Both the position numbers and the translations under genes were made by a program. This document shows, in pieces, positions 1 to 37,716 of a stretch of DNA of 37,716 nucleotides; the stretch's first letter is position 1, and each line of letters begins with the position of its first letter. The DNA is from an uncultured delta proteobacterium (GTDB taxonomy: Bacteria > Desulfobacterota > WTBG01 > CAIYCZ01 > CAIRTM01): positions 1 to 37,716 of the forward strand of contig CAIWCT010000300.1 in assembly GCA_903911225.1 (NCBI GenBank), written 5' to 3'. The notes beneath the pieces were generated by a model. It ran no database searches. It saw only the letters and a program-made list of their open reading frames with translations, and was not told the origin of the DNA.

Positions 1-639
1 ATCGGCACAGGCCTGATAGCAACGCTTACCGCCCTTGTGCTTGGCTTGCTGGTCAGCTCGGCAAAAAACTCCTACGATACGTTAACTTCGGAGATTGCAC
101 AGGCCGGCGCAAAAATTATTCTGCTTGACCGTGTTTTGACCCGCTATGGTCCGGAAACAAAACCTGCGCGTGACGAATTGCGCCGATGCATTGCTTCCGG
201 GCTCGAAAGGGTACGGCCCGAAGGCGATGGGGGGCAATCCGGTGTTCGCACCCTTGAGCATAGAACCGGAGTTGAAGAAGTGCATGATATGGTGCGAAGG
301 CTATCGCCGCAGAATGAGTATCAGCGATTGATTCTAGCGCAGGCAATGGGAATTATGGGCGAAATCACGCAAGCCCGCTGGCTGGTGTTTGAGCAGCTTC
401 ATGGCACCCTGCCCAAGCCGTTTCTCATAATTCTCGTGCTGTGGCTCACTGTTTTTTTTGTATGCTTCGGCCTGCTCTCCGAGGCTAATTCGACGGTAAT
501 TGCGGTCATCTTCGTCTGTGCACTGTCTGTGACCGGAGCAATTTTTCTTATACTGGAGATGAACAATCCGATGCAGGGGATGATTAGAGTTTCACTGGAT
601 CCGCTGAAATATGCCCTTATCCAGCTTGGACAGCAGTAG
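1..639 (+). CDS. DUF4239-type membrane protein, 5'-truncated by the window edge
   Basis: The frame is open from base 1, so the true start lies upstream; 212 codons and the TAG stop are visible. The first visible residues (IGTGLIATLTALVLGLLVSS) form a membrane segment, followed by a soluble loop of about 110 residues containing the LLDR...YGPE stretch typical of DUF4239 (bestrophin-like) proteins. Two more membrane segments follow (around LIILVLWLTVFFVCFGLLSE and VIAVIFVCALSVTGAIFLIL). The tail PLKYALIQLGQQ matches the usual end of the family. No specific function is established for DUF4239. The family call rests on the N-terminal motif and topology. A GTG at 37 could be read as an internal start, but the hydrophobic sequence before it argues for a longer protein. 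Confidence 0.75.
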   Translation: MGTGLIATLTALVLGLLVSSAKNSYDTLTSEIAQAGAKIILLDRVLTRYGPETKPARDELRRCIASGLERVRPEGDGGQSGVRTLEHRTGVEEVHDMVRRLSPQNEYQRLILAQAMGIMGEITQARWLVFEQLHGTLPKPFLIILVLWLTVFFVCFGLLSEANSTVIAVIFVCALSVTGAIFLILEMNNPMQGMIRVSLDPLKYALIQLGQQ

Positions 640-806
640 GATGGAGCCGCGAAGCCTGTCTGGCGGAATTGAAACAGATAAAAAAAAATAATAGATTGTG
701 CCCACCCTTGTATAATTCCTCTTTGGTAATCGGTGGCTGTTGTCCCTGATTGTTTGTGTCGGCGTGTCGCAGTCGAAACGGTATACACAATGGAAAAAGC
801 CGGCAA

Positions 807-2552
807 ATGAAACGCATAAATAAAGTTCTTATTGCCACTGTAGCCCTGCTGTGCTTTAGCGCGGGTGTAAGCCATGCCTTCCTGGTCTGGAAGGCGCGCA
901 ATGTTATGGTGCCCATGCGCGACGGCGTGAAGCTTGCCGCCGATATCTATTTTCCCCTTTCCTTTAAAAAGGCGCCGGTAATTTTCATACGCACCGTGTA
1001 CGGCAAGGCCAACGGCATGCCGGTAGGCAATACCGGAGCAGCCCTTCTGTTTGCCCGAAGCGGCTATATAGTCATCGTGCAGGACGTGCGCGGCCGGGGT
1101 CGCTCGCACGGGGAGTTTTACCCGTTCATTAATGACGGAGCAGACGGAGCAGACACCATTGCCTGGATACGCCAGCGTCCGTGGTTCAACGGCCGCCTGG
1201 GAACAATGGGGATTTCCTTTCTGGGTATAGCGCAGTGGTTAGAAGCGCCGGGGCAGAACATAGAGGCCATGTACGGCTTTTTTGCCTCGGCCGATATTGA
1301 ACGGGTCATGAGCCGGGGCGGGCAGCTCAATCTGCTGACCGTGTTCAACTGGGCCATGCTGCTGGGGGAAGGCAAAAATATGAACCGGCGGGCGATATTA
1401 ACCCTTGATCAACTCGCTGTCTATCTTGACACACTGCCACTTGACGCCGCCGACGATAAGGCCCTGGGTGATGTGAACTATTATAATGATGCCCTTGACA
1501 CGACCGGCATCTTTGAGCTGCTTGGATCAATTGACATTACGGGTAAATTTCCTCAGATAACAGCGCCGGTGTTTTCAGTTGCCGGCTGGTATGATATGTT
1601 TCTCGGGCCGCAGCTTCTGGACTATCAAAGAATGCTTGAGCAGGGCGGGGGTAATGCCAACCGCTCCATTCTGATTGTTGGCCCCTGGGGGCATGGCCCA
1701 GCAGGAGACGGCTCGGTGGAGTTTGACAATTCCTCTTTTGCCGCTGCCGCAAACGAGGCCGCGGTCTCGGCCTGGTATGACTACTGGCTGCGGGACAGCG
1801 GTTCAATTGAAGCCATGCCCCGTGTGCTCATCTACGTGATGGGCACAAATGTCTGGCGCACCGAGTATGAATGGCCGCTGGCCCGCACCGAGCATAGGCC
1901 CTATTACCTGCATTCCGCAGGCAGCGCCAATACTGCCACCGGCGACGGCAGCCTTTCAACAGACAAGCCGCAGAACGGCGAACAGTCCGATAACTACACC
2001 TACAACCCCTTAGATCCCGTTCCCACACTCGGGGGGAATAATCTTATAACTAATGTCGGCCCGTATGATCAGCGGTCTGTGGAGGAGCGCCAGGACGTGC
2101 TCTGCTACACCACAGGTGTGCTTGCGGAAGATTCGGAGGTTACCGGCCCGATCAGCGCGGTCCTCTATGCGGCAACCGATGCCCTTGATACTGATTTTAC
2201 CGCGAAGCTTGTTGATGTGTATCCCGACGGCAGGGTTATTAATATTCAGGACGGCATCGTGCGTGCACTCTACCGCAATAATGATCCGCTGAACCCCACG
2301 CCGCTCACTGCCGGCGCGGTAGAGCGCTATGACATCGACCTCTGGGCCACCTCGATCGTTTTTAGAAAAGACCACCGCATCCGCGTAGAAATTTCAAGCT
2401 CCAATTTCCCACGCTATAACCGCAACCTCAATACTGGGCAAGAGGTGCCGGGCGCAACCCTTGCTGTTACAGCCCGTCAGCGCATCTTCCATAGCTTGGG
2501 GTATCCATCCCATATCCTGCTGCCTGTAATACCCAGTTCGGGAACGCCTTAA
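807..2552 (+). CDS. Exported CocE/NonD family alpha/beta hydrolase
   Basis: A 581-residue protein of the X-Pro dipeptidyl-peptidase S15/CocE family, which hydrolyses acyl ester or amide bonds; the substrate cannot be told from sequence. The start is placed at ATG 807 because it gives a classical signal peptide (MKRINKVLIATVALLCFSAG, then VSHA), whereas the in-frame ATG at 750 adds a polar, Arg-rich leader. Visible motifs are RDGVKLAADIYFP (residues 38-50), the RGRGRS stretch at 95-100, the nucleophile elbow GISFLG with Ser137, GWYDMF with Asp263 and GPWGHG with His296, giving a complete Ser/Asp/His triad. The C-terminal half forms the beta-rich domain of the family (VTGPISAVLYAATDALDTDF). Length is normal. 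It stands alone, 167 bases after the DUF4239 gene. Confidence 0.85.
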   Translation: MKRINKVLIATVALLCFSAGVSHAFLVWKARNVMVPMRDGVKLAADIYFPLSFKKAPVIFIRTVYGKANGMPVGNTGAALLFARSGYIVIVQDVRGRGRSHGEFYPFINDGADGADTIAWIRQRPWFNGRLGTMGISFLGIAQWLEAPGQNIEAMYGFFASADIERVMSRGGQLNLLTVFNWAMLLGEGKNMNRRAILTLDQLAVYLDTLPLDAADDKALGDVNYYNDALDTTGIFELLGSIDITGKFPQITAPVFSVAGWYDMFLGPQLLDYQRMLEQGGGNANRSILIVGPWGHGPAGDGSVEFDNSSFAAAANEAAVSAWYDYWLRDSGSIEAMPRVLIYVMGTNVWRTEYEWPLARTEHRPYYLHSAGSANTATGDGSLSTDKPQNGEQSDNYTYNPLDPVPTLGGNNLITNVGPYDQRSVEERQDVLCYTTGVLAEDSEVTGPISAVLYAATDALDTDFTAKLVDVYPDGRVINIQDGIVRALYRNNDPLNPTPLTAGAVERYDIDLWATSIVFRKDHRIRVEISSSNFPRYNRNLNTGQEVPGATLAVTARQRIFHSLGYPSHILLPVIPSSGTP

Positions 2553-2624
2553 TTTGTGGCTGTATGCTCCCTGATAAGAACTCGCTTTGAGATGGGTAGA
2601 ATATAATAGGCCCAAGAAACAGGA

Positions 2625-2680
2625 AACAGCGCCCTTTACGGATACAACTCGTTCGTCACCAGGCGTTTTACACTTCTGAG
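2625..2680 (+). repeat. Left copy of an imperfect direct repeat bounding the TA/type III RM block
   Basis: This 56-bp stretch aligns without gaps to 8795-8850 in the same orientation, with 47 of 56 positions identical by eye. The two copies enclose the PIN toxin pair and the mod-res operon (about 6.1 kb between them). Both copies run into pyrimidine-rich sequence with a 7-bp period (CTTCTGA-type units). It could be an insertion boundary or one member of a dispersed intergenic repeat family. Confidence 0.6.
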
Positions 2681-2705
2681 TTCTGACTTCTGTTTTTCCG
2701 TCTAT

Positions 2706-2754
2706 CTTCTGTCCGCTCCGCAGTTTTGAATCTTGAATCCGGAATTATGAATCT
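2706..2754 (+). repeat. Direct repeat copy 1 flanking the PIN toxin-antitoxin pair
   Basis: This 49-bp stretch recurs at 3577-3624 with one gap and two mismatches. It begins with CTTCTGTCCGCTCC and ends in degenerate heptamers of TTGAATC type. The two copies bracket the toxin-antitoxin genes at 2913-3547, suggesting that the pair moved as, or into, a unit bounded by this repeat. Confidence 0.65.
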
Positions 2755-2784
2755 GGAATCATTTCCTCCGAACCGATTTCCAGC

Positions 2785-2814
2785 TTGCATAGCGGCCAGT
2801 TTGAAGCTTATAAT
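2785..2814 (+). promoter_or_regulatory. Predicted sigma-70 promoter of the PIN toxin-antitoxin pair
   Basis: TTGCAT at 2785-2790 and a perfect TATAAT at 2809-2814 are separated by 18 bp. This predicts a transcript start near 2821, about 90 bases before the antitoxin start codon. It is the best match between the CocE gene and the pair. Confidence 0.55.
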
Positions 2815-2912
2815 GCGCAATAAAAAAGATTTACAATCAGGTCCGGTTGCCAACCCCTATATGCGCCTGTTTTCAGGCAAAGCACAGTATCTAAAAAAAA
2901 GGAGATACAACA

Positions 2913-3116
2913 ATGATTGTCGAGCGGCAAAAAAACGAACTGGTCATACGGATACCGGAAAAAATTGATGCCGAGAGTCTTCAAAACTTCATAGATTATC
3001 TCAAGGTCAAAACTATTCTTTCAAAAAGCCGTGCCTCCAAATCAGATTCCGCCGGAATTGCCAGTGAAATAAAGCAATCATGGTGGAAAAAGAACAGGGG
3101 CCGGTTTGTACAATGA
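2913..3116 (+). CDS. Small antitoxin-like protein paired with a PIN toxin
   Basis: A 67-residue protein that starts at ATG 2913 behind a strong ribosome site (AAAAAGGAGAT at about 2894-2904). Its TGA stop overlaps the toxin's ATG (ATGA at 3113-3116), the usual translational coupling of type II toxin-antitoxin pairs. The sequence (MIVERQKNELVIRIPEKID, then a short helical segment and a basic C-terminus ending KKNRGRFVQ) looks like a short beta-strand/helix antitoxin. It does not match a named DNA-binding antitoxin family by eye, so the role rests mainly on its position and overlap with the PIN gene. By analogy with known pairs, the C-terminal part would bind and block the nuclease, and the complex would repress its own promoter. 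Confidence 0.65.
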   Translation: MIVERQKNELVIRIPEKIDAESLQNFIDYLKVKTILSKSRASKSDSAGIASEIKQSWWKKNRGRFVQ

Positions 3117-3547
3117 AAATAATAGCTGATACCAATATTATTATCAGCGCCCTGATCAGCCGCAAAGGCAAAGAGTCCGACATTATCCTCAATCCTCTGT
3201 ATGGTTTTGAAAAATACAGCTGCTTTTTTCTCCGCGATGAAATCCTAAAGCATAAGTCTAAAATCCTGAAGACTTCGGGGCTCAAAGAATCGGAATTTCT
3301 TGATGTGTATTTCAATATCACAAAAAGAATCCATTTTATTGATGAAAAGCAGATCCCCGACTCTCTATGGCAAAAAGCTTTTTTCTATACAAGGGGAATC
3401 GATGAAAATGATACGCCTTTTGTAGCACTTGCTTTATACCTTAATGGATATTTATGGACAGGCGATAAAAAATTGATCCGGGGCATAACTGAACGCGGAT
3501 TTAAAACTGTTTTCACAACAGCTGACATCTTAAACCAGCCCCTGTGA
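3113..3547 (+). CDS. PIN-domain ribonuclease toxin (VapC-like)
   Basis: A 144-residue protein starting at ATG 3113, inside the antitoxin stop; the longer frame from 3080 would add residues with no ribosome site. The N-terminus MKIIADTNIIISALIS carries the first PIN aspartate (Asp6). Further acidic residues sit at Glu43 (FLRDEIL), Asp97/Asp100 (GIDENDTPFVALAL) and Asp118 (TGDKKL), the four-carboxylate arrangement that binds metal in PIN nucleases. PIN toxins of this kind cleave RNA when released from their antitoxin. The family resembles stand-alone COG1569-like PIN proteins more than classic VapC, so the target (tRNA, rRNA or mRNA) is unknown. The pair is bracketed by direct repeats at 2706-2754 and 3577-3624, consistent with a mobile or recently gained module. 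Confidence 0.8.
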   Translation: MKIIADTNIIISALISRKGKESDIILNPLYGFEKYSCFFLRDEILKHKSKILKTSGLKESEFLDVYFNITKRIHFIDEKQIPDSLWQKAFFYTRGIDENDTPFVALALYLNGYLWTGDKKLIRGITERGFKTVFTTADILNQPL

Positions 3548-3576
3548 TGGGACTTTAGAACCGCCTTTTATTCTGC

Positions 3577-3624
3577 CTTCTGTCCGCTCCCAGTTTTGAA
3601 TTTTGAATCCGGAATTTTGAATCT
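3577..3624 (+). repeat. Direct repeat copy 2 flanking the PIN toxin-antitoxin pair
   Basis: The partner of 2706-2754 (one gap, two mismatches over 49 positions), starting 29 bases after the toxin stop. A further partial copy of its TTTTGAATCCGGAAT core lies at about 3677-3703. Confidence 0.65.
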
Positions 3625-3981
3625 CCCCACTCCAAACTTCAGGGCGCAGGCCCCGCACCCCTACATTTTCAATCTTGAATTTTGAATCCGGAATCTTGAA
3701 TCTTTTTACTCCGAACTAATAGCGCATTATCCCTTTGCATATTAAAAACAATCATTGTATAAAAATCTTACTTTTTTTGTGTTCCGGCTAAAACACTGCT
3801 TCAAGGGGGTTCTTAGGCATGTCTTTTCATTTTTCATTGCATCGATTTTATTGTGGTGGTGCTACGGTTGCAGGCTTCGCTACGCCCATGTATTTGCTTA
3901 CCGGTTGATCTAAGTAAAACAGGCGAGTGAATTTTGTGCAATTTTTCAACAACGCCCCCCTAATTGATAGAGGTAATACGA
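3625..3981. other. Intergenic leader before the type III RM operon
   Basis: It holds a third, partial heptamer-type repeat (about 3667-3703), a good sigma-70 promoter (listed separately) and then roughly 200 bases of untranslated leader with no convincing reading frame. The last 20 bases contain the ribosome site for mod. Confidence 0.5.
3735..3763 (+). promoter_or_regulatory. Predicted sigma-70 promoter of the mod-res operon
   Basis: TTGCAT at 3735-3740 and TATAAA at 3758-3763 with an optimal 17-bp spacer. This predicts a start near 3770 and a leader of about 210 bases ahead of the mod start codon. Confidence 0.5.
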
Positions 3982-6120
3982 GTGTCACGACTCACTGATT
4001 TGATTTCGCAAGTAAAAGCCAATGATTCAGAGCTTGGCAATGAACTGGAACGGGAGTTTAAGACGCTTGCGTCCCGCCGCTCCTTTGGGCTGAATTTTGA
4101 GCGGCACCTCCCGGAAAGCGTTGAACTGCCGGGGCGTCCTGTGCGCAAGGGGGACAAAGTGCGTATTTTGCCCTCGCGCGGCTCGACCGTCAAAAGCGAT
4201 CAGCAGCTTTGGAAGGTACTCCGTCTTGAGCGTTTGGGCGGCAAGCGCGTAGCCCAAGTAGAATTGATAAGCGCAACCGCGCCAGAAACGCAACAGGTGG
4301 CCATCGAAGACCTTGTCGTGGTCGCGGAGTTTCGAGACTACATCTACCCTGGACTCGTCAGTACCGGAAAGGTGGAGCAAGGAGGTGACAAGCCCTATCA
4401 CACCGTGATCAACGGCGAAAATTTCCATGCACTGGAAGCGCTAACCTTCACCCATCGGGGCAAGGTTGACGCAATTTATATTGATCCGCCATACAATACC
4501 GGTGCGAAGGATTGGAAGTACAATAACGACTATGTGGAGTCAGAGGATCTTTACCGGCACAGCAAGTGGCTTGCTTTCATGGAACGAAGGCTTAAAGTTG
4601 CCAAGGAACTGCTCAACCCAGCCGATTCGGTACTGATAGTCACGATTGATGAGAAAGAGTATCTACGGTTGGGTTTGCTGCTGGAGCAGACATTTCCGGA
4701 AGCTGCGGAAAACATGCAGATGGTGTCGCTTCGAATTAACCCCTCTGGAGTTGCGCGCGGTGGTGAATTTCGCAGGAGCGATGAATATGCGTTTTTTCTC
4801 CGACTTGGAAATCAGAGAGTTGAGCCTTACGTTCTAGGTGAGCAGTGGCTGATTGAACAGCGCCGAAAGCATATCCATGGACCGGAGTGGAACAAGTTAC
4901 GCCGCACAGGTACGAACACAGCGAGATCAGACCGACCTAATCTGTTCTATCCCCTGTTCATTGATCCAGATGCAGGTGTGCTCGTTGACATTGGCGGATC
5001 ACTGCCGTTGAATGAATCAATCAAAGGCGTTGTTGCACCAGAAGGTCTCCTAGCCGTATGGCCGATTCGCGCCGATGGTTCAGAAGGAAACTGGCAGATA
5101 GGTCCCCAGGCAGTTCGGGCGGCTAAAGCGAAAGGGTACGTACGCCTCGGTAATCGAACAAAGACTGGGTATGCCGTCTATTACTTAAAAACCGGGGAGC
5201 AACGAAAAGTTGAGTCTGGCTACTTCGCTAGTTCTGGCAGGCGGCCAGACGGTTCGCTTATTCTGGAGCGAGGGGAAGGAGATGAGCTTGGAACAGTGCC
5301 TTCGACCCAATGGGTGGCAAGCAGTCATGACGCAGCGACACACGGTTCAAGATTGCTCGGGGGGATACTCCCTAGTCGTCGCTTCCCCTTCCCCAAATCA
5401 CTGTATGCCGTTGAGGATGCGCTCCGTTTCTTTGTCGCCAACAAGTCTGAAGCCATCGTCCTCGACTTCTTCACAGGTTCCGGAACTACCGCCCATGCCC
5501 TGATGCGCCTGAACCGCCAGGACGGCGGCCGCCGTCAGTGCATCTCAGTGACCAATAACGAAGTCGCCGCCGATGAACAAAAAGCTTTGCGAAAGCAAGG
5601 GTTACGCCCCGGCGATGCGGAGTGGGAGAAATTGGGTATCTGCGACTACATCACCAAGCCGCGCATCGCGGCGGCGATTACAGGCAAAACTCCTGAGGGA
5701 AAGGAGCTTGAAGGCGAATACAAATTCACCGACGAATTCCCAATGGCCGATGGCTTTGAGGAAAACGCAGAGTTCTTCACCCTCACCTACGAAACCCCGG
5801 TTGCAGTGAGCCATAACCACGCCTTCGCCCGGATTTCGCCGCTTCTTTGGATGCGGGCAGGCAGCGAGGGACGGCGGATCGAGAAGATCCCCAAAAAGGG
5901 TTGGGGTGTGGTCGACACCTACGGGCTGCTCACCGATCTGGATCAAGCCGCCGCGTTCAACAAAGCGATTGAGGCAAAAAGCACCATCCGTATTGCCTAT
6001 ATTGTGACGGACGATGAACGCCGCTTTCAATCCGTTGCCCGCCGTTTGCCCGATGAGGTCGAGCCGGTGCGCCTTTATGAATCCTATCTCACAAATTTTC
6101 GCTTTTCGATGGGACGATAA
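3982..6120 (+). CDS. mod: Type III restriction-modification methyltransferase subunit (Mod)
   Basis: A 712-residue DNA methyltransferase that recognises the target site and transfers a methyl group from S-adenosylmethionine to adenine N6. The GTG at 3982 is preferred because AGAGG at 3969-3973 sits eight bases upstream; the TTG at 3964 has no such site. The catalytic motif DPPYNTG (about residues 168-174) comes before the SAM-binding motif DFFTGSG (about 495-501), the order of beta-class enzymes and normal for Mod proteins. The region between them (about 240-480) is the likely target-recognition domain and decides specificity. The stop is followed after three bases by res, so the two are co-translated. 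No phase-variable simple repeat is seen inside the gene. The recognition sequence cannot be read from the protein. Confidence 0.92.
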   Translation: MSRLTDLISQVKANDSELGNELEREFKTLASRRSFGLNFERHLPESVELPGRPVRKGDKVRILPSRGSTVKSDQQLWKVLRLERLGGKRVAQVELISATAPETQQVAIEDLVVVAEFRDYIYPGLVSTGKVEQGGDKPYHTVINGENFHALEALTFTHRGKVDAIYIDPPYNTGAKDWKYNNDYVESEDLYRHSKWLAFMERRLKVAKELLNPADSVLIVTIDEKEYLRLGLLLEQTFPEAAENMQMVSLRINPSGVARGGEFRRSDEYAFFLRLGNQRVEPYVLGEQWLIEQRRKHIHGPEWNKLRRTGTNTARSDRPNLFYPLFIDPDAGVLVDIGGSLPLNESIKGVVAPEGLLAVWPIRADGSEGNWQIGPQAVRAAKAKGYVRLGNRTKTGYAVYYLKTGEQRKVESGYFASSGRRPDGSLILERGEGDELGTVPSTQWVASSHDAATHGSRLLGGILPSRRFPFPKSLYAVEDALRFFVANKSEAIVLDFFTGSGTTAHALMRLNRQDGGRRQCISVTNNEVAADEQKALRKQGLRPGDAEWEKLGICDYITKPRIAAAITGKTPEGKELEGEYKFTDEFPMADGFEENAEFFTLTYETPVAVSHNHAFARISPLLWMRAGSEGRRIEKIPKKGWGVVDTYGLLTDLDQAAAFNKAIEAKSTIRIAYIVTDDERRFQSVARRLPDEVEPVRLYESYLTNFRFSMGR

Positions 6121-6123
6121 GAC

Positions 6124-8721
6124 ATGAAATTTACGCTCAAAGATTACCAGGATGACGCTGTCAAAGACGTTCTCGTCAACCTCAAGAAAGCCCAGAGGCG
6201 ATGGCATGAAGACGCTGACAAGCACGCTTTCTCACTGACCGCGACTACGGGCGCGGGCAAGACCGTCATGGCCGCCGCCGTATTCGAGGCGCTGTTCTTT
6301 GGCGATGATGACTACGACTTTGAGCCCGACCGTGGCGCGGTGGTGATCTGGTTCAGTGATGACCCGTCCCTGAACGAGCAATCGCGTTTTCGTTTGATGG
6401 AAGCCTCCGACAAGCTGACGATCTCTAACCTTGTGAATGTCGGGAACACTTTTTCTCAGGAAAAGTTCGAGGCCGGGAAAATCTACTTCCTCAATACTCA
6501 GAAGCTGTCTAAAAACAGCCTTTTGGTGCGCGGGGATGATCCCGACGATCATGCGGTTGCGACAGATGGTCGACAAATGCGGCTTATGCCGGACCTGCGC
6601 GCATATACGCTCTGGGACACCATACAGAACACGGTCGAAGACCCGGACTTGACTCTTTATCTCATGCTGGACGAAGCGCACCGCGGTATGAAGGAAGGCG
6701 GACGTTCGCGCGAGGACAGCAAACCCACCATCGTTAAGCAACTCATCAACGGCAAAGGCAGCGTTCCGGGCATTCCCGTTGTCTGGGGGATTTCTGCCAC
6801 CGTGGAGCGGTTCAACGAAGCCATCAAAGGCATGGAAGGCCGCGCGACCCTGCCCAACGTGGTCGTGGATTCAAAAAAAGTTCAAGAGTCGGGCTTGCTG
6901 AAAGACACCATCAATCTCGATGTGCCAGACGAAATTGGAGATTTTTCGACGGTCCTCTTGCGCAGGGGCACGGACAAGCTGCGCGAGATTTCAAGGGCTT
7001 GGGAAGAATACGCGAAGCAGCAAGGGGACACGAACATTGTTCTGCCGCTCATGGTGCTACAGGTGCCCAATTCGCCCGATCACAACGAGATTGGCAAATG
7101 GCTGAAAACGATATTTGATGCCTGGCCTGAACGGCCACACGGCAGCGTTGCCAACGTCTTCGGCGAGCATAAGAACGAAAACTTCGGAGGCTACAGCGCA
7201 CCTTACATTACCCCTGAACGGGTGCAGGAGTCTAATTGGGTTCGCATCCTCGTTGCAAAGGACGCCATCAGCACCGGCTGGGACTGTCCACGCGCAGAGG
7301 TGATGGTTTCGTTCCGGGCCGCATCGGACAAAACGCATATAACACAACTCCTGGGCCGCATGGTGCGCACCCCTCTCGCCCGCCGCATCCCGGGCAACGA
7401 CCGTCTGAACGCAGTGGATTGCATCTTGCCGCATTTCAACAAGACAACCGTGGTGTCGGTCGTAACGGCACTGATGACAGGCGGCGACACTGGCGAAGAA
7501 CTCCCTGGCCGCCGTGTCCTGATTAACCCACGTGAAATGAAGCCAAACCCGGCGATCCCTGCTGAGGTTTGGGATAAGCTGCTTTCGTTGCCCTCACAGA
7601 CCTTGCCCAAACGGCAGGCCCGGCCGGTCAAGCGGCTGACTGCACTGGCTCATGAACTTGCCGCTGATGATCTTCTTGCCGATGCCGGAAAGATTGCGCA
7701 TCGCGAGATGCACAAAGTTTTGGACGGGGCGCAAGTTCGATACGCCGATGAAATCAAAAAAGCCCGAGACGCTGTCCTGACCGTAGAAGGAAAAACGGTG
7801 AAGGCCGATGTCGAAACCAAGGCAATGTCTTTTAACGAATTTATCGAGGCAGCGGACTATGCTGTCATAGAGGATGCCTATAAACGCGCAGGCCGCATTA
7901 TTACCCCTGATCTGGCGAGGACCTACTGCGAATATTTGGCAAGCAAAGCGCCTGAAGATGAAGAACCAGAAGAAGCGCTGATTGAGGCCCATACCGTTGT
8001 CGCGGCAATCGGCCTCGTCGCCGACATCAAGGACTATTTGGAAAGCGAAGCTGAGAAGCTCTCAAATCAGTGGCTGAATGAACATCGCGTGGCGATCAGG
8101 AGCCTGGGCGATGAACGGCAGGATGTCTATCGCGAAATTAGGGAAATGAGCGCCGAACCTCTCGATGTCGATCTGGCACTGCCCAAGATGTGGCTGCAAC
8201 CAACAACCGCCCGTGAGCCGGATGGCTCCGCGTTTGATCTTCCACGCTTCGAAAAACACCTTCTTTGCGACGAAGACGGACTGTTCCCCGAGCACTTCAA
8301 TTCATGGGAGGACAAAGTGCTTCTGGCTGAATTGCAACGCGAAAGCACCATTGCCTGGTATCGAAACCCTGCACGCGCCAGTCAGGACTCACTTGGCGTG
8401 ATCTATGAAAATGATGGTGAATCCAAAATAGTGCGGCCGGATTTCATCTTCTTTGCACGGTTGCCGGATGGCACGATAGCTGCTGACATAGTTGACCCAC
8501 ATGGGCACCATCTTGCAGACGCTTTGCCCAAGCTAATCGGCCTGGCTCAATACGCAGAGGCCAACGGCGCGCTCTACCGACGGATGGAAGTTGTGGCTGA
8601 GTTGAATGGCACGTACAAGCTTTTGGACTTAAAGGAAAAAAAGATCAGGGAAGCCGTGCTTTCTGCGACTAGCGCCAAAGCACTCTATGAAAGCTCCTTT
8701 GCGGTCGACTATGTGGCTTGA
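6124..8721 (+). CDS. res: Type III restriction subunit (Res), SF2 helicase-nuclease
   Basis: An 865-residue ATP-dependent translocase/endonuclease that acts in complex with Mod and cuts DNA carrying unmethylated sites. Superfamily 2 motifs appear in order: Walker A TTGAGKT (41-47), DEAH (183-186), SAT (224-226), STGWDCPR (383-390) and the arginine-finger region QLLGRMVR (408-415). Near the C-terminus a PD...ADIVDPHG arrangement (about 771-793) occupies the place of the PD-(D/E)xK nuclease; the usual ExK is not obvious and reads D-I-V-D-P-H-G. The start ATG lies three bases after the Mod stop. Length is a little below the roughly 900-1000 residues of phage-type Res proteins. The operon appears intact. 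Confidence 0.92.
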   Translation: MKFTLKDYQDDAVKDVLVNLKKAQRRWHEDADKHAFSLTATTGAGKTVMAAAVFEALFFGDDDYDFEPDRGAVVIWFSDDPSLNEQSRFRLMEASDKLTISNLVNVGNTFSQEKFEAGKIYFLNTQKLSKNSLLVRGDDPDDHAVATDGRQMRLMPDLRAYTLWDTIQNTVEDPDLTLYLMLDEAHRGMKEGGRSREDSKPTIVKQLINGKGSVPGIPVVWGISATVERFNEAIKGMEGRATLPNVVVDSKKVQESGLLKDTINLDVPDEIGDFSTVLLRRGTDKLREISRAWEEYAKQQGDTNIVLPLMVLQVPNSPDHNEIGKWLKTIFDAWPERPHGSVANVFGEHKNENFGGYSAPYITPERVQESNWVRILVAKDAISTGWDCPRAEVMVSFRAASDKTHITQLLGRMVRTPLARRIPGNDRLNAVDCILPHFNKTTVVSVVTALMTGGDTGEELPGRRVLINPREMKPNPAIPAEVWDKLLSLPSQTLPKRQARPVKRLTALAHELAADDLLADAGKIAHREMHKVLDGAQVRYADEIKKARDAVLTVEGKTVKADVETKAMSFNEFIEAADYAVIEDAYKRAGRIITPDLARTYCEYLASKAPEDEEPEEALIEAHTVVAAIGLVADIKDYLESEAEKLSNQWLNEHRVAIRSLGDERQDVYREIREMSAEPLDVDLALPKMWLQPTTAREPDGSAFDLPRFEKHLLCDEDGLFPEHFNSWEDKVLLAELQRESTIAWYRNPARASQDSLGVIYENDGESKIVRPDFIFFARLPDGTIAADIVDPHGHHLADALPKLIGLAQYAEANGALYRRMEVVAELNGTYKLLDLKEKKIREAVLSATSAKALYESSFAVDYVA

Positions 8722-9035
8722 TTGATGGCCACACCCGTGACGAGCACAACTTATTTGTAAACATCGATTTCCCCTGGGGCTTGACAGAAAAAGCAACAGC
8801 GCCTTTTACGTCTACAAATCGTTCGTCAGCTGGCGTTCTTCACTTCTGACTTCAAATTCCGGCTTTCGACTTTAAGTTTTTCCGCATTCCGTTTTTCTTG
8901 TTTCTGCCTCCAAACCCAGTTCGTTGTTAGTTTATTGTTTGTTGTTGAAATTTGATCTTCGACGACTTCGGGCAGATGTAGAATATACAGCTTTCGATAA
9001 CGCCGGTGCTCCCGAATCTTGTCAAAGTGTTTTGT
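8722..9035. other. Intergenic region at the right edge of the defence block
   Basis: It contains the right copy of the bounding repeat and then about 80 bases of pyrimidine-rich sequence with 7-bp periodicity (CTTCTGA, TTCCGGC, TTTCGAC-type units to about 8928). I see no gene. Confidence 0.5.
8795..8850 (+). repeat. Right copy of the imperfect direct repeat bounding the TA/type III RM block
   Basis: Gap-free alignment to 2625-2680 gives 47 identities in 56 positions. It lies 73 bases beyond the res stop codon, just where the defence block ends. Confidence 0.6.
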
Positions 9036-9064
9036 TTGATTTCTGATGCAACCCGTTATATGCT
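9036..9064 (+). promoter_or_regulatory. Possible promoter of the lipoprotein operon
   Basis: TTGATT at 9036-9041 and TATGCT at 9059-9064 with a 17-bp spacer. Both boxes are imperfect, so this is a moderate candidate. The implied leader is about 65 bases. Confidence 0.35.
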
Positions 9065-9136
9065 AAATCTTATACATTCAAATAATTTCTTATGTGCGCT
9101 CTTCGCACCAACAACCAACAAAAAGGAGGGAATGGA

Positions 9137-9748
9137 ATGAAAAAGATGTATGTGACTCTGATGGCCGTGGCTTTGATGGCAGTACTGTCTGCCTGTGCGA
9201 CGACGAAACAGGAGGCTCCTGCAGCGCCTGTAGCTCCTGCCGTGGTCCCTGCCGAAAAGCCTGCCGGAATCGTCGGGCAGACGGTTGTTGAAACAGTCAT
9301 GGTTGACGCAATCGATTATAAGAACCGTACCCTTGTTCTCAAGGATGCCGACGGCAATTCGCATTTTATGAAAGCCGGGCCGGAAATACGGAACTTTCCC
9401 CAGATCAAGGTCGGAGATGAAGTGATTACGGAGCACACACAATCCGTCGCCATTCTTGTCGACAAGCCCAAAGGCAAGCCCGCAGGAGGGCAGGCGCAGG
9501 CTATCAAGCGGGCTCCCCTTGGCGCCAAGCCCGCCATGGATGCCATAAATGTTATTGGTATTTCGGCAACTGTTGAAAAAATAGATTATGATAAGCGCAT
9601 GATAACCCTCAAAGGGCCGGAAGGAAAAGTCATCACGACCAAAGTCGACCCCAGTTTAACGAGATTCAATGAAGTGAAAAAAGGCGATATGATCTATATG
9701 CAGATCACCGAGGAGTTTGCCATTCGCGTTGAAACGCCGAAAAAATAA
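9137..9748 (+). CDS. Lipoprotein with a duplicated beta-strand domain
   Basis: A 203-residue predicted lipoprotein starting at ATG 9137 behind AAAGGAGGG (spacing 8-9). Its signal ends in the lipobox LSAC with Cys20, followed by an Ala/Pro-rich linker. The mature part consists of two related units: IDYKNRTLVLKDADGNSHFM...VGDEVITEHTQSVAI and IDYDKRMITLKGPEGKVITT...KGDMIYMQITEEFAI, so an internal duplication is visible. Each unit looks like a small beta-barrel (OB or DUF5666-like), but I cannot assign a named family with confidence. It is the first gene of a same-strand group with the DUF3313 lipoprotein and the small protein at 10588, all before a terminator at 10880. A role at the periplasmic face of the envelope is inference. 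Confidence 0.75.
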   Translation: MKKMYVTLMAVALMAVLSACATTKQEAPAAPVAPAVVPAEKPAGIVGQTVVETVMVDAIDYKNRTLVLKDADGNSHFMKAGPEIRNFPQIKVGDEVITEHTQSVAILVDKPKGKPAGGQAQAIKRAPLGAKPAMDAINVIGISATVEKIDYDKRMITLKGPEGKVITTKVDPSLTRFNEVKKGDMIYMQITEEFAIRVETPKK

Positions 9749-9839
9749 TGATTTGCTAAACCACTAGGGTAATGCTGTTAACATTTTGTTGATGCCCAAA
9801 AAATCAAAGCCTGATTCAAACAAATGAAAGGAACAAAAC

Positions 9840-10529
9840 ATGACGATTCAAAAAAGAAACGGGGTATGCTTTTGTTCTCTGATTGCAATGCTTTGCCTGT
9901 TTTCAGCCTGCGCAACGATGCAGGCCCGCAGCACGAACACAACGGGATTTCTGGGCGACTATTCTCAGCTCAAAGAGGGCGGAAGCGGCAAGGCCCTGCT
10001 TGTGTACATCGACCCCAAGGTTGACATCAAAACCTACAACCGCATTCTCATGGATCCGGTCAAGCTCTATGCCTCACAGGCGAACAGCATGAGCAATGTT
10101 TCCGAGCAAGACCGCAAATTGCTTCTAAATTATGCTGATGCCGCCATTCGCGAGCAGCTTGCCAAGGATTATGTTTTCGTGCAAAAGCCCGGCCCCGGTG
10201 TCATGCGCCTGCGCATAGCCCTGACCGAGGCTGAAGATGCCAATGTTACCATGGATACGATTTCAACCGTTTTGCCAATAGGCCTTGCTCTGGCCGGCCT
10301 TCAGGCAGTTGCAACAGGCTCCTGCTCCTTTGTCGGCTCTGCGGGAATTGAAGCCGAGCTGCTGGACAGTCAGACCAATACGCGCCTTATGGCGGCGGTA
10401 GACCGTCAGGTGGGCGGCAAAGTGACCGGCAAGGGCGACAAGTTTGACGAATGGCGCACGGTGAAAAATGCCATCGATTTCTGGGCACAGCGGCTGCAGA
10501 CGCGCCTGACCGAGCTGCGGGCAAAATAA
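9840..10529 (+). CDS. DUF3313 family lipoprotein
   Basis: A 229-residue protein with lipobox FSAC (Cys24). The start ATG 9840 follows GAAAGGAAC. The mature sequence (GFLGDYSQLKEG, then VYIDPKVDIKTYNRILMDPV, then an AGIEAELLDSQTN-type stretch and DFWAQRLQTRL near the end) matches DUF3313, a family of outer-membrane-associated lipoproteins of unknown function found in many proteobacteria. A Gly/Ala-rich hydrophobic patch at about residues 142-160 may be membrane-associated. It lies 91 bases after the duplicated-domain lipoprotein and 58 bases before the small protein at 10588. Confidence 0.75.
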   Translation: MTIQKRNGVCFCSLIAMLCLFSACATMQARSTNTTGFLGDYSQLKEGGSGKALLVYIDPKVDIKTYNRILMDPVKLYASQANSMSNVSEQDRKLLLNYADAAIREQLAKDYVFVQKPGPGVMRLRIALTEAEDANVTMDTISTVLPIGLALAGLQAVATGSCSFVGSAGIEAELLDSQTNTRLMAAVDRQVGGKVTGKGDKFDEWRTVKNAIDFWAQRLQTRLTELRAK

Positions 10530-10587
10530 TGCTGCAATAAAAAAGCTTCAAGCCTGCATCCAAACGGGGTGCGCAAGGAGGACGGAC

Positions 10588-10851
10588 ATGCAAGAGACGA
10601 CGACCGTTTATGGAACAATCTATTTCATGGACAAGACAAAAATGACACTGCGATGGCCGCGGCAGGCCGGGAACGATCCTATCGAAATTGCCGCGACAAT
10701 AAAAAAGGCCTTTGAATCCGATAAAATAATGGCGGAAGTCGAAGGCCGGTTAGTCATTATTCCTGTCAGAAACGTGAAATATATTGAAGTGTCTCCTGCG
10801 CCGCAGAAACTGCCCAAGGGAGTGCTGCTCGGCGCAGAGATTATGGGGTGA
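10588..10851 (+). CDS. Small conserved-looking protein, function unknown
   Basis: An 87-residue cytosolic-looking protein with a very good ribosome site (AAGGAGG at about 10575, ATG 10588). The sequence MQETTTVYGTIYFMDKTKM followed by IIPVRNVKYIEVSPAPQKLP and a short Gly/Leu tail suggests a small beta-rich fold; no signal peptide is seen. I recognise no family. Its place as the last gene before the terminator at 10880 suggests co-expression with the two upstream lipoproteins. Confidence 0.65.
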   Translation: MQETTTVYGTIYFMDKTKMTLRWPRQAGNDPIEIAATIKKAFESDKIMAEVEGRLVIIPVRNVKYIEVSPAPQKLPKGVLLGAEIMG

Positions 10852-10879
10852 ATGTTTTATCCGGCGTAAGAGTTTAAAC

Positions 10880-10923
10880 GAAATCCTCTAAGAGACGCTC
10901 TGGGGATTTCATTTTTGTGTTTT
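10880..10923 (+). terminator. Intrinsic terminator of the lipoprotein operon
   Basis: Arms GAAATCC (10880-10886) and GGATTTC (10904-10910), with an inner AGAG/CTCT pairing, followed by ATTTTTGTGTTTT. It lies 28 bases after the stop codon at 10851. Confidence 0.6.
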
Positions 10924-10936
10924 CACACAAGTCATA

Positions 10937-10975
10937 TGTCTTTTGGAGGTCGCAATTCGTGACCTCCAAAAGACA
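10937..10975. repeat. Perfect 15-bp inverted repeat with a 9-base loop
   Basis: TGTCTTTTGGAGGTC (10937-10951) pairs exactly with 10961-10975. There is no T-run on either side, so it is not a standard terminator. It sits between converging genes (10851 plus strand, nhaA end 11003 minus strand). It may be a stabilising 3' hairpin, a binding site or a dispersed repeat unit. Confidence 0.6.
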
Positions 10976-11002
10976 CACATTGAGGCTGCGGAATGCGTGG
11001 TT

Positions 11003-12172
11003 TTACTCACAGCCGTTCACTGTCTTTTGATTGCTTGTCAGGGTAAAACGCAAGAATAGAAAACCGGTGATTCCGGCGGCAAGTGATGCAATTATAACTG
11101 CAATTTTTGCAGTAATAATCACCTGCTGGTCCGTAAAAGCCAACAGTGTAATGAAAATGGACATGGTAAAGCCCATGCCGGCAAGCAGACCCATTCCGAA
11201 CAAATCCCTTTTTCGCATGTCCTCAGGAATGGAACAAAAACCAAAAACCGCTCCCAGCAGGGCAGCTAAAAAGATCCCTACGGGCTTCCCGATCAGCAGT
11301 CCGAACATTATCCCAAGGCTGTTTGAATTAGACATTAGGCTTGCAGTTACCACAGACACGGAAGGTATTATTAAGCATGTGTTTGCCAGTGCAAAAAGCG
11401 GGAGGATTAAAAATGCAACGGGTTTATGTAAATAGCCCTGAAGCCGGTGTGAAGGCGAATTTTCCCCGCCATCGCCGAAGGGAACAGCAAACGCCAGAAG
11501 CACGCCTGAAATAGTGGGATGTATTCCGGACCGGTACACAAAGAACCACATGATGAAGCCCAAAAGCAAATAAACCGGGATGCTGTTAAACTTTAATCTG
11601 TTTAAAAAAACCATGAACAGAAAAAGCAGGAGAGCAAGCCCCAAGAAGCTTACTGAGAAATCCTTCGAGTAAAACAGCGCAATAATAATAATTGCGCCCA
11701 GGTCATCAATAATTGCCACCGCGGTTAAAAATATTTTCAGCGAAGCAGGAACTCTTTTACCGAGCAATGACAGTATGCCTAATGAAAAAGCAATGTCAGT
11801 TGCCATTGGAATGCCAAAGCCCTGCTGAAACAGCGTGCCGCGATTGAACCCGTAATGTATGGCTGCAGGCACTATCATTCCGCCAAGGGCAGCAAAAGCC
11901 GGCAACAATGCCTTCCTGATGGTAGCAAGCTCGCCAATATAAATTTCTCTTTCAATCTCAAGGCCGACCAGCAAAAAGAACACTGTCATTAAGACATCGT
12001 TTATCCAAAATTCAGCCGGCTTAAAGAAAATATCCACATGAAAGGCGCTGATATAAGCTTTCCCGCAAAAAGAATTTGCAAGGCAAAGTGATACAGCCGT
12101 GCAGATTATAAGGATTAATCCGCCTGATTTTTCACTTTCAAAAAAAGCTGTGAACTGTTTTGTCAGTCTCAT
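11003..12172 (-). CDS. nhaA: NhaA-type Na+/H+ antiporter
   Basis: A 389-residue inner-membrane antiporter exchanging Na+ or Li+ for protons, used for pH and sodium homeostasis. Length equals that of the E. coli protein. Conserved features are the N-terminal SEKSGGLILI, WINDVLMTVFFLLVGLEIERE, ATDIAFSLGILSLLG with Asp126 (equivalent to Asp133), and the ion-binding pair in AIIDDLGAI (Asp156-Asp157). About twelve hydrophobic segments can be followed. It is transcribed alone; the leader between the promoter at 12249-12277 and the start codon at 12172 is strongly folded, suggesting RNA-level control (see the separate entry). Confidence 0.95.
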   Translation of the reverse strand: MRLTKQFTAFFESEKSGGLILIICTAVSLCLANSFCGKAYISAFHVDIFFKPAEFWINDVLMTVFFLLVGLEIEREIYIGELATIRKALLPAFAALGGMIVPAAIHYGFNRGTLFQQGFGIPMATDIAFSLGILSLLGKRVPASLKIFLTAVAIIDDLGAIIIIALFYSKDFSVSFLGLALLLFLFMVFLNRLKFNSIPVYLLLGFIMWFFVYRSGIHPTISGVLLAFAVPFGDGGENSPSHRLQGYLHKPVAFLILPLFALANTCLIIPSVSVVTASLMSNSNSLGIMFGLLIGKPVGIFLAALLGAVFGFCSIPEDMRKRDLFGMGLLAGMGFTMSIFITLLAFTDQQVIITAKIAVIIASLAAGITGFLFLRFTLTSNQKTVNGCE

Positions 12173-12183
12173 TTTTTATCCAG

Positions 12184-12243
12184 AAAAAAAGAGCCCATGA
12201 TCCACCGGCACATGCCAAACCGGCAACCTGCCATAATCACGGG
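12184..12243 (-). promoter_or_regulatory. Structured nhaA leader RNA, possible ion-sensing riboswitch/attenuator
   Basis: On the minus strand the predicted transcript begins at CCCGTGAT (12243-12236), which pairs over 8 bp (one G-U) with ATCATGGG (12201-12194). Inside lie two hairpins, GGCA-GGT-TGCC and GGCATGTGCC, making a three-way junction. Seven T residues follow at 12190-12184, giving a terminator-like end only 11 bases before the start codon. Li+/Na+ riboswitches of the nhaA-I and nhaA-II classes are known upstream of nhaA; I cannot match their consensus from memory, so the class is unassigned. Confidence 0.5.
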
Positions 12244-12248
12244 GGAAA

Positions 12249-12277
12249 AGTATAAATCAACTGTATGCAGGTGTCAA
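12249..12277 (-). promoter_or_regulatory. Near-consensus sigma-70 promoter of nhaA
   Basis: On the minus strand, a perfect TTGACA (12277-12272), a 17-bp spacer and TATACT (12254-12249). The predicted start at about 12242 coincides with the first base of the leader stem. An inverted repeat GCGCT-5-AGCGC at 12284-12298 lies just upstream of the -35 box and could be an activator site. Confidence 0.7.
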
Positions 12278-12401
12278 CGCCCTGCGCTTGTACAGCGCTT
12301 GTTAACACGCAGTAATCTTTGTACTAACCATTATTTGAAGCTCTTACCCCGCTTTTGTACTTAACTAAAAAATTGGTTTACTAACTTTTATATAACATAG
12401 T

Positions 12402-12430
12402 TTGACATAACAAAAGCAAGCTGATATTTA
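12402..12430 (+). promoter_or_regulatory. Predicted promoter reading toward the small gene at 12610
   Basis: A perfect TTGACA (12402-12407), a 17-bp spacer and TATTTA (12425-12430). It implies a leader of about 170 bases containing small inverted repeats (AATCC/GGATT near 12450-12470 and GCCGG/CCGGC near 12498-12528). The region between nhaA and this promoter is AT-rich with no gene. Confidence 0.45.
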
Positions 12431-12609
12431 GCAATATATTTATAAAAATAAAAATCCTGCGAGGGTCGGATTAAACAGAACGAATTCGCAAAAAAAGGCC
12501 GGTTCTCCGCTGCGTAGGATTAGTCCGGCTAACACAAAGTTCTGCTACAGCACAGTTCAAGGTCGAACCATTTTCCACACCATATGATAAAATAATGGAA
12601 GGGTATGAT

Positions 12610-12861
12610 ATGCATGCGGACTGGGTTAAGAGACGGGTAAAAGTGTTTCGCAGAATTTTGAACAGCCTAAAATCAGAAGAACAGGATTTCAAGTCCAAAG
12701 GCGTTATTGTTAATTTTGAAAATGTCAGAAATGAGATTCAAAAGATTCTTGATGAGGTTGGAAAAATTCCAATCGATGAAACAAAACCGGAAAAGAATGA
12801 CGAATCCAAAGACTTTTTAAGGAAATCGGGATACGTTATTAGAAAATCGCGCAGTTCATAG
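12610..12861 (+). CDS. Small charged helical protein, function unknown
   Basis: An 83-residue frame. ATG 12610 is preferred over ATG 12595 because GGAAGGG (12597-12603) lies at the right distance upstream of it. The sequence (MHADWVKRRVKVFRRILNSL... NVRNEIQKILDEVGKIP... DFLRKSGYVIRKSRSS) is rich in Lys, Arg, Glu and Asp and predicted helical, without signal peptide or membrane segment. I recognise no family. A consensus-like promoter at 12402-12430 supports expression, but a chance frame is not excluded. Confidence 0.5.
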   Translation: MHADWVKRRVKVFRRILNSLKSEEQDFKSKGVIVNFENVRNEIQKILDEVGKIPIDETKPEKNDESKDFLRKSGYVIRKSRSS

Positions 12862-12916
12862 TCAGCACCGAAAACCTGTTGCACTAGTGGGCTATGATAT
12901 TTAAAATTATCAGTTG

Positions 12917-13012
12917 GGCACCCTCCCTTTCATCCCTAATACATGTGAATTAAGTGCAGCGTATTTCTTCCTCGCCCCCGCGAGGGGGAGAGAATTAGAG
13001 GTGAGGGGTGCC
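12917..13012. repeat. Dispersed intergenic palindromic repeat
   Basis: Outer arms GGCACCCTC (12917-12925) and GAGGGGTGCC (13003-13012) enclose a core hairpin CTCGCCCCCGCGAGGGGGAG (12971-12990) with a GCGA tetraloop, followed by AGAATTAGAGGTGAGGGG. Strings of this CCTCGCCCC...GGGGGAGAG...GGTGAGGGG type are common, non-coding, dispersed repeats in many proteobacterial genomes (from general knowledge, not a search). Confidence 0.55.
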
Positions 13013-13106
13013 AAAATGAATTGTCACAGCCTACTAGCGCTTGGCAACAAACCGGCCAGGCCTGTTTTTTTCTATTTTTCTTTAAAAACATGCACTATTC
13101 TTTTTG

Positions 13107-13135
13107 TTGACGCTCAAACAAAATCAATATACAAT
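13107..13135 (+). promoter_or_regulatory. Consensus-like promoter for the hairpin RNA at 13142
   Basis: TTGACG (13107-13112) and TACAAT (13130-13135), each one mismatch from consensus, with an optimal 17-bp spacer. The predicted start at 13142 is the first base of the long hairpin. Confidence 0.65.
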
Positions 13136-13141
13136 AACCAC

Positions 13142-13209
13142 AAAATGAAGGCACCTACGCCCGGAGACTCCCCCCCTCTTTGTCTCTGGGCAGCCTTCAT
13201 TTTTTTTTG
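13142..13209 (+). ncRNA. Candidate small RNA or leader: one long hairpin with a C-rich loop and terminal T-run
   Basis: Outer arms AAAATGAAGGC (13142-13152) and GCCTTCATTTT (13193-13203), then a second stem of 9 bp, CCCGGAGAC with GTCTCTGGG (one G-U), closed by a loop TCCCCCCCTCTTT. The 3' arm runs into nine T residues, so the structure is its own terminator. With the promoter at 13107-13135 it makes a complete transcription unit of about 67 bases. The loop can pair with the GGGGGA ribosome site of the hydrolase at 13278. A 21-codon frame (ATG 13145) crosses the hairpin but has no ribosome site. Confidence 0.55.
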
Positions 13210-13277
13210 AAAAAACAAACCCATCAAAAAAAGTTCAAAATACAACTGCAGTTGACTGACGAAATGCGGGGGACTCC

Positions 13278-14606
13278 ATGCGTAAATTTTTCAAAAATAT
13301 AAAACTGACGAATTCGAAAAACCCCATCTTTTATTGCCTGCTCGCCTTTACAATAAGCGGGTGCACCGGGGGCTATCTCGGTTTTTGGAAACAGCAGCAT
13401 ACGCTGAAAAAAGCATTCCGGGAAGAGCCCAGCGCCGAGTTGCTGCGCCAACTTGACCCGCAAAACTGCTTTCTTCTTGCTGGCCGTTTTGCGTTCACGA
13501 GTGACTATAATAAGCCGGTGCTGGTTGTGGCCGTCACCGACAGATTTAAAAAGCGCGAGATCGTTGCCCAAAGAATTCTGCAACCGGGCGTCTTTATATA
13601 TCAGGCCTACCTTCCCGAAGGCCGGTACGACATTTATTTTTTTGCAGACCTTGATGAAAACGGCTTCTTCGATGCCAATGAGATGATCGGCCAGACAGCG
13701 GGTGAGCCGATACATATAAATCAGTCTGAAGCTAAGGACGGCCTGGCGGTTCTTGGCCCTGAGTTCACTTTCGATCTCAGCCGCCCGGCAACAACCGAAC
13801 TCACGGTGAAGGTCAGGGTGCGGGATCAGGCATATGCATTTGATTCTCTTGATGACGAGTTTTTTGATCCCAAATATGGCGTCATGGGCCTGTATAACCC
13901 CATGGCCTTCATGGCCCATACGCAGCGGTACGTTTTTTCTCTTGAGAAATTGGACCCGGGAAAAACGATGGTGCTTTTTGTACATGGTGTCCAGGGCACA
14001 CCCCGGGATTTCAAATATCTGGTTTCTGGGCTGGATACAACCCGCTATCAGCCGTGGTTCTATTTTTATCCGTCAGGCATGCCGCTGCAAAAACTCGGCT
14101 CACTGCTTGGGGGCATAATCAGGTATCTTACTGCAGCTGAAAATTTTAATGTGCAGCGCATTATTGTCGTGGCACACAGCATGGGAGGGCTGGTGGCATT
14201 ATCAGGGCTCAATCAGCTCTGCAGCGATGGCGCTCCGCCCTATTTAAAAGGATATATTTCTTTTGATTCACCCTATGGCGGGGTAGAGGATGCAAAAGCG
14301 GGGGTAGAAAAAGCACCCGCTGTCGTGCCTTCCTGGCGCGATGTAGCAACAGGAAGCCAGTTTCTCGAACAGCTCTACCAGGGGGCTGCACCCGGCGCCC
14401 TCCCCTTCTATCTTTTCTTCGGCTACAAAACAGGCCACAGCAGCGACGGCACCATCACCCTGCAGAGCCAGCTTGAGCCCAGGGTGCACCTCTCGGCTTT
14501 CAAAAGCTACGGCTTCAATGCAACCCACGAGGGCATATTACATGACAAATTAGCCCTTCAACAATTCTACAAAGTGCTTGCAACTCTTGACAACGCAGGC
14601 AGGTGA
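13278..14606 (+). CDS. Lipoprotein alpha/beta hydrolase (lipase/PGAP1-like)
   Basis: A 442-residue predicted lipoprotein (lipobox TISGC, Cys29) starting at ATG 13278 behind GGGGGA. An N-terminal beta-rich domain (about 60-180, containing YDIYFFADLDENGFFDANE, which resembles a calcium-loop segment) precedes the hydrolase domain. In the latter, VLFVHGVQG (233-240) is the oxyanion-hole region and AHSMGG (299-304) the nucleophile elbow with Ser301. Asp390 in SSDGTI and His417 in NATHEGI complete a plausible triad. It probably acts on ester bonds at the periplasmic or outer-membrane face; the substrate is unknown. The candidate hairpin RNA ends 69 bases upstream and may control it. A bidirectional terminator follows at 14696. 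Confidence 0.8.
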   Translation: MRKFFKNIKLTNSKNPIFYCLLAFTISGCTGGYLGFWKQQHTLKKAFREEPSAELLRQLDPQNCFLLAGRFAFTSDYNKPVLVVAVTDRFKKREIVAQRILQPGVFIYQAYLPEGRYDIYFFADLDENGFFDANEMIGQTAGEPIHINQSEAKDGLAVLGPEFTFDLSRPATTELTVKVRVRDQAYAFDSLDDEFFDPKYGVMGLYNPMAFMAHTQRYVFSLEKLDPGKTMVLFVHGVQGTPRDFKYLVSGLDTTRYQPWFYFYPSGMPLQKLGSLLGGIIRYLTAAENFNVQRIIVVAHSMGGLVALSGLNQLCSDGAPPYLKGYISFDSPYGGVEDAKAGVEKAPAVVPSWRDVATGSQFLEQLYQGAAPGALPFYLFFGYKTGHSSDGTITLQSQLEPRVHLSAFKSYGFNATHEGILHDKLALQQFYKVLATLDNAGR

Positions 14607-14695
14607 CCGGCTTTGCAGCGGGCTGACTGCATGCGCACCAGGTAATCCTTTATAATGCTGAAATGACGGGTTGGAGCACGTTCTGTAAAATAAAG

Positions 14696-14731
14696 AAACG
14701 GCCGATGCATGGTGCTCAGGCCGTTTTTTTT
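14696..14731. terminator. Bidirectional intrinsic terminator between converging genes
   Basis: AAACGGCC (14696-14703) and GGCCGTTT (14719-14726) form an 8-bp stem, with eight T residues (14724-14731) on the plus strand and CTTTATTTTA following on the minus strand. It serves the hydrolase (stop 14606) and the converging gene that ends at 14753. Confidence 0.8.
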
Positions 14732-14752
14732 AGATCGATGTGCTAAAGTGTT

Positions 14753-16864
14753 CTACCGCCTGCCTCTGAACCCCCCCCCACCGAAACCACCGGCACCGAA
14801 TCCTCCGCCGCCAAAGCGACCGCCTCCGTAACCTCCGCTGGCAGCGGGGCCACCGGAGCCGGAGACGCGCCGCTCGCCTTCAGTGCGCGCGCGGTACGAA
14901 TCATCTAGCTCTCGGGTAGTATCCGTGGAGCTGCTGTCAGCACGATTGCCGAGACGTTTCTGGTTGTCGCCTGAAGTTCCGGATTTGCCGCCGGTTTGAG
15001 CGCTGGGCGGAACGTCGCCGCCATTGCGATGGTCCTGAATTTTTTTAACGTCCTTTACCTTTGAATAATTTGTTAAATTCCAATCCCCGGAATCAGAGTC
15101 ATACTGCTTCCACCCGCCAAGCTCGCGCTTGTACAGGTTTCCGTCTCTGGTGGCATAATGACCATCTTCGGTACGTGCAAACGTGGTATCGCCTACTTTT
15201 GTAAATGTTCCATAATCAGAATAGCCCCGCTCGACATACTTGCCGTCATAGGTTTCATGTATGTGGTAGTAATCATCGTCATAGTAATAATAGTCATACG
15301 AAGGGTACCAGTAGGCGCCTGCCCAGCCCGGGTACACATAGCCGGTCGTATACACCACGGTATTGGCGGATGTAACAACGGCTCCGTTATAGCCGGATGT
15401 ATAGCCGGTGTACACGGTAGTGGGCGTTGAGCCGTACACATACACATAGGTCACATAGTGCATGGGAGAGCTCGGGGGAATGGTGTAGATGATCTGCGGC
15501 ACGCTGGTTGCCACTACCCAGGGGCCTTCCGGCGAGGTGCTGCAGAACCAGACGCCCTTAACAACAGCGTAGTAGGTTTTGTCATCAACGCGAATGACCG
15601 GCAGAGCTGCATTGACGGCGTACCGAAGCACGGTGCCTTCTATAGGTTTAAACTGCGGCTGACCATCATAGGTGACCGTTGCACTTGTCGACCTGCTGGT
15701 GTTTTGCGTCTGGGGAGTTGTAGCGGCTACCACTGCCTGCCGGGCCTGCGGCGTGCCGGGCACAGCAAACAAAGCCCGGCCTGCAGGACTGCCGGGCGGG
15801 ATTTTTGCAAAGTCGGGCGGCAAGTCACTGCCGTTCACAAAAGTCCACGGGCCATTGCGCGAAATGGACTTAAACCATCTGCCGTCGATGAGAATAAAAT
15901 ATCTGAGCCCGCTCATATCAAACAGTATGATGTCATTGGTGTTTGCCGTATAGCGCAGCGCTGTACCGGAAATGTCTTCAAGCTGAGGTTCTCCCCGAGT
16001 CTGAATAAGGCGTGCGGGAACGATTGAAACATAAATGACCGGAAGCTGGCCCTGCTGCATGGCTTTTTTAAGTTCCGGCGAAACGTTTTCAAGCAGATCG
16101 GGCTTTTTGCTTTCCGTCAGCTCTTTTTTAGCAGTGGCAAGGCCCGCGGACGGACTGGATCCAGCCGTCCATGGCCCGTCAAGGGTGGCTGCCTGAACCC
16201 AGCGGTCGGAGAGCCATAAATAGTAGGGGCTGCCTGATGGTGCGGCTAGAAGCAGAACGCCCGTATTGATGACCTGCTTGTACTCGGAACCCTGAATATC
16301 GCGCAGCACGGGCTTGCCGTCGACAAGCACCAGCACGGAAAGCCTGGTTTCAAAAATTATCCGGGGCGGCGTGTTTTTAACCTGCACGGTTTTGCCCTTA
16401 GCGGCGGCATCTGAAACTTCAAGGCTTGACTGCAGACGGTCAAGTCCGATCTGGACAGGGTGGTTCGGTAGGGTTGTCTCAAGGGCTGTTCTGTAGCTCT
16501 GGCCATTATCGGCAATGCCTTTGAAATTAATTTTTATAACGGCAAAATCCTGCAGCAGCACCATGCGGGTTTCATGATTCACCTCGGTTCGCGCGGTAAA
16601 CCAGACAACGCCATAGCGCTGCTTCTGCTCACCCTGCGCCTGTACGCCAACGGCAGACCGGGCTGTCAGCTTATTGCCCTCCCAGGTTTCAACCTGGGGC
16701 TGGCTGATCGAAAATGTCACGTTGCCTTCCACAATCTGCCGCGGCCAATCATCGCGCACCATTTGCGTATCCTGCGGAAAAGGTGCCGGCTGATTTTGTG
16801 CGCTTGCGCATGACAGCAACAGTACAACAAAAAACAGTGCGTATAATGTTTTGCGGATTTTCAT
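14753..16864 (-). CDS. Exported protein with WxxxxxGPW-type repeats and Tyr-rich and Gly-rich tails
   Basis: A 703-residue exported protein; the N-terminus MKIRKTLYALFFVVLLLSCASAQ reads as a signal peptide, possibly a lipobox with Cys19. At least three related units occur: YYLWLSDRWVQAATLDGPW, YFILIDGRWFKSISRNGPW and YYAVVKGVWFCSTSPEGPW, each preceded by a segment ending in a small beta-hairpin. These resemble proteins sometimes labelled 'carbohydrate-binding family V/XII', without proven function. Then come a Tyr/Asp-rich stretch (YPSYDYYYYDDDYYH), a charged region and a Gly-rich end (GGGRFGGGGFGAGGFGGGG). The ribosome site GAAAGGAT precedes ATG 16864. The family 3 binding lipoprotein lies 48 bases upstream, so both are probably one operon. 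Surface exposure is inference. Confidence 0.75.
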   Translation of the reverse strand: MKIRKTLYALFFVVLLLSCASAQNQPAPFPQDTQMVRDDWPRQIVEGNVTFSISQPQVETWEGNKLTARSAVGVQAQGEQKQRYGVVWFTARTEVNHETRMVLLQDFAVIKINFKGIADNGQSYRTALETTLPNHPVQIGLDRLQSSLEVSDAAAKGKTVQVKNTPPRIIFETRLSVLVLVDGKPVLRDIQGSEYKQVINTGVLLLAAPSGSPYYLWLSDRWVQAATLDGPWTAGSSPSAGLATAKKELTESKKPDLLENVSPELKKAMQQGQLPVIYVSIVPARLIQTRGEPQLEDISGTALRYTANTNDIILFDMSGLRYFILIDGRWFKSISRNGPWTFVNGSDLPPDFAKIPPGSPAGRALFAVPGTPQARQAVVAATTPQTQNTSRSTSATVTYDGQPQFKPIEGTVLRYAVNAALPVIRVDDKTYYAVVKGVWFCSTSPEGPWVVATSVPQIIYTIPPSSPMHYVTYVYVYGSTPTTVYTGYTSGYNGAVVTSANTVVYTTGYVYPGWAGAYWYPSYDYYYYDDDYYHIHETYDGKYVERGYSDYGTFTKVGDTTFARTEDGHYATRDGNLYKRELGGWKQYDSDSGDWNLTNYSKVKDVKKIQDHRNGGDVPPSAQTGGKSGTSGDNQKRLGNRADSSSTDTTRELDDSYRARTEGERRVSGSGGPAASGGYGGGRFGGGGFGAGGFGGGGFRGRR

Positions 16865-16912
16865 GGTCAGATCCTTTCTGCAAGGTTGCGGGAAATGCCT
16901 CCCGGTGCATTA

Positions 16913-17713
16913 TTATAAAGCGTTGGGCAGCCAGCGGTTGAGCAGTTCTCTCAGGCGGCCGTTCTGCTTCCAGACGGCAATAAAACTGTTGGCTGAATCA
17001 ATCAGCATGGTGTTATCCTTGCGGACACCCCAGGCGATATCTTCCTGCGTGAGATAGAAGGGCAGCGTTGTAATGCCCTTGGCTTCATAGGTAGCTGCAA
17101 GCCACCAGATGACCGGGGCATCGTTCACAAAAAGAGCTATCTTCCCATCGATAAGCGCCTTTACGCCTTTCTCCGGGCTGGAAAAAGACTCTTTTTTAGC
17201 CAGCGTTAAATTGCGCTGCACGAGAAAATCACCGGTCGTTCCTTCTTCTGCACCTACCCGCACCGTGGTAAATTGGACGGTCCCGGTCGTGGGGAACCTG
17301 CTTTTATCTTCATTCCTCACAAGGCACATCTGCCCTGCCTGCATGTATGGATCGGTGAAAGCGATGCGCACTGAGCGCTGTTTGGTTATGGTCATGCCCG
17401 ACATGATGATGTCTATCCTGCCGTCAAGCAAATCAGTAATGAGATTGTCCCATGCGCAGTCAATAAACCGCACCTGCATGCCGAGATGGGAAGCAAGCTC
17501 TTTAGCAAGCTCGGCTTCGATACCTGCATAGCTTGCACCCTGTTTGAAAATGACCGGTGGAGCATTTGCGCATACACCAACGCGCAAAAAAGGCTGTGCA
17601 AGAGGTGTTTCTTTCGGCTGCTGATATGATGTCTGAGCAGCACAACCAAGGCATATGCACAGGGCCAGCAGGCAGAAAGTTGATATTGCCGCTTTAGAAA
17701 TAAATATTTTCAC
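16913..17713 (-). CDS. Family 3 extracellular solute-binding lipoprotein (amino-acid type)
   Basis: A 266-residue protein with a GTG start at 17713 behind GAAAGGA and lipobox CLGC (Cys24). The mature part follows the periplasmic binding protein family 3 pattern: LRVGVCANAPPVIF, GIEAELAKELASHLGMQVRFI, WDNLITDLLDGRIDIIMSGMTIT, RIAFTDPYM, then VGAEEGTTGDFLV, DGKIALFVNDAPVIWW and WGVRKDNTML. Such proteins bind polar amino acids or related ligands for an ABC importer, or act as sensor partners. No permease or ATPase gene is nearby, so it may serve a distant transporter or a signalling role. It is followed after 48 bases by the repeat protein at 14753-16864. Confidence 0.88.
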   Translation of the reverse strand: MKIFISKAAISTFCLLALCICLGCAAQTSYQQPKETPLAQPFLRVGVCANAPPVIFKQGASYAGIEAELAKELASHLGMQVRFIDCAWDNLITDLLDGRIDIIMSGMTITKQRSVRIAFTDPYMQAGQMCLVRNEDKSRFPTTGTVQFTTVRVGAEEGTTGDFLVQRNLTLAKKESFSSPEKGVKALIDGKIALFVNDAPVIWWLAATYEAKGITTLPFYLTQEDIAWGVRKDNTMLIDSANSFIAVWKQNGRLRELLNRWLPNAL

Positions 17714-17957
17714 GTCACCGTCCTTTCAAAAAATCATGGCTCCACTATTTAATAATTATGTCAGTAAGGCATACTTTAAAAGTCGTCCTGCATTATCAGT
17801 CTCCTATTTACCTTTTTATCGTTGATCTGTAAAATATAAAATAAGCTGAAAAAGCATTGTGCTATAGTATGTACTTGAGATGCAAAGGAATACGCTTAAA
17901 ATCACCCTAAAGTCAAGCAAGGGTGGCCATTCCACCCACCAAGAAAGCTATCAGAAA

Positions 17958-19016
17958 ATGAGATCCCTGAATATATTTTCCGGAAGATGGTGTGCACATG
18001 CCCTACTGGCCGCCATGATGGTATGCTGTGCCGTGGGGTGCAAGGACCCCTGCGATGACAGCCAAACCTGCCCAGGATTGCAGCGGCCATGGTACAGGGA
18101 TTCCGATGGCGACGGCTACTCTGACGGCATCAAGGTATGCGCGCTGCTGAAGCCGGGTGCAGACTATTACAACACCTGCAAGCTTGCAGGACCATCGGTT
18201 GACTGTGATGACACAGAACCCGAAGTTCACCCGGGAGCCATCGAGGTGTGTGATGACAGCAGGGACAATGACTGCGACGGCATCATCGACAGCTGCTCAA
18301 GTCCTCCGGTAACAGTCTGGAAACCAAGCCCCGGCACCAGCTGGCAGTGGCAGCTTACCGGAACAATTAACACCTCATTTGATGTTGATATGTATGATAT
18401 CGACCTGTTTGAAAGCTCACAAAGTCTCATAGATCAGCTGCATAATGATGGGCGCATAGTCATTTGTTATTTTTCTGCGGGCAGCTGGGAAAACTGGCGG
18501 CCCGATGCCGGACAGTACCCCGAATCCTTAAAGGGCAAAGTGCTTGAAGGCTGGCCAGATGAAAAGTGGCTGGACATACGGCAGCTTGATGTGCTGGGGC
18601 CCCTTATTGAAACGCGTCTTGATATGGCCGTGAACAAGGGCTGCGACGGCGTGGAGCCTGATAATGTTGATGCCTACACCAATGACAGCGGATTTCCGCT
18701 CACGGCAGCAGATCAGATTACATTCAACACATGGCTGTCAGGGCAGGCCCATAGCCGCAATCTTTCGGTCGGCCTGAAAAATGATATCGATCAGGTGACC
18801 TCTCTTGTTGATGATTTCGACTGGGCGCTCAACGAGCAGTGCTTTCAGTATAATGAATGCGATACGCTTGTGCCTTTTGTTCAGGCCGGGAAAGCAGTAT
18901 TTGGCGTTGAGTATGACCTGCAGATATCCGAGTTCTGTCCCGAGGCCAATGCCATGAATTTCGACTGGCTCAAAAAGAACCTTGATCTTGATGCACCGCG
19001 GCAGTCCTGCCGGTAA
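17958..19016 (+). CDS. GH114-like lipoprotein with an N-terminal MopE-type metal-binding motif
   Basis: A 352-residue predicted lipoprotein; ATG 17958 is preferred over ATG 17880 because it gives a clean signal with lipobox AVGC (Cys28), although its ribosome site is weak. Residues about 40-105 contain RDSDGDGYSDG and VDCDDTEPEVHPGAIEVCDD...DNDCDG, the calcium/copper-type motif of MopE-like proteins. The rest (WQWQLTGTINTSFDVDMYDIDLF, VICYFSAGSWENWRPD, LDIRQLD, GCDGVEPDNVDAY, LSVGLKNDIDQV, DWALNEQCFQYNEC) matches the TIM-barrel glycoside hydrolase family 114 (endo-alpha-1,4-polygalactosaminidase). The Asp/Glu pair in VEPDN and the Asp in MYDIDLF are likely active-site residues. It could cut galactosaminogalactan-type exopolysaccharide. 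The leader contains a small hairpin GGGTGG-CCATT-CCACCC at 17921-17937. Confidence 0.85.
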   Translation: MRSLNIFSGRWCAHALLAAMMVCCAVGCKDPCDDSQTCPGLQRPWYRDSDGDGYSDGIKVCALLKPGADYYNTCKLAGPSVDCDDTEPEVHPGAIEVCDDSRDNDCDGIIDSCSSPPVTVWKPSPGTSWQWQLTGTINTSFDVDMYDIDLFESSQSLIDQLHNDGRIVICYFSAGSWENWRPDAGQYPESLKGKVLEGWPDEKWLDIRQLDVLGPLIETRLDMAVNKGCDGVEPDNVDAYTNDSGFPLTAADQITFNTWLSGQAHSRNLSVGLKNDIDQVTSLVDDFDWALNEQCFQYNECDTLVPFVQAGKAVFGVEYDLQISEFCPEANAMNFDWLKKNLDLDAPRQSCR

Positions 19017-19216
19017 ATCCAAAAACTAGTGCTGTTCGGATTAAGAAACGAAAGCCGAGCCTGACATTCAACATGGGGCATTGTTAAATCATCGGTGTTT
19101 CGCCGACACAGTAAAAGGTAGAATGCATATTATGGGCAATGGAGACGGTTTAAATGGCGTATTCACTCTAGAAAGGGTAGTCTGGTAATAAGTGAGGGGG
19201 GAATGTTAAATAAATT

Positions 19217-19256
19217 AAAAAAGGAGGAACCGGGCATAGCCCTATTCCTCCTTTTT
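19217..19256. terminator. Bidirectional intrinsic terminator
   Basis: AAAAAGGAGGAA pairs with TTCCTCCTTTTT (right arm 19245-19256), with an inner GGGC-ATA-GCCC. A/T tracts on both sides make it work for the plus-strand GH114 gene and for the minus-strand MEMO gene ending at 19274. Confidence 0.8.
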
Positions 19257-19273
19257 AATAATCATCCAGGGCA

Positions 19274-20122
19274 TTATTGGTTGTTTTGCGATACGGTGAA
19301 AATGATCGAGGCATAACTGACCGAGTCGGCATAATCCTTCAGCAGATCACCCGAGGTATAATATATAAGCTTTGTTCCCCGGGCTTCCGAAGGCAGCATC
19401 TGAAGCAGCACGCCGATGGGTCGGCTGCCGCAGATGGTGGCGCCGGTCTCATCCACGTAGCGTAGAAAGCCGCTGGCATCTCGGGCGATAATTTTCTTTA
19501 TTGCGTCTCCATCGAGCTTTGCCAGATTCTGCTTCAGCTTGTCGGAAAACGGAACATACCCGAAGCGCGGCCCGTAATGCGTGAAATCAGAGCTTACCAC
19601 AACCACGGTCTCCTCATTCACATACTTCTTGAGCTCGGCGGCAGCCACTGCATAATCATGTCTGCCAAGCTCGCCAACCACAAGGGGGACAAGCTCGAAT
19701 TCCCCCAGAACAATCTGCAGAAACGGCAGCTGCATCTCTAGAGAATGCTCAGGCATCTCCGCCTGTACAGGCCCCTGAAACAAGGGCTGACGGGCAAGGG
19801 CATCGCATATTTTCCGGTCAACGCGCACCTTCCCCAGCGGCGTTTCATAGGCATCAACCCCCGAGACCGCCATGCCGTACATACAGGTATAATGAGATGG
19901 TCCCATAAGAATCACGCGCTTCACCGTCAAGCCCTGCAGTGCTTTGTAGGCACAGGCCGCAGCGCTGCCGGAAAACTGAATGCCCGCATGGGGAGAAATC
20001 AAGCCATAGGGCCTGCCCTTGAGCTCCGGCAGCTGAGCGTCATCAAGCAGCTCAGTGACAAGCTTTGTCAGCTCTGCACTGTTTCCGGGATACCATGATC
20101 CAGCAATGGGTGATTTTCGCAT
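19274..20122 (-). CDS. MEMO family protein (AmmeMemoRadiSam system protein B)
   Basis: A 282-residue protein of the MEMO1 family, related to class III extradiol dioxygenases. The start is set at ATG 20122 (MRKSPIAGSWYPG), the usual family N-terminus, behind TTGGAGGAA; upstream in-frame ATGs would add about 77 atypical residues. Metal-site residues are seen in SPHAGIQFSG, MPEHSLEMQLPFLQ, SSDFTHYG and GATICGSRPI. In many bacteria this gene accompanies AMMECR1 and a radical SAM partner, but neither is adjacent here. The reaction of the bacterial protein is not established. It faces away from the MFS gene across 256 bases. Confidence 0.9.
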   Translation of the reverse strand: MRKSPIAGSWYPGNSAELTKLVTELLDDAQLPELKGRPYGLISPHAGIQFSGSAAACAYKALQGLTVKRVILMGPSHYTCMYGMAVSGVDAYETPLGKVRVDRKICDALARQPLFQGPVQAEMPEHSLEMQLPFLQIVLGEFELVPLVVGELGRHDYAVAAAELKKYVNEETVVVVSSDFTHYGPRFGYVPFSDKLKQNLAKLDGDAIKKIIARDASGFLRYVDETGATICGSRPIGVLLQMLPSEARGTKLIYYTSGDLLKDYADSVSYASIIFTVSQNNQ

Positions 20123-20378
20123 ACAAGCATTTCCTCCAAAATTGACATCAGACATTCGCTGCTTGAAAAAAACTGCGCGCATGCACGCGTCGCTACTGAC
20201 GCATTTAACATTTTTAGTACAGTTGGGGCGGAATATCAACTTTTTCTCATACCTGAAATGTGATAAGTTTCCAAGGAAACGCTGTGTTTGCACCGGATCC
20301 CGACAAACACTGCCTTTTTCATTCTCTCTGTTCTTTGCATCACTGTGATGCATTCCATCGATTTAAAGAAAGACTTCT

Positions 20379-21629
20379 ATGACAAAAGGCTCCCGCAATC
20401 CATGGTTCTATGTGCCGACGCTTTATTTCACTGAAGGCCTGCCCTATGTGATCGTCAATACACTATCTGTCATCATGTACAAGAGAATGGGACTTTCTAA
20501 TGAGTTTATCGGCCTTACCAGCATTCTGTATCTGCCCTGGTTTTTAAAAATGGCATGGAGCCCTTTTATCGATATCTACAAAACCAGGCGAACCTGGATC
20601 GTAGAAGCTCAGACCATGATGTGCCTTCTGTTTGTTCTGCTTGCGGCATCGGTGCCCACACAATATTTTGTCACAGCATCGCTTGCTATTTTCATAATCA
20701 TAGCATTTGCCTCAGCCACTAATGACGTCGCCACCGATGGCTACTACATGCTGGCGCTTGACACTACACGCCAGGCCTTTTTTCTTGGTGTGCGGTCGGC
20801 CTGCTACCGCCTGTCGCTGGTGTTCGGATCGGGTTTGCTGGTGGTGCTGGCAGGTGTTATCGAATCACAAACCGGCAACATACCGCTCAGCTGGGCTACT
20901 GTGCTTGCTGCGGCCGGGCTGGTATGCTTTGCGCTGACACTTTTTCACCGCAAGTATCTGCCCCGGCCTGCATCTGACCTACCCGGCGTGGCAGGCTCTG
21001 GCAGCAATACAAAATTTACAGATGCTTTCATAACATATTTCCGCCAGCCAAAAATTTTGCCGGTTATTGGATTCATTCTCCTGTACCGTTTCGGCGAGGC
21101 AATGCTCATTAAGATGGCCGCACCTTTTCTGCTTGACAGCATCGATGCCGGAGGCCTGGGTCTCAATACTGAAACCGTAGGGATTGTTTATGGAACAGTG
21201 GGCATCATAAGCCTTTCAGTCGGCGGCATTCTTGGCGGCTGGCTGATTGCACGGCTGGGCTTAAGGCGCATTATCTGGCCGATGGCAATCATCCTGAATG
21301 TTCCGCATCTGCTGTATGTGTATATGGCTATGGCCCGTCCGCCTCTTGCCGCAGTGTATCTCATGGTGGGTGTTGAACAATTCTGTTACGGCCTTGGGTT
21401 TACTGCCATGGCGGTTTTCATGATGTACAATGCCCGGGACCCGTACAAGACCTCGCATTTTGCCATCTCCACAGGTTTCATGGCCCTGGGGATGATGCTG
21501 CCGGGCATGATAAGCGGCATGGTTCAACATTCCGTGGGGTATGTAAACTTCTTCATAATCGTTGTTGCCATGGCCCTGCCGGGCATAGCCCTTGTGCCGT
21601 TTATACCTTTAGATGACACCACCGCTTAA
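20379..21629 (+). CDS. MFS permease, AmpG/SLC33-like
   Basis: A 416-residue inner-membrane transporter of the major facilitator superfamily with about twelve hydrophobic segments. The opening PWFYVPTLYFTEGLPYVIVNTLSVIMYKRMGLSNEFIGL, the WSPFID motif after the second segment and ATNDVATDGYYMLAL are characteristic of AmpG-type permeases, which import anhydro-muropeptides for cell-wall recycling. The central cytosolic loop (HRKYLPRPASDLPGVAGSGS) divides the halves. RFGEAMLIKMAAPFLLD is also typical of this branch. AmpG in the strict sense is not proven, and no recycling gene is adjacent. The start codon follows AAAGAAAG. Confidence 0.82.
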   Translation: MTKGSRNPWFYVPTLYFTEGLPYVIVNTLSVIMYKRMGLSNEFIGLTSILYLPWFLKMAWSPFIDIYKTRRTWIVEAQTMMCLLFVLLAASVPTQYFVTASLAIFIIIAFASATNDVATDGYYMLALDTTRQAFFLGVRSACYRLSLVFGSGLLVVLAGVIESQTGNIPLSWATVLAAAGLVCFALTLFHRKYLPRPASDLPGVAGSGSNTKFTDAFITYFRQPKILPVIGFILLYRFGEAMLIKMAAPFLLDSIDAGGLGLNTETVGIVYGTVGIISLSVGGILGGWLIARLGLRRIIWPMAIILNVPHLLYVYMAMARPPLAAVYLMVGVEQFCYGLGFTAMAVFMMYNARDPYKTSHFAISTGFMALGMMLPGMISGMVQHSVGYVNFFIIVVAMALPGIALVPFIPLDDTTA

Positions 21630-21639
21630 AAAAAATTGC

Positions 21640-21663
21640 AGGGAACGGTCGCGACCGTTCCCT
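21640..21663. repeat. 24-bp perfect palindrome downstream of the MFS gene
   Basis: The half-site AGGGAACGGTCG is followed immediately by its reverse complement. It starts 11 bases after the MFS stop and has a related half-site (CGTTCCCT) at about 21675-21682. No T-run follows. Palindromes of this sequence type recur in several bacterial genomes, so a dispersed repeat is the simplest reading. Confidence 0.55.
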
Positions 21664-21771
21664 ACGCTTTCATTCGTTCCCTATATTGACAAATAATGCA
21701 TTAATTCAGGTTTAGATCCCTATTTTCTTTATCAGACCCCACACTGATCCCTGGCCCCCGCACCCTGATCA

Positions 21772-22503
21772 CTATTCCTTCCCCCCCACCATCGGCGCAA
21801 TTACTTCAAGCACCCTGCGCGCTGTTGCCTGCAAAACAGGACTATTTTCAAGGGCAGCATTGATGCTGTCGGCATTGTTGTAATAGATTTGAATTACCTT
21901 ACGGCCTACAGTGCTTTGCGCTAGTTTGCCGTCGCGAAAATCGCGCAGTTGCTCAACATTCGGATCATTGTCTCCAAGAGCCTTGGCGATCGGGCACTTC
22001 TTGCCTGGTGTCGTCGTTGTGGTTGTACCACCCGGAGTCGTGGTTGTGGTCGAAGAACCAAATGACCCACACTGTCCTGCACGCACGGCGCGAACGTCAT
22101 TGTAGTATGTCTTATCGTCGAAGTAGACGTAGCCGTAGTTGAAGTTCACGATCCACGCGCTGCTAGTATTGTATGCGAGCGGAGTAGACGACCAGTAAAC
22201 GGACGCCACCGTGTCCGGGAAAAAGGAGATGCTGATTGATGGGTTATAGTTATTATAATCAACAATCGACTGCAACTCGTTTCTGGTTGGCAGCCGCCAG
22301 TCGCTCTGCCCCCCAAGGGTCAGATTTTCGCAATAGGCCATTGCTTGCGCCCAGGTATAGGTGGTAAGCCCTGTTGACTTTTCCCACATGAGACCCGTAC
22401 TGGTATCGGTTATGGTGCCGTTATTATTATCAACATAGCCAGCGCAGGCATACCCATGCCAAAACACAACAGACATACATAAACAGAATAGACTTTTCTT
22501 CAT
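21772..22503 (-). CDS. Exported DUF1566 variable protein with a C-terminal anchoring-type module (putative DGR target 1)
   Basis: A 243-residue protein: signal peptide (1-22), a DUF1566/Lcl C-type-lectin-like domain (about 23-145: GLMWEKSTG, YCENLTLGG, SDWRLPTRNEL, FFPDT, YWSST, VRAVRAG), a Thr/Gly linker (TTTTTPGGTTTTTTPG) and a C-terminal module starting KKCPIAKAL with LRDFRDGKL and IQIYYNN. That module recurs in the protein at 29054-30844 and resembles CFI-box-type C-terminal domains. The end of the lectin domain (129 bp, 22070-22198) differs from the paralogue at 22635 only at template-adenine-compatible sites, the pattern of a DGR variable repeat. DUF1566 is a known DGR target family. 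The protein would present a diversified binding site outside the cytoplasm. The ribosome site is AAGGAGG. Confidence 0.85.
   Translation of the reverse strand: MKKSLFCLCMSVVFWHGYACAGYVDNNNGTITDTSTGLMWEKSTGLTTYTWAQAMAYCENLTLGGQSDWRLPTRNELQSIVDYNNYNPSISISFFPDTVASVYWSSTPLAYNTSSAWIVNFNYGYVYFDDKTYYNDVRAVRAGQCGSFGSSTTTTTPGGTTTTTTPGKKCPIAKALGDNDPNVEQLRDFRDGKLAQSTVGRKVIQIYYNNADSINAALENSPVLQATARRVLEVIAPMVGGKE
22070..22198 (-). repeat. Putative DGR variable repeat in DUF1566 gene 1 (VR1)
   Basis: Aligned without gaps to 22636-22764: 109 of 129 identical. The 20 differences fall in 14 codons, always at position 1 or 2, and all change the amino acid. The inferred template codons are mostly AAC/AAT. The sense 3' end (29 bases, 22070-22098, ending CGTGCAGGACAGTG) is identical apart from one template-A-compatible difference at its upstream edge, and is GC-rich, as expected of an initiation-of-mutagenic-homing site. 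Confidence 0.8.
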
Positions 22504-22634
22504 GCGCTTTCCTCCTTAAATCCAGATTACTTTCAACTGTGTCAGGTTGAGAAAGATGAGAGGGAATCAATTTTATTTTATTAATCCCTGAAAACTGATC
22601 CATGGCCCCTATAACCAAACAATCAAAGCACCAA

Positions 22635-23144
22635 TCACTGTCCTGCACGCACGGCGCGAACGTAATTGTAGTCTGTCTTACTGTCGTTGATGACGCTGCC
22701 GTAGTAGAAGTACACGCCCCACGCGTGGCCAGTACTGTCTGCGAGCGTAGTAGACGACCAGTAATAGGACTGCCCAGTGTCTGGGAAATAGGTCGTATTG
22801 ATAGTGGGGCTGTGTAATAAAATACTGCTGTACACAAGGGTCGATAATTCCAATATTGTAGGCAGATACCAGTCGGTATAGCCGCCGAGGCTGAGATTAT
22901 TGCAGTAATCAACTGCCTGCTGCCAGGTATATGTGCCCGTGGCTGTTGCCTTCTGCCACATAAGGCCGGTAACATTGTCCTTGATAATGCCGTTGCCGAG
23001 ATCGGTATAAGAATAAGGGTTGCAGGTTCGCTCGCTGGGGTCGCCCGTATCAGGAACCGGACCGGCAAAGGCAGCAGAGGCGCATATCAACAGGGCGCAT
23101 ACTGTGACAAAAGACCATAGATTCAACCATTTTCGTTTCCGCAT
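22635..23144 (-). CDS. Exported DUF1566 variable protein, short form (putative DGR target 2)
   Basis: A 169-residue protein with a signal peptide (cleavage near AAFA-G) and one DUF1566 domain (GLMWQKATATG, YCNNLSLGGYTDWYLP, YFPDTGQSYYWSSTTLAD, VRAVRAGQ). It ends right after VRAVRAGQ, at the exact point where its paralogue continues into a Cys codon, linker and C-terminal module; the boundary codon is TGA here and TGT there. Outside the 129-bp segment the two genes have diverged at all codon positions, but inside it they differ only at adenine-compatible sites. The start codon follows AAGGAGGATAAC. The two genes are tandem, 131 bases apart, and may be co-transcribed. Confidence 0.85.
   Translation of the reverse strand: MRKRKWLNLWSFVTVCALLICASAAFAGPVPDTGDPSERTCNPYSYTDLGNGIIKDNVTGLMWQKATATGTYTWQQAVDYCNNLSLGGYTDWYLPTILELSTLVYSSILLHSPTINTTYFPDTGQSYYWSSTTLADSTGHAWGVYFYYGSVINDSKTDYNYVRAVRAGQ
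22636..22764 (-). repeat. Putative DGR variable repeat in DUF1566 gene 2 (VR2)
   Basis: The partner of 22070-22198. Sixteen of the 20 differences have A in one of the two copies; the other four are G/T pairs, as expected when both copies were mutated from A. No difference occurs at a codon third position. The 5' limit is set at TTACTGG, upstream of which third-position changes appear. Confidence 0.8.
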
Positions 23145-23195
23145 TGTTATCCTCCTTGTGTGTTTTGTGTTCAGGATATCAAAAAAAGTTCTTAT

Positions 23196-23284
23196 TTTGT
23201 CATTCCGGCAAAGTCCGGAATCCTTCTACTGCTGGACATCATTCCTGGGAAAGACTCCGGTCAAGCCGGAGTGACAGAAAAAAA
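23196..23284. repeat. Dispersed-type palindromic unit (TGTCATTCCGG...CCGGAGTGACA)
   Basis: TTTTGTCATTCCGG at the left is matched in inverted orientation by CCGGAGTGACAGAAAA at the right, with one indel and one mismatch. Two inner CCGG hairpins (around CCGGCAAAGTCCGG and CTCCGGTCAAGCCGGAG) are visible. The layout is that of small REP/MITE-like elements that are widespread in bacteria. Confidence 0.5.
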
Positions 23285-23310
23285 GGCATGCCCGATTAAA
23301 GGCATGCCTT
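23278..23310 (-). terminator. Intrinsic terminator on the minus strand
   Basis: AAGGCATGCC and GGCATGCCTT (23283-23292 and 23301-23310) form a 10-bp stem with an 8-base loop, followed on the minus strand by a run of T (23284-23278). It can end transcription of the HEPN/NTase operon that finishes at 23585. Confidence 0.65.
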
Positions 23311-23364
23311 GAGTGGTGCTATATGTAGTTTTGTAAACGCTGGTATTTAAAAGATGGAGAATAA

Positions 23365-23416
23365 GCTCCTGGCTCCTGGCTCCTGGCTCCTGGCTCCTGG
23401 CTCCTGGCTCCTGGCT
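23365..23416. repeat. Seven perfect tandem copies of the heptamer GCTCCTG
   Basis: Units run 23365-23371 through 23407-23413, plus GCT. Copy number is likely to vary by slippage. The array is intergenic. Confidence 0.9.
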
Positions 23417-23508
23417 ATGTAGTTGAAAGACATTCTTTTCCGCCCTTCTTTGAATTGACATACAAGCATTAACACTATAGCAACTTGGGTGTCAAATTTA
23501 TAAATAAC

Positions 23509-23534
23509 AGGGTTCAGGGGTCAGGGGTCAGGGT
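23509..23534. repeat. Second heptamer array (GGTTCAG, GGGTCAG, GGGTCAG)
   Basis: Three consecutive 7-bp units follow CAG; the same CAGGGTTCAG string recurs at 31863-31872. It lies 93 bases from the GCTCCTG array and has the same period but a different sequence. Confidence 0.7.
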
Positions 23535-23584
23535 AAAAACTAGGGCAAGAGAACCTCGCCCCTACAAAAACAAAACGGAACACG

Positions 23585-24037
23585 TTACTCTTCTCTGGCC
23601 TTGGAGGGAGTGCAACCCTTCGAAGCGGACATACCGCTACTACTGTCGGGCTTTAAAATCTCCGATCTTATTGTTTTAATAAATGTAGCTGCATTTTCAA
23701 GCACTCTTCGTGCTCTTTCCGGAGTTATGAGAAACATTTCCTGATAGTCGGATCGTTGTCGCAAATCAAAAGCCTCATGAAGCCATTTTGATGTTTCTTT
23801 CTCAAAAACTCCATTTTTTATATAGAGACGATCAAACTGAGATATGATTCCGGAATGTTTGGATGAGCCTTTTCCTTCCAGTGCAAGGAGCGCAAGAACA
23901 GAGTAAAACATTGCATAGTACGCCCTGTTGACTGAAGGCCGGTATTTCTCGGAGTCGAATAGAATTTGAGCAGCCTCAAGAGATTCTTGAGCCTGCTCAA
24001 GCCTGAAGTTTGCCAGTGTTCTCAAAGCGTCCTTCAT
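23585..24037 (-). CDS. HEPN-domain protein (UPF0332 family), partner of an NTase
   Basis: A 150-residue helical protein. SVNRAYYAMFYSVLALLALEGK at residues 35-56 and KHSGIISQFDRLYIK are hallmarks of UPF0332 (COG1895/COG2250) HEPN proteins. In related MntA-HepT pairs the HEPN protein is an RNase toxin with an R-x4-6-H motif. Here the Arg in NRAYYAMF (Arg38) is present, but no His follows at the expected distance, so nuclease activity is uncertain. The start ATG (24037-24035) overlaps the NTase stop by four bases. The extreme C-terminus (SSSGMSASKGCTPSKAREE) looks unstructured and may be recent read-through into intergenic sequence. Confidence 0.85.
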   Translation of the reverse strand: MKDALRTLANFRLEQAQESLEAAQILFDSEKYRPSVNRAYYAMFYSVLALLALEGKGSSKHSGIISQFDRLYIKNGVFEKETSKWLHEAFDLRQRSDYQEMFLITPERARRVLENAATFIKTIRSEILKPDSSSGMSASKGCTPSKAREE

Positions 24038-24351
24038 GCCGCTATGCCGTCGTGTAAAATTGTTTTGATAAGCGGGCTTTCCGAAACCGGGCCATGCTCA
24101 AATTCGTTGCGCGCATAGGTAACCGTTGATATGACCACATCATGTTCAAAGCCAACTTCCCAGGCAATATCCATAATCATCTGATCATTGTCATCGTCAA
24201 GTTTTTCCAGCACGACGCACACATCAAGGTCTGAATCAGGCGCTGCCGTACCCCGAGTACGCGAACCAAAGGCTGTCACCTCGGCGGTGGAAAAAAGCTG
24301 CCGAACCCTTGCCGTAAAAAGAGAAAGAATAGCGCGATCAGTTTCATTCAT
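24034..24351 (-). CDS. MNT-type nucleotidyltransferase paired with HEPN
   Basis: A 105-residue minimal nucleotidyltransferase. The start is placed at ATG 24351 behind CAGGAGA; the upstream ATG at 24420 adds a non-conserved leader. The catalytic signature GS(29-30)...DSDLDV (Asp41 and Asp43) is complete, and FEHDVVIS supplies a likely third carboxylate. In studied MntA/HepT modules the NTase adds AMP units to the HEPN partner and silences it. The overlapping stop and start (ATGA) with the HEPN gene supports such a toxin-antitoxin-like pair, probably linked to phage or stress defence; this is inference from the family. Confidence 0.88.
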   Translation of the reverse strand: MNETDRAILSLFTARVRQLFSTAEVTAFGSRTRGTAAPDSDLDVCVVLEKLDDDNDQMIMDIAWEVGFEHDVVISTVTYARNEFEHGPVSESPLIKTILHDGIAA

Positions 24352-24532
24352 ATTAGTATCTCCTGAGAAAAAGGCTTTATTTGCTAAGGTAAAAGCCACC
24401 CATTTTGTTAAAACAACCATAAAAAAGACTATTCATTTTAAGTATACCCTTTTTTTTGAAAAATATCTCCTATTTCAAGATATTACAGGATAGTTCGTCG
24501 CAGATACATTCACACTGAAACTCTGCCCCGCA

Positions 24533-25807
24533 CTACCCCTGCCAATGCGGCCGGGTGGCGGCCCAGCGGGTAATCTCATCCTGCAGCCAACCATCAAGAC
24601 CTTCTGCAAGGTAGAAACGCGGCAACAATAGATCATCGTCTGCCGCTATGACACCCTCGGCTGTGGCGATGCGGGCAAGTTCGGTATCGGGGTAAATACG
24701 GATGCCTGTGGTAAGCTTTAAGAAATCAAGGGGCAGAGAGTCGGCAAATGAAAGGCTTTCGAGCACTGTTTCACGCGTTTCGCCGGGCCCGCCAAGCAGC
24801 AGGTAGCCGTTGAGCCCGATGCCGTATTTTTTGAAAAGCCCTGCCGCCTGCCTCACATTATCAAGTGAAAATCGCTTGCGCATGTTTTTAAGAATGGCCG
24901 GACTTCCGCTTTCAAACCCCAGGGCCACCTCGATACAGCCTGCCAGGGCCATGTCCGAAACCAGTCCTTCATCAATTTTGTAAGGATAAACAATGCATGT
25001 CCAGCTGACAGCCAACTCTGCATCGATAAATGCCTGGCACAGTGCGCGTGCATAATCTGCGGGTAGGTTAAAAGTGTTGTCGGTGCAGTAGAAGCGCTTA
25101 AATCCTGCTTCCGCATGGTGGGAAATATGCTTCGCAACAGACTTTGGGTCGCGCTTGCGAAGAGCCGTACCTTCGATGCTTGATGTTGAGCAGTAGCTGC
25201 AGGCAAGGGGGCAGCCTCTGCGCGTCTGAAACGGCAGCCATACCCCCTGCCGCCCCTCAATCGGGCAGGGCCAGAGCACCGGGTCGGGCTGGGACAATTT
25301 GTTTAGATCGAGGATGGAACAGATTTTTTTAAAAGGCGAGCGGCCCTTTACATATACCCCCTTGATCATGGCCACATCCACGCCCATGCGCAGATGATCA
25401 AGCACTGCTGGTAGCGCGGCCTCGCCATCGCCTTTAATGCCTATATCGGCATTAAGCCACTCAAGCAGTAGCTCCGGATACATGCTGTACCCGGCCCCGC
25501 CAAGGATAATAGGTGCCTTTGAGATCCTGCGGCAACTCGCAACAATCGCCTTAAGCGGTTCGAGCAAAAAATGCGTACCCCGCATGGTCTGGTCGTCAAT
25601 ATTGCGCACCGAAAGTCCGATGGCGTCAGGGGCAAAAGCCGTAATCGCCTCTGCCGACTCCTGACCGGCATCGCTGCCGAGCGCAATTTCCAGAATCTGA
25701 ACCTCATGGCCATCTCTCTGCGCAGCCGTTGCAACGCAGACAACCCCAAGGGGCAAAGTTGGCATAATAAGCTCAGGCATTGAAAGAGAAAAAAGCAGCA
25801 CTTTCAT
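24533..25807 (-). CDS. B12-binding radical SAM protein
   Basis: A 424-residue protein if started at ATG 25807 (MKVLLFSLSMPEL); ATG 25816 is also possible, and no strong ribosome site favours either. The N-terminal half is a cobalamin-binding-type Rossmann domain (LPLGVVCVATAAQRDGHEVQILE, PIILGGAGYSMYPELLLEW). The radical SAM cluster motif is RRGCPLACSYC with Cys199, Cys203 and Cys206, followed by the usual barrel motifs (FYCTDNTFNL, VALGFESGSP, GYLLLGGPGET). Members of this class (Elp3/MiaB/NifB-like, BchE type) methylate or rearrange varied substrates. No neighbour indicates the substrate. The gene stands alone. Confidence 0.88.
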   Translation of the reverse strand: MKVLLFSLSMPELIMPTLPLGVVCVATAAQRDGHEVQILEIALGSDAGQESAEAITAFAPDAIGLSVRNIDDQTMRGTHFLLEPLKAIVASCRRISKAPIILGGAGYSMYPELLLEWLNADIGIKGDGEAALPAVLDHLRMGVDVAMIKGVYVKGRSPFKKICSILDLNKLSQPDPVLWPCPIEGRQGVWLPFQTRRGCPLACSYCSTSSIEGTALRKRDPKSVAKHISHHAEAGFKRFYCTDNTFNLPADYARALCQAFIDAELAVSWTCIVYPYKIDEGLVSDMALAGCIEVALGFESGSPAILKNMRKRFSLDNVRQAAGLFKKYGIGLNGYLLLGGPGETRETVLESLSFADSLPLDFLKLTTGIRIYPDTELARIATAEGVIAADDDLLLPRFYLAEGLDGWLQDEITRWAATRPHWQG

Positions 25808-25970
25808 AGGCTGCATATATAGCACGAAGCACGTTTCCTGGCATGCAAAATCGGCTGGATGCAAACGCTGCATTTATTATTGGCGCATCATTGTATCGGC
25901 ATACAAAAAACTAAATCAGAAAAAACTTCTGCTATTGACTCAATCACGGAAGACAACGTCACATGCAGGT

Positions 25971-26351
25971 TTATTCTCCTCCCCACGGCGCAGCACAAGA
26001 CAGCGGTCTGTTCAGCAGTACGCTGCAAAACTGCCCCAGCATTGCAAAATGCATGATGCGGCCGCTTTTCAGCAATACGGCAAAGCCACCTGCATCTGTG
26101 CGCACAACCGTACCTTGCAATCGGGGCAGAACTATGCCGGAGATAAGGCATGGAAAGCCGGCGATACATTTAACCGACATTATTTCGCCTTTTTTAACTG
26201 GCACATCTGAAGTAAAATAGGCGCCGCTTATGCTCACATTTTTTAATTGCGTATGCAGCCCCTCACGCCATCCCACTTCTGCCACGGCTGACATGTTCAG
26301 AGCATACCTTGTTGCCTGCCTTTTTTCATAAGCCCTTGCCTGAATCTGCAT
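25971..26351 (-). CDS. PilZ-domain protein (c-di-GMP effector)
   Basis: A 126-residue single-domain protein. The c-di-GMP binding signature is recognisable: RQATR (R11xxxR15) and NVSISG (N38xSxxG43, the Asn form of D/NxSxxG). GTVVRTDAGGFAVLL is the typical later strand. It would bind cyclic di-GMP and modulate motility, polysaccharide export or another envelope process. The GGDEF protein at the end of the window shows that the organism also makes this messenger. GGGGGAT precedes ATG 26351 at a suitable distance. It has no operon partner on either side. Confidence 0.85.
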   Translation of the reverse strand: MQIQARAYEKRQATRYALNMSAVAEVGWREGLHTQLKNVSISGAYFTSDVPVKKGEIMSVKCIAGFPCLISGIVLPRLQGTVVRTDAGGFAVLLKSGRIMHFAMLGQFCSVLLNRPLSCAAPWGGE

Positions 26352-26698
26352 AAAACGATCCCCCGGTTCAATGCTGTATTGCCTAAAACCAGGCAGCTAA
26401 CAGGTTACTAAAAAAACATCTGTTTGCTATCGTGCCGTCGAAAAGACGACCAATAAAAACAGCTAAAATGCACATATCCGGCACCCTGCTTAAAAGCACG
26501 GCGGCGGAACCTATTAGGACCGCCGCCAGCATAAAATTTCAACGTCTTCTCGAAAGATGATATTTTCGTATTTTTATTAAACCGCCAAACGGATTCCCCT
26601 ACAAATGCGTGACTGCAATTGCAGAAACATCATTCATAGTAATTTTTCCTTTTTAACTAATTATGATTATTTATAAACAATCATGGCGGATCGTGTAA
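26352..26698. other. Intergenic region upstream of the PilZ gene
   Basis: A strong GC hairpin, GGCGGCGG (26500-26507) with CCGCCGCC (26520-26527), is followed on the minus strand by GTGCTTTT and probably ends the transcript of the small membrane gene. A small CGTC-GAAAA-GACG hairpin lies near 26437-26450. No reading frame is convincing. Confidence 0.45.
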
Positions 26699-26965
26699 CT
26701 AACGTTCAAAGTTAATTGGTATCCCTCCACTGAATAAGCCTCCATCCATTTCGCTATTAAAAACAACTTGGGGTATCTCTTGAAAAAAGAATACATTCAC
26801 GCCCCACCCTGTAGCAACTGCAATAAAAAAGCTTATCACCGCTGCCACCAAGAATGCTTCACAAGCTTCTTCAAAAAAAGCTGCATGATCACCCAGACTT
26901 TTTTGCAGAGCCGAAAAAGGATGCGGCAGCACATGAGGAAGCGTCATTGTCGAATGTAAATTCAT
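26699..26965 (-). CDS. Small single-span membrane protein, function unknown
   Basis: An 88-residue protein starting at ATG 26965, just behind an excellent ribosome site (AAAGGAGGT); the longer frame from 27088 ignores this site. An acidic amphipathic segment (HAAFFEEACEAF) precedes one hydrophobic span (LVAAVISFFIAVATGWGVNVFFF). The tail QEIPQVVFNSEMDGGLFSGGIPINFER is polar. I recognise no family. The strong translation signal points to abundant expression. It lies 370 bases downstream of the sigma-54 activator gene on the same strand, but I found no sigma-54 promoter in front of it. Confidence 0.6.
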   Translation of the reverse strand: MNLHSTMTLPHVLPHPFSALQKSLGDHAAFFEEACEAFLVAAVISFFIAVATGWGVNVFFFQEIPQVVFNSEMDGGLFSGGIPINFER

Positions 26966-27335
26966 ATTAAACCTCCTTTTTGTAAAACCGTTTACCGCTG
27001 CAACACATGCAGCAGCTAGTAAAACAGTATTACAAAAAACATACCGTTGCCGGATTCCAGTAAAAAAATAAATCCATCGGCGAACCAACCCGGGCAGACA
27101 TAGCTATTAATTCAGTTTTATTAGACTCTTAGAGAGCAGCAGTAACCGGTTAGGAAATAAGCCAAAACACACATTGATGGTTTTAACCTCAACAGGATAG
27201 TTATAAATTGTAGCACTGCCCCACAAGTGTGGTGCAACAGTTGTGGTGGGGTATGATATGCTGTAAGCAGGATGCACAGATAACGAGGAGAAGCCGTGTT
27301 GTTATCAGTTAAAAAAAGTTAAGGAAATTCTTTTT
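26966..27335. other. Intergenic region between the small membrane gene and the sigma-54 activator
   Basis: It contains an inverted repeat CCCCAC (27219-27224) with GTGGGG (27246-27251) and inner partial pairing, without a T-run. The rest is AT-rich. No gene or clear promoter is seen. Confidence 0.4.
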
Positions 27336-28724
27336 TTATAAACATAATAACGTATAGTATTTTCTTATATGCCGATAAAGCGTTTTTCGGTCAATGCCCA
27401 GAAGACGGGCCGCCCTGGCCTTATTTCCCCCTGTTTTGGCAAGAGCATCGCACAGCTGTTCGGCATCATTTGAATAATTCTGCCCTGGCAAAATGCTGGC
27501 CATAACCCTGCTCTTTTGCAGCTCCGGGGGCAAATGATGCAGGCCTATAAGTCCATTCTGGCAAACAATACTGGCATGCTCGAGGGCATGGGCCATTTCA
27601 CGGACATTGCCCGGCCAGCTGTAAGCTGAAAAAAATTTAATGACCTCGTCTGAAACAGCAAGCACTGATTTATTCAGCTTCCGGTTGAGCTGATTCAAAA
27701 AGTAGCTAACAAGCATGGGGATATCCTCAACGCGCTCGCGAAGCGGCGGCACCTGTATCTCTATAACCTTCAAGCGATAATAGAGGTCCTCGCGAAAATG
27801 CCGCTGCATAATGAAGACTGGCAAATCCTGATTCGTAGCGGCAATAATGCGTACATCGACCTTGATGGGCTTTGATTCACCGATTCGGTTAAACTCATGA
27901 CTCTCCAGAACACGCAGCAGCTTCACCTGTATGGCAGGTGCTACGTCACCTATCTCATCAAGAAACAGGGTACCCCCATGGGCGATTTCAAACCGGCCTG
28001 CAGTGTCTTTGATGGCGCCGGTAAAGGAGCCTTTCACATGGCCGAACAGTTCGCTTTCAAGAAGCGTTTCAGGCAGAGCTGAACAGTTCAGCTTGACCAT
28101 GGGACGGTCGGCACGTGGGCTTGCCGCGTGCAGCGATTCGGCCACAAGCTCCTTGCCCGATCCGCTTTCACCTGTTATCAGAACGCTGCTGTCAGTTTTT
28201 GCAACCAGCCCGATCATATGACGCACACGGCATATTGCACTGCTGGTTCCGATAAGACGCTGGCTAACCAGCGCGCAGGTCTGAGCTGAAGCTTCTGACG
28301 AAATGGCAATATCATCAACAGCATTGGGCCGTGTTGCAAAACGGCATACCATGGCCCTCAGTGATCTTTCTCCAATATGCACCGGACTAATAGTTACTTC
28401 AGCGGGCAGCAACGTGCGGTTTTTATGGACAAAGCAGGCATTCAGTATCAGGGTATACTGCTCATGAGGTTCAACAGGGTTTTTGTTCTCAACCGCACGG
28501 CAGTCCTCGATATTAGAATATGAAAACAACGAGTCTACAGGGGTATCAAGCAGTTCATCATAGGAATATCCCAACAGGTTCAGGCAAGCTCTATTGCAAT
28601 AAGCTACTCTTCCCGGCTCGGAAACGACAATAATCGGATCGGAAAATGATTCAGCAAAGGCCAGAAATCCATTTTCAGACTTCACAATCTCATCGGCTTT
28701 AATAACATTACAACCCGCCATCAT
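27336..28724 (-). CDS. Orphan sigma-54-dependent activator: PAS, AAA+, Fis-type HTH
   Basis: A 462-residue transcription activator. ATG 28724 is chosen because AAAGGTGG lies five bases upstream. A PAS-like sensor (residues about 15-130; [26 protein letters not shown]) replaces a phospho-receiver. The AAA+ domain has Walker A GESGSGKE (185-192), the sigma-54 contact loop GSFTGA (232-237, Ser replacing the usual Ala of GAFTGA), Walker B LFLDEIGD and the [10 protein letters not shown] sensor stretch. The C-terminal helix-turn-helix ([25 protein letters not shown]) is Fis-like. It would open sigma-54 promoters in response to an unknown small-molecule or redox cue. No sensor kinase is adjacent. 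The candidate promoter/terminator unit at 28815-28907 lies in its upstream region. Confidence 0.92.
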
Positions 28725-28814
28725 ATCCACCTTTAAAACAGCACCTGGAATATGCGGTTTGCATTGCAACGAGTTAACGTGCCGACACAATGCTTAAGTC
28801 TGAGCCGGGCATTG

Positions 28815-28872
28815 AAAAAAGAAAAATCTCTTGCAGCCCCGGAGCTGGAAGAGACTTTAGTTCATGGATATT
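28815..28872 (-). ncRNA. Candidate short transcript with intrinsic terminator upstream of the sigma-54 activator
   Basis: A hairpin TCTCTT-g-CAGC / GCTG-g-AAGAGA (28827-28854) is followed on the minus strand by TTTTTCTTTTTT (28826-28815). Together with the promoter at 28879-28907 it forms a complete unit of about 58 bases. It may be a small RNA, or an attenuator in the leader of the activator gene, whose start codon lies 91 bases further on. Confidence 0.4.
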
Positions 28873-28878
28873 AAGTTC

Positions 28879-28907
28879 TATATAGCCACTGATTGTAAAT
28901 TTTTCAA
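28879..28907 (-). promoter_or_regulatory. Possible sigma-70 promoter reading toward the sigma-54 activator
   Basis: On the minus strand, TTGAAA (28907-28902), a 17-bp spacer and TATATA (28884-28879). Predicted start near 28872. Confidence 0.4.
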
Positions 28908-28949
28908 CAGGTTAAATAAGCTGCCACCGCACCTTAACGGACTGGCGAT

Positions 28950-29008
28950 TTGCAATAAATAAAAACGGCTCCACCACAGGCGGTATACCTGCATATGATA
29001 AAGCCGTT
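28950..29008 (-). terminator. Intrinsic terminator of the repeat-protein gene
   Basis: AACGGCT and AGCCGTT arms (28964-28970 and 29002-29008), with an inner CAGG/CCTG pairing, followed on the minus strand by TTTTTATTTATT. It lies 46 bases after the stop codon of the gene at 29054-30844. Confidence 0.6.
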
Positions 29009-29053
29009 ATAGACATGGCCTGTTTATTGCAAGTGCCCAGAGGCTCGCTCAAG

Positions 29054-30844
29054 CTACTTCACCTGTTTTTTTAGCCCCAGCTGTCTGAGCACGGCATCGT
29101 CCTGCAGATCGGATAAAACAGTTGCAAGAGCACTACGCATATCTGCTCCAGCCTTGGCGCCAATGTCATCAGCGATAATTTTAATTGCAAGAGCCAAATG
29201 CTCCGGCAGCTCAACATCAGTGCCGCCAACCAGAAGTTTGTTAAAAACGGGCAGCGACTCAACAAGCACTGCAGCAACTTTGAACTTCAGCCCGTTGTCG
29301 GCATCCAGAAGATGCGAAATCTCCTGCCCATACGTATAATAAAGCTGCACATATTCCCGGCCCCTGTCTGTTTGAGACAGAACTGTGTCTCTGAACAGCC
29401 GCAGAACAGAGAGCTGCTGCACGTTATTGTCAAGAGCCTTAATGGCAGGACAGTACCCAAGTCCGGGGAAAGGAAATCCGATCTTGCCGCGGTTCAGCGC
29501 GGCATTGATTCTTTTTACCGTTTTGCCCGGCCCGACCACGATCTTGGCCGCCGCCTTAAAATCCTTCCTGTTTCTATACCACTCCGAGTCGTAGCCGGCT
29601 GCATAGGCATCAAAATAGAGTTTGTAATTACCCCGGGACAGGCCTCGTATTATATATGTGCCATTATCGGCAGTCACGACACTATCGACAAGCACAACAG
29701 CTGCTTCCGGCCCGAAAGTGGGGGCATTAGCATCATACACCACAACCTCCGTATCCGGCACACCACGGCGCCAGAAACTCCACACTTTACCCGTTATAGT
29801 TCCGGACAAGGCAAGCTGAGCATTGATGGACTGTGTTTCCTGACCTGCCGACACCGTTACATTGTCGGCCGAGGCAAAAGAGTTTTTGTTGTTATACCAT
29901 TCTCCCGCAAATTGCGCGGCCCCGTCTTTGGGCTCAAAATATATTTTATACTTACCGGGCAGCAGGAAATTAAACGTGTAGGTTCCGTTGTCTTTGGTAA
30001 TGTCCGTATCGATGGGCTCATCATATGCGCCATCGGTTGCATACAGCCGAACGCCGATACCGGGCAGGCGATTGCCATCAGGATTTGTTACCCAGCCAGA
30101 AATGCTTCCCGCGGCTGCAAGACGTGCATCGATGTTGTTAATTTCCTGGCCGTAGGATTCTATAAGCAGGGTCTGAGCCGCCGCCTTTGATGCCGTGTTA
30201 TCGAACCATTCCCAGGCGAAATTGCCCTCAGAATAAAAGCCGTCGAAAAAAACCCTGTAAGCGGCTACGGGCAGACCAGCCACTGTATATGTCCCGTTAT
30301 CATAGGTGTCTGCATAATAGACGCTTCCATACAGGCTTTCAGCCGATACCTGAACCTGTGCGATTCCCTTACCCTCGGCATCGGTCACCCGGCCTTCTAT
30401 GGAGCCGCCCACAAGCAGTTTGATATTTTTCACAACATCGGGCTCTGCATCCGACACCGAAAACCGGTCGGCATCATGAAAAGTATACTTGTCGTCATAC
30501 CACTCTGTAATATAGCGAAGAGGACTTCTGTTAAGGTCAACAAACTCCAGCTTGAAAACGCCTTTTGTTTGCCCTTCTTCCTGAAGTTCAGCCATTCTTG
30601 CCGTGATATCAAACAGGTAATGGCCGCTGGCGTCGGTAAAGGTTGATTTTTCAAGTTTTTCATGCTGGTCATAGAGATTTACCTGTATGCCAGCAAGCTT
30701 ATGGCCGCAGCAGTCTTCAACAGTGCCTGCTATGCTGTAGCTGGCCAGTGCAAGTGCATTGCCGGTGCAATACGCAACACAGCTCAGCACGACAGCCAGA
30801 CAAAACATGGTGAAAACTGTTATGCTATTCACTTTTTTCTGCAT
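29054..30844 (-). CDS. Secreted protein with four carboxypeptidase-regulatory-like beta-sandwich repeats and a C-terminal module shared with DUF1566 protein 1
   Basis: A 596-residue protein with an N-terminal signal (hydrophobic 8-32). Four CnaB/carboxypeptidase-regulatory-like units follow, each with the pattern G(T/S)I.G.V....G.....V.VY..., DNGTY.....LP.G.Y++YF and EWY(N/D)(N/D)K..F..A..V.V..G (EWYDDKYTFHDADRFSV, EWFDNTASKAAAQTLLI, EWYNNKNSFASADNVTV, EWYRNRKDFKAAAKIVV). The C-terminus from about residue 473 (YCPAIKALDNNVQQ...LRLFRDTVL...VQLYYTYG) aligns with the end of the DUF1566 protein at 21772. Such sandwich repeats act as stalks or binding modules in surface proteins. The ribosome site AAGGAG precedes ATG 30844. 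A structural or adhesive role is inference. Confidence 0.82.
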   Translation of the reverse strand: MQKKVNSITVFTMFCLAVVLSCVAYCTGNALALASYSIAGTVEDCCGHKLAGIQVNLYDQHEKLEKSTFTDASGHYLFDITARMAELQEEGQTKGVFKLEFVDLNRSPLRYITEWYDDKYTFHDADRFSVSDAEPDVVKNIKLLVGGSIEGRVTDAEGKGIAQVQVSAESLYGSVYYADTYDNGTYTVAGLPVAAYRVFFDGFYSEGNFAWEWFDNTASKAAAQTLLIESYGQEINNIDARLAAAGSISGWVTNPDGNRLPGIGVRLYATDGAYDEPIDTDITKDNGTYTFNFLLPGKYKIYFEPKDGAAQFAGEWYNNKNSFASADNVTVSAGQETQSINAQLALSGTITGKVWSFWRRGVPDTEVVVYDANAPTFGPEAAVVLVDSVVTADNGTYIIRGLSRGNYKLYFDAYAAGYDSEWYRNRKDFKAAAKIVVGPGKTVKRINAALNRGKIGFPFPGLGYCPAIKALDNNVQQLSVLRLFRDTVLSQTDRGREYVQLYYTYGQEISHLLDADNGLKFKVAAVLVESLPVFNKLLVGGTDVELPEHLALAIKIIADDIGAKAGADMRSALATVLSDLQDDAVLRQLGLKKQVK

Positions 30845-31309
30845 GTATGCGCTCCTTTATTTAGATGGAAAGGTGCTGTTTAATATGAGTGGTCAACCAG
30901 CTAATGGCAAAATGAAATAAGCGTGCTGAATGCTTATTCAAAATCCAGAAATATAAATTTCTTCAAACTATACAAAATTTTTGAAAAAACTCCATCTTAT
31001 TTTTGCAAATATCGAACCAAAAAATACTTTTTTTTAAATAAATTTTTATTAATTATTTATAACAATTTTGAGCAATAACGTTATACAGCCCGTCATTCAA
31101 TATGTCTCTTGAGACACTAATGACAAAGACCCAAGTGTACCAATATGCAATTATTCACACACAATAGACATTCTATCAGGAAGACGATTTTTAAAAACCG
31201 GTTAAATATTTTGAAAATAAACGCTAAAAAAAAAGCAGCCATCTCAATACACGACAAGTTTGGCTTGCTCCACAAGGCATGACGGAAACGTCAATGCCGG
31301 GTCAAGCCG
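30845..31309. other. AT-rich intergenic region upstream of the repeat protein
   Basis: 465 bases, strongly AT-rich between about 30940 and 31080. It contains a small palindrome TGTCTC-TT-GAGACA (31103-31116) that could be an operator for the gene starting at 30844. No reading frame or RNA structure is convincing. Confidence 0.45.
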
Positions 31310-31774
31310 TTATTTATGATACTTTTTACCGGTTATGATGGTAAAGGCGCGGTATATTTGCTCAAGCAGCATCACCCGGAAAAGCTCATGGGGAAATGTG
31401 AGATGTGAAAATGAAAAAACAAGCCGTGCATGCCCAAGCAGTTCCTCCGTTAGGCCGTGGCTCCCTCCGATGACAAAACGGATTTTGGCGCCTCTGTCCT
31501 GAAAGTTGCGCAGCTCTTTGGCAAGCTGTTCCGATGTGCATGATTTGCCACGCCGGTCGCATGCAATGATGCAGTCGCCAGTCCGGCATTTGCCCAGCAG
31601 TTTTGCGCTTTCAAGCTCTGCGCAGGCTTTCTCGCCAAGGCTATGCTCGTCTTCAGGCGCGACAAGTTCGCAGGACATTTCGGCGAAAGGCCTGAGCCGT
31701 TTCAGGTAATCCTTCTCGGCATCGGCCACCCAGCCGGCGCCTTTTCGCCCTACGGCAAGAATGCGTATTTTCAT
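31310..31774 (-). CDS. rlmH: 23S rRNA (pseudouridine-1915 N3)-methyltransferase
   Basis: A 154-residue SPOUT-class methyltransferase that methylates pseudouridine 1915 in helix 69 of 23S rRNA on the assembled 70S ribosome. Family marks are MKIRILAVGRKGAGWV at the start, IACDRRGKSCTSEQLA, the SAM-binding knot FVIGGSHGL (GSHG) and the conserved end LEQIYRAFTIITGKKYHK. Length is exactly typical. It lies 150 bases downstream of the RNase II family gene on the same strand. Confidence 0.95.
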   Translation of the reverse strand: MKIRILAVGRKGAGWVADAEKDYLKRLRPFAEMSCELVAPEDEHSLGEKACAELESAKLLGKCRTGDCIIACDRRGKSCTSEQLAKELRNFQDRGAKIRFVIGGSHGLTEELLGHARLVFSFSHLTFPHELFRVMLLEQIYRAFTIITGKKYHK

Positions 31775-31850
31775 AAAAACTCATTTGTAAAAAAAATAGA
31801 AAACTATTGTCAGAATAATGCTGATGACGATACGGGTTATTATCGGAAAG

Positions 31851-31923
31851 CAGGTAACTGCACAGGGTTCAGCAGTGATAATACTTTGATAAAAAAAGCT
31901 CTTCCCTGAACCCTGGTTACCTG
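31851..31923. repeat. Long inverted repeat just after the RNase II family gene
   Basis: Left arm CAGGTAAC-tgca-CAGGGTTCAG (31851-31872) pairs with CTGAACCCTG-GTTACCTG (31906-31923), 18 bp with one four-base bulge; the loop of about 33 bases includes seven A (seven T on the minus strand). It probably halts or stabilises the helicase/RNase transcript. The string CAGGGTTCAG also occurs in the heptamer array at 23509. Confidence 0.6.
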
Positions 31924-31924
31924 A

Positions 31925-33925
31925 CTAGCAACAAATTTTTAATGCCAGCCTTCCACCAAATGGATCAACGCTTTCAATCCGGACAGGCACCGTACTGCCC
32001 GGTACAAGAATGCCGCAATCCTTCTCTTTCACATGCACATCCAGCATAAAATCAGGAAGCAGCAGGTCATACTGTCCATGGCTGCGCTCAAGCACCAGTG
32101 CGTTAAGAATAGTGCCCGCATGGCTTTTCATAGCTTTTAGAATCCAGTAGCGCCTGCGCTCATATTCCACCAAACTCAGACGAGTCAAAACCGGCTGCAC
32201 GGCAAACACAATATCACGCAGCTCACGGCGAGTATAGGCAGCAGGCCCGCCCCTCAGCAGGCTTACCAGTTGCCGCTGCATGACCAGATCTAAATATTTG
32301 CGCAGCGGTGAGGTTATAGAAATGTAGAAGGCAAGGCCAAGGCTGGCGTGAGGACCCGGCGTCGTTGTGATCTCGACCCTGCTCATGGCGCGGCGCTGGA
32401 GAAACATATCAAGAAGCGCAGGGTCATCTTTTCCGATAAGCCGCTGCCGGGGCTCAGGCTGCCGCCTGAACAGGCCGGGCTGTACCTTCTCTGAAAAAAA
32501 GAGAGCTGCACAGTAGTTTGCCAATATCATAAACTCCGACACCAGCACCTGGCCGGGTGTTTCCCTGTCGCGCAGCTTCAGACTGATATCATGGCTGCGG
32601 CCGACGTGCAGTTGCAATTCGGGCAATTGAAAACTTACAGCTCCGGCATTGATTCGCCTGGCGCGCAAGGTAGCGGCAAAGCGGTACAGCCGCGCCATAT
32701 CAGAATCGCACTTAATATCTGCGTCTACCTCGTTATAGGTCAGACGCTCGGCTATGCGCACGACGCTGCGCACAATACGATACTCTACGATCTCGCCCTG
32801 AAGTCCTATCCGCACCATGAAGCTCACTGCAGGATTGCGCTCACCGACCCTGAAGCTTGAAATATTTTCCGACAGTGTCGGCGGGAGCATGGGTATTTTA
32901 GCTTCCGGCAGATACAGCGAAGCGCCCCTGTGCGCAGCCTCGGCGTCAATCGGGGTTAATGGTTCAACAAAAGCCGACACATCTGTTATATGGATACCGA
33001 GCTCAACCGAGGTCTCATCGAAGCGAAAGCTTATGGCATCGTCCACATCCCGGGTGAAGGCCTCATCAATGGAGCACACATACAGCTGCGTCAAATCCTC
33101 CCGGCCGGGATCATTAACTGCGCTGCAGATAGCACCTGCGCCAAGAGCCTCAACCTGGCGGTTAACCTCGGCAGGCCACTGCTGCGGTATGCTATGACGC
33201 CGCAGGAGAATATTTTCATCAGGATCAAAAACGCCAAGGCGCACCAGAATATTAAAGCAGCTGCGCTCATCTGTTATGCCCGCGGCCAGAAATATTTCAC
33301 GGTTTCGGCTCCATGCCGGTGATAGCCGGCCCAGTGCCGCATAGTCCTTAAGCAGTTCAATACAGGCAGCGCCCTCCTCAAAGGCTGCATCCCGGCCTGC
33401 AAGCACCGACTGCAGCCACCCGACAGACTGCCTTGTAAACTGTTGGCGCTCAAGCTCACGGACCTTCTTCTGCTGCTGCTCCTGAACCTGTTGCGGAGTG
33501 TGGGTCAGAAACACGTGGTCATGAAGCTTAAAATAAACATGGTCCTCAACCAGTGCCGCAAGCACGGCGGCCTCATGGGCAGATGTTGCACTATCTCCAA
33601 AAGAGGCTCGGGCAAGAAAAGCAACTTCGTAATAAACGCCCGGTGCTGCAACCATATCCCATAGCCTGTTGGGGTCGATTTGGGCAGCCAGCACTTCCTG
33701 TTCGGCCATGTTGTTTCGCAGCAGATTAAGAAGGCTTTCTTGAGGCGCTGCGACGTCCACTACCTCACGTGATGCATGAACAATACGCGCCGTGGACACG
33801 AGAAGATCACTGCCATCGGTGCACAGCAGGCGCATGCGCTCCCCGGCCTGCTCCAGACAAACCGCAGCCACAAGCCTGCGGTGCTCAAAAAATCTGATTA
33901 TTTTTCCCGTATACATGGCTTCCAT
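31925..33925 (-). CDS. RNase II/RNase R family 3'-5' exoribonuclease
   Basis: A 666-residue exoribonuclease. The catalytic RNB domain is clear: YVCSIDEAFTRDVDDAISF gives Asp287, Asp293, Asp295 and Asp296 with exactly the spacing of the four metal-binding Asp of RNase II, followed by HITDVSAFV, GASLYLPEAKIPMLP and the TSPLRKYLDLVMQRQL segment. The N-terminal 270 residues are divergent, without an obvious cold-shock pair; a helical region with EQQQKKVRELERQQ is seen at 149-163. The C-terminus (VPGSTVPVRIESVDPFGGRLAL) is a short S1-like fold. ATG 33925 overlaps the helicase stop by one base (TAATG), indicating coupled translation. It is not typical Rnr or Rnb, so no symbol is given. Confidence 0.88.
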   Translation of the reverse strand: MEAMYTGKIIRFFEHRRLVAAVCLEQAGERMRLLCTDGSDLLVSTARIVHASREVVDVAAPQESLLNLLRNNMAEQEVLAAQIDPNRLWDMVAAPGVYYEVAFLARASFGDSATSAHEAAVLAALVEDHVYFKLHDHVFLTHTPQQVQEQQQKKVRELERQQFTRQSVGWLQSVLAGRDAAFEEGAACIELLKDYAALGRLSPAWSRNREIFLAAGITDERSCFNILVRLGVFDPDENILLRRHSIPQQWPAEVNRQVEALGAGAICSAVNDPGREDLTQLYVCSIDEAFTRDVDDAISFRFDETSVELGIHITDVSAFVEPLTPIDAEAAHRGASLYLPEAKIPMLPPTLSENISSFRVGERNPAVSFMVRIGLQGEIVEYRIVRSVVRIAERLTYNEVDADIKCDSDMARLYRFAATLRARRINAGAVSFQLPELQLHVGRSHDISLKLRDRETPGQVLVSEFMILANYCAALFFSEKVQPGLFRRQPEPRQRLIGKDDPALLDMFLQRRAMSRVEITTTPGPHASLGLAFYISITSPLRKYLDLVMQRQLVSLLRGGPAAYTRRELRDIVFAVQPVLTRLSLVEYERRRYWILKAMKSHAGTILNALVLERSHGQYDLLLPDFMLDVHVKEKDCGILVPGSTVPVRIESVDPFGGRLALKICC

Positions 33926-35889
33926 TAAAATTCATAATAATCAGAGGCGCCAACCTGCCGGTAGCAGGTATCGGGCAGTTCCCGAAGAAAGCGCGACGGC
34001 TTCAGTGCGGAAATATACCCTGTGGTCTCCTTTTGCCGCCGGGGACTGCACAGATAGAGCTGGTCTTTGCCGCGCGTAACAGCAACATAAAAAAGCCTGC
34101 GCTCTTCTTCCTCATCATCTAAGCTTGTAAAATTATTGGAGTTAGGGAAGCGGCCCTCGACAAGCCAAATAATAAAAACAACTGACCACTCAAGCCCCTT
34201 GGCCTGGTGAATCGTTGAAAGCTTGACTGTTTCAGCCGGTATGGCGCCCGACTGCATGTCTTCTGTTTCAGTGCTGGTCATAAGCGCAAGCTCGCTTAAA
34301 AAATCCGCCAGAGACTCGTACTGCAAGGCAAAAGAAAGGAACTGCTCAATGTCGTCGATCCGGTTGTCGGCATCAATATATTTGGAGCGCATAAAATCCC
34401 GATAACCGCCTTCAAGCGTGGTCTTGATAAGTGCTGCAGGCGAGACTACGGAGCCGGTCTGTGAAAGCTCGGATAGAACCTGCTGCAGTCCGCCCCAGTA
34501 AGGCCGTGCGCCTTTAGGTACAATAGCCTCCATTTTTGCATCAATGCAGGCCTCAAGCGGATCTGCTGAAGCCAGCATGCGGCTGTACATCTTGTCGGAA
34601 GTCTTTGCGCCGATGCCAGGCAGCATCTGCAGAATGCGCTTCCAGGCAGCCTCATCATGCGGGTTCACGAGCACCTTGAGATAGGACACGATGTCTTTGA
34701 TATGTGCCTGCTCGAAAAACCGCAACCCGGAGCGCACCTCAAAGGGCACCAGTCTGCGGGTCAGCTCCATCTGCAGCTCCATGGAGTGATAGTGCGCACG
34801 ATACAGTACGGCGATCTCGCCGGGCGGCGTGCCGTTGTAGATAAGCTCATTTATCGTGGTGGCGACAAACTGCGCCTGTTCATACACATCGCCGGGCCGC
34901 ACACACTGCGGCTCCGCTCCCTGAAGCCGCATGGGCTGCAAAACCTTGCGAAACTGGCGGGCATTGAGCAGAATGCTTTCATTTGCCAGCCCCAGTATCT
35001 CGGGGGTTGAGCGGTAGTTGTACTCCAGTTTGATGATGCGGGCATCGGGATAGCGCTCAGGAAATGCCATGATGTTTTCAAAGTTTGCGCCGCGAAACGA
35101 GTAAATGCTCTGTGAGTCGTCGCCGACGACCATGAGGTTGCGGTGCCGGGCGGCAAGCCTGTCGATGAGATCGGCCTGCAGCCGATTGGTGTCTTGGTAC
35201 TCATCGACAAGCATATGCTCGAAGCGGTCGGCATAGAAATTTCTTAATGTTTCATTGCTTTCCATAAGTTCCAGCCACAGGCACAGAAGATCATCAAAGT
35301 CTGCAAGATTCTGCCGCCGCTTGCGCTGCGTGTAACAGCTCTGAATCTTTTCAATCTCCTGGGCGTACTCAAGAAAAAACGGGTAGCGATCCTGCAGCAC
35401 CTGCTCGATCTCTGTTCGCGTATTGCGCGCAAGACTCAAAACATTAAACAGCACAGATCCCTGCGGGATGACACCGTCTTTTTTCTTATACCCGAGCTCC
35501 AGCATAGTTCCATCAAGAATGCTGTAGGCATCGGACTGGTCAAGAATGGTAAAATTCGATGCAAGCCCCACCCGCTCCCCATGCACGCGCAGAATGCGAT
35601 TTGCGATATGATGAAACGTACCGCCCCAGATGCGCGTGGCATTGGAGGGCGCAATCATTTCCACGCGATGCAGCATTTCACGGGCTGCCTTGTTGGTGAA
35701 TGTCAGAAGAAGGATGCGGTGTGGATCGATGCCTGTTTCGATAAGACGGGCTACGCGGTAGGTGAGCGTGCGGGTCTTGCCGGAGCCCGCTCCCGCGATA
35801 ACCAGCAGCGGCCCCTGCCCCGCCATCACAACGGAAAGCTGCTGGGCATTGAGTTCACTTTCATAGTCGATTAAAGGCCGAAGTTCCAT
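33925..35889 (-). CDS. UvrD/Rep-type superfamily 1A DNA helicase
   Basis: A 654-residue 3'-5' DNA helicase. The start is set at ATG 35889 (MELRPLIDYESELNAQQ); the farther ATG at 35952 lies inside a terminator hairpin and is unlikely. Motifs: Q-motif region LNAQQLSVV, Walker A AGAGSGKT (32-39), TFTNKAAREM, DEYQDTN, VGDDSQSIYSFRGA, EYNYRST, IHQAKGLEWSVVF and YVAVTRGKDQLYL. These unwind DNA in repair and replication restart; whether this is UvrD, Rep or a PcrA-like paralogue is not decided. The downstream RNase gene overlaps by one base. Confidence 0.93.
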   Translation of the reverse strand: MELRPLIDYESELNAQQLSVVMAGQGPLLVIAGAGSGKTRTLTYRVARLIETGIDPHRILLLTFTNKAAREMLHRVEMIAPSNATRIWGGTFHHIANRILRVHGERVGLASNFTILDQSDAYSILDGTMLELGYKKKDGVIPQGSVLFNVLSLARNTRTEIEQVLQDRYPFFLEYAQEIEKIQSCYTQRKRRQNLADFDDLLCLWLELMESNETLRNFYADRFEHMLVDEYQDTNRLQADLIDRLAARHRNLMVVGDDSQSIYSFRGANFENIMAFPERYPDARIIKLEYNYRSTPEILGLANESILLNARQFRKVLQPMRLQGAEPQCVRPGDVYEQAQFVATTINELIYNGTPPGEIAVLYRAHYHSMELQMELTRRLVPFEVRSGLRFFEQAHIKDIVSYLKVLVNPHDEAAWKRILQMLPGIGAKTSDKMYSRMLASADPLEACIDAKMEAIVPKGARPYWGGLQQVLSELSQTGSVVSPAALIKTTLEGGYRDFMRSKYIDADNRIDDIEQFLSFALQYESLADFLSELALMTSTETEDMQSGAIPAETVKLSTIHQAKGLEWSVVFIIWLVEGRFPNSNNFTSLDDEEEERRLFYVAVTRGKDQLYLCSPRRQKETTGYISALKPSRFLRELPDTCYRQVGASDYYEF

Positions 35890-35935
35890 TGCCAAACCCG
35901 GATCAAAATATATATGAATTTCACCATGGAGATAC

Positions 35936-35965
35936 AAAAAAGGGGGATTCAAAACTGAATCCCCC
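35936..35965 (-). terminator. Intrinsic terminator downstream of lpxK
   Basis: GGGGGATTC (35942-35950) pairs with GAATCCCCC (35957-35965) around a six-base loop, followed on the minus strand by six T residues (35941-35936). It ends the lpxK transcript and separates it from the helicase operon. Confidence 0.8.
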
Positions 35966-36150
35966 GGCTATTAGTTTACCTGACTTATAATGATTAAAAA
36001 TACAGCCATGCAAATCTGCTCTATTTGGGCATCTTACTGGCAGGGCCGGAAATTAAGCGCACCAGCTGAAGGTGATGCCCCCTGCCCTGCATTAAGAATA
36101 TCTACCAGGCCTCAAAACAGCTATCATTTTCTATGCCGGAATTCGCTTTT

Positions 36151-37239
36151 TCACTGAAGGCCGGCAAGCATAATCACCTCATCGATAAATCGCCGGGCAG
36201 GCTCGATAACCTGCTCAATTTCCATAACAATCAGGTTGTCAAGTTGTAACATACCGGTATCAAGTTTGGCAATATCTTTTTCCGTGGTGACAACATTGTC
36301 TACGCGAGCAGCAAGGGCCCGAATGTCGGCATAATCATCATTGCTATAGCCGTGATGGTCCGGATACAGAAACTGATCGGAAACGCTGATGCCCAGCTGC
36401 GAAAGCATCTTCAAAAAATATGCCGGATCGCCAATGCTGCACAGGGCACCTACTCGAGCTCCGGCCAAACGTTCAGGAGGAATGATGGCGGCAGTACGTG
36501 CATTACGAAACGATGCCACACGGTATGACGCAGTGTAAAGAGGGGCATCGGGGTTGAAATGTTTTATGGAAGAAGCAAGCCTTGGGGAAGCACCTTCAGC
36601 GCCTGTTTTTGTTAGAACGATGATCCCTGCACGCTCCAATGCTGAGAGCGGCTCACGAAGAACCCCCCGGGGAAGCAAACAGCCATTGCCAAAAGGATCG
36701 GCTGCATGCACCAGCACCACATCAAGATCGCGCCTCAGGCGCAAATGCTGAAAACCGTCGTCAAGCAGCACGATATCAGCGCTGAACCTCTCGCAGGCAA
36801 GATTGCCTGCAGCAACCCTGTCGCGACAGGCAATGACGGGAATGCCGGAGAGCTTGCGGGCAAGCATCACGGCTTCATCTCCCGCATCGGCAGCAGATGC
36901 AAGCACCCGTGACCCGTCGGAAACAACCTGTGGAACGGCTGTTGCTGCACCGCGATATCCCCTGTTAACGACAGCAACCTTAAAGCCCTTATCCTGCAGG
37001 CTGCGGGCAAGCAGGCACACTGTCGGGGTCTTGCCTGTGCCCCCGACGGTAATATTGCCCACAGCAATGACCCGGCATGGCAGGCCGTAGCTTGCAAAAA
37101 CACAAGCCTTATACAGCCGCACACGAACAATCATAGCGCAACAATAAATGTACGAGCAAAGGGTCAGCGGAAAAAAAAGCAGCCGCAGCCCGGGGGTTTT
37201 AAGATGTATAAGTTTTTCAATTGCCAAGCGGATGTTCAT
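36151..37239 (-). CDS. lpxK: Tetraacyldisaccharide 4'-kinase (lipid A synthesis)
   Basis: A 362-residue inner-membrane kinase that phosphorylates the 4' position of the tetraacyldisaccharide, the sixth step of the Raetz pathway. An N-terminal hydrophobic helix (LRLLFFPLTLCSYIYCCAMIV) anchors it. The P-loop is VGNITVGGTGKTP (64-71), followed by VVNRGYRG, GDEAVMLARKL, DDGFQHLRLRRDLDVVLVHA and PDHHGYSNDDY. TTEKDIAKL near the end is also conserved. Length is normal. It indicates a lipopolysaccharide-bearing outer membrane. No other lpx gene lies in the window, so the operon context is lost or lies beyond the cyclase gene. Confidence 0.95.
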   Translation of the reverse strand: MNIRLAIEKLIHLKTPGLRLLFFPLTLCSYIYCCAMIVRVRLYKACVFASYGLPCRVIAVGNITVGGTGKTPTVCLLARSLQDKGFKVAVVNRGYRGAATAVPQVVSDGSRVLASAADAGDEAVMLARKLSGIPVIACRDRVAAGNLACERFSADIVLLDDGFQHLRLRRDLDVVLVHAADPFGNGCLLPRGVLREPLSALERAGIIVLTKTGAEGASPRLASSIKHFNPDAPLYTASYRVASFRNARTAAIIPPERLAGARVGALCSIGDPAYFLKMLSQLGISVSDQFLYPDHHGYSNDDYADIRALAARVDNVVTTEKDIAKLDTGMLQLDNLIVMEIEQVIEPARRFIDEVIMLAGLQ

Positions 37240-37387
37240 TGCATGCCGATTCAGTTATAACGTGAATGTGCTGTGTGCGTACAATATATTTCACGCAGGA
37301 TTGTAGTCGGAAAGAGTGCATGAGGAACTTGAGACAACAAAATACGGTGGTGCAAAAAAAATCATCACCGGCATTTCATTGTCGGGC

Positions 37388-37716
37388 TTAGTCCGAAAGA
37401 GTTGCTATGTCAGGGCTTACAAAATCTTGTGCCGGAACAAAATCTCCATCAATATAGCAGTAGACCTGGTTTTTCCCTGCTTTTTTTGCCTCATAGCAGG
37501 CGTCATCAGCAGCTTTCAGAAAAGCCTCGTCATGTTGCAACTGGTCAGCATATTGTTGCGTCACAATGCCGATGCTCGCGGTGATCGATGTACCATCACA
37601 ATCAAGCTCATCCCCGAAACATTCAATCTGCACGCGCAGCCTTTCAGCCAAAACAACTGCCTCCGCAAGATTTGTCTCCGGGACAATAATACAAAACTCA
37701 TCCCCGCCATAACGAA
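37388..37716 (-). CDS. C-terminal part of a GGDEF diguanylate cyclase (truncated by the window edge)
   Basis: Only the last 108 codons or so are visible; the frame remains open to the right edge. It begins with RYGGDEFCIIVPET, so the catalytic GGDEF motif is intact, followed by ITASIGIV and DDACYEAKKAGKNQVYCY, the usual end of the domain. The enzyme makes cyclic di-GMP from two GTP. The inhibitory I-site and any N-terminal sensor lie outside the window. Together with the PilZ protein at 25971 it shows active c-di-GMP signalling in this organism. Confidence 0.93.
   Translation of the reverse strand, partial: RYGGDEFCIIVPETNLAEAVVLAERLRVQIECFGDELDCDGTSITASIGIVTQQYADQLQHDEAFLKAADDACYEAKKAGKNQVYCYIDGDFVPAQDFVSPDIATLSD

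Follow-up and report, generated by a model that had tools for sequence, protein, structure and literature searches.

Two remote Lcl_C variable repeats, probably last written by a second, diverged template, in a draft genome that carries a complete DGR

The stretch of DNA analysed here (the window; 37,716 nucleotides) corresponds to contig C300 in the draft genome of an uncultured delta proteobacterium; the draft has 455 contigs and is estimated to be 85.5% complete with 4.96% contamination. Two tandem genes on its minus strand, ORF1 and ORF2, encode proteins with an Lcl_C (DUF1566) domain, and each contains a segment that we treat as a variable repeat (VR1 and VR2, respectively). The features of the locus are given below, with mismatches counted against the template repeat (TR) found on contig C55 of the same draft.

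21638-21665, minus strand: terminator-like hairpin downstream of ORF1, a 12-pair stem followed by a T run (consensus match only)
21772-22503, minus strand: ORF1, Lcl_C (DUF1566) target protein of 243 aa (Pfam accession PF07603, 128.9 bits; cut-off 34.9)
22069-22211, minus strand: VR1 of ORF1, with 28 mismatches to the C55 TR, 19 of them at TR adenines
22070-22097, minus strand: GC-rich 3' block of VR1, the same in both window repeats
22635-23144, minus strand: ORF2, Lcl_C (DUF1566) target protein of 169 aa that terminates at its own variable repeat (PF07603, 117.1 bits; cut-off 34.9)
22636-22770, minus strand: VR2 of ORF2, with 28 mismatches to the C55 TR, 20 of them at TR adenines (29 and 20 with one extra edge column)
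22636-22663, minus strand: GC-rich 3' block of VR2, the same in both window repeats
23283-23310, minus strand: terminator-like hairpin upstream of ORF2, an 11-pair stem followed by a T run

The variable repeat forms the end of the Lcl_C domain in both genes and the end of the gene in ORF2 only. An initial sequence-only reading had placed the repeat at the C-terminus of the domain, which is accurate for both Lcl_C domains, but the ORF1 gene runs on past its repeat through a Thr-rich linker into a C-terminal CFI-box domain (NCBIfam NF041770, residues 177-233, 44.8 bits; cut-off 40). Hydrophobic N-termini, judged by eye, suggest that the products of both genes are exported. A hairpin like that at some DGR target sites was sought after the window repeats, and no convincing one was found.

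Several other elements of the window were recorded. Upstream of ORF2, a 7-bp unit is perfectly repeated in tandem over 7.4 copies (23365-23416). Also upstream of the target pair, genes for a HEPN-domain protein (23585-24037, minus strand) and a nucleotidyltransferase (24034-24420, minus strand) overlap by 4 bases, a layout that we take to be that of a HEPN/MNT toxin-antitoxin pair. A window protein encoded at 29054-30844 (minus strand) matches the CFI box just below the cut-off of 40 (36.3 bits) and a radical-SAM-associated lipoprotein family above its cut-off of 39.8 (48.2 bits).

A comparison of the two repeats revealed a tightly restricted pattern of variation. Between minus-strand segments 22070-22198 and 22636-22764, 20 of the 129 positions vary, and in either gene every one of the 20 is a first or second codon position. 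One copy has A at 16 of these positions, and the other four are G/T pairs. These counts exactly reproduce those of the sequence-only reading, as do the 14 residues altered inside the 129 bp and the absence of third-position differences; a codon alignment gives 15 altered codons of 43, one of them just outside the segment. The near-invariant GC-rich 3' block described in that reading corresponds to the last 28 bases (offsets 101-128), which are identical between the copies, and the VR1 block may, by analogy, mark the position of a DGR initiation-of-homing site. Upstream of the repeat, codon positions 1, 2 and 3 differ in 38, 38 and 58 of 101 aligned codons, bearing out the claim that the genes vary at all codon positions outside the segment. 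Third positions inside the repeat, in contrast, differ in 0 of 43 codons, versus the 58 of 101 upstream (codon alignment; Fisher p=8.5e-13).

A DNA search of the genome with VR1 identified, beyond the window, three places on C55 (80, 75 and 70% identity) and weaker matches on C44, C228 and other contigs, while VR2 gave an additional 40-base match on C426. Contig C55 (locus L030; 7,967 bp) encodes a complete DGR, in the order target A, bAvd, TR, reverse transcriptase (RT), target B.

C55 318-833: Lcl_C target A, with 28 mismatches to the C55 TR, 26 of them at TR adenines
C55 951-1331: bAvd (PF22296, 50.3 bits; cut-off 40)
C55 about 1450-1592: TR, which reads as a run of asparagine codons
C55 1587-3095: RT (RVT_1 over cut-off), with IGNLTSQ and YVDD motifs
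C55 3400-4149: Lcl_C target B, with 24 mismatches to the C55 TR, 24 of 24 at TR adenines

We take IGNLTSQ and YVDD to be DGR-type RT motifs. Three elements had been predicted to lie elsewhere in the genome, namely an avd gene, a DGR RT and a TR whose variable codons read AAC, and all three occur together on C55; three further PF22296 (Avd) matches in the genome are all below the cut-off. A scan of named genomes for relatives of the RT yielded a best 80 loci, including L073 from the Thermodesulfobacteriota MAG PL23a_bin.71, and 64 of these 80 have an adenine-confined TR/VR pair in the scan. Judged by these sequence relatives, the C55 RT belongs to a DGR clade.

ORF2 is a paralogue of C55 target A, with 15 of 126 codons differing at the third position upstream of the repeat. 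A sequence similar to the hairpin upstream of ORF2 is also present, as judged by eye, upstream of target A. Contig C55 starts within a 7-bp repeat (L030 1-130) similar to that upstream of ORF2, again upstream of target A, and this repeat may be the reason why the contig breaks at that end.

Other candidates in the genome were set aside. The two RVT_1 matches that the genome has besides the C55 RT, on C392 and C307, were rejected as DGR RTs on their motifs TPQGGVISP and TPQGAVISP, respectively, which are presumably of group II type. A both-strand TR/VR scan found no adenine-confined relation to the C55 TR for the partial match on C228 (66% to VR1), for an ORF on C426 whose end aligns with Lcl_C by sequence, or for the multi-copy Lcl_C-like sequences with YWSSTS motifs on C44 (L031 100-873 and 1177-3306 (-)).

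Comparison with the C55 TR ties the window repeats to this type of DGR. Nineteen of the 20 positions that vary between VR1 and VR2 are A in the TR, where A accounts for 46 of the 129 aligned positions (hypergeometric p=2.5e-9). By this template, the proposal that each difference derives from an ancestral A stands for 19 positions and is not upheld for the twentieth (G versus T), which is T in the TR. Across VR1, VR2 and target B, 63 TR adenines are altered (to G in 28 cases, to T in 28 and to C in 7); 62 of the 63 lie at codon position 1 or 2. VR1 is identical to the TR at 108 of 136 positions, with identity extending 7 more bases 5' of the core, and at the 3' end of the repeat the TR has AAG where VR1, VR2, target A and target B have CAG (A to C), a candidate IMH/IMH* difference.

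Because a complete DGR is present in the same draft genome and 19 of the 20 differences fall on TR adenines, we interpret the window segments as two remote variable repeats, in agreement with the initial reading of both genes as DGR targets. We hold with near certainty that these are the variable repeats of two Lcl_C (DUF1566) targets of a DGR acting in trans; a second, diverged template probably wrote them last, and their products would be exported binding proteins. In such a system, the DGR RT and Avd would copy template-repeat RNA while misreading its adenines, and the resulting cDNA would replace the matching stretch of each target gene, with altered residues expected where the template has AAC/AAT codons. 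The pattern at the window repeats points to recent rewriting activity. The only link from C55 to the window is binning. In tetranucleotide composition, C55 lies as near to the window as segments of the window lie to one another; this fits one genome, but it fits the sister species G001 equally well.

We asked which template wrote the window repeats. VR1 and VR2 each differ from the C55 TR at 8-9 non-A columns of 136, and eight of these differences are common to both repeats, all of them third-position and silent. C55 targets A and B carry the TR letters at those eight silent positions, and target B does so at every non-A position. The 21-base core of the window 3' block is found exactly in the genome only at VR1 and VR2, and the three C55 copies have another version of it, with three mismatches common to all three. 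The C55 TR in its present form was thus not the immediate template, since its cDNA would carry the TR letters at the eight silent positions. The template predicted for these repeats was therefore recovered on C55 as to type, but the eight common non-A differences set it apart from the one that was last copied.

As a yardstick, we used three of the five assemblies with two RT loci among the best 80; in each of the three, both DGRs are of this clade. Non-A mismatches in these genomes number 0-3 against a repeat's own template, values that are low partly by selection as those repeats were found through the adenine filter, versus 1-16 against the other template (8 comparisons each; the 1 comes from a 53-column alignment). 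The window count of 8-9 lies in the other-template range, which leaves two candidates for the last writer of the window repeats: a second, diverged template or, with lower probability, the C55 template in an earlier form. The best explanation is that a second template, diverged from the C55 TR and now unassembled or lost, probably wrote the window pair last. DNA searches with VR1, VR2 and the 21-base core found no second template in the 85.5% complete draft, and a template with the window silent letters was found neither at ≤1 mismatch in the other 16 of the 17 class genomes nor as an exact match in IMG/VR.

The sister species G001 provides a view of the history of the target pair. It carries an orthologous pair at the same locus, flanked by the same neighbours (89% amino acid identity for a Memo protein, 84% for an MFS transporter and 83% for a radical SAM protein); no C55-type RT was found in its 76% complete draft at E<=1e-20. 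Outside the repeat, comparison with G001 shows third-position differences in 26 of 101 ORF1 codons and in 31 of 125 ORF2 codons. Within the repeats, the two G001 copies differ from each other at 16 of 43 third positions and the window copies at 0 of 43, versus about 25% expected had the latter last been rewritten before the split (4e-6 at equal rates; Fisher p=2e-5). This lack of silent differences suggests that rewriting of the repeats continued in the window lineage after the two species split and, by inference, that it ended earlier in G001. Relative to the G001 orthologues, C55 target A is nearer to ORF2 (15 of 126 third positions versus 31 of 125), and target B is more distant from ORF1 (43 of 101 versus 26 of 101). 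The G001 orthologue of ORF1 (L055 7001-7792, minus strand) has, after the Thr-rich linker, a very different tail instead of the CFI-box region.

A broader scenario, which we advance tentatively and rate at somewhat below an even chance, is that two paralogous templates of one DGR clade run, or lately ran, in this genome: the C55 template for its own two targets and an unseen one for the tandem pair, at a site fixed since before the genus split. The silent letters would then act as barcodes, each template rewriting only its own targets despite about 80% identity.

With a single DGR RT and a single TR assembled, it is also conceivable that the C55 DGR itself once wrote the window repeats and that its TR later changed at about eight silent positions, in which case a single DGR suffices. 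Silent template sites are probably free to drift, but the C55 targets bear the present TR letters, so that the change must predate their last rewriting, and the window repeats would never have been rewritten again. Eight third-position changes in about 43 codons, moreover, amount to at least as much as separates the paralogues ORF2 and target A in their flanking sequence (15 of 126), and we consider this history unlikely, though deserving of serious attention. A quite improbable option is that C55 comes from another related organism binned into the draft, with the window's own DGR elsewhere. The contamination estimate leaves room for this, C55 cannot be told apart from the sister species by composition, and the window repeats mismatch the C55 TR; against it, C55 is as near the window in composition as the window pieces are to one another, and the sister-species orthologue is more distant from ORF2 than target A is. 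Even if the DGR belonged to a close relative, the reading of the window would stay as it is.

Dispensing with a retroelement altogether, gene conversion could homogenise tandem paralogues while positive selection acts on surface residues. The two paralogous genes are adjacent, and selection is able to favour amino-acid change, but 19 of the 20 differences lie on adenines of an independent template (p=2.5e-9) and conversion would not spare exactly those positions, which leaves this account with hardly any credibility.

The binding role of the ORF1 and ORF2 products is suggested by family knowledge, as the C-terminal domain of the Legionella Lcl adhesin is described as a C-type-lectin-like glycosaminoglycan binder (PMC11162425). 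We built a profile from 24 targets, taking 18 of the 34 obtained from a hand-picked subset of the 64 loci and adding six of the window, C55 and G001. It matches 8q4e, the solved C-terminal domain of Lcl (E=2.4e-9); a single-sequence search gave no such match. The predicted model is weak (mean pLDDT 64.5, and <50 across much of the repeat); adhesin and C-type-lectin-like chains rank highest for it in Foldseek, none at E<=0.001. Because our own model is weak and its PDB matches are not significant, we leave the putative binding role to family knowledge.

We take the Bordetella phage BPP-1 DGR to share adenine mutagenesis, an RT with Avd and a GC-rich 3' block of the repeat with the C55 and window sequences. 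That DGR is, as we understand it, phage-borne with a target adjoining the core; the present case differs in lying on bacterial contigs, in having remote targets and in the MutS_I (MSL) domain at the C-terminus of the C55 RT. The BPP-1 system is summarised in PMC6642488, and the GC-rich 3' block also features in PMC4891356.

DGR targets are reported to carry DUF1566 more often than any other Pfam domain (PMC6642488; for human microbiomes, PMC4159848). The DUF1566-target DGRs outlined in these sources resemble ours in their Lcl_C/DUF1566 targets, RT and Avd, adenine-confined TR/VR differences and several targets, but the window targets are remote from the core and depart from the sole assembled template at silent positions. 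Remote variable proteins outside the DGR locus are described for cyanobacteria (PMC7517822), where the link to the template is likewise one of identity (>50% there, 108 of 136 here for VR1); here, in contrast, the two targets stand in tandem, their locus is conserved in a sister species, and the genome is a probable relative of Thermodesulfobacteriota genomes. In Treponema denticola SP32, a remote target fits a template absent from its genome and is read as the leftover of a lost DGR or as acquired alone (PMC4891356). Both are DGR-bearing genomes in which a target repeat fits a template other than their own, but the other template is known from other isolates in the Treponema case and is unseen in ours.

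Published precedents exist for DUF1566 targets, for remote targets and for targets left behind by a DGR that is gone, and the second-template inference is the most informative part of our finding. Contig-based surveys that require a repeat beside the RT miss remote targets, according to the authors of one (PMC8144416); here, two such targets were recognised from sequence alone, and another contig supplied the DGR type to which they were linked. The template that wrote a target last can be tested simply from the target's silent letters, which is useful for following DGR gain and loss in uncultured lineages.

The C-terminal MutS_I (PF01624) domain of the C55 RT is also found in 36 of the 79 aligned related RTs. 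We dropped this domain as a novelty, since the DGR accessories already listed in print include an MSL with PF01624 (PMC10053308). The RT alignment comprises 79 rows (78 loci plus C55), L092 (no frame with the motif) and L117 having been left out. Many of its rows keep, by eye, an aromatic-x-Glu motif in the MutS_I domain, which presumably resembles the mismatch-reading motif of MutS.
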